A stretch of DNA of 45,129 nt from NCBI GenBank assembly GCA_014859205.1, contig JACUUR010000004.1, forward strand, positions 1 to 45,129. The letters are read 5' to 3'. This DNA is from Dehalococcoidia bacterium. Its GTDB lineage: Bacteria > Chloroflexota > Dehalococcoidia > GIF9 > AB-539-J10. A program made the position numbers and the translations under genes. Shown here one piece after another: positions 1 to 45,129 of this stretch (positions within the stretch are counted from its first letter, which is position 1; each line of letters opens with the position of its first letter). The notes beneath the pieces were generated by a model, which worked only from the letters and a program-made list of their open reading frames with translations, searched no databases and was not told where the DNA came from.

Positions 1-135
1 GATTGCCATGTCCCGATAGATCAGGACTGGCAGTGACCAAGGCTGGTTCTGGGCCGTGAGGTTTGGCGCATGTAGTGCGAGGCTTTAGCCTCGTGCGCAG
101 GCACGACCCTGAGCGGTCGCCATGCTCAGTCGGGC
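1..135. repeat. Upstream region with dispersed palindromic repeats
   Basis: No gene is visible here. Positions 1-37 are a degenerate copy of the repeat at 17842-17879 inside aroC: about 29 of 38 positions agree, with the same GATTGC...GTCCCGAT...GGACT...GTGAC frame. Positions 78-93 form a perfect 6-bp hairpin, CGAGGC-TTTA-GCCTCG. No Pho-box-like element like those at 2942 and 5858 is present in this visible part, so the promoter of the first binding-protein gene may lie left of the window. Confidence 0.5.
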
Positions 136-225
136 ATGATAGAATCCAGAAACCACCGAGATGTGTTAAGTCCAAGACCGGAGCAGGGCCGAACAACCCG
201 GACTACAGTACATAGGAGGGACAGG

Positions 226-2469
226 ATCGCAAGGAAGTTCATAGTCAGCACTGTGGCGATCACAGCCATAATAGGGCTGGTGATGGCTGGATGCCCTACG
301 GAACTACCCCCCGACCCGGACCCATATCCCCCTATGCCTGCCACGGGCGCTCCGGTGGGCACCGTCATTATCACGGCAGAACCTGACCCCGCCAGGGCAG
401 TGCTCAAACTGGCTGCCGGCGCGGTCGACATCTACGCCCACCCTGTCACCGACCGGGCTCTGTTCAGCGATATCGCGGCCCACCCCGAGATCGACTACGT
501 GCTCAATTACGGCTCATATCGCGACATCAGGTTCAACACCTATGCAGCGTCCAGAGACCCGTTGGTGCCGGAGTTCGACGATGGACGACTGAACCCGTTT
601 GCCGTCCCCGCGATACGTGAGGCCATGAACTGGCTGATAGATCGTGACTTCCTGGTCAAGGAGCATCTGGGCGGCATGGGAACCCCCAAGTACACTGTAC
701 TCGGTACTGCCTTTCCCGATGCCTCCGTGCGCTATCGCCACATCGTTGCCGCCATCGAGACGCACTATACGTATGATATGGCCCATGCCGCAGACATTAT
801 CGCCAGCGAGATGTTCGAATTAGGAGCAGTGTTTCAGGACGGCAACTGGCACTACAATGACGAACCCGTAGACATAATCGCGCTCATCCGCTCCGACCTG
901 TCGCCCTATCCGGCAGCCGGACACTACGTGGCCGACCAACTGGAAGCTCTGGGCTTCAGGGTGACACGGCTGGTCAGGACGGAGGCAGAGGCAAATCCTA
1001 TCTGGCAGCAGGGCAATCCCGCCGACGGCGAGTTCCACTTCTACACCGGGGCCTGGAGCTATCCAGCGATCGCTCGCGACCAGGGCGACATCTTCGACCA
1101 GATGTACACCCACCGGGTGATGACGGGATCTCCCCTCTGGCAGATCCTGGAAGACCAACTGACAGACTGGCCTGAACTCGACGAGGCGTCCCGGCGGCTC
1201 AGAGCTAACGAGTTCGCCACCATGGATGAGCGGCAAGAGCTGTTCGAGACCGCGCTCTGGGAGGCGACGGGGTTCTCCAACTGTATCTGGCTGATGGATA
1301 TCGCCGGCGCCAGCGCATACCGGCATAACGTGTCTGTGGCCGCCGACCTTGCCGCCGGCATCATAGATCCGATGTGGGCGTTCACAGCCCATTTCCACGA
1401 TGAAGGCAAGCCTGTGTGGCGATACACCTTGAGGATGGAGACACCCAGCCTGCTCGTTGAGAACTGGAACCCCGTGGGGGGCTCGACCAGGACATATGAC
1501 CTGTTCGTGACCCGCGCCCTGGGCGACTCAGGCCTCCTGCCGGACACCCGCACCGGCCTGTACTGGCCCCAGCGCATCGAGTCGGCCGCGGTCACAGTCA
1601 GGCAAGACCTCCCCGTGAGCAGGACCCTTGACTGGCTGACCCTGGACTTCGCCCAGGAAATCGCCGTGCCGCCGGAGGCCTGGGCGGACTGGGATGCCGA
1701 GGAGCAGCGCTTCATCACAGTGGCGGAGCGCTTCCCCCAGGGAACCACCGCCCTCAGAAAGTCGGTCGTCACCTATCCCCACGACCTCTTCGAAACACCG
1801 CTCCACGACGGCAGCACCCTTTCCATGGGCGACTTCATCATGGCCATGATCATGCGCTTCGACCGGGGCAAGGAGGCCAGCCCGATCTACGACCCGGCCC
1901 AGAGGGCGCCACTCGAGGACTTCCTGAAAACGTTCAAGGGCGTGCGCATCGTTTCGGTGCAGCCCAAACTGGTCATCGAGACCTACTCCGACGTGTGGCA
2001 TATCGACGCGGAGCGGAATGTCACCCACTGGTTCCCGACCTATGGCACTCACGATTGGACGGGTTTCTGGCACATGATCACGGTGGGCTGGCTGGCCGAG
2101 GCCAATACTGAGATGGCCTTCTCCAGGGACAAGGCCACCAACCTGGGCGTGGAGTGGACGGGCTACACCAGGGGGCCGAGCCTGAGCATACTCGAGAAAT
2201 GGCTGGACTGGGCCGTGGACGAGAACTTCATACCCTACAGGCCCACGCTGGCGAACTACATCACCCTGTCCGAGGCGGCCGAGCGCTGGTTCAACCTGCA
2301 GAACTGGTATTCCGACATGGGCCACTTCTGGGTGAGCAGCGGACCTTATATGCTCAAGACGGTCAGTCCTCTAGCCAAAATCGTCGTGCTCAAGCGGTTC
2401 GAGGACTACGCTGATCCTTCCGACAAGTGGTTCTTCCTGCTGGAGCCGCTGAGCACCTCGGGTCAATGA
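226..2469 (+). CDS. ABC transporter substrate-binding lipoprotein, family 5 (first paralog)
   Basis: Extracytoplasmic solute-binding protein of the peptide/nickel/opine type (SBP_bac_5-like), tethered as a lipoprotein, which delivers ligand to the permeases encoded at 6100-8516. After a short basic start there is a hydrophobic segment ending in the lipobox-like VMAGC, then a Pro/Asp-rich linker. It is colinear with the product of 3478-5700 (shared WADWD, HDGST-SMGDF, KGPS/RGPS-like and WY-GHF blocks). The open frame extends back to ATG 136, but a perfect AGGAGG at 214-219 sits 6 nt before an in-frame ATC at 226, at the place where the paralog has ATG. Starting at 226 gives 747 aa, close to the paralog's 740 aa; starting at 136 would add a 30-residue basic leader. 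The stop at 2467-2469 lies at the edge of the repeat framing the next ORF. The ligand cannot be read from sequence. Confidence 0.85.
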   Translation: MARKFIVSTVAITAIIGLVMAGCPTELPPDPDPYPPMPATGAPVGTVIITAEPDPARAVLKLAAGAVDIYAHPVTDRALFSDIAAHPEIDYVLNYGSYRDIRFNTYAASRDPLVPEFDDGRLNPFAVPAIREAMNWLIDRDFLVKEHLGGMGTPKYTVLGTAFPDASVRYRHIVAAIETHYTYDMAHAADIIASEMFELGAVFQDGNWHYNDEPVDIIALIRSDLSPYPAAGHYVADQLEALGFRVTRLVRTEAEANPIWQQGNPADGEFHFYTGAWSYPAIARDQGDIFDQMYTHRVMTGSPLWQILEDQLTDWPELDEASRRLRANEFATMDERQELFETALWEATGFSNCIWLMDIAGASAYRHNVSVAADLAAGIIDPMWAFTAHFHDEGKPVWRYTLRMETPSLLVENWNPVGGSTRTYDLFVTRALGDSGLLPDTRTGLYWPQRIESAAVTVRQDLPVSRTLDWLTLDFAQEIAVPPEAWADWDAEEQRFITVAERFPQGTTALRKSVVTYPHDLFETPLHDGSTLSMGDFIMAMIMRFDRGKEASPIYDPAQRAPLEDFLKTFKGVRIVSVQPKLVIETYSDVWHIDAERNVTHWFPTYGTHDWTGFWHMITVGWLAEANTEMAFSRDKATNLGVEWTGYTRGPSLSILEKWLDWAVDENFIPYRPTLANYITLSEAAERWFNLQNWYSDMGHFWVSSGPYMLKTVSPLAKIVVLKRFEDYADPSDKWFFLLEPLSTSGQ

Positions 2470-2864
2470 CAAATGCCAAAGCTCCAATGACAAACAAAGC
2501 CCAAAGCCCCAATGACAAGAGGAGATATGACCTCGAGGAACGAACTGCGCAGTTCGGTGAGGCCATTATCGAGCTTGCCCGGTCTCTTCCCCCAGATGCC
2601 GTCAACACTCCGCTCATCAGCCAGATACTGAGAGCAGGAACTAGTGTGGGGGCAAACTACATGGAGGCGGATGGAGCAGAGTCCAGGAAGGATTTCCGCC
2701 ACAGGATCTCAATCTGCAAGAAGGAGGCAAAGGAGACAAGACACTGGCTCAAGATGATCGGCCACGCCAATCCCGGCAGCCGAGATAAGTGCCAGGCGCT
2801 GCTGAGGGAAGCTCATGAGCTTACCCTGATATTCTCGTCCATTCTCCTGCCCAGGAAAGAGTAG
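2466..2864 (+). CDS. Four-helix bundle protein (S23 / 23S rRNA intervening-sequence family)
   Basis: Small helical protein of the TIGR02436/PF05635 family, first known from ORFs in intervening sequences of 23S rRNA genes; its molecular role is not established. The recognisable core runs from the YDLEERTAQFGEAII segment through the central GTSVGANYMEADGAES motif, and the family's KKEAKETRHWL segment follows. The ATG at 2466 overlaps the previous stop (ATGA) but lies within the word-like repeat; ATG 2487 is a likely alternative (132 or 125 aa). No convincing ribosome-binding site precedes either. The first 15 or so codons (MTNAKAPMTNKAQSPN) are simply translated repeat. The ORF lies on the transporter strand but has no functional link to it and probably entered as an insertion. 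Confident of the family; the function is unknown. Confidence 0.85.
   Translation: MTNAKAPMTNKAQSPNDKRRYDLEERTAQFGEAIIELARSLPPDAVNTPLISQILRAGTSVGANYMEADGAESRKDFRHRISICKKEAKETRHWLKMIGHANPGSRDKCQALLREAHELTLIFSSILLPRKE
2470..2518. repeat. Left word-like inverted repeat of the four-helix-bundle cassette
   Basis: The sequence is built from short recurrent words (AATGACAAA, CCAAAG, CAAAGCCCAAAG). CAAATGCCAAAGCT at 2470-2483 is the exact reverse complement of 2863-2876. CAAAGCCCAAA at 2495-2505 is the exact reverse complement of 2899-2909. The two word pairs occur in the same order on each flank, so they are not nested. Confidence 0.75.
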
Positions 2865-2923
2865 CTTTGGCATTTGGGCATTAGGACTTGAATTGACATT
2901 TGGGCTTTGGAATTTGAAATTTG
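2863..2923. repeat. Right word-like inverted repeat of the four-helix-bundle cassette
   Basis: Starts on the last two bases of the four-helix stop codon. AGCTTTGGCATTTG (2863-2876) and TTTGGGCTTTG (2899-2909) mirror words in the left flank, and the repeat ends in an AATTTGAAATTTG word (2911-2923). Confidence 0.75.
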
Positions 2924-2941
2924 CCGCGGATTTTCTCAAAC

Positions 2942-2974
2942 CTTAACAGAATCTTAACACTTGCATGTTACCAT
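2942..2974 (+). promoter_or_regulatory. Pho-box-like direct repeat with extended -10
   Basis: CTTAAC (2942-2947) and TTAACA (2954-2959) are two half-sites with an 11-bp period. After 9 bp comes TACCAT (2969-2974) preceded by TGT. Spacing is identical to the element at 5858-5890. The half-sites resemble PhoB/PhoP/SphR boxes (11-bp-period TTAAC-type repeats). The regulator identity is inferred. Confidence 0.45.
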
Positions 2975-3105
2975 ATGCTTTGCCCGATAGAGACCCGGGA
3001 AGAGCACCCGCAGGGGCAGATGAGGCACAAATGGCGCGAAGCAGGAGGTTCTTGATTGCCACCGCATCAGGGCTCCGCTGCATCTTAGACAGCAACCGGC
3101 AATCC

Positions 3106-3135
3106 TTGACACGATTTTCGAGGCTATGTTAGCAT
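3106..3135 (+). promoter_or_regulatory. Sigma-70-type promoter for the second binding protein
   Basis: TTGACA (3106-3111), 18-bp spacer, TAGCAT (3130-3135) with a TGT extension (3127-3129). It would start RNA near 3142 and give a leader of about 335 nt. Confidence 0.45.
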
Positions 3136-3477
3136 GTTTGGTCGCAGCTACGGGCGATGCCCGGCAAGGAGGTGGGGCATGACACGAATAGAGGTCTGGT
3201 TATGCCGATGGATATTCCCCTATCAGGGCTCTCCGGCAGCCTGAATTGAAAGGTGACTCTCGATTCAGGAGTTGTTGCTGGAGAGCAAGGTCGAAGCCCC
3301 TGGGCTCTTCGCCTGCAGGGCAGGGCTCCCCAGAGGAGCAACGCTGGACAACTGGAGATTCAGGCGGAAGATCAGGGGTAAGTGATAACCTGAACAGCAT
3401 TATTGAGGGAGGTGATTTGCCTATCGACTAGCATTATGAAGAGAGTAAGTTCGCAGCAAATCTAAATAGGAGGAAAA

Positions 3478-5700
3478 ATGGCAAGAAAGCTTATAGTAAG
3501 TGCTGTGGCGATGATAGCCATAATCGGGCTGGTGGTTTCGGGATGCACGACGCCAGAACCCGAGCCGGAGCCACCCCCGCCGCCAACAGAGCGCGAAGGT
3601 GGTGCCTGGGTCGATGAGATCGTCATCTCGCAGGAGGGCAGCCATGCGGCCGCCGTCCTGAAGCTGAAGGAGGGCACGATCCACGTCTACGGGCATGGAC
3701 TGACCGATCCCGAACTGTTCGAGGCAGTGGCCGATGACCCGAACCTGAGCTACCAGTTAACCCTGGGCGGGTCCCGTGACTTCATGTTCAACGTGTACGG
3801 GCCTACCTTCGACACGGGTGAGCTCAACCCCTTCTACTCTGCCAAGATTCGAGAGGCCACGCAGTGGCTGATCGACCGCGACTACATAGCTGAGGAGGTC
3901 CTGGGAGGCATGGGTGTGCCTCTGTACACCCAGTTCTCTCCGGGCGGCGCCGAGTCGGCCCGCTACAAGGACCTCGTGGACGGGGTAATAGCCTACTATT
4001 CCTACAATCCCGCCAAGGGCAATGCCCAGATCGCCGAGGGGATGACCGAATTGGGCGCAGAGCTCGTGGAGGGCAAGTGGCACTACGAGGGCGCACCTGT
4101 GGTGATCCACCAGCTCATCCGCATTGACCTGAGGCCCTATCCGGAACTGGGAGACTATTTTGCCGACATACTTGAGGAAGCAGGCTTCACGGTGGAGCGC
4201 CTGTACAGGGCGAGCGCCGATACCTGGGGGCCGTTCCTCTTGCAGGCTCCCGGCCTGGGCCTATGGAACGTCTATGGCGGTGGCTGGGGCATGCCTGCGG
4301 TATTCCGCACCGAGGTGCACAGTTGGGCCCAGTTCAACACCCACCTGGTCATGGCGGGTTACCCCTCATGGGTACAGCTCGAGCCGCTCATGGAAGAGTG
4401 GCCGGAAATGTACGACGCATTCGTCAGGCTCCGCTACACCGACTTCAACACCATGGAGGAGAGGGCGGAGTTGGTCGAGATCGCACTGACGCAGGTCAGG
4501 CAGTTCGCCAACGCCATATGGAGCGTCGCCATCACCGACTTCATCCCGCACCGGGCTGACGTCGGCATGTCTCTTGACGCCTGTGGCGGCGTTTCATCTC
4601 AGTTCCCGTTCACGATTCACTTCAAGGATGCGGCTGGCAACCCCGTGCGCGGCGGTACCATACACATGGAACTGCCCAGCATTCTGGTCCAGCCGATCAA
4701 CCCGGTGGAAGGCTCGGCCATGACCTACGATATCATGATCAGCCGTGACCTCACCGGTGACTGGGGCCTATTGCCGCATCCGCAGACCGGCCTCAACATG
4801 CCGCAGCGCATCGAGCGGGCCGAGGTCACCGTCAAGACTGGCCTGCCCGTGGGCGTAAGCCCTGAATCTGCCGACTGGTGCACGCTCAGCTTCGCACCCG
4901 AGATTCAGGTCCCGCTGACGGCCTGGGCCGACTGGGATGCTGCCAACCAGAAGTTCGTCACCGTCGCAGAGCGGATGGTCTACGATGAGGACTACAGGCC
5001 ATTCGCCAACCGCAAGTCGGTGGTCTACTATCCGGCAGACATGTGGGACTGGAAGATGCATGACGGAAGCACCTTCTCGATGGGTGACTTCCTGATGTCC
5101 TTTATCATGGCCTGGGACCGCGGCAAGCCGGACAGCCCCGTCTTCGACCCGGCCGAGAAGGCCGACGTAGAGACCGCCTTGACGCGGTGGAAGGGCATCG
5201 AGATTCTGAACACCGATCCCCTGACCGTCGCGTACTACTCCGATGTCTATGCGCTGGATGCCGAGCACTCCATCACCACTTTCTGGCCCGGCTACGGGAC
5301 TTACGGCGAGTTCGCTGGCTGGCACGTGATCGTCCCCGGCTGGCTGGCCGAGATGAACAAGCAGCTGGCCTTCTCGGCTTCCAGGTCGGACGAGTTGGGC
5401 GTGGAACGGGCGGACTACACCAAGGGTCCCAGCCTGCCCATACTTAAGGCACGCCTGGACGAGGCCAAAGCCGAAGGCTTCATCCCGTATGCGCCGACGC
5501 TGGGTGAGTACATCACCGCCGCCGAGGCTGCCGAGCGCTACGACAACCTGCTTGCCTGGTACGCTGAAAAGGGACACTTCTACGTAAGCTGCGGGGCATT
5601 CTACCTTGAAGAGGTCTTTCCTGTCGGGAAGATCGCCGTTCTCAAGGCGTTCGACGACTACCCCTTCGCCTCTGACAAGTGGATGCACCTGGTCCCCTAA
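3478..5700 (+). CDS. ABC transporter substrate-binding lipoprotein, family 5 (second paralog)
   Basis: 740-aa extracytoplasmic binding protein of the peptide/nickel importer type. The ATG is preceded by AGGAGG at 3468-3473. Residues 1-23 form a lipoprotein signal (MARKLIVS, hydrophobic core, lipobox VVSGC), followed by a Pro/Glu linker. It is colinear over its whole length with the protein at 226-2469, so the pair is a tandem duplication that later received the four-helix-bundle insertion between the copies. A very stable terminator-like hairpin follows at 5746, and the permease genes begin 400 nt later under their own promoter, so binding protein and membrane components can be expressed separately. 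Divergence of the two copies suggests different ligands or affinities; this cannot be decided from sequence. Confidence 0.9.
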   Translation: MARKLIVSAVAMIAIIGLVVSGCTTPEPEPEPPPPPTEREGGAWVDEIVISQEGSHAAAVLKLKEGTIHVYGHGLTDPELFEAVADDPNLSYQLTLGGSRDFMFNVYGPTFDTGELNPFYSAKIREATQWLIDRDYIAEEVLGGMGVPLYTQFSPGGAESARYKDLVDGVIAYYSYNPAKGNAQIAEGMTELGAELVEGKWHYEGAPVVIHQLIRIDLRPYPELGDYFADILEEAGFTVERLYRASADTWGPFLLQAPGLGLWNVYGGGWGMPAVFRTEVHSWAQFNTHLVMAGYPSWVQLEPLMEEWPEMYDAFVRLRYTDFNTMEERAELVEIALTQVRQFANAIWSVAITDFIPHRADVGMSLDACGGVSSQFPFTIHFKDAAGNPVRGGTIHMELPSILVQPINPVEGSAMTYDIMISRDLTGDWGLLPHPQTGLNMPQRIERAEVTVKTGLPVGVSPESADWCTLSFAPEIQVPLTAWADWDAANQKFVTVAERMVYDEDYRPFANRKSVVYYPADMWDWKMHDGSTFSMGDFLMSFIMAWDRGKPDSPVFDPAEKADVETALTRWKGIEILNTDPLTVAYYSDVYALDAEHSITTFWPGYGTYGEFAGWHVIVPGWLAEMNKQLAFSASRSDELGVERADYTKGPSLPILKARLDEAKAEGFIPYAPTLGEYITAAEAAERYDNLLAWYAEKGHFYVSCGAFYLEEVFPVGKIAVLKAFDDYPFASDKWMHLVP

Positions 5701-5745
5701 CCGTGTAGAGCAAGCCGCTCGGATTTTGCCGAGTAGGTAGGGCTG

Positions 5746-5782
5746 AGGGGAGCCCCAGGGTTTGAAAACCCGGGGCTCCCCT
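5746..5782 (+). terminator. Strong hairpin after the second binding-protein gene
   Basis: AGGGGAGCCCC (5746-5756) pairs perfectly with GGGGCTCCCCT (5772-5782). The inner GGGTT/AACCC pairing continues around a TGAA loop, with A5757 bulged. There is no clear U-tract after it, so it may act partly as a 3'-end stabiliser that favours accumulation of binding-protein mRNA. Confidence 0.6.
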
Positions 5783-5857
5783 TACTCATTAGCTGAAGAC
5801 GGGATGGAAATGCGGGACTGCAAGGCCAGCACTTAGCATTTGTCTCCGGTGGCCAGT

Positions 5858-5890
5858 CTTAACGCCCTGTTAACAATTCTGTGTTACCAT
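5858..5890 (+). promoter_or_regulatory. Pho-box-like direct repeat with extended -10 (second copy)
   Basis: CTTAAC (5858-5863), TTAACA (5870-5875), then 9 bp and TACCAT (5885-5890) with a TGT extension. All three blocks have the same offsets as at 2942-2974, while the spacer bases differ, which argues for a conserved functional site rather than a copied stretch. Confidence 0.45.
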
Positions 5891-5929
5891 TACTGCCGGA
5901 TCGTGGCGTTGTGCGGGCTCAGGTGAACG

Positions 5930-5997
5930 CCCGGCAGGGCCGGACGGAGGTTGAGTCCAACGACGGGGTTTCCGTAGTTGACGGAGGCTCTGCCGGG
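5930..5997 (+). ncRNA. Candidate three-way-junction RNA in the permease leader
   Basis: A 12-bp closing stem (5930-5941 with 5986-5997, one G-U) encloses two directly abutting hairpins: GGAC/GTCC (5942-5945 with 5955-5958), and AAC+ACGG/CCGT+GUU (5959-5979, one mismatch). It lies between the Pho-like promoter and the -35 of the next promoter. It matches no riboswitch I recognise; it could equally be an intergenic palindromic repeat. Confidence 0.35.
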
Positions 5998-6000
5998 AAT

Positions 6001-6029
6001 TTGACAGCGGCGGGGACTGGTGTTATATT
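6001..6029 (+). promoter_or_regulatory. Sigma-70-type promoter of the permease-ATPase operon
   Basis: TTGACA (6001-6006), 17-bp spacer, TATATT (6024-6029), with TGT forming an extended -10. RNA start is predicted near 6036, about 64 nt before the permease ATG. Confidence 0.7.
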
Positions 6030-6099
6030 TCGCCGCAGTCCATGATCCTGCGTAAACCGAGTCTTCTCGAGGAACCCACGAACAGAGGTTAGTCGCACC

Positions 6100-7182
6100 A
6101 TGCAGGAGATTCTCACCAGGCTGGGAAGGCACTCGTTATTGAGAGGAGCATCGCTGCTCTTGACGGTGCTTATCGCCATATACCTTACTGTGGTCATCGC
6201 CAACTGGGGCGGCGCCATGGATGATGCTCGCAGAGCCCAGATCCGGTTCGACGTGACGCAACAGATATACGCCAACCCCGAGTACTTCCAGCTGCCACAG
6301 AGTGAACTCCAGCGCCTCGTTGACGAGAGATCAGAGGCACAAATACGCATCGAGGGGCTGGACCGGCCCTTCATCGAGCGTAGCCTGCGCTACACCCGTA
6401 ACGCCATTACCCTGAACCTGGGACGCTCGGAGCATATAATGGGCGATACCGGATCGCGAATGGTGCGGAACATCCTGCTCGACCGCCTGCCCTCGACGCT
6501 GCTGCTGATAGCGACAGCAGAACTGCTCCTGTTCTTTCTGGCTTTGTTCGGAGCCCTCTTCCTCTCCCGCCGCTACGGGAGCTTTCTGGACCGGCTCACC
6601 ATCGGCCTGGCGCCCACTTCGGCGGCGCCGGCCTGGTTCTACGGCCTGTTTCTTATCCTGATATTTGCCGCCGTCCTCAGGGTCCTGCCCTGGGGGGGAA
6701 TGACCGAGGCGCCTCCACCCAGGGATACCCTGGGCTACGCATTGAGCCTGCTCCGGCACCTTATCCTGCCCGTAAGCGCCGTGATAATCGGGGCCATCTT
6801 CTCCAGCATCTATAGCTGGCGGACCTTCTTCCTGATGTACTCCAGCGAGGACTACGTAGAGCTGGCCAAGGCCAAGGGGCTTTCCTCGCGGGCCATTGAG
6901 AGAAGGTACATCCTGCGTCCTACCATGCCGCCCATCCTGACCAGCTTCCTGCTCATGCTCATCACCATGTGGATGGGGGCCATCGTCCTGGAAACGGTGT
7001 TTAACTGGCCGGGGATAGGCAGGCTGTACTATCAGGCCATACAGGTATACGACACGCCGATCATCGTGGGGGTGGTGGTGATCTTCGGGTATTTGCTGGC
7101 GGTCACGGTGTTCCTGCTCGACTTCATGTATGCCGCCCTCGACCCGAGGGTGCGTCTGAGCATGGGTGGGGGCAGACGGTGA
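6100..7182 (+). CDS. ABC transporter permease, DppB/OppB type
   Basis: First membrane subunit of the importer. Of its 360 aa, residues about 18-34 form TM1, about 35-125 an extracytoplasmic loop, and the rest a five-helix permease core (BPD_transp_1). The cytoplasmic EAA loop that docks on the ATPase is visible as EDYVELAKAKGLSSRAIE followed by RRYILRP. AGAGG precedes ATG 6100. It overlaps the next gene by 4 nt (GTGA), so the two permeases are translationally coupled. It works with the subunits at 7179-10628 and is fed by the binding lipoproteins upstream. Confidence 0.9.
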   Translation: MQEILTRLGRHSLLRGASLLLTVLIAIYLTVVIANWGGAMDDARRAQIRFDVTQQIYANPEYFQLPQSELQRLVDERSEAQIRIEGLDRPFIERSLRYTRNAITLNLGRSEHIMGDTGSRMVRNILLDRLPSTLLLIATAELLLFFLALFGALFLSRRYGSFLDRLTIGLAPTSAAPAWFYGLFLILIFAAVLRVLPWGGMTEAPPPRDTLGYALSLLRHLILPVSAVIIGAIFSSIYSWRTFFLMYSSEDYVELAKAKGLSSRAIERRYILRPTMPPILTSFLLMLITMWMGAIVLETVFNWPGIGRLYYQAIQVYDTPIIVGVVVIFGYLLAVTVFLLDFMYAALDPRVRLSMGGGRR

Positions 7183-8516
7183 AGACGCTGCGCGAGCTTC
7201 GTCAGTACCCGTCGGCAGTTGCAGGGTTGGTCATCGTTGCTATTTTCGTGGTCATCGCAATCTACACTGTGATTGCCCTGCCTTACAACGAGGCGATCAG
7301 GCTCTGGCGGGCCGGTCCGGGTGTGTGGGACAACAACGCGCGGCGTGCTCCGCCGGTGTGGTTCGACTGGTTCACCAGCGACAGGCTCCCGCGCACAACG
7401 ATCATCCCTCTGGACCAGGCCACAATGACAGTGGAGCCGATCGGGGGCGGCATGCAGCGGGTGGAGATAGCGTTCGACTTCGATTACCTCTACGATCGCT
7501 TCCCCAAGGAGATGACCGTTTTCGTCGAGGCCCAACTGGCGACGGCCAGGGGAAGCATGTCGGTCCACTGGCGCAAACCGGACGGAGAGACGATCACCCT
7601 GGTCGAGGGGCACGAGATCAGGGCCGCCAGCAGCTACCGCGTCTCTCAGGATATGAATTTGCGCGCGGCGCTGGGGGTGACTCCCCATATGGGCCTGTTT
7701 GCCCAGGACCTGGGCGTTCCTGCCGATGATATGAAGCTCCTGCGGGGAGACTACCAGATGCTGCTCCGGACTGAGCTCCCGGAGGGAGACGTGTTCCTTG
7801 AGCGGACCAGGCTGGTGGTCTTCGGGCAGGTGGAGGGATACGCCGGCACGGACCATCAGCGGCGGGATATCATCGTGGCCCTGCTCTGGGGCACCCCGAT
7901 CGCGCTTCTGTTCGGGATAGTGGCCGCCGTCGGCGCCCAGGTCAGCACCTTCGTCCTGGCCGGCATCGGCACCTGGTTCGGCGGCAAACTGAATGCCATC
8001 TTCCATCGCCTCACCGAGCTGAACATGATCCTGCCCTTCCTGGCCATACTGATCATGTTTGCACACTTCTACTCGCGCACCATATGGACCATTCTGGGTT
8101 TGGTCATTCTCTTAAACATATTCAGCGCATCCATGAAAACATACCATGCGATGTTTCTTCAGGCCAAGGAGTTGCCCTATATCGAGGCGGCTAAGGCCTA
8201 CGGAGCAGGGAACTTCCGCATCATCTTCCGTTATCTGCTTCCCCGCGCTTTGCCTATACTGCTGCCCCAGTTCGTGATGATAATCCCCTCATTCGTGTTC
8301 CTGGAAGCCACGCTGGCAGTGCTCGGACTGGGTGATCCCATACTGCCCACCTGGGGCAAGGTGATAAACGACGCCCAGTCGAACAGCGCCATGTACATGG
8401 GGCAGTATTACTGGATGGTGCTGCCGGCGGGCCTGCTGATGACGATCGGGTTGGGCTTCGCCCTCGTTGGCTTCGCCCTCGACCGCGTCTTCAACCCCCG
8501 GTTGAGGACCATGTAA
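7179..8516 (+). CDS. ABC transporter permease, DppC/OppC type, with large external domain
   Basis: Second membrane subunit, 445 aa, GTG start overlapping the previous stop. TM1 lies near residues 14-33. A roughly 190-residue extracytoplasmic insertion follows, much longer than in typical DppC (about 300 aa in total). The permease core starts near residue 228 and carries the EAA-loop motif ELPYIEAAKAYGAGNFRI. The long external domain matches the unusually long binding proteins (740-750 aa versus about 540) and may be their docking surface; that is inference. The last helices end in the usual LGDPILPTWG-type segment, and a short basic tail closes the protein. Confidence 0.9.
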   Translation: MKTLRELRQYPSAVAGLVIVAIFVVIAIYTVIALPYNEAIRLWRAGPGVWDNNARRAPPVWFDWFTSDRLPRTTIIPLDQATMTVEPIGGGMQRVEIAFDFDYLYDRFPKEMTVFVEAQLATARGSMSVHWRKPDGETITLVEGHEIRAASSYRVSQDMNLRAALGVTPHMGLFAQDLGVPADDMKLLRGDYQMLLRTELPEGDVFLERTRLVVFGQVEGYAGTDHQRRDIIVALLWGTPIALLFGIVAAVGAQVSTFVLAGIGTWFGGKLNAIFHRLTELNMILPFLAILIMFAHFYSRTIWTILGLVILLNIFSASMKTYHAMFLQAKELPYIEAAKAYGAGNFRIIFRYLLPRALPILLPQFVMIIPSFVFLEATLAVLGLGDPILPTWGKVINDAQSNSAMYMGQYYWMVLPAGLLMTIGLGFALVGFALDRVFNPRLRTM

Positions 8517-8524
8517 ACAGCAAT

Positions 8525-9535
8525 ATGAAACAGAAGTCAGAGCCGGCGACCCACGGGCGACCGAGTCCCGCAAGGACCGCAGGACCGATTCTCCGGGTCG
8601 AGGACCTTTCCCTCTACTTCCGCGCCTCTGTGGGCATCGTCAGGGCGGTGGAGAGGGTGAGCTTCGAACTCGAGCGGGGCCGGTCGCTGACGATCGTGGG
8701 CGAGTCGGGCTGCGGGAAGACCTCGCTGGCCCGGGCCATCCTCAGGCTGCTGCCACGAAACATAGACACTTACAGGGGCCGGGTCTTCCTGAACGGCACC
8801 GATGTCATGAAGCTCAGCGATGAGCGCTTCCGCCAAGATATTCGCTGGAAGCAGATGTCCCTGGTCTCGCAGGCAGCCATGAACTCGCTCAACCCCGTGG
8901 TCAAGGTGGGACAACAGGTGGCCGAACCCCTATTGCTCGATCACCACATGAGCAAGGAGAAGGCGTTCACGCGGGCAAGGGAGGTCTTTCAGACCGTGGG
9001 CATTCCATCCGACTTCCTCAATCGCTATGCCTTCGAGCTTTCCGGGGGGATGCGCCAGAGAACTATACTCGCCATGGCCCTGGTGACGAGCCCGTCCCTG
9101 GTCATCCTCGATGAACCGACCTCGGCGCTGGACGTATTGACCCAGGCCAACATCATGAACACCCTTAAGGGGATAAAACAGGAGCTGGGCCTGAGCTTCG
9201 TGCTGATCACCCATGACATCGCCACCTCCAGTGAACTGGCCGATGAGGTGCTGTGCATGTATGCCGGGCAACTGGTGGAGCACAGCAAGGCCGAGCGTTT
9301 CTACCGCGAACCACTCCATCCCTACGCCCGGAAGCTGATGGCCAGCGTGCCCACCCTGCGCGTGGACAAGAAACCCGAGTTCATCACCGGCCAGCCACCC
9401 AGCCTGCTTAACCCCCCCACGGGCTGCCGGTTTGCCGCCCGCTGTGACAAGCGGTTCGACCGTTGCCAGGAGGAGCCGCCGCTCTTCCAGCACGGAGACG
9501 AGACCGTGAAGTGCTGGCTCTACGAGAATGCCTGA
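8525..9535 (+). CDS. Oligopeptide/dipeptide ABC transporter ATPase (OppD/DppD type)
   Basis: 336-aa nucleotide-binding subunit. Walker A is GESGCGKT (residues 59-66), the Q-loop region reads SLVSQAAMNSLNP, the signature is LSGGMRQR, Walker B is LVILDEPTSALD, and the H-loop is ITHDI. The C-terminal oligopeptide-transporter domain has the NPPTGCRFAARC motif and ends in KCWLYENA. The gene starts 8 nt after the second permease and overlaps the second ATPase by 8 nt. Confidence 0.93.
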   Translation: MKQKSEPATHGRPSPARTAGPILRVEDLSLYFRASVGIVRAVERVSFELERGRSLTIVGESGCGKTSLARAILRLLPRNIDTYRGRVFLNGTDVMKLSDERFRQDIRWKQMSLVSQAAMNSLNPVVKVGQQVAEPLLLDHHMSKEKAFTRAREVFQTVGIPSDFLNRYAFELSGGMRQRTILAMALVTSPSLVILDEPTSALDVLTQANIMNTLKGIKQELGLSFVLITHDIATSSELADEVLCMYAGQLVEHSKAERFYREPLHPYARKLMASVPTLRVDKKPEFITGQPPSLLNPPTGCRFAARCDKRFDRCQEEPPLFQHGDETVKCWLYENA

Positions 9536-10628
9536 TAAGATGGATAATAATACGCTGCTTTCGGTCAAGGATCTGCGCGTCTGGTTCGAGCTAAAGCGCT
9601 GGGGATTCCTCAGTGCAGGGTTCGTCAGGGCGGTGGACGGAGTGAATTTCGAGCTCAGCAAGGGGCAGGCGATTACCATCGTGGGCGAGAGCGGCTCCGG
9701 GAAGACAAGCCTGCTGCGCACAATCCTGGGGTTGACCGAGCCCACGGGTGGAGAGATAGTCTTCGCCGGGAGACAAATAGACTGGCGAAAGTCCAGTGAG
9801 GTCACCTGGCTGCGCTGGCAGATCGGCTTTGTCCAGCAAGACCCCTATGGAGCGCTCCCGCCGTTCATGAACGTCGAGCGCATACTAAGGGAACCACTGA
9901 TCATCAACAAGGTGAAGCCGGAGGAGCAAAGGCAGCGAATCCGGGAAGCGCTGGAAGAAGTGAGGCTGATTCCCGTCGACGATTTCCTTACCAAGTTCCC
10001 GCATATGCTCTCCGGCGGCCAGCAGCAGCGACTCGTGGTGGCCAGGGCGCTGATCCTGCGCCCCATGCTGATCGTCGCCGATGAACCGGTTTCCATGCTG
10101 GACGCCTCGGTGCGGGTGGAGATCCTGGAGCTGATGAGGAAGATCCAGAGGGACTACCACCTCGGCGTGATCTACATCACTCATGACCTCTCCTCGGTGC
10201 GCTACTTCTCGGAGCGCGTCTTCATCATGTATGCGGCCAAGCTGGTGGAGAAGGCAGATGTGGATGACATAGTGCAAAACCCGCTCCACCCCTACGCACA
10301 AGCTCTGCTCAATGCCATCCCCGACCCAGAGCCCGAGAACGTGGCCAAATTCAGGGACGTCCCGCCCGGGGAACCACCCAACCTGATCCACCCACCTCCC
10401 GGCTGCCGCTTCCACCCTCGCTGCCCCCACATGATGGAAGGCCTGTGCGATGAGCAGGAGCCCCCGGCCTTCGAGCCCAACCCCGGACATTTAGTGGAGT
10501 GCTGGCTCTACGACCCACAGGGCTCACATGAGAGATCGACCACGGTATTCCAGACCATGGCAGATGCAAAGCTTGCACGCCAGGAAGAGCAAAGCGCAAA
10601 GGATGCAAGCCAATATGACAAGCCATAG
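9528..10628 (+). CDS. Oligopeptide/dipeptide ABC transporter ATPase (OppF/DppF type) with repeat-derived tail
   Basis: 366-aa second ATPase. Walker A is GESGSGKT, the signature is LSGGQQQR, Walker B is LIVADEPVSMLD, and the C-terminal motif is PPPGCRFHPRCPHM. The partner protein ends at its CWLY motif, whereas this one continues about 38 residues past CWLYDP. Much of that tail is translation of word-like repeat DNA (ATGCAAAG, GCAAAG), so the native stop was probably displaced by the repeat. ATG 9540 is an alternative start just downstream of the overlap. Last gene of the importer operon. Confidence 0.93.
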   Translation: MPDKMDNNTLLSVKDLRVWFELKRWGFLSAGFVRAVDGVNFELSKGQAITIVGESGSGKTSLLRTILGLTEPTGGEIVFAGRQIDWRKSSEVTWLRWQIGFVQQDPYGALPPFMNVERILREPLIINKVKPEEQRQRIREALEEVRLIPVDDFLTKFPHMLSGGQQQRLVVARALILRPMLIVADEPVSMLDASVRVEILELMRKIQRDYHLGVIYITHDLSSVRYFSERVFIMYAAKLVEKADVDDIVQNPLHPYAQALLNAIPDPEPENVAKFRDVPPGEPPNLIHPPPGCRFHPRCPHMMEGLCDEQEPPAFEPNPGHLVECWLYDPQGSHERSTTVFQTMADAKLARQEEQSAKDASQYDKP

Positions 10629-10690
10629 TGTGAAATCCAGGCTTCTGCTCTGCCATCTTGCCCTCTGACTTCTGCCCTTTGCATTTCATC
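10561..10690. repeat. Word-like repeat at the 3' end of the importer operon
   Basis: Made of short words on both strands. ATGCAAAG (10564-10571) is complementary to CTTTGCAT (10677-10684), and TGCCCTTTGC (10673-10682) recurs at 14552-14561. It overlaps the last codons of the second ATPase gene. Same general type as the flanks of the four-helix-bundle gene, with different words. Confidence 0.55.
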
Positions 10691-10755
10691 TGGAACTCAA
10701 CCGGCATTCCGACTTCGGCATTTCAGACTGGCTAATCCAATTCCCGCATCCCGAT

Positions 10756-10784
10756 TTGCCCGAGCACTCGATAAAGGATAGAAT
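10756..10784 (+). promoter_or_regulatory. Promoter of the small membrane protein
   Basis: TTGCCC (10756-10761), 17-bp spacer, TAGAAT (10779-10784); RNA start predicted near 10791, about 25 nt before the ATG. Confidence 0.5.
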
Positions 10785-10815
10785 TGTCTAGAGGATAGAT
10801 GAGAGGCACTGAACA

Positions 10816-11016
10816 ATGGAAACACCGGTGAAGCTGATAATTGCGGCAGCCATCCTGCTCCTGATCGGCGCTGTCCTGCCCTTCTTGATGGTTCTCGAGT
10901 TGCTTGAACCGACGTTCTTCCTTAGCTTCCTGTCTATGGCATGTTCGACCGTCGGCCTCATCACGGGATTCATCGGTATCGCGCAATATGTTGCCGCCCG
11001 AAGGCAGCGGGACTGA
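10816..11016 (+). CDS. 66-aa hypothetical membrane protein
   Basis: Not a named family. Two hydrophobic segments (about residues 6-28 and 36-58) are separated by a short LEPTFF turn, and the basic end is ARRQRD, so both termini are probably cytoplasmic. It has its own promoter and a GAGAGG ribosome-binding site 9 nt before the ATG. Codon use looks normal and the hydrophobic pattern is clean, which supports a real gene despite its size. It converges on tldE, with 20 nt between the stops. Confidence 0.6.
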   Translation: METPVKLIIAAAILLLIGAVLPFLMVLELLEPTFFLSFLSMACSTVGLITGFIGIAQYVAARRQRD

Positions 11017-11036
11017 GATTTCGCCAGGTCGCTGCC

Positions 11037-12596
11037 TCAATAAGCTGCGTCCATGAACTCAGCTATCGCCTCGAAGTGCACCTTGTCCACCATCATGCCC
11101 AGCGGGGCGTACGCGATCTGACTGCCGGGCCATAGGATTGTGGGACGCGCCTCACTAGTCATACCGCGCATCCCCATCAGGATACTGGCGATATTGTCGT
11201 TGATCCTCAGCGTGTTGACCTTGATGGGCGCCTTGATCTCCCCGTCTTCTATCAGATAGGAATCCGCGGTCAGCGTGCTGGTGAAGTCGCCGGCCCTCAA
11301 GCCGTGAATGGGATAGGTGTACCACAGCCTGCCCACCAGTATGCCCTTCTTCACTCCCTTTAGCAGGCCTGCCAGGTCACTGTATGAGGACGACTCAAAG
11401 ACGATGTTGGTGGGCGAGGCGTACGGCCTCGTCCCGAAGTTTCTGCCACCTTCCCGGCCAAAGCGAAACCCGTTCCTGGGCATCAGTGCCTGCCGGACAT
11501 CTTGCGGGTCGGCTCCCAGTTTCTCCTTGCCCCTGGGGTCGTTCAGCATTCTCTGGTACTCATACCAGTCGCTGAGCAGGCCGCTGAGCACCCCTTCGCT
11601 GATCAGCACGGTCTCGCCCGTGGGCAGACCTTCGCAGGTAATGCCCCGGGAACCGATCAGCCCCGGAGCGCTGCCCTTGTCGATGATGGTCAGCTTGTCG
11701 GAGGCCACCTGGCCGCCGAGTTTGCCCATAAAGCACGATTGCTGGGAGTAGAAGGCGCCGGTGCTACAGGAGCGAATAATCAGATTGCTCAGGAGCTCGC
11801 CCACCGGCTGCGGACCCAGGATGACGGGATAATCTCCGGAGGGCATCCGGACTCCGCCCAGAGAGTTGATCGCGTTCGTGGCTGCCTCGCTGCCCGCCTT
11901 TCCGTCCAGGTCACTGAGCTTGAGGTGCACCGCGTAACCGCTACCCTTGGCATCGCCCTTCTCCACCATGCCGGTGACATTGGCCAGGATGACGGCAGCC
12001 TCATCGCTCTGCACATCCGGCATCTCATAGGACCCGACGGCCATTCGTTCCTGCGCTATGGAGAGGTCGCCGCCCACTATCAGACCGAGGTCGGGCAGCG
12101 CTCCGCCAGAGGCCATCTCTCTCAACTTGTCGGAGGCTGAGAACGCCGATACGGCCCCGTCCAGTATCCTCCACCCTCCCTCCACCAGGGCATGGTCGGT
12201 GATGCCCATGACCGCGGGATCATGATACCTGGACAGGCTCCTCTTCTCACCCGTAGCCTGCGGCAGGCAGCGAAACTCGGGATCGACGATCGCTCCCTGC
12301 CTGGCCTTGTCCAGGGCCAGCTTCACTCCCTCCAGCGACAGGTCCCGTTCCTCCGAGCCAAAACCGGTCTTCTGCCCGTCCGGGCTATCGAGTACGATCT
12401 GAATTCCGATGCCATAGTCATCCGTCGACTTCGGTTCTTCAACCCCGTTGCAGGGGATATGAGAGGTGTAGTTCAGCCTCGTCCACAGTCGGTTGTTGGC
12501 CGAGGCATAGACCTGGGCCGACTTGATCTCGGGCTGTGACTTCAGGAAGCCAAGTGCCCGCTCAACTGCCTGTTCCAGTTCTCCCAGTTCCTTCAC
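11037..12596 (-). CDS. TldE/PmbA-type subunit of the TldD/TldE metalloprotease
   Basis: 519-aa non-catalytic partner of TldD. In E. coli the TldD-TldE heterodimer degrades unfolded peptides and removes leaders from microcin B17 and CcdA-type substrates. The family's N-terminal domain (QVYASANNRLW) and C-terminal domain (GLRAGDFTSTLTADSYLIEDGEI) are present, and there is no HExxxH motif, as expected for TldE. It has a GTG start and a 4-nt overlap with the tldD stop, so the two are coupled. It is longer than E. coli TldE (about 450 aa). Confidence 0.85.
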   Translation of the reverse strand: MKELGELEQAVERALGFLKSQPEIKSAQVYASANNRLWTRLNYTSHIPCNGVEEPKSTDDYGIGIQIVLDSPDGQKTGFGSEERDLSLEGVKLALDKARQGAIVDPEFRCLPQATGEKRSLSRYHDPAVMGITDHALVEGGWRILDGAVSAFSASDKLREMASGGALPDLGLIVGGDLSIAQERMAVGSYEMPDVQSDEAAVILANVTGMVEKGDAKGSGYAVHLKLSDLDGKAGSEAATNAINSLGGVRMPSGDYPVILGPQPVGELLSNLIIRSCSTGAFYSQQSCFMGKLGGQVASDKLTIIDKGSAPGLIGSRGITCEGLPTGETVLISEGVLSGLLSDWYEYQRMLNDPRGKEKLGADPQDVRQALMPRNGFRFGREGGRNFGTRPYASPTNIVFESSSYSDLAGLLKGVKKGILVGRLWYTYPIHGLRAGDFTSTLTADSYLIEDGEIKAPIKVNTLRINDNIASILMGMRGMTSEARPTILWPGSQIAYAPLGMMVDKVHFEAIAEFMDAAY

Positions 12597-14167
12597 TTTG
12601 TCCCTCCTACCAGCCGGGCACGCCCTCTCAGCGTGGGGCCGCCGTTGCCCAGCTTCTTGGCCTGCATGGGCTGACCCTTGCCGCAGTTGAACACAGGGTA
12701 CACCCTCAGGTCATTGCCGACCGCATCGATCGACATCAGATAGTCCCTGGTGTTGGCCATTATGCCCCCGTCTCTGAACATCTCCCCCAGTTCCCCGTTC
12801 TTGATCTCGAACACCTTTCTGGCCGTGATGCGGAAGTTCTCCCTGCTTTCCGATATCGAGGGTATGCGATGGCCCACCAGATAATAGCCGTGCTCCACTC
12901 CTTTTATCATCTCCTGCGGGTCATGCTGCCCTGCCCCGAACACGGTGGTAGACATCCTGATCAGAGGCACCAGAGAGGCATCGATGGCCTTGAAATGGCC
13001 GTTGGCCTTCACGCCTAGGGTGGCCGCCGTCTGCCGCGAGTTCATGAAGCCGCGGAATATCCCCTTGTCAATGTGCATTACCCTGCTGGCCGGCGTCCCC
13101 TCATCATCATACTCGTAATGACCGTAACCCGGCAGCAGCGGGTCGGAGTAGGCTGAGACCAGGGGGGATGCTATCTGCTTGCCGATCATGTTCTCTCCGA
13201 GGCTCCTCAGTAACCAGCTTCTGCCGGCATAGGCGGTTTCCAGCTTGAGTGCCCTGTCCAGCTCGGTAGGATGCCCGATGATCTCGTGCACCAGCAGCGT
13301 GTTGTAGTGAGGGTCCGTTACAACCACCACATCCTTGTCTGAAGACGGACAGGCCTTCGTCTCCGAGAGTGAGACGTTGTCGGCAGCCAGGTCCAGCGCA
13401 AACTGCATCAGCGGCTTCGACTTGATCAACTCCTCATCGATGCCGTCGGTCAGGATCTCCCAGCCCCGCTGGTGCCCCATGCAATCGTAGTGGGTCTGCT
13501 GAACCCCACCATTGCCGATGGCAACCACGACGCACAAAGCCTGAGTCAAGGCATAGGTCCGATCGATGTTCGCCCCTTCGGAACTGACAACAAGCTCCCT
13601 GTTAAGCGAGGTGTTCACCATTATCTGATTGACCTTGACCCTGGAGTCATAGGAGGCGACGGCTTTGGAGGCCTCCTGCGCCAGCCTGCTGACCTCCTCC
13701 AGAGGCACCTCGACCGGGTTGATGCTGTAGACGCCGGGAATCGTATCCTGCCGCACCTCTACCGGCGCAAGCTCCGTACTGGACAGTGCCTGCCCCAGCA
13801 CCTCCCAGCGTTTCTTCCTCTCCCTTTTCATCTCCGAGCTGGCCATGGCCCGCTCATAGGCCTTGTGAAGGCCCTCCTGGATGATCTCGGGAAGGTCATC
13901 CACATCCGCCGCCCCCAGGCTCTGGCCGAAATAGCCCGGCGCCGGTGTCTCACTGCCGGCAACTACCCTCAGGCCATAGGAGAGAGTGTAGTCGCTGAGG
14001 CTGAACTTCCTCATGCCATCCTGGGAAGCGGCTCCCTGGCCCTCTGCCACCCCGACTCTCAGGTCGATATGGGAGCAGTCCTTCAACCTGCTCTGATTCT
14101 CCAGTATCAGATTGGAGAGCTTGTCCTTCACCCTGTCGATCAGGGCGATATCTACCCGCTTTCCCAT
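12593..14167 (-). CDS. tldD: TldD-type catalytic metalloprotease subunit
   Basis: Zinc metallopeptidase subunit acting with the downstream TldE. The metal-binding HEIIGH (residues 294-299) fits the TldD HExxxH signature and is followed by a YEYDDEGTPA-type segment. The C-terminal end has the family's GGI-NTRDYLMSIDAVGND motif. ATG 14167 is chosen because AGGAGG lies 7 nt upstream; an open extension to 14197 would start inside that ribosome-binding site. No RiPP precursor gene is recognisable next to the pair, so a general peptide-clearing role is the simplest reading. Confidence 0.88.
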   Translation of the reverse strand: MGKRVDIALIDRVKDKLSNLILENQSRLKDCSHIDLRVGVAEGQGAASQDGMRKFSLSDYTLSYGLRVVAGSETPAPGYFGQSLGAADVDDLPEIIQEGLHKAYERAMASSEMKRERKKRWEVLGQALSSTELAPVEVRQDTIPGVYSINPVEVPLEEVSRLAQEASKAVASYDSRVKVNQIMVNTSLNRELVVSSEGANIDRTYALTQALCVVVAIGNGGVQQTHYDCMGHQRGWEILTDGIDEELIKSKPLMQFALDLAADNVSLSETKACPSSDKDVVVVTDPHYNTLLVHEIIGHPTELDRALKLETAYAGRSWLLRSLGENMIGKQIASPLVSAYSDPLLPGYGHYEYDDEGTPASRVMHIDKGIFRGFMNSRQTAATLGVKANGHFKAIDASLVPLIRMSTTVFGAGQHDPQEMIKGVEHGYYLVGHRIPSISESRENFRITARKVFEIKNGELGEMFRDGGIMANTRDYLMSIDAVGNDLRVYPVFNCGKGQPMQAKKLGNGGPTLRGRARLVGGTK

Positions 14168-14339
14168 ATACTGTCCTCCTTCTCTTGTTCTTCTCATTCA
14201 GGCCTGGTCAGTCATGCGGACCCATGGCAGTAGCGCCCTGAACGATGGGCCTTTACTGAGAACACGAGCTTATTGTAGCGCGTCACGAACGCGGACTCTG
14301 CCCCGAACCATCCCTGAGCATGGACCATCCGCGCTCCCT

Positions 14340-14368
14340 ATCTTAGGTTTTCGGCGTGCGTTTGTCAA
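14340..14368 (-). promoter_or_regulatory. Promoter of tldD-tldE
   Basis: On the minus strand, TTGACA (14368-14363), 17-bp spacer, TAAGAT (14345-14340). The leader to the tldD ATG would be about 165 nt. Confidence 0.6.
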
Positions 14369-14504
14369 CGCCGGCAGCACAAGCCGTGCTGGCATTTGGC
14401 GCTCATGGCACATGCAATGCCGGCACCCGGACCGTGAAGGAAAGGACCCTTTCACGCCTCAAAGGAAGTCGGGACCCCGCTCGAAGCCCCGGTGACAGGA
14501 GAGA

Positions 14505-14595
14505 GATCAAAGTTCAAGGATCAGAATGACAACTCAAAAAAAGCAAGAGTTTGCCCTTTGCTCTGTAATTTTGCGTTTTGATCTTTGGTTTTTCC
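14505..14595. repeat. Word-like intergenic repeat
   Basis: Built of words such as GATCAAAG, AATGACAA, TTTGCCCTTTG and TTTTGATCTTTGG. GATCAAA (14505-14511) is complementary to TTTGATC (14577-14583), and TGCCCTTTGC (14552-14561) is shared with 10673-10682. No coding capacity. Confidence 0.55.
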
Positions 14596-14631
14596 AGCGG
14601 CCACCTTCTCCGCCGCAGCGGATGGCGGCGT

Positions 14632-15432
14632 CTAGTCCTGGACCAGGCGGCTGAGGTAGCCCTTGACCCGGGCCTGCCGCAGCATCCAGTACAGAAACAG
14701 AAAGGCCAGGACGATCGAGGCCACGTTCAGGGTGCTGGCCCAGAACACGTTATGCAGGGGCATGATGCCCTCGGTGATGACAGACCGCATGCCCTCAAAC
14801 ATATGCCGGGTGGGCAGGATGAAGGTGATCCTCTGCAGGATAGGGGGGAATATGGATACGGGATAGTACACCGCCGAGAAAGGCAACAGCATAAAGGGAA
14901 TGAAAAAGGCCAGGATGTCGGCCGACGGCCCGAAGCGTACGACCAATCCGATGGTCACCACCCCCAGCGCCCAGCCGAAGATGAGAATGTTGACGAAGAA
15001 GGGGATGATGTAGAGCCCCAGGTCCCAGATGTTGAGAGTGTAGAGCAGAAAGGCCAGCGAGGTGATGTAGAAGAAGGCCAGCAGGGCCTGGGTAACGCCC
15101 ACCAGCACAAAGCCCAGGACCATCTCGCCCAGCTTCACCGGAGAGGCAAACAGGTTGATGACATTGCGCGACCAGACCTCCTCCAGAAAGGAGACGCCAA
15201 AGGACCGTTGCGAGAGATCGAACAGCGACCAGAAAACGAAGGCGCTCAGGATCAGCAGGATGAAATCGAGCCTGACGTCGGTCTCAGCCAGGGTTTGTAC
15301 CCAGAGGGTGAGGAAACCCCACAGGAACAGGGCCACGGTAACAAAGCCAAACAGTCCGAACAGCTTGGGCACGCTCCGTCGGATCAGGACTATGTTACGG
15401 TAGAATATTCCCAGTACGTGTAAGCGGTTCAT
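14632..15432 (-). CDS. ABC-2 type transporter permease
   Basis: 266-aa membrane subunit of an exporter. About six hydrophobic helices are visible (for example LFGLFGFVTVALFLWGFL near the N-terminus and LNVASIVLAFLFLYWML near the C-terminus). The ABC-2 family segment with PLSAVYYPVSIFPP-like character lies before the last helices, here reading FSAVYYPVSIFPPILQ. It overlaps the ATPase gene by 4 nt. Substrate unknown; such pairs export drugs, lipids or polysaccharides. Confidence 0.85.
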   Translation of the reverse strand: MNRLHVLGIFYRNIVLIRRSVPKLFGLFGFVTVALFLWGFLTLWVQTLAETDVRLDFILLILSAFVFWSLFDLSQRSFGVSFLEEVWSRNVINLFASPVKLGEMVLGFVLVGVTQALLAFFYITSLAFLLYTLNIWDLGLYIIPFFVNILIFGWALGVVTIGLVVRFGPSADILAFFIPFMLLPFSAVYYPVSIFPPILQRITFILPTRHMFEGMRSVITEGIMPLHNVFWASTLNVASIVLAFLFLYWMLRQARVKGYLSRLVQD

Positions 15433-16169
15433 ACAGCCTCTCTGAGCGGCTCCCGGGCAATGGTGATGAAGATCTCCTCCAGGTCATCCTGCCCGAACCG
15501 TTTCTTGAGATTCTGCGGAGTGTCATCGGCCATGATCCTTCCCCGGGAGAGAAAGACGATCCTGTTGGACACCGTCTCTACTTCTCTCATGTTGTGGGAT
15601 GTCCAGAGCACACCGCCGCCTGTTCGCCGGATAAGCTCCAGGACCTTGGCCCTGAGTTGTCGAGCAGTGGGGGGATCGAGGGAGGCAGTGGGTTCGTCGA
15701 GCAGAAGAAGCTTGGGATCGTTGACGAACGACTTGGCTACGCCCAGACGCATCTGCTCTCCCGAGGAGAGTTTGCCTATCTTCCTGTCGGCCAACTCGCC
15801 GAGATTGAACTCCTCAAGCAGTGACCTCGCCTTCTCTCTGTAGTTACGGACCCCGTAGAGCATGGAGAACACCATCAATCCCTCGCGGGGCGTGAGATTG
15901 TAAGGCAGCAGAGAATAGGGCGCGCTGAAGTTCATCATGGATAGCACTTCCTCGCGATGCTGTTGCAGGTTCTTGCCGAAGATCTCGATCTCGCCACTGG
16001 TGGGGGAGACAAGCGTCAGCAGCATCTGGATGGTGGTGGTCTTGCCCGCTCCGTTGGGGCCCAGCAGGCTGACGATCTCGCCCGGCTTTATCTCGAAGGA
16101 AATCCCGTTTACCGCTGTGAAACTGTTGTATCGCTTGGTCAGGTTGCTTACACGCAGGAGGGCAGCCAT
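15429..16169 (-). CDS. ABC transporter ATPase of an ABC-2 exporter
   Basis: 246-aa ATPase. Walker A is GPNGAGKT, the signature is LSSGEQMRLG, Walker B is LLLLDEPTASLDP, and the H-loop is TSHNMREVE. The signature is LSSGE rather than LSGGQ, a common variant in DrrA/CcmA-type ATPases. The C-terminus has the short FGQDDLEEIFI segment of that group. Translated ahead of and coupled to the permease at 14632. Confidence 0.92.
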   Translation of the reverse strand: MAALLRVSNLTKRYNSFTAVNGISFEIKPGEIVSLLGPNGAGKTTTIQMLLTLVSPTSGEIEIFGKNLQQHREEVLSMMNFSAPYSLLPYNLTPREGLMVFSMLYGVRNYREKARSLLEEFNLGELADRKIGKLSSGEQMRLGVAKSFVNDPKLLLLDEPTASLDPPTARQLRAKVLELIRRTGGGVLWTSHNMREVETVSNRIVFLSRGRIMADDTPQNLKKRFGQDDLEEIFITIAREPLREAV

Positions 16170-16283
16170 GATAGTGAACCCGATTTATACCTGAAAACGC
16201 CCGAGTCCGCAAATCCGGATGATGCAGTTGAGATGTAACCGCCTGCCGCCGCCCATCCACCCGTTCCGTCGTGAGGTGATCCT

Positions 16284-16311
16284 TTGGCCGGGCAGATATC
16301 CATGTTATATT
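16284..16311 (+). promoter_or_regulatory. Promoter of the metallo-hydrolase gene
   Basis: TTGGCC (16284-16289), 16-bp spacer, TATATT (16306-16311) with a TGT extended -10; RNA start predicted near 16318. Confidence 0.5.
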
Positions 16312-16343
16312 TGACGAACTGCAATATGGAGGAGAAGGGAGCA

Positions 16344-16970
16344 ATGGTCCTCAAATCGCTGGTGGTAGGCGCCTTCGCCACCAACTGCTATGTAGTTGGC
16401 TCCTCTTCAACCGGGAAGGGCATGATTATCGACCCGGGCGCCAATGCCAGGGCCATTCTCACGGCGGTGCAGGAGGCGGGGCTTTCCATATCGTTGATCG
16501 TGATCACACATGCCCACATCGACCATGTGGGCGCTCTTCGGGCAGTTCACGAGAAGACCGGCGCCCGGTTCGCCCTTCATGAGGCTGAGAAAAGTCTGAT
16601 GCTGGCCGCCCCCATGCGTATGCTGACATCGCTGGGTCTGACTCCCCTAAAGTCGCCTCACAAGCCGGACAGATTGCTCAAGGATGGCGACGGAATAGAT
16701 GTCGGTGACCTGCACTTCGAGGTGCTTTACACCCCCGGGCATAGCTCCGGCGGAGTCTGCCTGCTCGGGCACGGAGTGGTGTTCAGCGGAGATACTCTGT
16801 TCAACTGTGGCATCGGCAGGACCGATCCACCCGGTGGGAATTACGACCGGCTGATGAAGAGCATCCGGGAGAAGCTCATGGTGCTGCCCGACGAGACGGT
16901 TGTCTATCCCGGCCACGGGCCGCCCACCACCATCGGAGCTGAGCGCCGGGGGAACCCCTTCCTCCGCTAA
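16344..16970 (+). CDS. MBL-fold metallo-hydrolase, glyoxalase II-like
   Basis: 208-aa metallo-beta-lactamase-fold enzyme. The binuclear metal motif THAHIDHVG (HxHxDH) is complete, with GHSSGG, the bridging aspartate in FSGDTLF and the final YPGHG histidine. The size and the N-terminal VVGAFATNCYVVG match the single-domain YcbL/glyoxalase II-like group that hydrolyses thioesters such as S-lactoylglutathione analogues. Start 16344 is taken because family members begin MxxKxLVVG, and AAGGGAG lies upstream; ATG 16326 is possible. It converges on aroC. Confidence 0.85.
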   Translation: MVLKSLVVGAFATNCYVVGSSSTGKGMIIDPGANARAILTAVQEAGLSISLIVITHAHIDHVGALRAVHEKTGARFALHEAEKSLMLAAPMRMLTSLGLTPLKSPHKPDRLLKDGDGIDVGDLHFEVLYTPGHSSGGVCLLGHGVVFSGDTLFNCGIGRTDPPGGNYDRLMKSIREKLMVLPDETVVYPGHGPPTTIGAERRGNPFLR

Positions 16971-17033
16971 GCGGCCTCCGCTGCAGGCATTCGGTGTTGC
17001 GGGCGCCTCCCAACCCACCGGGACACGGGCGCG

Positions 17034-18404
17034 TCACTGAGCTATGCTACTCAGATAGTTGTGATAGTTCGCCAGTGACTCCTTGAGATTATCACCGCCG
17101 AATTTCTCCAGGACTGCGTCTGCCAGCACGATGGCCAGCATGGCCTCGGCTATTACCCCTGCCGCGGGAACCGCGCAGACGTCGCTGCGTTCGTAGTGGG
17201 CCCTGGCCTGCTTTCCGTTACGCAGGTCTATCGAGGACAGGGGCTCGGCCAGAGTTGCTATAGGTTTCACCGCCGCCCTCACTATGATGTCCTCGCCGTT
17301 GCTCATGCCGCCTTCGATGCCGCCGGCATGGTTCGTGGCGTGTCGCCAGGGGAGACATTGCTTCGCTTCACCCTCACCCAGCCCTCTCCCTTCGAGGGAG
17401 AGGGTTCGGGTTAGGGGTTCGATGACGTCGTGGGCCTGCGAGCCTCTGAGGCCAGCGGAACCGAATCCAGTGCCGATCTCAACCCCCTTAACGGCGTTAA
17501 TGCTCATTATGGCCTCTGCGATTCTGGCGTCGAGCCTGCGGTCCCAGCTGACGTGGCTGCCCAGACCGATGGTGACGCCGCTGGCAACCACCTCGAAGAT
17601 GCCCCCCAGGGTGTCTCCGCTGGCTTTGGCCTCGTCGATGGCCGCCATCATGGCCTTCTCCGTCGTTTCATCGGCACAACGGACCGGGGAGGCCTCTACG
17701 GTCTGCCAGTCTACCCTGCTCTCGCCCTGGAGTCTATTCTGAGCGGGAAGAGATTCTTCGCCGCGCTCAGAACGACAGGGGGGAGAGGGATCAGAATCAC
17801 AACTCTCCTTTCTCCCCCTGAACGAAGTGAAGGGTCTCTGAGATTGCTTCGTCCCGATCACATCGGGACTCGCAATGACAGGGGAACCAGAAGACTCACA
17901 GCTGACATGGCCGATGGCCACGGTATGGCTATGAATGGCTATGCCGAACTCCTCCAGGAATCTCCTGGCTACAGCGCCGGCGGCCACCCTGGCGGCCGTT
18001 TCGCGCGCACTGGCCCTCTCCATGACCGGCCTGATATCCTTGAGCCCGTATTTGGTCACACCTGCCAGGTCGGCATGTCCCGGACGGGGACAGATTACAG
18101 CCTCCGCTGCTTCATCGGGCGGCGTGATGCTCATTGCCTGCTGCCAGTTCGTCCAGTCCCGATTGGCGATAAACAGCGCGATGGGGCTGCCCATGGTGAC
18201 CCCGTGGCGCACGCCGGCCATGATGTCCACCTCATCCGCCTCGATCTCCATACGGGGACCGCGGCCGTAACCCTGCTGGCGCCTCTTGAGTTGCCTGTTG
18301 ATATATGCAGCCTCCAGGGGGAGGTCGGCCACCATGCCCTCGACTATGGCGACCAGTCCCTTGCCGTGGGATTCTCCGGCGGTAAGAAAACGAAGTCTTC
18401 CCAT
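17034..18404 (-). CDS. aroC: Chorismate synthase with two in-frame repeat insertions
   Basis: Converts EPSP to chorismate, the last step of the shikimate pathway, using reduced FMN. Family blocks are present in order: GESHGK (residues 10-15), RRQQGYGRGPRM, RPGHAD (107-112), RASARETAARVAAGAVARRFL, MSINAVKGVEIGTGF, GGIEGGMSNG (361-370) and the RSDVCAVPA motif. Typical chorismate synthases of this class are about 360-390 aa; this one is 456. The excess lies in two places that read as translated dispersed repeats: residues about 171-228 and about 329-356. The frame stays open through both, and all conserved blocks outside them look intact. Last gene of the alaS-ruvX-aroE-sppA-aroC series. Confidence 0.92.
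   Translation of the reverse strand: MGRLRFLTAGESHGKGLVAIVEGMVADLPLEAAYINRQLKRRQQGYGRGPRMEIEADEVDIMAGVRHGVTMGSPIALFIANRDWTNWQQAMSITPPDEAAEAVICPRPGHADLAGVTKYGLKDIRPVMERASARETAARVAAGAVARRFLEEFGIAIHSHTVAIGHVSCESSGSPVIASPDVIGTKQSQRPFTSFRGRKESCDSDPSPPCRSERGEESLPAQNRLQGESRVDWQTVEASPVRCADETTEKAMMAAIDEAKASGDTLGGIFEVVASGVTIGLGSHVSWDRRLDARIAEAIMSINAVKGVEIGTGFGSAGLRGSQAHDVIEPLTRTLSLEGRGLGEGEAKQCLPWRHATNHAGGIEGGMSNGEDIIVRAAVKPIATLAEPLSSIDLRNGKQARAHYERSDVCAVPAAGVIAEAMLAIVLADAVLEKFGGDNLKESLANYHNYLSSIAQ
17342..17420. repeat. Palindromic repeat inserted in aroC (site 2)
   Basis: The core at 17382-17404 is a perfect 10-bp stem, CCCTCTCCCT/AGGGAGAGGG, around a TCG loop. It is flanked by CACCCTCACCC and GGGTTAGGGG arms of the same dispersed family. 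Within AroC it encodes about 28 residues (TRTLSLEGRGLGEGEAKQ region) between the HDVI and NHAGGIEGG blocks, which are nearly adjacent in normal chorismate synthases. Confidence 0.8.
17721..17894. repeat. Composite repeat inserted in aroC (site 1)
   Basis: Two modules can be seen. 17842-17879 is an imperfect palindrome (GATTGC...GCAATGAC ends, GTCCCGAT/ATCGGGAC core) related to window positions 1-37. 17733-17778 carries the CTGAGCGGGAAGAGATTCTT and CGCTCAGAACGACAGG words. It encodes about 58 extra AroC residues (SSGSPVIASPDV...LPAQNRLQGES) between the GHVS and VDWQTVEASPVRCAD blocks. Confidence 0.8.
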
Positions 18405-18507
18405 CTAACTAACCCGCGAGAAGCCTCTTTCTTCCCGGCGGCCTCGCAGACCTGACCTCAACTTCGCCCGTTTTGCCGCGAAGGGCGCAAGACTCCAGCG
18501 GCCGGCA

Positions 18508-19437
18508 TCACCCTCCTTGATACAGAAACCGAGGTTGAGGATAGCTATGGCTCAAGACCTCCAGCAGGAGTACATCCTGTGCGCTCAGCCCCCATAGGCT
18601 GTTCCGAATGGCATTGATAAACCCCAGCAATGACCACTGCGACACCCTGCGCGGCTGGTAATACTCCACTCTGGGGTCCTCGATGCCCGCCAGTTCCGCC
18701 GCCAGGTCGATAGCTGTCTTCAGGTCGCCTAGCTCATCGACGAGCCCGAGTGCCAGGGCTTCGGTGCCGGTGTACACCTGCCCTGTAGCCAGGGCCCTGA
18801 CCGCATCCCAGCTTAGCCCCCTCCCCTCTGCCACCACAGACACGAAGTGCTCATAGTACTCGTCGACCATGCGCTGCATGATCTCCATCTCCTCGGCTGT
18901 CAGTTCCCTCAACCCTGAGTACATGTCTTTGTACATTCCGCCCTTGAAGGTCTCTATGTCGACGCCCAGCCTGTCCAGAAGTTCCTCGACATTCACCACT
19001 TGAGAGATAACCCCTATGCTGCCGGTCAGGGTGCCCGGAAGGGCAACGATGCTGTCGGCCCCGGTTGAGATGTAGTATCCACCCGAAGCAGCCATGCCCC
19101 CCATGCTGACCACGACCGGTTTCCTCTCCCTGACCCTTTCTATCTCCCACAGTATTTCCTGGCAGGGTGCGATCTCACCGCCGGGACTTTCGATGCGCAG
19201 AACAATGGCCCGGACTGCCCTGGTCCGCTCTGCCCTGGCCAGGTAGTCCCTCACCAGATCGGGGGTAATGGTCGGGCCCGAGAACAATGACGCATCCTGC
19301 ATGGTGATCGTGCCGGTGAGCGGGATCACGGCGACCCTGGCTGCTGCCGTTCTGGGGATGACTATGGTCACAACGAGTATGGCCGCAAGCAGTAATACCA
19401 CGCTCAGGCTGACGATTATTGCCGTTTTCCTTTTCAC
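18508..19437 (-). CDS. sppA: Signal peptide peptidase SppA
   Basis: 309-aa membrane-anchored serine protease that clears signal-peptide remnants. One N-terminal transmembrane helix lies at about residues 7-27. The catalytic Ser is in GGMAASGGYY (Ser118) and the general-base Lys in GGMYKDM (Lys170), the same 52-residue separation as the Ser147/Lys199 dyad of Bacillus SppA, so this is the short single-domain form. The LTGSIGV segment is also present. GTG start overlapping the aroE stop by 4 nt. Confidence 0.92.
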   Translation of the reverse strand: MKRKTAIIVSLSVVLLLAAILVVTIVIPRTAAARVAVIPLTGTITMQDASLFSGPTITPDLVRDYLARAERTRAVRAIVLRIESPGGEIAPCQEILWEIERVRERKPVVVSMGGMAASGGYYISTGADSIVALPGTLTGSIGVISQVVNVEELLDRLGVDIETFKGGMYKDMYSGLRELTAEEMEIMQRMVDEYYEHFVSVVAEGRGLSWDAVRALATGQVYTGTEALALGLVDELGDLKTAIDLAAELAGIEDPRVEYYQPRRVSQWSLLGFINAIRNSLWGLSAQDVLLLEVLSHSYPQPRFLYQGG

Positions 19438-20324
19438 TGCTTTCTGCCTGTCAGTGCTTGCTTCGCTTTGCTGAACATTATATCAACCGGAGCTGCCCTG
19501 CCTGTCCACATCTCAAACGAGGCCGCCCCCTGATATACTAGCATAGGCAGACCACCGAGTATATCGGCTCCCGCCTCCTGCGCCAGCTTCAACAGGGGCG
19601 TCGGCCACGGGTTGTACACCAGGTCATAGACTAATGCGCCCCGGGGAATCACCTCCCGTTTCAGAGGCGATTCCCCTTCTTGAGGACCGTGTCTCATGCC
19701 TACGGTGGTGCAATGGACTATCAAGTCGCAGTTTTCGAAAGTCGCGGCCGAGTTCACGTTCTCCCAGGCGAAGGCGGTTGCCCCAATGGCCGGCTGCTCT
19801 GACCACAACGAAGGACCGTCCGCGTAAGCCCGTAGGGCAGCCGCCAATCCTTCGGCCCGCCCGGGAATACCATCGGTAATGGCCAGTGAGGCCACCCTCT
19901 TCTGCAATAGAGCAAAGCCGGCTGCCCTGGCCGCCCCGCCCGCACCCAGCATTACCACCCGTTTCCCCTCAGCGTCGAAGCGTCGCTCCCTGTACAGTGC
20001 TGTGACGAAACCATGGACATCGGTGTTGGAACCCAGAAGCCTGTCTCCCTTCCTGATAATGGTGTTGACAGCACCGACTAGCCCGGCCACGTCATCGATC
20101 TCATCCAACAAGGATAGAACCGCTTCTTTGTAGGGCACGGTCACGTTAGCGCCCAGGTTCGCAGGTCGCCTCAGATCATCCACTGCCTCGCGCAGCCGCG
20201 ATGAGTCGGTCTCCCGGGCTTCATAGCGAATACCAAGCTGATAGTGGTCCAGGGCGGCCTGCTGGAAACAGGGCGAGATGGAATGCTTGAGGGGATAACC
20301 GATCAGGCCTATGTATTCAGACAT
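19434..20324 (-). CDS. aroE: Shikimate dehydrogenase
   Basis: 296-aa NADPH-dependent reductase of 3-dehydroshikimate. The substrate-binding SISP (residues 15-18), the catalytic Lys66 in NVTVPYKE, Asp102 in NTDVHGF and the nucleotide-binding GAGGAARA (127-134) are all present. The C-terminal LVYNPWPTPLLKLAQEAGA segment and the MLVYQG motif are also as expected. It shares an operon with aroC, linking two shikimate-pathway steps. Confidence 0.95.
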   Translation of the reverse strand: MSEYIGLIGYPLKHSISPCFQQAALDHYQLGIRYEARETDSSRLREAVDDLRRPANLGANVTVPYKEAVLSLLDEIDDVAGLVGAVNTIIRKGDRLLGSNTDVHGFVTALYRERRFDAEGKRVVMLGAGGAARAAGFALLQKRVASLAITDGIPGRAEGLAAALRAYADGPSLWSEQPAIGATAFAWENVNSAATFENCDLIVHCTTVGMRHGPQEGESPLKREVIPRGALVYDLVYNPWPTPLLKLAQEAGADILGGLPMLVYQGAASFEMWTGRAAPVDIMFSKAKQALTGRKQ

Positions 20325-20340
20325 CTCATGAGACTCCAGA

Positions 20341-20823
20341 CTATTGGCCCGGGCTTTGGCTATCCAGAAAATCCTGGAGAATGAGGCTGGCCGCTATGGC
20401 GTCAACCCCTGCTTTGATGTAAGACCGCCTCTTCGTGGTCCCTCTTCTTGCCCTGGAGGCCCCCTTGCCACCCATGCGACCCGTCTCGGCCTTCAATTGC
20501 TCGGCTGCTTTGGTGGAGAACCGCTCATCCCATAGTAGTACGTCGAGATGGTTGAGGCTGCTCTGCCTCGCACGCTGTGACAGTCTGTCGGCAAAGGCTG
20601 TCACCTTAGTGGCCTGTTCTCCCACATCTCCACTCAGGTGGCGGGGCAGGCCGATTACGATACGCCCTGCATTGTGCTGCTCGGCAAGCTTGATCACCTC
20701 ATCGATGAGGACATCCTCTCCTCCAGGGGCAAGCACGGTTAGAGGGGTGGCCAGGACCCCGCCGGGATCGCTTACGGCCACTCCGGTCCTTCTATCTCCG
20801 ATATCCAGTCCCAAGCTGCGCAT
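20341..20823 (-). CDS. ruvX: RuvX/YqgF Holliday junction resolvase-like protein
   Basis: RNase H-fold protein, implicated in 16S rRNA 5'-end maturation and proposed as a resolvase. LGLDIGDRRTGVAVSD at the N-terminus carries the first acidic residue; IVIGLPRHLSG and the WDERFSTKAAE motif follow, and a late Asp lies in KAGVDAIAASLILQDFL. ATG 20823 is taken because it opens directly into the first beta strand (MRSLGLDIG); the open frame extends 11 codons further without family support. The alaS-ruvX order is common in bacteria. Confidence 0.92.
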   Translation of the reverse strand: MRSLGLDIGDRRTGVAVSDPGGVLATPLTVLAPGGEDVLIDEVIKLAEQHNAGRIVIGLPRHLSGDVGEQATKVTAFADRLSQRARQSSLNHLDVLLWDERFSTKAAEQLKAETGRMGGKGASRARRGTTKRRSYIKAGVDAIAASLILQDFLDSQSPGQ

Positions 20824-20908
20824 CTCAGCCCCCGAAGGCCAAAAGCCAAACGTCACATCTCAAAGGCGCAGTGCCCCGGTCAGAGAGCGGCTGCTGCCCT
20901 CGAATGCC

Positions 20909-23545
20909 TCATTGTCCTGAGTGACCGGACAGCTTGCCCGCAACGATGCCCTTCACCGATTGCAGGGCCTCGTCAACCCTGGCGGCGTCCTTGCCGCCCG
21001 CCTGAGCCATGCCGGCCTTGCCACCACCACCGCCACCGGCAACCCTGGCTACCTGGTTGATGATGTCACCGGCGTGGAATCCCCTGGCCGTCAGGTCCTG
21101 AGTCACCACAGCCAGGAAGCTCGGCTTGCCGTTCTGGACTGTAGCCAGAACCACAACAGCGCTCTGCAACCTGTCCCGCAGCATATCGCCCGTTTCCCTG
21201 AGCACCGGCATGCTCAGCGCCGGCACGCGGGCGGCCAGGACCGTCACTCCGTCGACCTGCTCCGTCGATCCGACCAGATCCTCGACTATCCTGCGCGAGA
21301 GCTCCCTCTCCAGCCAGAGCGCCCTCCGCCGCTCCGCCTCCAGTTCGCCCATGAGCTCGGTTAGCTTGCCGGGCACCTCCTCCATCGAGCTTTCTACTGA
21401 TCTGGACAGGCTCTTCAGGGTGGCGAGGCGAGATTCAACCAGGGCCTCAGCTTCTCTTCCTGTTACGGCCTCGATGCGGTGCAGACCTGCGCCGATACTG
21501 CCTTGACCGGTTATCAGAAACAGGCCGATCTCCCCTGTCGAACTAACATGAGTGCCACCGCAGAGCTCCTTGCTTATTGGCGGCTCGCCTATCTCCAGGA
21601 CCCGGACCTCGTCCCCGTACTTCTCTTCGAACAGGGCGATAGCTCCGTCGGCTATGGCCTGGCTATAGGGCATCAGTCTGGGTTGTACTCTCAGGTTCTG
21701 GCGTATCCATTCGTTGACCTGACTTTGAATCTCCGATAGCTGCTGCTCGGTGATGGCAGACAGGTGGGACAGGTCGAATCTGAACCCGCGGGGCTCCACC
21801 GAGGAACCCTTTTGATACACACGGTCACCCAGTACCTGCCTCAAGGCTGCCTGGAGCAGATGGGTGGCCGTATGGTTGCGGGCGATGTCCAACCGGCGGG
21901 CGACATCCACTCGAGCTTCAACCTCGTCGCAAAGCGATATGTTTCCGGCAACAACTCGGCTCCTGTGTATTATCACGTCTGAAGCAGTTACGACCGTGTT
22001 TGTTACGGCTGCCCTGCCCTCCGGGCCTTCAATTTCGCCGGTATCGCCCACCTGCCCACCCATCTCAGCATAGAAGGGAGTCCTGTCCATGACGATATCT
22101 ACTGCCTCACCCTCAGACGCAGTTTCTACCGAACCCTTCTCAGTTACCAAATCGAGAATCTTTGATTCGCAGCTGCATTCTTGATAGCCAACGAAGGCCG
22201 TGTGCTCACGTATTACCGTAGCCCTGACCTCCAGGCTACCGGTGCCTCGCAGGCTGACTCTAGCCCTTTCCCGCTGCTTCTCCATCTCAACCTGAAAGCC
22301 TTCCCAGTCTATGGAAAGGCCTTTGTCCAGGGCAATCTCGGCGGTTAGCTCCGGAGGAAAGCCATAGGTATCGTAGAGCCTGAACACCTCTTCGCCTGCC
22401 AGGTGCTTCCTGCCCTGGGCCAGAGCCCCATCGGCGAACCTGTCCGCCCAGGTCAGTCCGCTATCAAGCGTGGCAATGAACTTTTCCTCCTCGGCACCGA
22501 TCACCTTCGTAATCAGGCCCTGATTGGTGGCAAGCTCAGGATATATGTGGCTCATGGTTTCAACCACAACCTCTCCCAGCTCATTGAGAAAAGGGCCCTG
22601 CAGGCCCAGTTTCCTGCCGAACAACGAAGCCCGCCTGATGATGCGCCGCAGGATGTATCCCCTGCCCTCATTGGAGGGCATTACACCATCGGCGATGAGA
22701 AAGGGCATGCCGCGGGTGTGGTCAAGCACGATCCTGGTGGCCCGGTCGACGTTCGGATCAAGTCCGTATTCCTTTCCGGACAACCGACAGACAGCATCTA
22801 TCAAAGGCGAGAACAGGTCTGTCTCATAGGGCGACGATCTACCCTGGATGGCGGCCACGGTTCTCTCGATGCCCATGCCGGTATCGATATTCGGCCTGGG
22901 CAGAGGAGTCCGACACCCTTGCCGGTCCTGATTGTACTGGGTGAAGACCAGATTCCATATCTCGGTGTAGCGGCCGCAGTCACAATTGGGCTTACATTCG
23001 GGCTTGCGGCAGCCGAACTCTTCGCCAAGGTCATAGTGGATCTCGCTGCACGGCCCGCAGGGACCGGAGTCACCCACAGGGCCCCAGAAGTTGTCCTCCT
23101 CTCCAAAGCGCAGTATTCTGTCGGCGGGGATGCCGATCTCCTGCCAGTGGCCGAAGGCTTCGTCATCGTCAAGATAGATGGTTATCCACAGCCGTTGCCG
23201 GGGCAGCCTCAGATGCCCGGTGACAAACTCCCAGGCCCAGGCAATGGTGTCCTTCTTGAAGTAATCGCCCACGCTGAAATTGCCCAGCATTTCGAAGAAG
23301 GTGAGGTGCTTGCTGTCACCCACCAGGTCTATGTCGGTGGTGCGAAAACACTTCTGGCAGGAGACCAGGCGCGGCGCGGGCGGGGTCTCGAGCCCCAGGT
23401 AATAAGGCTTGATCTGTACCATGCCTGCGGAGGTCAGCAGCAAGGTGGGATCTCTGTGAGGTACCAGGGATGAACTGGGGATGACCTTATGTCCTCTGTC
23501 CTGGAAAAACCTCAGAAAAGCCTGCCTGAGTTCGTCGCCGGTCAT
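20909..23545 (-). CDS. alaS: Alanyl-tRNA synthetase
   Basis: Class II synthetase charging tRNA-Ala, about 878 aa, full length. N-terminal MTGDELRQAFLRFFQDRGH, then the catalytic core with motif 2/3 segments. The editing-domain zinc ligands HTATH (558-562) and CGGTH (662-666) are both intact. The C-terminal DHHA1-like domain ends in a Gly-rich VARVAGGGGGGKAGMAQAGGK segment. ATG 23545 follows AAGGTGAT by 6 nt; TTG 23548 directly before it is a less likely start. It leads the operon with ruvX, aroE, sppA and aroC. A T-box is not possible because the predicted leader is only about 12 nt. Confidence 0.96.
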   Translation of the reverse strand: MTGDELRQAFLRFFQDRGHKVIPSSSLVPHRDPTLLLTSAGMVQIKPYYLGLETPPAPRLVSCQKCFRTTDIDLVGDSKHLTFFEMLGNFSVGDYFKKDTIAWAWEFVTGHLRLPRQRLWITIYLDDDEAFGHWQEIGIPADRILRFGEEDNFWGPVGDSGPCGPCSEIHYDLGEEFGCRKPECKPNCDCGRYTEIWNLVFTQYNQDRQGCRTPLPRPNIDTGMGIERTVAAIQGRSSPYETDLFSPLIDAVCRLSGKEYGLDPNVDRATRIVLDHTRGMPFLIADGVMPSNEGRGYILRRIIRRASLFGRKLGLQGPFLNELGEVVVETMSHIYPELATNQGLITKVIGAEEEKFIATLDSGLTWADRFADGALAQGRKHLAGEEVFRLYDTYGFPPELTAEIALDKGLSIDWEGFQVEMEKQRERARVSLRGTGSLEVRATVIREHTAFVGYQECSCESKILDLVTEKGSVETASEGEAVDIVMDRTPFYAEMGGQVGDTGEIEGPEGRAAVTNTVVTASDVIIHRSRVVAGNISLCDEVEARVDVARRLDIARNHTATHLLQAALRQVLGDRVYQKGSSVEPRGFRFDLSHLSAITEQQLSEIQSQVNEWIRQNLRVQPRLMPYSQAIADGAIALFEEKYGDEVRVLEIGEPPISKELCGGTHVSSTGEIGLFLITGQGSIGAGLHRIEAVTGREAEALVESRLATLKSLSRSVESSMEEVPGKLTELMGELEAERRRALWLERELSRRIVEDLVGSTEQVDGVTVLAARVPALSMPVLRETGDMLRDRLQSAVVVLATVQNGKPSFLAVVTQDLTARGFHAGDIINQVARVAGGGGGGKAGMAQAGGKDAARVDEALQSVKGIVAGKLSGHSGQ

Positions 23546-23548
23546 CAA

Positions 23549-23876
23549 TCGATCACCTTCCTGATTTTAGAAGGTGTTAGCTTCAATGTCAATCGGCCGC
23601 CGTGCCACGGAGTTGCGCCCCCATGACGAACAGCCCGGGCAGGCCACTTCTGCCAGGGACACCGGCACAACACCATGACCGTCGCCGGGTTCTGCCCGGA
23701 GTTCGGCCCCTCCGGCTCCGTTCGAGACCAGGCCAAGAGTCTGGCGATTTTTGGCCACACCGTCTATAATAAGGCTTCCGTGACAACACTTGTTCGAAGG
23801 GCTGCCGCTGCCGGGATGCAGCAGTCCCCATTGCAGTGCCCCACAGCCAGTCCATATGCATTGAAAGGAGCGTGCC
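23549..23876. other. Divergent promoter region between alaS and the acyl-CoA dehydrogenases
   Basis: 328 nt without a gene. It holds the alaS promoter and, on the + strand, a TATAAT at 23765-23770 lacking a good -35 that may serve the dehydrogenase pair. Several short GC-rich inverted repeats are present around 23630-23720. Confidence 0.5.
23564..23592 (-). promoter_or_regulatory. alaS promoter
   Basis: Minus strand: TTGACA (23592-23587), 17-bp spacer, TAAAAT (23569-23564); RNA start near 23557. Confidence 0.7.
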
Positions 23877-24971
23877 ATGATTTCGTTTAGCCCATCCGAA
23901 GAACAGCAGATGATCGTGACCATGGTGAAGCAATTCGCCAACGATGAGATGCGCAAGATCTACCGGGAATGTGATGAGAGCGGTGAAATCCCTGACAGCG
24001 TGGTAGAGACGGCCTGGCAACTGGGCCTCGTTGCCAGCAGCATGCCGGAGGAGTGCGGTGGATTCGGCGGGGAGCACTCGGCCATCACCGGTGCGCTGAT
24101 AGGCGAGGAACTGGCCTGGGGCGACCTCGCCATGGCCATGCACATCCTCTGCCCAGCACTGGTTGCCTATCCCCTACTGGAGATGGGCACCGACGCGCAG
24201 AGGAAGAAATATCTACCTCTACTCTGCGGTGAAAAGTACAAGGCGGCCACCTCTGCCCTCATCGAGCCACACTTTGATTATGACCCTCACTCGCTGTCAA
24301 CCACCGCCCGGGCTGACGGCAATGATTATGTTCTTAATGGCGACAAGTGCCTTGTGCCCCTGGCGGCTGAAGCTGACTTGCTGCTCATCTACGCAGCCGC
24401 AGACGGCCGTAGCCAGGGCTTCATCGTGGAAAAGGGCGCCAAAGGGCTTGAGATCGGCGAGCGAGAGGAGAACATGGGCATAAGGGGGCTGGCCACTTAC
24501 GGTCTCAACCTGAAGGATTGCCGCGTGCCTCGAGAGAACAGGCTGGGAGGGGAGAAGGCGGGGGACTTTGACCGTATCCTGAACTGCTCGCAGGTGGGAC
24601 TGTCGGCGATGGCCATCGGGGTAGCCAGAGCAGCCTTCGAATACTCGAGGGACTACGCCAAGGAACGCGTTGCCTTCGGGGAACCCATCGCCTCCCGCCA
24701 GGCAATTGCCTTTATGCTGGCGGAGATGGCCATTGAGATCGACGCTACCAGGTTGATGACATGGGAGGCTGCCTGGAAGCTGGACCGCAAGGAAGACGTC
24801 ACCAAAGAGGCATCACTGGTGAAGGCGTATGCTGACGACATGGTTATGATGGTAACTGACCGCGCCGTACAGATTCTGGGCGGGCACGGTTATATTCGAG
24901 AGCATCCGGTGGAGCTTTGGCTGAGGAATGGGCGGGGATTTGCCACTTTCGACGGCATGGCTATGGTATAG
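23877..24971 (+). CDS. Acyl-CoA dehydrogenase-like subunit lacking catalytic residues
   Basis: 364-aa member of the acyl-CoA dehydrogenase fold (N-terminal, middle and C-terminal domains all present; GYIREHPVELWLRNGR near the end). Two hallmarks are altered. The FAD/substrate motif normally reading MTExxxGSD is ALIEPHFDYDPHSL (128-140). The catalytic YEGT glutamate is replaced by FDGM (Asp359), after which the chain stops without the usual C-terminal helix. AAGGAG precedes the ATG by 6 nt. The complete homologue follows 16 nt later. It is best read as the structural half of a heteromeric enzyme; substrate unknown. Confidence 0.87.
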   Translation: MISFSPSEEQQMIVTMVKQFANDEMRKIYRECDESGEIPDSVVETAWQLGLVASSMPEECGGFGGEHSAITGALIGEELAWGDLAMAMHILCPALVAYPLLEMGTDAQRKKYLPLLCGEKYKAATSALIEPHFDYDPHSLSTTARADGNDYVLNGDKCLVPLAAEADLLLIYAAADGRSQGFIVEKGAKGLEIGEREENMGIRGLATYGLNLKDCRVPRENRLGGEKAGDFDRILNCSQVGLSAMAIGVARAAFEYSRDYAKERVAFGEPIASRQAIAFMLAEMAIEIDATRLMTWEAAWKLDRKEDVTKEASLVKAYADDMVMMVTDRAVQILGGHGYIREHPVELWLRNGRGFATFDGMAMV

Positions 24972-24987
24972 AAGGAGGTACTACCCA

Positions 24988-26184
24988 ATGATAGATTTTG
25001 AACCTACGCCAGAACAGCAGGAGGACATAAAAGCAGCCCACGCGTTTGCCAGAGACCTGTTTCGGCCCGTAAGTCGCCATTACGATGAACACGAGCATGA
25101 TAGCCCGGACGAACTCATCGATAAGATGTGGGAGGACAGAAGCAAAGGTACACTGGCGCTGGGCCTGGATGTAACGGCTGCGCTCAGGATCGAGGAGCTA
25201 TGCTGGGGAGATGCGGGGCTTTTCATGTGTGTTCCCGGCCCGGGACTGGGAGGCGCTGCCGTCTTCGCCTCCGGCACCAAGGAGCAGGTGGAGCGCTTCC
25301 TGGGGAGCTTCAATGAAGGGGGGCCGAAGTGGGGTGCCATGGCCATGACCGAATCTGGCTGCGGCTCGGATACCTCGGCTATCACTACTACCGCTGTTCG
25401 TGACGGGGACCATTGGGTGCTCAATGGCGAGAAGATATTCGTCACCTGGGGGAAACGTGCCGCCGAGAATCAAGATAGCCTGGTGGTAGTATGGGCCACC
25501 GTAGACAAGTCAGCAGGACGGGCAGGCATGAAGTCGTTTGTGGTGCCGGCCGGCACCCCGGGCATGAGGGTGGAGAAGCTGGAGAAGAAGATGGGCATCA
25601 GGGCCAGTGACACCGCTACTCTCGTGTTCGATGATTGCCGCATTCCCTTCGAGAACATCTTGGGCAGTCCGGAGGTCAGGAAGGTGGATAAGTCCCAGAC
25701 CAAGGGTTTCAAAGGCGCCATGGCCACCTTTGATGCCACCCGACCCATTGTGGGTGCCATGGCCCTGGGGGTGGGACGCGCCGCCCTGGACTTTGTTCGT
25801 GAGGCGCTGGAGAAGGAAGGAATCAAGATTCGCTACGGCCTGCGAAAGCAGAAACTCTCCGCCCTGGAAAGGGACCTGATGGAGATGGAGGCGAATTACA
25901 AGGCGGCCAGGTTGCTTACGCTGCGGGCCCTGTGGATGATGAGTCAGCTGCAGCCCAATAACCTTGAGTCATCCATGGCTAAGGCCAAGGCCGGCCTTGC
26001 CGTGACACGGATCACCCAGAAGGCGGTTGAGATTATGGGACCGCTGGGCTACTCCCGCAAGCACCTGCTCGAGAAGTGGATGCGTGACGCCAAGATAAAT
26101 GACATCTTCGAGGGAACCGGGCAGATCAATATGCTTATCGTGGCCAGAAGGGTGCTCGATTTTTCCAGAGACCAGCTCAAGTAA
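24988..26184 (+). CDS. Acyl-CoA dehydrogenase, complete catalytic subunit
   Basis: 398-aa FAD-dependent dehydrogenase oxidising an acyl-CoA at C2-C3. The FAD motif AMTESGCGSDTSA and the C-terminal FEGTGQIN with the catalytic Glu375 are intact. ATG 24988 is preceded by AAGGAGGT 8 nt upstream; an upstream open frame overlaps the previous gene but starts with unrelated sequence. The gene is 16 nt from its divergent partner and must be cotranscribed. It probably forms an alpha2beta2 enzyme with the protein at 23877. It ends at a hairpin (26196-26216). Confidence 0.92.
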   Translation: MIDFEPTPEQQEDIKAAHAFARDLFRPVSRHYDEHEHDSPDELIDKMWEDRSKGTLALGLDVTAALRIEELCWGDAGLFMCVPGPGLGGAAVFASGTKEQVERFLGSFNEGGPKWGAMAMTESGCGSDTSAITTTAVRDGDHWVLNGEKIFVTWGKRAAENQDSLVVVWATVDKSAGRAGMKSFVVPAGTPGMRVEKLEKKMGIRASDTATLVFDDCRIPFENILGSPEVRKVDKSQTKGFKGAMATFDATRPIVGAMALGVGRAALDFVREALEKEGIKIRYGLRKQKLSALERDLMEMEANYKAARLLTLRALWMMSQLQPNNLESSMAKAKAGLAVTRITQKAVEIMGPLGYSRKHLLEKWMRDAKINDIFEGTGQINMLIVARRVLDFSRDQLK

Positions 26185-26195
26185 GCAATGACTTG

Positions 26196-26216
26196 AAGGA
26201 GGTTAACTACCTCCCT
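26196..26216. terminator. Possible bidirectional terminator
   Basis: GGAGGT (26198-26203), loop TAACT, ACCTCC (26209-26214), flanked by AA and CTTT. It lies between the convergent dehydrogenase gene and the small Cys-rich gene, whose stop codon falls in the loop. Confidence 0.4.
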
Positions 26217-26383
26217 TTCTTCGTGTAGTCAGGGCACCAGGTGGCGTTGGGGCGCTCGGGGCGATGGCAGGCGCTTCTCCAGTCCCACTTACAGCTGTCG
26301 CAGAGGATGACCTTCATGCCCAGGGTCTGTCTGACCCTCAGCTTCAGCTTGTCCAGCCAGTTAGGTCTGCTTCGTTTCTTCAC
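26207..26383 (-). CDS. 58-aa Cys-rich (zinc-ribbon-like) protein
   Basis: A short open frame just downstream of rho with strong protein character. It has a basic N-terminal half (KKRSRPNWLDKLKLRVRQ) and then four cysteines in the pattern C28-x2-C31-x7-C39-x10-C50, in the segments CDSCKWDWRSAC and WCPDY. This is what a small zinc ribbon would look like. GTG 26383 is the only reasonable start, 36 nt after the rho stop; the ribosome-binding site is weak. Family not recognised. It may be cotranscribed with rho. Confidence 0.5.
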   Translation of the reverse strand: MKKRSRPNWLDKLKLRVRQTLGMKVILCDSCKWDWRSACHRPERPNATWCPDYTKKGR

Positions 26384-26418
26384 TTCGTTCGGCGTCGCAG
26401 GCAGCGGGACAATGCCGG

Positions 26419-27684
26419 CTAGATATCCTTGGACAGGGTGGCCAGGAATTCCGTGTTGTTCTTGGTCTTACCCAGCCGCTCCAGGATTCTCTGGGTGGCC
26501 TCGCCGTGATTGGGCGAATCGCTATCTATCATATTGACCACTCGCCTGAGTAGCCAGACCTGCTTTAAGGTGTTCTCATCCATCAGCAGCTCCTCCCTCC
26601 TTGTGCCGCTGGGCATGATGTTTATGGCCGGGAAGCTTCTCCGCTCCGCCAACTTCCTGTCCAGATGGAGTTCCATGTTGCCCGTCCCCTTGAACTCCTC
26701 ATAGATGAGGTCATCCATGCGACTGCCGGTATCCACAAGGCAGGTGGCAAGGATGGTCAGGCTGCCGCCCTCAGTGGTATTACGAGCGGTCCCGAAGAAG
26801 CGCTTGGGGGGATGCAGGGCGATGGAATCGATTCCGCCGGACAGGGTGCGCCCACTGGGAGGCAGCGCCAGGTTGTACGCCCTCGTAAGTCTGGTAATGC
26901 CGTCCAGAAGTATGACCACGTCCCTGCCCATCTCCACCAGTCTCTTGGCCCTCTCCAATGCCAGTTCCGCTACCCGCGTCTGGCTTTCCACAGGTTCATC
27001 AAAGGTGGCAGCCACAACCTCGGCCTTAACCGACCTCTTCATATCGGTGACTTCCTCCGGCCTTTCTCCAATAAGGCAGACCATGAGGTGGAGATCATCG
27101 TAGTTGGCGATCATGGAATTGGCGATCCTTTGAAGAAGCACGGTCTTGCCTGCCTTGGGCGGCGATACTATCAATCCTCTCTGCCCCCGGCCGATGGGTG
27201 TTATCAGGTCGATGAGACGGGTAGATACCTCGTTCTGCGTTGTCTCCAGCTTAATGGGCACATCCGGAAAGGTGGGCGTCAACGATCCGAAATTGCGGCG
27301 CGTCCTGCCCAGTTCAGGGTCCAGTCCGTTGATGCTGTCCACTCTAAGCAGGCCGTAGTATTTCTCGGTCTCCTTGGGAGGTCTGGCCTGACCGCGCACA
27401 GAATCGCCATCCCTCAGATTGAAGCGGCGGATCTGAGAATTCGATACATAGACGTCATTGGCGCCCCGCCGGAAGGTATCCTGCCGCAAAAAGCCGTAGC
27501 CCTCACTGATGATCTCCAGCACGCCCGTTACAAGCACGTTTCCCTGCAGCTGCGCCTCCGCCTCCAGGATGCGCTGGACGAGCTCTGACTTCTTCAGGGC
27601 CGAATAGCCGGTGACGCCGCACTCCTTGGCCATCAGCTCCAGTTCATCTCGGTTTTTGCTCTCTAGTTGCGTCATAGTTGCCAT
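26419..27684 (-). CDS. rho: Transcription termination factor Rho
   Basis: 421-aa hexameric RNA-dependent helicase. The N-terminal helical Rho_N segment (RDELELMAKECGVTGYSALKKSELVQRIL) is followed by the cold-shock-like RNA-binding domain (EGYGFLRQ...DVYVSNSQIRRFNLRDGD). The ATPase domain has Walker A PPKAGKT, Walker B DVVILLDGITRL, the Q-loop SGGID segment and the R-loop region. It lacks the long acidic or basic N-terminal insertions of actinobacterial Rho. AGAGG precedes the ATG. Confidence 0.97.
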   Translation of the reverse strand: MATMTQLESKNRDELELMAKECGVTGYSALKKSELVQRILEAEAQLQGNVLVTGVLEIISEGYGFLRQDTFRRGANDVYVSNSQIRRFNLRDGDSVRGQARPPKETEKYYGLLRVDSINGLDPELGRTRRNFGSLTPTFPDVPIKLETTQNEVSTRLIDLITPIGRGQRGLIVSPPKAGKTVLLQRIANSMIANYDDLHLMVCLIGERPEEVTDMKRSVKAEVVAATFDEPVESQTRVAELALERAKRLVEMGRDVVILLDGITRLTRAYNLALPPSGRTLSGGIDSIALHPPKRFFGTARNTTEGGSLTILATCLVDTGSRMDDLIYEEFKGTGNMELHLDRKLAERRSFPAINIMPSGTRREELLMDENTLKQVWLLRRVVNMIDSDSPNHGEATQRILERLGKTKNNTEFLATLSKDI

Positions 27685-27749
27685 AGTAGCCTCTTTCTGA
27701 TTATCCTTCGTTTTCCCGATTGTGCCGGGATGGGTAGCCTGCGGATGTA

Positions 27750-28412
27750 CTAAACCAGTCCCTCTCTCGTCATCACCTTCGTCCAGTCATCCCTGAAACG
27801 CTCAATGCCGATGTCGGTGAGAGGATGCCGTATCATTTGCAGTAACACCTGGTAGGGCACAGTAGCGATGTGAGCACCGGCTCTGGCTGCCATCAAGCAG
27901 TGCTGAGGATGCCTGATGCTGGCAGCGATAACCTGCGTACGCAGCTGGTAGTAGTCCAGGTATTCCACTATGTCAGCCACCACTTCCATACCGTCCTCAC
28001 CAACATCGTCTAGCCTGCCCACAAAAGGGCTGATGAACGCGGCTCCTGCCTGTGCCCCCAGCACAGCCTGGTTCAGGGTGAAACACAGGGTGAAATTCAC
28101 CTGTATGCCTTCACGGGCCAGCACCGAAGTGGCTTCCACTCCCTCCAGGCTGGCGGGTATCTTAACCACGATGTTCTCCGCCCATTTGGCGATCTCTCTG
28201 GCCTCGGACACCATTGTCTGGACATCCTGGCCCAATACCTCAGTCGATACCGGGCCGGGAACAACGGAGCAGATATCCTGGACCAGCTTGCGATAGTCGA
28301 CCTTGCCCTCCCGCGAGACAAGGCTGGGGTTGGTGGTCACTCCTGTGATGACGCCCAGTCCCACCCCATGGCGAATATGTTCTATGTTGGCAGTATCTAA
28401 GAATATCTTCAT
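27750..28412 (-). CDS. Transaldolase / fructose-6-phosphate aldolase, TalC type
   Basis: 220-aa Class I aldolase of the small transaldolase (MipB/TalC) family. FLDTANI with Asp6, GVTTNPSLVSREG with Asn28, the Schiff-base Lys84 in NIVVKIP, and the VNFTLCFTLNQA segment are present. Short members act either as pentose-phosphate transaldolase or as F6P aldolase, and sequence alone does not decide which. It begins 10 nt after the pyrG stop, so it is probably in the same transcript. Confidence 0.92.
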   Translation of the reverse strand: MKIFLDTANIEHIRHGVGLGVITGVTTNPSLVSREGKVDYRKLVQDICSVVPGPVSTEVLGQDVQTMVSEAREIAKWAENIVVKIPASLEGVEATSVLAREGIQVNFTLCFTLNQAVLGAQAGAAFISPFVGRLDDVGEDGMEVVADIVEYLDYYQLRTQVIAASIRHPQHCLMAARAGAHIATVPYQVLLQMIRHPLTDIGIERFRDDWTKVMTREGLV

Positions 28413-28422
28413 TTTCCCAGGT

Positions 28423-30054
28423 TCAAGGGTTCAAGGGCAAGCTTGTCTGAGCGCCCTCAGTAAGCGTTTCCATGGCTGCTTCAACAAACCCCAGAAACAA
28501 CGGATGGGGACGGTCAGGGCGGGATTTGAACTCGGGGTGAAACTGGCAGCCAAGCATCCAGGGGTGGTCCCGTAGTTCAGCGATCTCCACCAGTTTTTCA
28601 TCGGCGGACAGCCCGGATGATACCAGACCGGCTTCCTCCAGCGGCTGGCGGAAGTGATCATTTAACTCGTATCTGTGGCGATGCCTTTCATGTATCACTT
28701 CGGCGCCATAGGTACGAGCTGCCAGTGTTCCCTGTACCAGATGACAGGGAAAGGTCCCCAGCCTCATGGTCTCCCCCTTCTGCTCCACGCCACGCTGTTC
28801 GGGAAGCAGGTCAATGACGGGATAAGCTGTGCTGGCATCAAACTCGGTCGAATTCACCTGGTCGGTCCCGAAAACATGACGGCCAAACTCAATGACCATG
28901 GTCTGCATTCCCAAACACAAACCGAAATACGGGACTTTCCTCTCGCGGGCAAATCTGGTGGCCCTGATCATACCTTCGATGCCCCGGTAACCGAAACCGC
29001 CGGGCACAATGATGCCCTGGACGTGACCGAGCTTATCATCGGCCCTGCCGTCCAGTTGTTCTGAATCCAACCACTCTATCTTCGCCTCTCGATTATGGGC
29101 CAGCGCGGCATGACACAGCGCTTCCCGGACGGAGTAGTACGCATCCCGGAGTTCCACGTATTTGCCTACCAGTCCGATAATCACCGGCTCTTTAGGGGCC
29201 TTTAGCCTGGCTACCATGTCCCGCCATTCGTCCAGGTTCGCTTTGCCATCCGTCGCGCCCAATCGGCCTACTATGAACTCGCCTAACCCGGCATCCTCAA
29301 GCAGCAGAGGCACCTCGTAGATAGTGTCGCTGGTCACCAGGGCAATTACCGCCTCTCTATCCACATCACAGAACAGCGATATCTTGTCCTTTGTCGCTTC
29401 AGATATCTCCTTATCACTGCGACACAGTATTGCGTCGGGCTGAATGCCTATTCTTCTTAGCTCGTTGACGCTGTGCTGAGTAGGCTTGGTCTTCAACTCA
29501 TCGGTGGCAGCAATATGAGGCAGGAAGGTGACGTGAATGTACAGGACATTGTCCTTGCCTTCATCTTTTCTCATCTGCCTTATAGCTTCGAGGAACGGTT
29601 GTCCCTCAATGTCTCCCACAGTGCCGCCGACTTCAACTATGACCACCTCGGCTTGAGATATCTCGGCCACCTTCCTTATACGGCTCTTTATCTCATTGGT
29701 CACGTGGGGAACCACCTGAATGGTGCCCCCCAGAAAATCACCCCGCCGCTCCTGTGCCACGACCGAGGAATACACCTGTCCCGACGTAACGTTAGAAGCC
29801 TGGGTCAGTTCTATGCCGATGAACCTCTCATAGTGACCTAAATCGAGATCAGTCTCTGCGCCGTCCTGAGTAACGAACACCTCCCCGTGCTGGTAAGGAG
29901 ACATAGTACCGGGGTCAACATTCAGGTAAGGGTCGAGCTTCTGCACAGATACGGATATGCCGCGGGCCTTCAGTATTGTGCCTATAGAGGCTACGGAGAT
30001 CCCCTTCCCCACAGAACTAACTACGCCGCCGGTTATGAAAACGTACTTGCTCAC
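28423..30054 (-). CDS. pyrG: CTP synthase
   Basis: 543-aa enzyme making CTP from UTP with ammonia from glutamine. The N-terminal synthetase domain starts [14 protein letters not shown] with the P-loop-like element; the C-terminal class I glutamine amidotransferase domain has the nucleophile Cys in YFGLCLGMQ and the His-Glu pair in FHPEF. Length is typical. It is driven by a consensus promoter (30132-30160), with a leader of about 70 nt. The start of that RNA does not have the GGGC-type run used for pyrG reiterative attenuation in Bacillus. Confidence 0.97.
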
Positions 30055-30131
30055 CGCTTGTTACAAGAGTACAACGAGGCCAAATCTTGACGGCTGGCTA
30101 TAGAATGCGAAGCAGATCTGAGTTTCCTCTC

Positions 30132-30160
30132 ATTATAAAGAGGCGTAACTTGCTTGTCAA
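30132..30160 (-). promoter_or_regulatory. pyrG promoter, full consensus
   Basis: Minus strand: TTGACA (30160-30155), exactly 17 bp, TATAAT (30137-30132). Both hexamers are perfect; RNA start near 30125. Confidence 0.8.
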
Positions 30161-30324
30161 GTCTGGCCTATGAGACCGCATCAGGTTCAACCTGAGGCGG
30201 CCGTGACCACAGCATCACAGCTGCCCGCCGATCCTATGCGAGTATGTCCGATGGAGAACCGGCGTCTGCCGGGCCGAAACGGGACGAAGTATGCTGCCTG
30301 CATTTTTCCCGTGACAACCAGCGA

Positions 30325-30333
30325 TGCTATAAT
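30325..30333 (+). promoter_or_regulatory. Extended -10 promoter of the HtrA gene
   Basis: TGCTATAAT with the weak -35 TTTCCC (30305-30310) at 17-bp spacing. RNA start near 30340 leaves a leader of only about 9 nt, containing AAGGA. Confidence 0.55.
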
Positions 30334-30348
30334 GATCGCGGCAAGGAA

Positions 30349-31452
30349 ATGGCTGAAAAGCTGAGGTATATTCTGCCCGGGCTGGTAGTGCTAACGCTGG
30401 CACTGGGGGTTTTTACCTGCAATCCACCCGCACCGCCGGTGTTCAGCCCGCCGCAGCTTGACAGTACGCCGCAGCACACTGATCCCGACTGGGCATTCCC
30501 GCCACAGGGCGAGCCCGCTGTCCCCCTGCCTGACTTCCGGCCTGTGATCGCCAAGGTAATGCCTTCGGTGGTCTCGGTGACTACCGAGAGAGTCGTCACT
30601 TCCCGCTTCTTCGGTCAACAGACGGAACGTGGAGCCGGATCGGGGATAATCATCGATGACAGGGGATACATTGTCACCAATAACCATGTAGTTGAAAACG
30701 CCCAGACCATCTACGTAGAGCTTGATGACGGTAGAACCTTTGCGGCGGATATAGTAGGTGACGACCCGTTGTCCGACCTGGCAGTGATAAAGGTGGATGC
30801 GACGGATCTACCCTATGTTCAATGGGGAGACTCTGGGTCGTTAGCTCTCGGCGAGTGGGTGATAGCGATCGGCAATGCCCTGGGCGAGGGAATGAGCGCC
30901 ACCGAGGGGATTGTCAGCCGCCTGAACGTATCTGTGAATGTCGAAGGCAACGTCCTTTATGGCCTGATTCAGACCACCGCCGCCATCGTACCGGGCAATA
31001 GCGGCGGCCCGCTCGTAAACATGGCCGGCGAGGTGATAGGCATTACCAGCATCAAAATAGTTGCCCACGGGGTGGAAGGCATGGGCTTCGCCATCAGTAG
31101 CGATGAGGCCAGGTTTATCATCCCTGATTTGATCCGTCATGGCCGTGTGACGTACCCATGGCTGGGAGTTGGGCTATACACGGTGGACCCTGCTCTGGCT
31201 GCGGCCCGCGACCTGGCCGTAGACAGGGGAGCGCTTATCGCGGAGCTGGTTGCCGACAGCCCCGCGGATGCTGCCGGACTGAGAGTAGGAGACGTCATCA
31301 TAAGTTTTGACGGCAAGGAGATAACCAGTGTCGCCGACCTCGTCCGCGCCATCCGGAGCAGTGACATCGACAGAGACGTGGAGATACTCTACGTTAGAGG
31401 CGACGAAACAAGGACAACCTGGGCGCAACTGATAGAACGCCCGACTTCCTAG
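30349..31452 (+). CDS. HtrA/DegQ-type serine protease with PDZ domain
   Basis: 367-aa envelope quality-control protease. An N-terminal hydrophobic segment (YILPGLVVLTLALGVFT) is followed directly by Cys and a Pro-rich linker: either a membrane anchor or a weak lipobox. The trypsin-like domain has His113 (NNHVV), Asp143 (LSDLAVIK) and Ser218 (GNSGGP); one C-terminal PDZ domain follows (APADAAGL-type segment SPADAAGLRVGDVI). ATG 30349 is chosen because it gives the signal segment its proper position and follows the promoter directly; the open frame reaches 30244, upstream of the promoter. It converges on the GIY-YIG gene. Confidence 0.93.
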   Translation: MAEKLRYILPGLVVLTLALGVFTCNPPAPPVFSPPQLDSTPQHTDPDWAFPPQGEPAVPLPDFRPVIAKVMPSVVSVTTERVVTSRFFGQQTERGAGSGIIIDDRGYIVTNNHVVENAQTIYVELDDGRTFAADIVGDDPLSDLAVIKVDATDLPYVQWGDSGSLALGEWVIAIGNALGEGMSATEGIVSRLNVSVNVEGNVLYGLIQTTAAIVPGNSGGPLVNMAGEVIGITSIKIVAHGVEGMGFAISSDEARFIIPDLIRHGRVTYPWLGVGLYTVDPALAAARDLAVDRGALIAELVADSPADAAGLRVGDVIISFDGKEITSVADLVRAIRSSDIDRDVEILYVRGDETRTTWAQLIERPTS

Positions 31453-31467
31453 GCCCTCCTATCACAA

Positions 31468-31893
31468 TCAGGCCCGCTCACAGACTGCAGCCCCTCCCGT
31501 TCGCCCTGAGCCTGTCGAATGGCCATTGGACTTGCCCCTTGAATAAGCAGCCAAGGCAGCCCAACCTCCTGCAATCAGCGCTTGCTTCTTCGTGCGTGAC
31601 CATCCCTTTATCTGCCTCTCTCTAGCCAACGCCTCCTCCCGAGCCTCAAATCCGCAAGCATATACGAGCCTAACCGGAAGCCTCTTTAATGTGTAGCACC
31701 TGATAGGATTTCGTCTATGCTCATACAGACGCTTCTCCAGGTTGTCCGAGTGACCTGTGTAATAGCTCCCGTCTGCGCATTGCAGTATGTAGACCCAAGG
31801 AGCGTTAATTGGTTGTCTACTGCGGCATGAGCGATTGAGTTTCTCGGGATCCTTCGACAAGCTCAGGATGACCGGTACCCGTCCGATTCTCAC
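31468..31893 (-). CDS. GIY-YIG nuclease domain protein, ends made of repeat DNA
   Basis: 141 aa. The core (residues about 32-115) is a stand-alone GIY-YIG domain: WVYILQCADGSYYTGHSDNL carries the VYI...YTG strands, RLYEH the catalytic Arg region, and FEAREEALARERQIKGW the Glu-containing segment. Small proteins of this UvrC-N-like type are common, with unclear roles. Residues 1-30 and about 120-141 are not part of the fold: they translate the CCTGAGC-TGTCGAA repeats that frame the gene. There is no Met between the repeat and the domain, so the start codon lies within or next to the repeat (TTG in GAGCTTGTCG is one option). Confidence 0.85.
   Translation of the reverse strand: MRIGRVPVILSLSKDPEKLNRSCRSRQPINAPWVYILQCADGSYYTGHSDNLEKRLYEHRRNPIRCYTLKRLPVRLVYACGFEAREEALARERQIKGWSRTKKQALIAGGWAALAAYSRGKSNGHSTGSGRTGGAAVCERA
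31505..31519. repeat. Repeat at the 3' end of the GIY-YIG gene
   Basis: CCTGAGCCTGTCGAA, the inverse partner of 31853-31867 (14 of 15 complementary). It belongs to a word family (TTCGACAGGCTCAGG) widespread in many bacterial genomes. It forms the protein's C-terminal residues. Confidence 0.75.
31853..31867. repeat. Repeat at the 5' end of the GIY-YIG gene
   Basis: TTCGACAAGCTCAGG. Read on the gene's strand it encodes the LSLSK residues near the N-terminus. Confidence 0.75.
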
Positions 31894-31923
31894 TTATTGC
31901 AGAGCAGGGACCTGTCGTCGCAC

Positions 31924-34900
31924 CTACTGCGGCTTTGCCCGCATGACTGCCAGGGAGACCTCGCTGCTGCCTATGCGGTGCTTCTCACGGTAAGCGTCTT
32001 CAGGAGGAGGACCATCTGTCAACTCCTGAGATAGAGTTTCCTGCTTGATATAGCCGGCGAAGGCATCTATCACCTGCCTGACCACCGGCTCGTCCGTCTG
32101 ACAATAGGTGATGATGTGATCGGTAATATCGAATCCTGCACTGCGGCGCATGTTCTGCAGGTGACGAATGAGCTCCCTGCTTACTCCCTCGGCAATAAGC
32201 TCAGGAGTCAACTCGGTACTTACAGCGACCCAGTATCTAGCATCGTCAGCCACGCTGTAGCCCGGCATATCCGGATGGCACAGAGAATCACCGGGCTTGT
32301 CCGCTTCGTTCAATACCACCAGTCGTTTCACGTTTAGCTCTTCCTTCACTTCAGCAGCCAGGCTCTCCAGCCCCTGCCTCTCCCCTGCCGTCCTGACCGC
32401 GACCACCGCCTCCCCCAGCGGCTGGCGGACCTTGATTCCGGCCTTTGCGCGCGCGAACCTGCCCAGGCTCGATACCTTCATGGCCAGCTCGACACTGCTG
32501 GTTAGCTGATCATCGATCTTGGTCTCATCGGCTACCGGGAAATCGGTGAGATGCACGCTCTCTCTAGCTGTAGGATCGACTGAGCGGACAAGGTTCTGAT
32601 ATAGCTCCTCAGCCACAAACGGCACAAGGGGGGCCAGCAACTGGGACAGAGTTACGAGAGATCGATAGAGCGTCGTGTATGCCGCCAGTTTGTCGGCATC
32701 GTTCTCGCCTTTCCAGAAACGTCGCCGGTTTCTCCGTACATACCAGTTAGAGAGGTTATCCACAAATCCCTCGATCCTGCGGGCTGCAGCAGTCAGGTTG
32801 TAGCTGTCCATCAGTCCGGAGACCTCGCTGACCAATCGATTAAGCTCCGAGTTAACCCAGCTGTCCAGTTCGGTGAATGCCGTTGGCTCATCGCGGTCTG
32901 ACCCCGAGGGCCGGGGCACAAAGCTGTCGATATTCGCGTAGAGGGTGAAGAAGGAGTATGTGTTCCACAGCGTAAGCAGGAACTTGCGTATCGTCTCTTC
33001 CAGCATCCTGGTTGAGAAACGACGGTTGTCGTCCCCCGTGGCGGAAGCCAGCATATACCATCTCAGGGCATCCGCACCGAAACCATTGAACAGGGCACGG
33101 GGATCAACTACATTGCCTCTGGAGGTGCTCATCTTCTCCCCTTGCTCATCTACAACAAACCCCAGGCAGATCACGTTCCTGAAGCAGGGACGATTGAACA
33201 GCAGGGTAGACAGCGCGTGCAAGCTGTAGAACCAGCCTCTGGTCTGGTCGACAGCCTCACAGATGAAGTCGGCGGGAAAACTCTGCCTGAACTCATCCTC
33301 ATTCTCAAAGGGATAATGCCACTGAGCTACCGGCATAGCTCCAGAGTCAAACCAGCAATCCGCTACCTCGGGAACGCGCAGCATCCTGCCTCCGCAATCG
33401 GGACAGGCAAAGGTGATTTCATCTACATGTGGGCGATGAAGATCCAGGGGCGTGGATACCCCTTCGATACCTGTCTGCGCCTTCAAGTCGTCCACGCTGC
33501 CCACACACTCATAGCGGGCACACGAAGAACAGCGCCAGATATTCAGCGGAGTTCCCCAGTACCTCTCCCTGGAAAAAGCCCAGTCGATGTTGTTCTCCAG
33601 CCAATCTCCGAACCGGCCGTGCTTGATGTGTTCCGGGTACCAGTTTATCTCAGCATTGCCCGAGATGAGCTGTTGTTTCACCGCTGTTGTCCTGATATAC
33701 CAGGCCCGCTTGGCATAGTAGACAAGAGGCGTCTCACATCTCCAGCAAAAAGGATAGGTGTGCGTGATCATCTCGCTGCGAAAGAGCAAGCCGCGCCCGC
33801 TAAGGTCATCAAGGATCAAAGGGTCAGCATCCTTGACGAACTTGCCGGCGAAGGGATAGGTGCCGGTAACTCTGCCCTCAAGGTCGACGGGCTGAACAAA
33901 GGCGAGCCCGCAACCCATCCCGATCTCGAAGTCAATCTCGCCGAAGGCAGGAGCGATATGAACTATCCCGGTGCCTTCATCCAGGGAGACAAAGTCGGCG
34001 CCCACCACCGCATACGTCAGGTCTTCTACCGTCTCTTCGACATGAAGTGTCGGCAGGGCCAGACGCTGCACGGCGAACTCATGAGGGTTGAACAGGGGCT
34101 CATATTCAAGATCCACCAGATCGTCACCCGAGACAACCCCTACCTCCTTATACCCCTCGAGCCCAACCCTGTCCACGAGAACTCTGGCCAGGATGAGATG
34201 CTCATGGTCGCCTTCCATCACGCTGTACTCGGCGTGGGGAGCAACAGCCAGGGCCGTATTGCCCGGCAGCGTCCACGGCGTTGTCGTCCAGGCCAGCAGA
34301 AAGGCCGGTTTGCTCGATATGCGCTCAGACGAGAGGATGGCATGAAGTCTCGCAGCCTGCCCCAGCGAACCGCGGGCCAGTTTGAACTTTATGTACACTG
34401 ACGGATCCTCAGCATCCTCATAGCCTTGAGCCACCTCGTGAGAGCTAATGGTTGTGCCGCAACGAGGACAATGCGGCGTCACTTTGTAGCCCTGGTAGAT
34501 CAGACCCTTGTCCCAGAGTTGCTTGATTATCCACCAGCAAGACTCAGTATAGGAGCTGTCGAGCGTTACATAAGGATGCTCCATATCCAGCCAGTAGCCG
34601 AGGCGCTCGGTCATAACCTCCCATTCTCCAATGTACCTGAGAACGCTTTGACGACAATGGTCGTTGAACCGAGCCACTCCGTATTCCTCGATTTGCGCCT
34701 TGCTGGCAAGGGCCAGGTCCCTCTCCACTTCCAGTTCAACAGGCAGTCCATGCGTATCCCACCCTGCCTTTCGCGGCACGTGATATCCCTGCATCGTCTT
34801 ATACCGGCAGACGGCATCCTTATACAGTCGGGCCAGCACGTGATGCACGCCCGGACTGCCGTTAGCTGTGGGCGGCCCCTCATAGAAGACGAAGCGCTGC

Positions 34901-35013
34901 CCGCCCTGTCTGGCCTCAATGCTCTGGCCGAAAATCCCGCGCTCTTTCCAGAAGCGCAGGATATCCTCCTCGAGTCGCGGGAAGCTGACCTTGCTGTTTA
35001 CCTCTCGGAACAT
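31924..35013 (-). CDS. ileS: Isoleucyl-tRNA synthetase, large (type 2) form
   Basis: 1029-aa Class I synthetase. HIGH-equivalent GSPGVHHVL (His57, His58), the KMSTSRGN loop (Lys627) and the WDTHGLPVE motif are clear. The PGVHH variant, the YEGPPTANG start and the C-terminal anticodon region without a terminal zinc knuckle match the eukaryote-like IleS2 group, members of which tend to be mupirocin-tolerant; that property is family knowledge, not shown here. The first codons overlap the end of the jag gene by 16 nt, so it is the distal gene of the ribosomal/membrane-insertion operon. Confidence 0.95.
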   Translation of the reverse strand: MFREVNSKVSFPRLEEDILRFWKERGIFGQSIEARQGGQRFVFYEGPPTANGSPGVHHVLARLYKDAVCRYKTMQGYHVPRKAGWDTHGLPVELEVERDLALASKAQIEEYGVARFNDHCRQSVLRYIGEWEVMTERLGYWLDMEHPYVTLDSSYTESCWWIIKQLWDKGLIYQGYKVTPHCPRCGTTISSHEVAQGYEDAEDPSVYIKFKLARGSLGQAARLHAILSSERISSKPAFLLAWTTTPWTLPGNTALAVAPHAEYSVMEGDHEHLILARVLVDRVGLEGYKEVGVVSGDDLVDLEYEPLFNPHEFAVQRLALPTLHVEETVEDLTYAVVGADFVSLDEGTGIVHIAPAFGEIDFEIGMGCGLAFVQPVDLEGRVTGTYPFAGKFVKDADPLILDDLSGRGLLFRSEMITHTYPFCWRCETPLVYYAKRAWYIRTTAVKQQLISGNAEINWYPEHIKHGRFGDWLENNIDWAFSRERYWGTPLNIWRCSSCARYECVGSVDDLKAQTGIEGVSTPLDLHRPHVDEITFACPDCGGRMLRVPEVADCWFDSGAMPVAQWHYPFENEDEFRQSFPADFICEAVDQTRGWFYSLHALSTLLFNRPCFRNVICLGFVVDEQGEKMSTSRGNVVDPRALFNGFGADALRWYMLASATGDDNRRFSTRMLEETIRKFLLTLWNTYSFFTLYANIDSFVPRPSGSDRDEPTAFTELDSWVNSELNRLVSEVSGLMDSYNLTAAARRIEGFVDNLSNWYVRRNRRRFWKGENDADKLAAYTTLYRSLVTLSQLLAPLVPFVAEELYQNLVRSVDPTARESVHLTDFPVADETKIDDQLTSSVELAMKVSSLGRFARAKAGIKVRQPLGEAVVAVRTAGERQGLESLAAEVKEELNVKRLVVLNEADKPGDSLCHPDMPGYSVADDARYWVAVSTELTPELIAEGVSRELIRHLQNMRRSAGFDITDHIITYCQTDEPVVRQVIDAFAGYIKQETLSQELTDGPPPEDAYREKHRIGSSEVSLAVMRAKPQ

Positions 35014-35672
35014 GATGAGCCCTGTCTGGGCACAACAACTACCTTCCTGCCCTCGCCCTCGCCAATGCTATGAGTTGTTACGTCGGGATTATCGGCCAGA
35101 GTCAGGTGAACGATACGGCGTTCGTCGGGCGGCATAGGCTCCATGGTTATGGCCCGTCGTCGTGAGCACACCTGCTCTGCTATATATAGTGCCAGCCGCT
35201 GAAGCGAGTCACGACGGTGCTGCTTGTATCCAGCCACGTCAACCTCCAACGGCAGCCAGACCTTCAACCGTGCGGTCACTATCAACTTGGTAATGTACTC
35301 CAGCGAAGCCAGCGTCTGCCCTCGCCTCCCGATCAGTATACCCAGATCGTCACCCTTGATATCCAGGGCCAGAGGTATCTCATCTGATAAGACTTCAACC
35401 TTGCCCTCTACTCCCAGTAACTCGAGCAAGTCCTGCAGCACCTCTGTGACAGTCAGTACCGCATCAGGGTCGACAGGCTCCGGGCGGTCGTTCTCGCCGG
35501 GGGTTAGTGGAGTGACCCGGATTGCCGCTTGCTTGCTCCCTACCCCTAGAATCCCGGACTTCCCCTCGCTGATGACCTCCACATCAAACTGGTCTCGGGT
35601 CAATCCTAGCTGTGCCTCCGCCTTCTCTATTGCCTCTTCCACTGTCGTGGCAAGTATCTCTATTGCTTCCAT
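34998..35672 (-). CDS. jag: Jag/KhpB RNA-binding protein
   Basis: 224 aa with the full three-part family layout: Jag_N domain (MEAIEILATTVEEAIEKAEA ... SGILGVG), KH domain with the GRRGQTL variant of GxxG, and the R3H domain (PMPPDERRIVHLTLAD). It binds RNA and affects cell-division and envelope gene expression in Firmicutes. The yidC-jag adjacency is conserved. A hairpin with an 8-bp stem (35705-35712 with 35733-35740) separates it from yidC. Confidence 0.94.
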   Translation of the reverse strand: MEAIEILATTVEEAIEKAEAQLGLTRDQFDVEVISEGKSGILGVGSKQAAIRVTPLTPGENDRPEPVDPDAVLTVTEVLQDLLELLGVEGKVEVLSDEIPLALDIKGDDLGILIGRRGQTLASLEYITKLIVTARLKVWLPLEVDVAGYKQHRRDSLQRLALYIAEQVCSRRRAITMEPMPPDERRIVHLTLADNPDVTTHSIGEGEGRKVVVVPRQGSSCSER

Positions 35673-35741
35673 GATTCCATTTTCCTTTACTAGTTTGCTT
35701 AATCACCAGCACCACTTGTCGCCGCCCCGGTCGTGCTGGTT

Positions 35742-36488
35742 CTAACCTGACGGTCCTGACTGAAACGGAGAGCGGAACTTAAGGTAGCCCCAGCCACCTG
35801 TGACGAAGTACTGGGTGATGATACCGATCACGTTGGAGACCGCCCAATACAGGGCCAGCCCACTGGGGAACATCAACGTAAGGAAGCCGAACATAAGCGG
35901 CATCATCAGCAGCATCATCTTGCCTGTCGACTCCTGCCTTGGGTCAACGGCTGGCGCCGTTGTCATCTTCTGCTGGACCCACATTGTGCCGCCGACTATG
36001 ATGGCCAGGATGAAGTCACCGCTGCCTCCTAGATCAAGCCACAGGAAACGACTACTCAAGGGGATGGCCTGACTCACCATCTCCCAGGAGTATAGCCGGT
36101 GAGCCAGATCCAGCAGATTCTCGGGCGTGGTGGCCAGCGCCCTCATAATGGCCTGATAGAGGGCAATCCAGATAGGAAGCTGAATCAGCATGGGCCATAT
36201 GCAGCCCAGAGGGTTCACTCCGGCTTCCTTATAGAGCTTCATCATCTCTTGTTGCAGCTTCTGCTGATTCTTGCCGTATTTCTTCTGCAATTCCTGCATC
36301 TTTGGCTGCATATCCTGCAAGGCCTTTGTGGAACTGAGCTGGCGTTTGGTAAGGGGCCAGGATAACAGACGAACGATGACGGTAAGGGCGATGATAGCCA
36401 GACCGAAACTGCCGCCCAGGATATGGCTCAACGCAATCAACACGTTGAGTATCGGGTTACCTATGATCAGATGCCAAACTTCCAGCAT
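35742..36488 (-). CDS. yidC: YidC/Oxa1 membrane protein insertase
   Basis: 248 aa, short Gram-positive/mitochondrial-type YidC without the large periplasmic domain. The five-helix core is visible: the conserved groove Arg is in IVRLLSWPLTKRQ, the cytoplasmic coiled-coil hairpin is MQPKMQELQKKYGKNQQKLQQ, GCIWPMLIQLPIWIALY follows, and the last two helices are MMPLMFGFLTLMFPSGLALYW. No lipoprotein signal and no basic C-terminal tail. Confidence 0.95.
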   Translation of the reverse strand: MLEVWHLIIGNPILNVLIALSHILGGSFGLAIIALTVIVRLLSWPLTKRQLSSTKALQDMQPKMQELQKKYGKNQQKLQQEMMKLYKEAGVNPLGCIWPMLIQLPIWIALYQAIMRALATTPENLLDLAHRLYSWEMVSQAIPLSSRFLWLDLGGSGDFILAIIVGGTMWVQQKMTTAPAVDPRQESTGKMMLLMMPLMFGFLTLMFPSGLALYWAVSNVIGIITQYFVTGGWGYLKFRSPFQSGPSG

Positions 36489-36500
36489 TGAGCTTGATCC

Positions 36501-37670
36501 TTATTCTTCACCGGTCAGTGGAATCATCCAGTCCACTACGCCCCTGTCGATATCCACGGCATTCAGCCGATTTTTCTCATCTCGAATATAGACCAGCCCT
36601 TCGTGGGCAGAAAACGAACCTCTGACGTCAGCGCCGATCGAGATAGTCTTCAGTGCCGCCGGCTCAGCAACAGGGTCATCACCGAGATCGAAGACGTGCA
36701 CAGTGCCCGCTTCATTGACCAGTATCAGCAGATTGTCAACCAGGTAAGGTGAAGAAACTATCGGCACACGCCTGCCTTTTGCATCCTTGCTCTCAAACTG
36801 CCACAATCCCTCCCCCGTCTCAGCATCGATGGCGTATATCCTGCCATCAAGGCAGCCGGCATAGACAATCCCGTGGCTGACCAGGGGAGCAGCCCAGAAC
36901 CACTTGCCGCCGGCAAATCTCCACAGGGGTTCGCTGGCACCGATCCTCACGGCGTAGAGATTGTTGTCAAACGAGCCCACGTATATGATGTCCTCATAGA
37001 CCACCGGAGCGGAGGCAAAGCCCGTCTGCGACTCGAAAGACCAGTCCAGTGGCTCTCCCGTCTCAGCCGACAAGGCATGGATATGACCATCGAGAGTGCT
37101 CACATAGACAGTATCGCCCACAACAGCGGGGCTCGTCCACAACTTGTCAGCTAACTGCTCGGAGCTCCAATCGAGCGTGAAACTCGATCTGTCCAGGGCA
37201 TAGACCCTGCCGTCTGAGCTGCTGAAATAGATACTCTCACCCGCTATCACCGGGGTACCCACTATGGCTCCTATATATGCCCCGCCTCTCGGGTATTCCC
37301 AGATTATCTGGCCATCGCTTATTCGTAAGGCATACATTCTGCCACCCTGCGCGGTGTAGGTGCCCACATAGACTAAGTCTCCCTCCACTATCGGTGTGGT
37401 ATATATAGCAGCGGAGACAGCCGCCGGGCCACAGGACAGTCCGCCGCCGGAGGGTGCAGTAATCGGATAATGCCATTTAAGGCTGCCTGTCGCCGCATCA
37501 ACCGCCACCACCCTGCCATCGGCGGATCCGGCATAGACGATGCCATCGTGAAAGGCGGTTCCCGACCAACCCCTCGCTGCCTGAGCTCCACCCGGAACAC
37601 AGGAGACCAGGACCGAGGCGAAAAGCAGGACCACAACGAGGAAGGATATCTTCGCTTGCTTCATTGTCAT
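36501..37670 (-). CDS. BamB-like PQQ-repeat beta-propeller lipoprotein
   Basis: Exported lipoprotein of about 389 aa. Signal MKQAKISFLVVVLLFAS with lipobox VLVSC, then about eight beta-propeller blades recognisable by recurrent GxVYAxDxxTGxxxW units (GRVVAVDAATGSLKW, GRVYALDRSSFTLDW, GHIHALSAETGEPLDW, GRIYAIDAETGEGLW). Such propellers are binding platforms; BamB of the outer-membrane assembly machine is the best-known case. There is no sign of a catalytic PQQ dehydrogenase. ATG 37670 (or 37664) is used because the longer open frame would overlap yidD. Its place between yidD and yidC suggests a role in membrane-protein biogenesis. Confidence 0.85.
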   Translation of the reverse strand: MTMKQAKISFLVVVLLFASVLVSCVPGGAQAARGWSGTAFHDGIVYAGSADGRVVAVDAATGSLKWHYPITAPSGGGLSCGPAAVSAAIYTTPIVEGDLVYVGTYTAQGGRMYALRISDGQIIWEYPRGGAYIGAIVGTPVIAGESIYFSSSDGRVYALDRSSFTLDWSSEQLADKLWTSPAVVGDTVYVSTLDGHIHALSAETGEPLDWSFESQTGFASAPVVYEDIIYVGSFDNNLYAVRIGASEPLWRFAGGKWFWAAPLVSHGIVYAGCLDGRIYAIDAETGEGLWQFESKDAKGRRVPIVSSPYLVDNLLILVNEAGTVHVFDLGDDPVAEPAALKTISIGADVRGSFSAHEGLVYIRDEKNRLNAVDIDRGVVDWMIPLTGEE

Positions 37671-37677
37671 GCCTAAT

Positions 37678-37887
37678 TCAAGGGACCGGGTCGTACCCAC
37701 CTTTGGAGAAAGGATGGCATCGACCTATCCTTTTGGCCGTCAGCCAGCTGCCTCTGGTAAGACCGTACTTCCTGATGGCCTCAGAAGCATAATGCGAGCA
37801 TGTCGGCTGATAGCGACAAACATGAGGCGTAACTCTAGACACTGTGTTCTGATACAGCCTGATCAAACCCAGAGCTATTTGGCTCAT
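37678..37887 (-). CDS. yidD: YidD membrane protein insertion efficiency factor
   Basis: 69 aa with the family signature: [11 protein letters not shown], the [15 protein letters not shown] cysteine motif and [18 protein letters not shown]. Peripheral membrane protein that helps YidC. It overlaps rnpA by 4 nt (ATGA). Confidence 0.95.
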
Positions 37888-38222
37888 TCGCCGGTCTCCA
37901 ACAGTTGTGCCCGATTCAGTAGCCTGGTTACCGCCTGCTCAAGTTCGTGATAGTCAGCATTCACTGCTACAGACCGGGCGATGAAGACGATATCCCACCC
38001 CGACTTCAGCGATTGCAGCCTCATTATCTCCCTGAGTAACCTCTTCACGCGGTTACGCTGCACCGCCTTACCCACCTTTTTCGTCACCGCAAAGCCATAT
38101 CGGCTTATGTCCAGGCCATTGGGCGTGGCCTTCATCACCAGCAAGCTGTTCGCCCATACCTTGCCTTGCCGATAGACCAGGGTATATTGGGCTCTATTAG
38201 TTAAAGATCGAGGCTCCTTCAC
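37884..38222 (-). CDS. rnpA: Ribonuclease P protein component
   Basis: 112 aa basic protein subunit of RNase P, which matures tRNA 5' ends. The RNR motif reads [19 protein letters not shown], with the N-terminal [17 protein letters not shown] strand. GTG start, 9 nt after rpmH. Confidence 0.95.
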
Positions 38223-38231
38223 AGAGTGGGG

Positions 38232-38372
38232 TCAAACGGGGGTCAGCCTGTACCTCCCCTTGAGGCGCCTGGCCTTGAGCACCCGTCTTCCAGCTCGATC
38301 GGCCATCCTGGCGCGAAAACCCAGCTTGCGCCTCCGGGGAATCGTCTTTGGTTGATAAGTCCGCTTCGGCAT
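38232..38372 (-). CDS. rpmH: 50S ribosomal protein L34
   Basis: 46 aa: [19 protein letters not shown], then [21 protein letters not shown] and a short RLTPV end. This matches L34 along its whole length. It starts 3 nt after the rpsR stop, with CAGG as a weak ribosome-binding site. The rpmH-rnpA-yidD-yidC-jag order is the classic one near bacterial origins; dnaA is not in this window. Confidence 0.95.
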
Positions 38373-38375
38373 GGC

Positions 38376-38666
38376 TTAACCTGCAGAACGGGACAGTCCG
38401 ACGCCTCCCGTCTTCCAAATGTGGCTCGGCGCGTAAGGTAACATAGCCAGGTAACGCGCCCTCTTGATAGCTTGCGCCAGGCTCCTCTGGTGCTTGGCAC
38501 AGGTCCGACTTCTCCGGCGCGACACTATCTTCCCTTGATTGGAGATGTAGCGAGACAACATAGACACGTCTTTGTAGTCGATCTTCATGTTCCCTTTGCA
38601 GAAGGGACAGAATGCCGGTCTGGCCACGAAACCCCTCGTCCTTCTTGCTCTCACAGTATTAGGCAA
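38376..38666 (-). CDS. rpsR: 30S ribosomal protein S18
   Basis: 96 aa. Core motifs IDYKDVSMLSRYIS, QGKIVSRRRSRTCAKHQRSLAQAIKRARYLAMLPY are typical. Cys20-x2-Cys23 with Cys56/His59 suggests the metal-binding S18 variant. About 18 residues (APSHIWKTGGVGLSRSAG) extend beyond the usual LPY end and reach almost to the rpmH start. TTG start with AAGGAG 8 nt upstream. Confidence 0.93.
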   Translation of the reverse strand: MPNTVRARRTRGFVARPAFCPFCKGNMKIDYKDVSMLSRYISNQGKIVSRRRSRTCAKHQRSLAQAIKRARYLAMLPYAPSHIWKTGGVGLSRSAG

Positions 38667-38684
38667 ATCTTCTTCTCCTTTGTC

Positions 38685-39083
38685 TTAATCGAAGGGCAAA
38701 TCCTCGGGTTCGATATCGCCCTCTTCAGGAAGCGAACCTGGCTCTCGTTTGCCCAGGAAAAGCACGCGGTCCGCATTCACCTCAAGGCTGGTACGCATCT
38801 GTCCATCCTGTCCTTCCCAATTGCGGGCATGCAGTCTTCCCTCAACGTACACCTGCCTGCCCTTGCTCAAGAACTGATTACACTGCTCAGCTGGTTTGCC
38901 CCAGACGCTAACTCTGAACCAGTCGGTCTCTTCTCGGGTCTCTCCAGCAGAGGTAGTGTAGCGATGATTGGTAGCCACACGAAAGGAGGTAACCGCTTTT
39001 CCATCAGGCGTATACCGCATCTCCGGATCAGAACCCAGATTGCCGACTAGTATCACTTTGCTTAAGCTCGCCATATCAGTCAT
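38685..39083 (-). CDS. ssb: Single-stranded DNA-binding protein
   Basis: 132 aa OB-fold protein: SKVILVGNLGSDPEMRYTPDGKAVTSFRVATN, EETDWFRVSVWGKPAEQCNQFL, and the acidic C-terminal tip EPEDLPFD that recruits repair proteins. The linker before the tip is very short. ATG 39083 overlaps rpsF by 8 nt; ATG 39074 would leave a 1-nt gap and removes only three residues. Confidence 0.95.
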   Translation of the reverse strand: MTDMASLSKVILVGNLGSDPEMRYTPDGKAVTSFRVATNHRYTTSAGETREETDWFRVSVWGKPAEQCNQFLSKGRQVYVEGRLHARNWEGQDGQMRTSLEVNADRVLFLGKREPGSLPEEGDIEPEDLPFD

Positions 39084-39363
39084 CCAGTTTTACCACGAGA
39101 TACCGCAGAATATCCCGTGACGCGCCAACCTCTGTTTCAAGTTCCTTGACTGCTTTCGGCCCTAACTTGAAGCGAGTCAAAACGTAATCGGCCTCCATGA
39201 ACTTCTCGATGGGGTAAGCCAGTTTCCTCTTGCCCCATTGCTTCGTCTCTTCCACGGTGCCGCCACGGTTGTTGATCGACTCAGCCACCGTATCTATGAT
39301 TCTGGACACTCCCTCTTCGTCAACCTCGGGATTAATCATGGCTACCAGTTCATAATCACGCAT
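39076..39363 (-). CDS. rpsF: 30S ribosomal protein S6
   Basis: 95 aa, MRDYELVAMINPEVDEEGV start, GKRKLAYPIEKFMEADYVLTRF core, typical length without an acidic tail. First gene of a ten-gene minus-strand operon ending with ileS. Its ATG lies 8 nt from the -10 box, so the mRNA is predicted to be leaderless. Confidence 0.96.
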   Translation of the reverse strand: MRDYELVAMINPEVDEEGVSRIIDTVAESINNRGGTVEETKQWGKRKLAYPIEKFMEADYVLTRFKLGPKAVKELETEVGASRDILRYLVVKLDD

Positions 39364-39371
39364 GGCTAGAT

Positions 39372-39380
39372 TTTATAACA
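39372..39380 (-). promoter_or_regulatory. Extended -10 promoter of the rpsF operon
   Basis: Minus strand: TGT (39380-39378) then TATAAA (39377-39372), with a TTGTTG-like -35 at 18 bp. Predicted RNA start at about 39364, at or next to the rpsF start codon. Confidence 0.5.
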
Positions 39381-39469
39381 TAGGGGACAAAATGGCAACA
39401 ACGTGTGGTGGCTGACCACATAGGTAACAGTGGGGTGCGGATCCTGGCTAGAACGTGCACTACGGCCGG

Positions 39470-39478
39470 TGCTATAAT
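39470..39478 (+). promoter_or_regulatory. Extended -10 promoter of thiL
   Basis: TGCTATAAT; no good -35. The ATG is 8 nt after the last T, so RNA probably starts at or next to it (leaderless). Confidence 0.55.
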
Positions 39479-39485
39479 CCCAGCC

Positions 39486-40514
39486 ATGAAGGTGTCTGAG
39501 TTAGGTGAATTCGGACTGATCGACCTCATACGCAGCAGCGTCGCCAGATACGATGATTGCGGGCGTACTCCCTGGCGGGAGATCGTGGTAGGGATTGGCG
39601 ATGACGCTGCTGCCTGGCGCGCCGACGGTCAGATCCTTCTGGCCACTACAGATACGCTGGTGCAGGAGATACACTTCAATCTCGACGTCATATCCTGGGA
39701 GGAACTGGGCTGGAAGACATTGGCTGTCAATCTGAGCGACATAGCTGCCATGGGCGGCATTCCCAAATACGCGCTGCTCTCTCTGGCGCTGCCGGGAGAC
39801 CTGCAGGCCGAGGACATCTCGAGGTTTGCCGACGGCCTGATGCGCCTGGCCGGCGAGTTTAGAGTTGCTGTGGTTGGAGGCAACATATCCGCAGCTCCCA
39901 ATGTGGTTATCACTGCGACGGTCATAGGCTGCTCCAGGGGAGAAGCCATACTCAAAAGGTCAACGGCCTGCCCGGGCGACCTGATAGCCGTCACAGGGTA
40001 TCCGGGACTGTCGGCGGCCGGCCTGGAGATGCTCAAGGGAAGGGCCATCTCCGATCCTGAGATGAGCAGTGTCCTGAGATGCGCCCATCTTCAACCTAGG
40101 CCCAGGATAGAAGAGGCCCGTATTCTGACCGAACAAGGAGTGAAAACAGCCATAGACGTAAGCGACGGGCTGGTGGCCGACCTCGATCATATATGTGAAT
40201 GCAGTAAGGTCAACGCCAGGATAGACATGCAACGGGTGCCCGTGCACCCTATGCTAGAGGCCAATTTCCCCAACTATCGCGACCTGGCTCTGTCCGGTGG
40301 CGAGGATTATGAGCTGCTTTTCACCGCTGATGAAGCCACTCTGGCCCGGGTCAACCAGGCTCTGAACTGCCCGGTGGCGGTAATCGGTGAGATCAGAGCA
40401 GAGGAGTCGGTAAAACGGGTGACAGTGGTGGACAGCAGGGGAGACGCCATCAGTTACCGGAAAGGAGGCTGGGAACACTTCAAGCATGGAGTCACTAAAG
40501 CTTACCTCGCGTAG
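39486..40514 (+). CDS. thiL: Thiamine-monophosphate kinase
   Basis: 342 aa, AIR-synthetase fold. Phosphorylates TMP to the cofactor TPP. Motifs: ELGEFGLIDLIR, VGIGDDAAAW with metal-binding aspartates, TDTLVQEIHF, NLSDIAAMGG, IDVSDGLVADL and SGGEDYELLF. ATG 39486 is chosen from the KVSELGEFGLI start typical of ThiL and from the promoter position; the longer open frame would begin upstream of the promoter. It leads the operon with tsaE, tsaB, the fusion gene and ndk. Confidence 0.93.
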   Translation: MKVSELGEFGLIDLIRSSVARYDDCGRTPWREIVVGIGDDAAAWRADGQILLATTDTLVQEIHFNLDVISWEELGWKTLAVNLSDIAAMGGIPKYALLSLALPGDLQAEDISRFADGLMRLAGEFRVAVVGGNISAAPNVVITATVIGCSRGEAILKRSTACPGDLIAVTGYPGLSAAGLEMLKGRAISDPEMSSVLRCAHLQPRPRIEEARILTEQGVKTAIDVSDGLVADLDHICECSKVNARIDMQRVPVHPMLEANFPNYRDLALSGGEDYELLFTADEATLARVNQALNCPVAVIGEIRAEESVKRVTVVDSRGDAISYRKGGWEHFKHGVTKAYLA

Positions 40515-40962
40515 CCCAGAGCAAACTCAGTTGCTGGGAAGCCACCTGGGGGAACTGGCCCACAAGGGTGATGTCTTCCTCCTCACAGGCGAGCTGGGAA
40601 CAGGCAAGACCTGTCTTGTTCAGGGCATTGCTCGCGGGCTCGCCGTAAACGAGCATGCGTTCAGCCCGTCCTTTGTCATTCTGAGGGAGTATCATGGCCG
40701 GCTTCCCCTGTATCATGTTGACCTCTATCGCCTCGATAGTGCTGATGAGATCGCTGACCTGGGGCTGGAGGAGTACTTCTTCGACGATGGAGTCTGTGTC
40801 GTTGAATGGGCTGAGAAAGGAATGCTGGTAGTACCCCGTGACAATCTACTCATCACCATACAGTATGTCCCCGGCTCCCCTGCGGCGCGCCTCATCTCGC
40901 TGGACCCGCACGGAAACCGCTACCAGGACCTGATAGGGCAACTACAACAAGACAGGGATTAG
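40486..40962 (+). CDS. tsaE: tRNA t6A37 biosynthesis ATPase TsaE
   Basis: 158 aa P-loop protein. Walker A is GELGTGKT, then the FSPSFVILREY switch segment, LYHVDLYRL and VVEWAEKG, all family marks. It drives the TsaBDE complex that installs N6-threonylcarbamoyl-adenosine in ANN-decoding tRNAs. It overlaps thiL by 29 nt. Confidence 0.94.
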   Translation: MESLKLTSRSPEQTQLLGSHLGELAHKGDVFLLTGELGTGKTCLVQGIARGLAVNEHAFSPSFVILREYHGRLPLYHVDLYRLDSADEIADLGLEEYFFDDGVCVVEWAEKGMLVVPRDNLLITIQYVPGSPAARLISLDPHGNRYQDLIGQLQQDRD

Positions 40963-40978
40963 AGACGAGCTCTCTGAT

Positions 40979-41671
40979 ATGGAACTAACTATCGATACGT
41001 CGTCCAATATCGCCGGCGTCGCCCTGTCTCACAGGGGTGAGATACTGGCTTCACTAACCTGGAAGACCGCGCGAAATCATACAGTAGAACTGCTCCCCGG
41101 TCTGATTTGCCTGTTACGACAGGCAAGCGTGGAACTGGACTCCGTTGAGGCGATCATCGTAGCTAAGGGTCCCGGGAGCTTCAATGGACTGCGAGTAGGC
41201 ATAAGCGCGGCCAAGGGACTGGCATCCAGTCTGAGGATTCCCTTGCTCGGTGTGAACACCCTGGAGGCTGAGGCCTATCCCTTCGCCTTTACCGGACTGC
41301 CGCTGCGCCCCATTCAAAAGGCCGGTCATGATATAGCCACTGCCCTCTACCGGCAGAAGGACGATGAATGGCAGTGTCTGGAGGCGGAGAATCTGACCAC
41401 AATCACAGTGTTGTGCCGTCATATCAAGCAGAGGACCCTGTTCTGCGGCGAGCTTTCGCACAACATGATAAGTGAGATACGACAAAACCTGGGCAGGCGA
41501 GCTATAATACCGCGGAGTGAGAGCCACTCCCGGGCCAACTCCTTGGCAGCATTGGGCTGGCAGAGACTGTGCAGGGGAGAACGGGATGACCCGGTATCCC
41601 TGCAGCCGTTATACCTTCGCCCTCCCCATATCACCAAGCCCAGAGTTAAGACGCCCCCCTCGCCCTCCTGA
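40979..41671 (+). CDS. tsaB: tRNA t6A37 biosynthesis protein TsaB
   Basis: 230 aa ASKHA-fold protein, inactive homologue and partner of TsaD. N-terminal LTIDTSSNIAGVAL and the GPGSFNGLRVGISAAKGLA motif (usually GPGSFTGLR; Asn for Thr here). Follows tsaE as in many genomes. No rimI or tsaD is next to it. Confidence 0.92.
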   Translation: MELTIDTSSNIAGVALSHRGEILASLTWKTARNHTVELLPGLICLLRQASVELDSVEAIIVAKGPGSFNGLRVGISAAKGLASSLRIPLLGVNTLEAEAYPFAFTGLPLRPIQKAGHDIATALYRQKDDEWQCLEAENLTTITVLCRHIKQRTLFCGELSHNMISEIRQNLGRRAIIPRSESHSRANSLAALGWQRLCRGERDDPVSLQPLYLRPPHITKPRVKTPPSPS

Positions 41672-41692
41672 GCGAAACAAGGGAGCCACCAG

Positions 41693-42754
41693 ATGGAGAT
41701 TCCTAGACTGGATGCCGAGTACGCCGCGAAGGTATGTTTCGCCTGCGGCCGGGAGAACCCCATTGGACTGAAGCTGAAACCCGTATATGATGGGAAGAAG
41801 GTTATTGCCGAGTTCACCGCCGGTGAGTTCCATCAGGGATGGAATGACGCCATTCACGGAGGCATCCTCTACACCCTCCTCGACGAGGTCAATGCCTATG
41901 CTATGCTCTGCCATGGGGTTGAGTTTGGCGTTACTGCCAAAAGCGAGATCAGGTTCAAGCAGGCGGCGCCCATCAACGAACCGATTCAGGCCTCTGCCTG
42001 GGTCACCAAGGCGAGGAAACGGCTGGTGGAGACTCAGGGCATGCTCACGCTCAAGGACAATACCGTGCTGGCCGAGGGCGATTTCCTGTTCTACGTCTGG
42101 ACACAGTCAAGGAGGACGGTGCTCTGGGACATGGACGGGGTCATTGCCGACTCCGCTGCCTTCCACCTTGCTGCCTGGCAGGAGACCTTTGCTGAGAGAG
42201 GCATAGACTTCACCAGAGAGGATTTCGACGGCCTGTTCGGCACCCGGAACGACCATATAATCCGCACCGTCATGGGGCACGAGCTCCCTGAAGACGATCT
42301 CAAGAGCATCGCCCGGGAGAAGGAGGCGAGCTTCCGCCGGAAGGCAAGAGGAAACGTGAAGCCGTTTCCTGGGGCAGTGAAGCTCCTGAATACCATAAAG
42401 AAGGCGAGCTTCAAGCTGGGACTGGCGTCTTCGGCACCGAAGGAGAATATAGCCCTGGTGGTGGGCGACCTTGGCCTGGAAGATATCTTTGACTGCATCG
42501 TCTACGGTCAAGAGGTATCCGAAAGCAAACCAAGCCCTCAGGTATACCTGCTGGCCGCCGAGAGGTTGGGAGTGACACCCGGCGACTGCCTGGTAATCGA
42601 GGATGCACCACAGGGGGTCAGAGCCGCCAAGAGCGCAGGGATGAAGTGTCTGGCCGTAACCAACACCCGCCCTCGGCAGGAACTCGAGGAGGCCGACATG
42701 GTGGTTGATTCTCTCGAGGACGTTGACCTGATCACCTTGATCATGAGGATTTAG
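41693..42754 (+). CDS. Fusion of PaaI-like hotdog thioesterase and HAD phosphatase
   Basis: 353 aa. Residues 1-138 are a hotdog domain of the PaaI thioesterase type: CFACGRENPIGLKLKP, then GGILYTLLDEVNAYAM with the catalytic Asp/Glu helix. Residues 142-353 are a HAD hydrolase of the beta-phosphoglucomutase-like group: nucleophile Asp146 and Asp148 in DMDGVIADS, motif II Ser in LASSAPKENI, Lys in ESKPSPQVY, motif IV VIEDAPQGVRAA. An AAGGAGG (42109-42115) sits just before the HAD part, 3 nt from an in-frame GTG (42119), possibly a relic of, or a second start for, a separate HAD gene. Substrates unknown. Confidence 0.88.
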   Translation: MEIPRLDAEYAAKVCFACGRENPIGLKLKPVYDGKKVIAEFTAGEFHQGWNDAIHGGILYTLLDEVNAYAMLCHGVEFGVTAKSEIRFKQAAPINEPIQASAWVTKARKRLVETQGMLTLKDNTVLAEGDFLFYVWTQSRRTVLWDMDGVIADSAAFHLAAWQETFAERGIDFTREDFDGLFGTRNDHIIRTVMGHELPEDDLKSIAREKEASFRRKARGNVKPFPGAVKLLNTIKKASFKLGLASSAPKENIALVVGDLGLEDIFDCIVYGQEVSESKPSPQVYLLAAERLGVTPGDCLVIEDAPQGVRAAKSAGMKCLAVTNTRPRQELEEADMVVDSLEDVDLITLIMRI

Positions 42755-42771
42755 AAAGGAGCCAAGCCAAA

Positions 42772-43218
42772 ATGGAGAGAAGCTTAGTCCTTATCAAGCC
42801 TGACGGAGTCCAACGGGGATTGGTGGGGAGGATCATCTCCCGCCTGGAGCAGAAAGGGCTCAAGATCGTCGCCATGAAGATGTTGCATATCGACAAGGAT
42901 CTGGCCGGACGTCACTATGCCATTCACAGAGGGAAGCCCTTCTTCGATGATCTGGTGGATTTCATCACCTCCAGCCCGGTGATCGCCATCGTCTTCCAGG
43001 GCAAGAATGCCGTGGAGATCATACGGCAGTCCATGGGAGATACCGACCCTGCCAGAGCCCGCAGCGGCACCATCAGAGGTGACTTCGGTGTTGATATCGG
43101 GCATAACCTGGTCCATGGTTCTGATTCAGTGGAGAACTCCTCGCGCGAGATAGACCTGTTCTTCTCGGCACAGGAAATCCTCAGCTATGACCGGGACCTA
43201 GATACCTGGATCTACTGA
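42772..43218 (+). CDS. ndk: Nucleoside diphosphate kinase
   Basis: 148 aa. Phosphotransfer His115 in GHNLVHGSDS, N-terminal RSLVLIKPDGVQRGLVG, and SGTIRGDFG are conserved. AAAGGAG precedes the ATG. The last gene of the thiL operon; its end overlaps the convergent rsfS stop by 7 nt. Confidence 0.96.
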   Translation: MERSLVLIKPDGVQRGLVGRIISRLEQKGLKIVAMKMLHIDKDLAGRHYAIHRGKPFFDDLVDFITSSPVIAIVFQGKNAVEIIRQSMGDTDPARARSGTIRGDFGVDIGHNLVHGSDSVENSSREIDLFFSAQEILSYDRDLDTWIY

Positions 43219-43556
43219 ATCCTGACTACCGGGATCGCCTTATTCCACAGCTTATCCAGTTGATAGTAGTCCCGCTCTAAGGGAGCAAAGACATGAACGA
43301 TAACCGAGCCAAAATCGGAGAGTACCCAACCTGAATCCGCCGTCCCCTCATTATGATGAGGCAGCACGCCCTTGCTCTTCAGCACCTCGCCGATGTCCTG
43401 CCATATAGCTTCAATGTGACGTTCGGTGTCCCCCGTGCAGATCACGAAGTAGTCCGTGAAAGAGCACAGGGCTCTAACGTCCAGCATAGCGATATCCCGA
43501 GCTTGCTTCTCGGATGCAAGTTCGGTGGCTAGGCGTGCTACTTCTTCCGCTTCCAG
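43212..43556 (-). CDS. rsfS: Ribosomal silencing factor RsfS, probable CTG start
   Basis: 114 aa binding L14 of the 50S subunit and blocking subunit joining when nutrients are low. Core: DIAMLDVRALCSFTDYFVICTG, GWVLSDFGSVIVHVF, LEKLW-like YYQLDKLW. The first ATG (43487) would remove the N-terminal helix (LEAEEVARLATELASEKQARD). The frame stays open to a TAA at 43581-43583 with no ATG, GTG or TTG. A CTG at 43556 aligns with the usual initiator Met and has GAGGAGG about 11 nt upstream. The conservative alternative is 43212-43487 (91 aa). Confidence 0.88.
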   Translation of the reverse strand: MEAEEVARLATELASEKQARDIAMLDVRALCSFTDYFVICTGDTERHIEAIWQDIGEVLKSKGVLPHHNEGTADSGWVLSDFGSVIVHVFAPLERDYYQLDKLWNKAIPVVRIQ

Positions 43557-43579
43557 AAAGCCGGTGACCTCCTCTTCAC

Positions 43580-43588
43580 ATTATACCA
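43580..43588 (-). promoter_or_regulatory. Extended -10 promoter of rsfS
   Basis: Minus strand: TGG (43588-43586), TATAAT (43585-43580), TTGGTG at 18-bp spacing. RNA would begin near 43573, just before or within the Shine-Dalgarno region, which supports translation starting at CTG 43556. Confidence 0.5.
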
Positions 43589-43722
43589 CTTTGCCCGACG
43601 CTACACCAAGACGGGTGTAACAGCTCACGCTGCCGTTATGCTGCGCCCCGGGGTCAGAGCCCTGCGACAACGCCGTTCTGCTCGCACATCTGAACTTCGA
43701 ATTTCCTAATCCACAGTATGTC

Positions 43723-43731
43723 TGCTATAAT
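43723..43731 (+). promoter_or_regulatory. Extended -10 promoter of ftsH
   Basis: TGCTATAAT, identical to the elements before the HtrA gene and thiL. Leader of about 12 nt with GAGAGG before the ATG. Confidence 0.55.
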
Positions 43732-43750
43732 GACGAGAGAGGTCATACAT

Positions 43751-45129
43751 ATGCAGGCAAAGTGGTGGCGCAGTGGGTTTTTCTACCTGCTACTTCTAGT
43801 AGTGATAGTGGCGCTGGTGTTTGTTGCCATTGCCCGTGAAGGGCCCGAGCAGCTGACTCTAGCCGAATTCGTCAGTCAAGCCAAGAAACAGGTCGATACC
43901 ATCGGGTACTGGCAAGAGGGGCAGAAACTGATCGGCCTGAAGAGCGATCGGGTAACTCATTGGGCTACCTACTCAGAAACGGCTGTTGACTTTGACAGAC
44001 TTCTTCAGCAGTATCGCATTGATGAGAATGTGGTGCAAGTAGAACCTGCTTACGACGGCAGGCAGCTAGACGAGGCCGGCAAGCTTACGGATGACAAGGA
44101 GGTGGGGTTAGTAGAGTTGATGCTTAACGCTAAGAGGCAGATCGATACGATCAGGCAGCATGGCAACGCGCTGGAGGGCATTAGAGTTGACGAGACGATC
44201 GTGGTCAAGACCGCCTTCGAAGGCAGTACATCTGAACTGAGGGACTACCTGGAAAAAGAAGGTGTCACTCTGGGAGCGGGAGGAATCAAGCTCGATGTCA
44301 AACCCAGTGGGTTCGACTGGGGAACGATAGCGCTAACGGTCATTCTGCCCATCATGCTGCTCGGGGCCCTGTTCTACTTCCTGTTCTTCCGTGCTGCCCG
44401 TGGCGCCGGTACACAGGCTTTCAATTTCAGCAAGAGCCGTGCCCGCTTGAGCCTGGACCACAAACCCGATGTGACCTTCGACGATGTTGCCGGAGCAGAT
44501 GAGGCTAAGGAAGAGGTCCAGGAGATAGTGGAGTTCCTGAGATCTCCCCAGAAGTTCCAGACCTTGGGGGGACGAGTGCCCCGAGGAGTGCTCCTGGTGG
44601 GACCGCCGGGCACAGGTAAGACCCTGCTGGCCAAAGCTATAGCGGGAGAGGCCGGGGTGCCCTTCTACTCCATCAGCGGGAGCGAGTTTGTGGAGATGTT
44701 TGTGGGTGTGGGTGCGGCCAGGGTTAGAGACCTGTTCGAACAGGCCAAACGCAACGCACCTTGCCTCATATTTATCGATGAAATCGACGCCGTAGGCCGG
44801 CACCGCGGCGCCGGTCTGGGCGGAGGGCATGACGAAAGGGAGCAGACCCTGAATCAGATCCTGGCTGAGATGGACGGCTTCGATACCGGTGTGAACATCA
44901 TTGTTATGGCCGCCACCAATCGACCCGACATCCTGGATCCCGCCCTGCTGCGTCCCGGCCGCTTTGACCGCCATATCGTCATCGACCTGCCCGATATAAA
45001 AGGCCGCAAGGCTATACTTGAGGTACATGCCAAGGGCAAGCCGCTGGCCAACGGTGTTAAGCTTGAGACGATAGCCAAGGAGACGCCGGGATTCAGTGGC
45101 GCCGACCTGGCCAATCTCATCAACGAGGC
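43751..45129 (+). CDS. ftsH: FtsH ATP-dependent zinc metalloprotease (partial, runs off the window)
   Basis: 459 codons are visible; the M41 protease domain with its HEXXH site lies beyond the window. TM1 at about residues 9-28, external region about 29-188, TM2 at about 190-213, then the AAA domain with Walker A GPPGTGKT (284-291), pore-loop FVEMFVGVG, Walker [13 protein letters not shown] and the second region of homology [20 protein letters not shown]. The external region (about 160 aa) is roughly twice the usual FtsH_ext and seems to hold two copies: [17 protein letters not shown] from residue 35 and [17 protein letters not shown] from 118. ATG 43751 follows AGAGGT by 8 nt. Confidence 0.95.

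Follow-up and report, generated by a model that had tools for sequence, protein, structure and literature searches.

The WalR and MtrA boxes are direct repeats for regulators of the OmpR family, and the two-component systems of envelope stress include CpxRA, with CpxP, and BaeSR, with efflux pumps. The E. coli PHO box consists of two 11-nt direct repeats (PMC4415409), the cyanobacterial SphR box is a tandem CTTAACCT with a 3-bp linker (PMC1906773), and the HLR1 element of RpaB holds two copies of (G/T)TTACA(T/A)(T/A) with a 2-nt spacer (PMC9241938). Here we describe two short elements in a window of 45,129 nucleotides (contig C85 from base 1) from an uncultured genus of Chloroflexi, in which the control of transcription has been little studied, and we propose for this genus a sequence-defined regulon and a candidate regulator. 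Like the SphR and PHO boxes, the window element has tandem direct repeats with an 11-bp period, an adjacent -10, no -35 and a TTAAC core. It differs from Pho boxes in having two repeats, whereas the local pst box has four, in the conserved AGGAT and TTT around the repeats, in its exported-protein targets and in its occurrence without Pho genes. With HLR1 it would share the use of direct repeats by an OmpR-family regulator, but the half-site TTAACA, the 11-bp period, other targets and the lack of a known link to redox or light set it apart from the HLR1, WalR and MtrA boxes.

Elements and surrounding genes

The preliminary description of this DNA reported two copies of the element with identical spacing, and both are present: the pattern CTTAAC-N6-TTAACA-N6-TGTTACCAT occurs in the window at sites 1 and 2 only (Table 1), and with up to three mismatches these are still the only two matches, against 0.00 expected from 100 dinucleotide shuffles. 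The blocks lie at offsets 0, 12 and 24 in both sites; the third offset had been given as 24-25, and its block is there, but the offset is exactly 24 in each. The TTAAC repeats have a period of 11 bp, the second TTAACA is separated by 9 bp from the -10-like TACCAT, and this hexamer is preceded by TG-N in both copies. The sites have 21 fixed letters in common, while the intervening bases differ, as had been noted, and so do the flanks, and the spacer between the repeats of site 2 deviates from the genus consensus. With a weight matrix of 33 columns, derived from 38 sites in other genomes (the window's own genome being left out), site 1 scored 43.8 bits and site 2 32.0 bits; nowhere else in the window did the score reach 5 bits, and no match of 4 bits or more arose in a 1-Mb second-order Markov background. 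With direct repeats at the -35 position and a fixed spacing to the -10, the elements appear to belong to the operator class of OmpR/PhoB-family activators, and the geometry bears out the earlier reading of an 11-bp period, a -10 at 9 bp and a site of this type that replaces the -35.

Table 1. Features of the window and the OmpR-family regulators of its genome
Feature	Location	Strand	Remarks
Activator-promoter element, site 1	2942..2974	+	CTTAACAGAATCTTAACACTTGCATGTTACCAT; no mismatch to pattern
Site 1, repeats	CTTAACA 2942-2948, CTTAACA 2953-2959	+	direct, period 11
Site 1, extended -10-like TGTTACCAT	2966-2974	+	hexamer TACCAT 2969-2974
Activator-promoter element, site 2	5858..5890	+	CTTAACGCCCTGTTAACAATTCTGTGTTACCAT; no mismatch to pattern
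Site 2, parts	CTTAACG 5858-5864, GTTAACA 5869-5875, TGTTACCAT 5882-5890	+	
Second, sigma-70-like promoter, binding-protein unit	3106..3135	+	TTGACA-18-TAGCAT, without activator box; consensus match only
Second solute-binding protein, SBP_bac_5	3478..5700	+	740 aa, lipoprotein-type signal; PF00496 E=2e-13
Second, sigma-70-like promoter, permease-ATPase unit	6001..6029	+	TTGACA-17-TATATT; consensus match only
OppB-type permease	6100..7182	+	PF00528 E=7e-27
OppC-type permease	7179..8516	+	PF00528 E=2.6e-16
OppD-type ATPase	8525..9535	+	ABC_tran and oligo_HPY
OppF-type ATPase	9528..10628	+	ABC_tran and oligo_HPY
RR1 (PhoB)	C20		in phoB-phoR-pstSCAB-phoU cluster
RR2	C78		gene pair with membrane kinase
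RR3	C31		OmpR-family regulator

The first gene 3' of site 1, after 503 bp, encodes the second of two solute-binding proteins, and site 2 lies 209 bp upstream of the OppB-type permease gene, the first of an OppB-OppC-OppD-OppF operon. One site thus stands before each unit, which supports the suggestion of common control that had been made for them; the TTGACA promoters pointed out earlier do exist as consensus matches, one in each unit. The region 5' of the first binding protein ends at the contig edge. Among homologues of the window binding protein in relatives G009, G012, G014 and G018, several have the element 320-370 bp upstream and others do not. No element was seen before six homologues in other metagenome-assembled genomes (MAGs; five named Chloroflexi, one Trueperaceae), some of whose contigs start near the gene; relatives in public collections are chiefly MAGs named Chloroflexi bacterium.

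Several other observations were made around the sites. At 777 and 740 aa, the two binding proteins (window 136-5700) match SBP_bac_5 over only part of their length and seem to be long, atypical members whose substrate is not assigned by sequence. The true start of the first (window 136-240) apparently lies near 229, after AGGAGG, with an in-frame ATG at 136; the codon there is ATC, in contrast to the ATG of the paralogue at 3478, and would be either an unusual start codon, a mutation or an assembly error. Just before site 1, in the frame of 2427-2864, there is an ORF of the 23S_rRNA_IVP (four-helix-bundle) type, which is flanked (region 2469-2918) by two tandem 25-26-nt repeats, mutually inverted, in a cassette-like arrangement. 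The possibility of a conserved leader that follows the element, ahead of the binding-protein gene, was considered and rejected, the alignment showing little besides the element and the ribosome-binding region. An Rfam scan of the window gave no match.

Recurrence and targets

In the window's own genome (G000; 1.67 Mb, 134 contigs) the relaxed consensus with up to three mismatches gave exactly 8 sites and the reversed-pattern controls gave none. About 70 matches were found in 40 relatives when one mismatch was allowed, compared with 2 control matches, and for the strict form there were 39 exact sites among 20 genomes of the same genus, with 0 in controls. Of 64 genomes from the order but outside the genus, 2 had the strict form, which is thus nearly genus-restricted. 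The consensus of the 38 sites from other genomes is CTTAACAGGATTTTAACATTTnnnTGTTAnCAT, of which the core letters are fixed by the pattern-based selection; the AGGAT, the TTT and the context of the -10 are conserved in free or relaxed columns, beyond the search pattern used on the 40 relatives. The repeat geometry and the 9-bp gap to the -10 are the same throughout the genus. A TTAAC-N6-TTAAC at C15:2155, a palindrome matching on both strands with no full-pattern match, was set aside. In the literature on Chloroflexi our searches turned up nothing relevant to a motif of this kind. The sites appear to be a real and well-defined operator of a regulon for which we found no description, and its mechanism would be of a familiar kind. 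Since the genomes are fragmented MAGs, absences of RR2, PhoB or the element are provisional.

The 8 sites of the window's genome precede genes for an SBP_bac_5 protein, OppB, an OpuAC-type binding protein, a DUF2330 protein, two beta-helix proteins, a 309-aa lipoprotein-like ORF and RR2. Judged by a crude signal-peptide rule, the first downstream gene looks exported in 49 of 60 cases; among control ORFs the rule picked out 34 of 198 (Fisher 6e-20, which is only indicative because paralogues are not independent). On inspection by eye, several of the other 11 first genes also look exported. The Pfam families of the targets are SBP_bac_5, Peripla_BP_6, DctP, NMT1_3, OpuAC, DUF2330, GLUG, Flg_new_2 and SurA_N, and there are also beta-helix/NosD-like and InlB B-repeat proteins; the solute-binding proteins alone span five families of ABC and TRAP types. 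Probably, then, the element set marks a genus-wide regulon that switches on exported and surface proteins.

How might the sites act? We consider it likely that they are operator-promoters of RR2, through which the second binding protein and the permease-ATPase operon are coactivated within an autoregulated exported-protein regulon. A phosphorylated dimer of an OmpR-family regulator would bind the two 11-bp repeats head-to-tail, occupy the place of the -35 and recruit RNA polymerase to the -10, TGnTAnnnT, which lies nine bases further downstream. This regulator would most likely be RR2, which would turn on binding proteins of several ABC and TRAP families together with surface proteins, and also, through the matching site of its own gene, itself. 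The downstream TTGACA promoter of each unit may supply a basal level. Transporters with no assigned substrate would in this way be placed under common control.

The phosphate question

Phosphate starvation was the stimulus suggested in the preliminary description. The sites would then be true Pho boxes, by which PhoB activates both units as part of a Pho regulon widened to take in binding proteins. Their architecture equals that of the SphR/PhoB box, with an 11-bp period and a -10 about 10 bp downstream (PMC1906773). Tandem direct repeats of this period do stand upstream of the -10, and the genome of the window does possess a genuine phoB-phoR-pstSCAB-phoU cluster, whose own box has TTTAACA in its distal repeats and an identical spacing from the last repeat to the -10. 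However, six relatives (G004, G008, G009, G010, G011 and G013) possess both RR2 and the element, the latter exact or with one mismatch, and have no detectable PhoB-type RR1, PhoU or PstS, and the pst promoters bear a different box. In G000 and several relatives four 11-bp repeats form a conserved array at the pstS promoter; they read approximately ATTTAAC-n4, TTTAACA-n4, CTTAAACCGTC and CTTAAAGTTC, followed by TGTTAnACT, with CTTAAA in the promoter-proximal repeats. By the element matrix the pst promoters score at most 11 bits, most of them under the 3-bit threshold, and the pst region of G000 has no site of 3 bits or more. The scan that had been recommended, for sites before pst, phoU or phoA-like genes, found none among the sites examined, nor was any phosphate-acquisition gene found behind a window-type element; the half-site precedes RR2 genes and not PhoB genes. 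Since the pst box has a like geometry and an unlike proximal half-site, the preliminary description had the class of site right, but the regulator and the stimulus that it proposed are most likely wrong, and we regard activation by PhoB as unlikely. Comparing the element with the pst promoter, and with genomes devoid of Pho genes, allows it to be separated from the true Pho box. The four-repeat Pho box itself lies between phoR and pstS (L113, 6620-6665, minus strand) and is conserved in this Chloroflexi order.

Could the sites be common to RR2 and PhoB, with phosphate status modulating an envelope regulon? PhoB could bind window-type sites too, because the distal repeats of the pst box also read TTTAACA, nearly identical to TTAACA, and the repeat geometry would serve both regulators. 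Such sharing seems improbable to us, however, as the inter-repeat AGGAT and the post-repeat TTT, conserved in the genus, are missing from the pst boxes. A recent duplication of one promoter, or a dispersed repeat with no regulatory meaning, might be suggested by the 21 common letters. Either is very hard to believe: the bases between the blocks differ, as do the flanks, identical letters are kept in dozens of different promoters of the genus with 0 in reversed-pattern controls, and the way in which conserved and free positions are distributed across the genus speaks against it.

RR2 and its locus

Three OmpR-family (Trans_reg_C) regulators of the window's genome score above the Pfam cut-off, and we name RR2 as the probable regulator chiefly because matching half-sites or elements precede RR2 genes and stand in RR2 loci. 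A TTAACA half-site, often as a double box, was found before 21 of the 22 RR2 genes with upstream sequence, about 45-66 bp (mostly 45-59 bp) from the start, whereas of 49 upstream regions belonging to other regulators a single one had it (Fisher 9e-16). The RR2 gene of G000 is preceded by a degenerate first repeat, TTCAT. In G020, G021, G022, G028, G029 and G031 the RR2 locus also has window-type elements of 25-41 bits at other places, some hundreds of bases upstream, and those of G022, G028 and G029 adjoin a small exported protein. RR2 is the sole OmpR-family regulator found in G004, G008 and G010. One or two element matches occur in G001 and G017 (76% and 68% complete), where RR2 was not found, and G003 and G016 have RR2 with no other site at the threshold used.

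The recognition helix reads HILNLRRK in RR2 and HVRWLRQK in PhoB. That of PhoB is established to read the major groove, and by analogy the RR2 helix would do likewise. The closest NCBIfam models to RR2 are MtrA, RpaB, PhoB and OmpR, the first two ranked highest, all below cut-off: the best score was 231.7 bits against an MtrA cut-off of 300, and the equivalog cut-offs of RpaB, PhoB and BaeR were likewise missed. RR2, the most likely regulator, is a relative of MtrA, RpaB and BaeR and is distinct from PhoB.

The structural model of the partner kinase's sensor has an extracytoplasmic PAS/Cache-like fold (mean pLDDT 80), with a weak best match to the WalK receptor domain (Foldseek E=4e-3). In other genera of the order (L308, L312 and L313) the RR2-kinase pair lies beside a small exported protein, with a weak CpxP-family match in one of three copies (E=2.8e-5), and a MacA/MacB-type exporter, an arrangement that resembles CpxRA and BaeSR; these loci also hold window-type elements. 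Unlike in those systems, RR2 falls below every equivalog cut-off, the targets are chiefly binding and surface proteins, and in the window's genus exporter genes were not seen beside RR2. A natural guess would be that the signal of RR2 is envelope-related. Perhaps, and we offer this tentatively, rewiring of the two-component system in the window's genus has given it general control over exported proteins as well as imports, with the composition of the cell exterior set by one sensor. If so, ABC and TRAP binding proteins and surface repeat proteins would come under one sensor, in a system that elsewhere stands beside a MacAB-type exporter and a CpxP-like protein. In G000 an mgtE magnesium transporter gene (L304, 3985-5352) is divergent from RR2, and starts of similar ORFs were seen beside RR2 in G009 and G012 as well.
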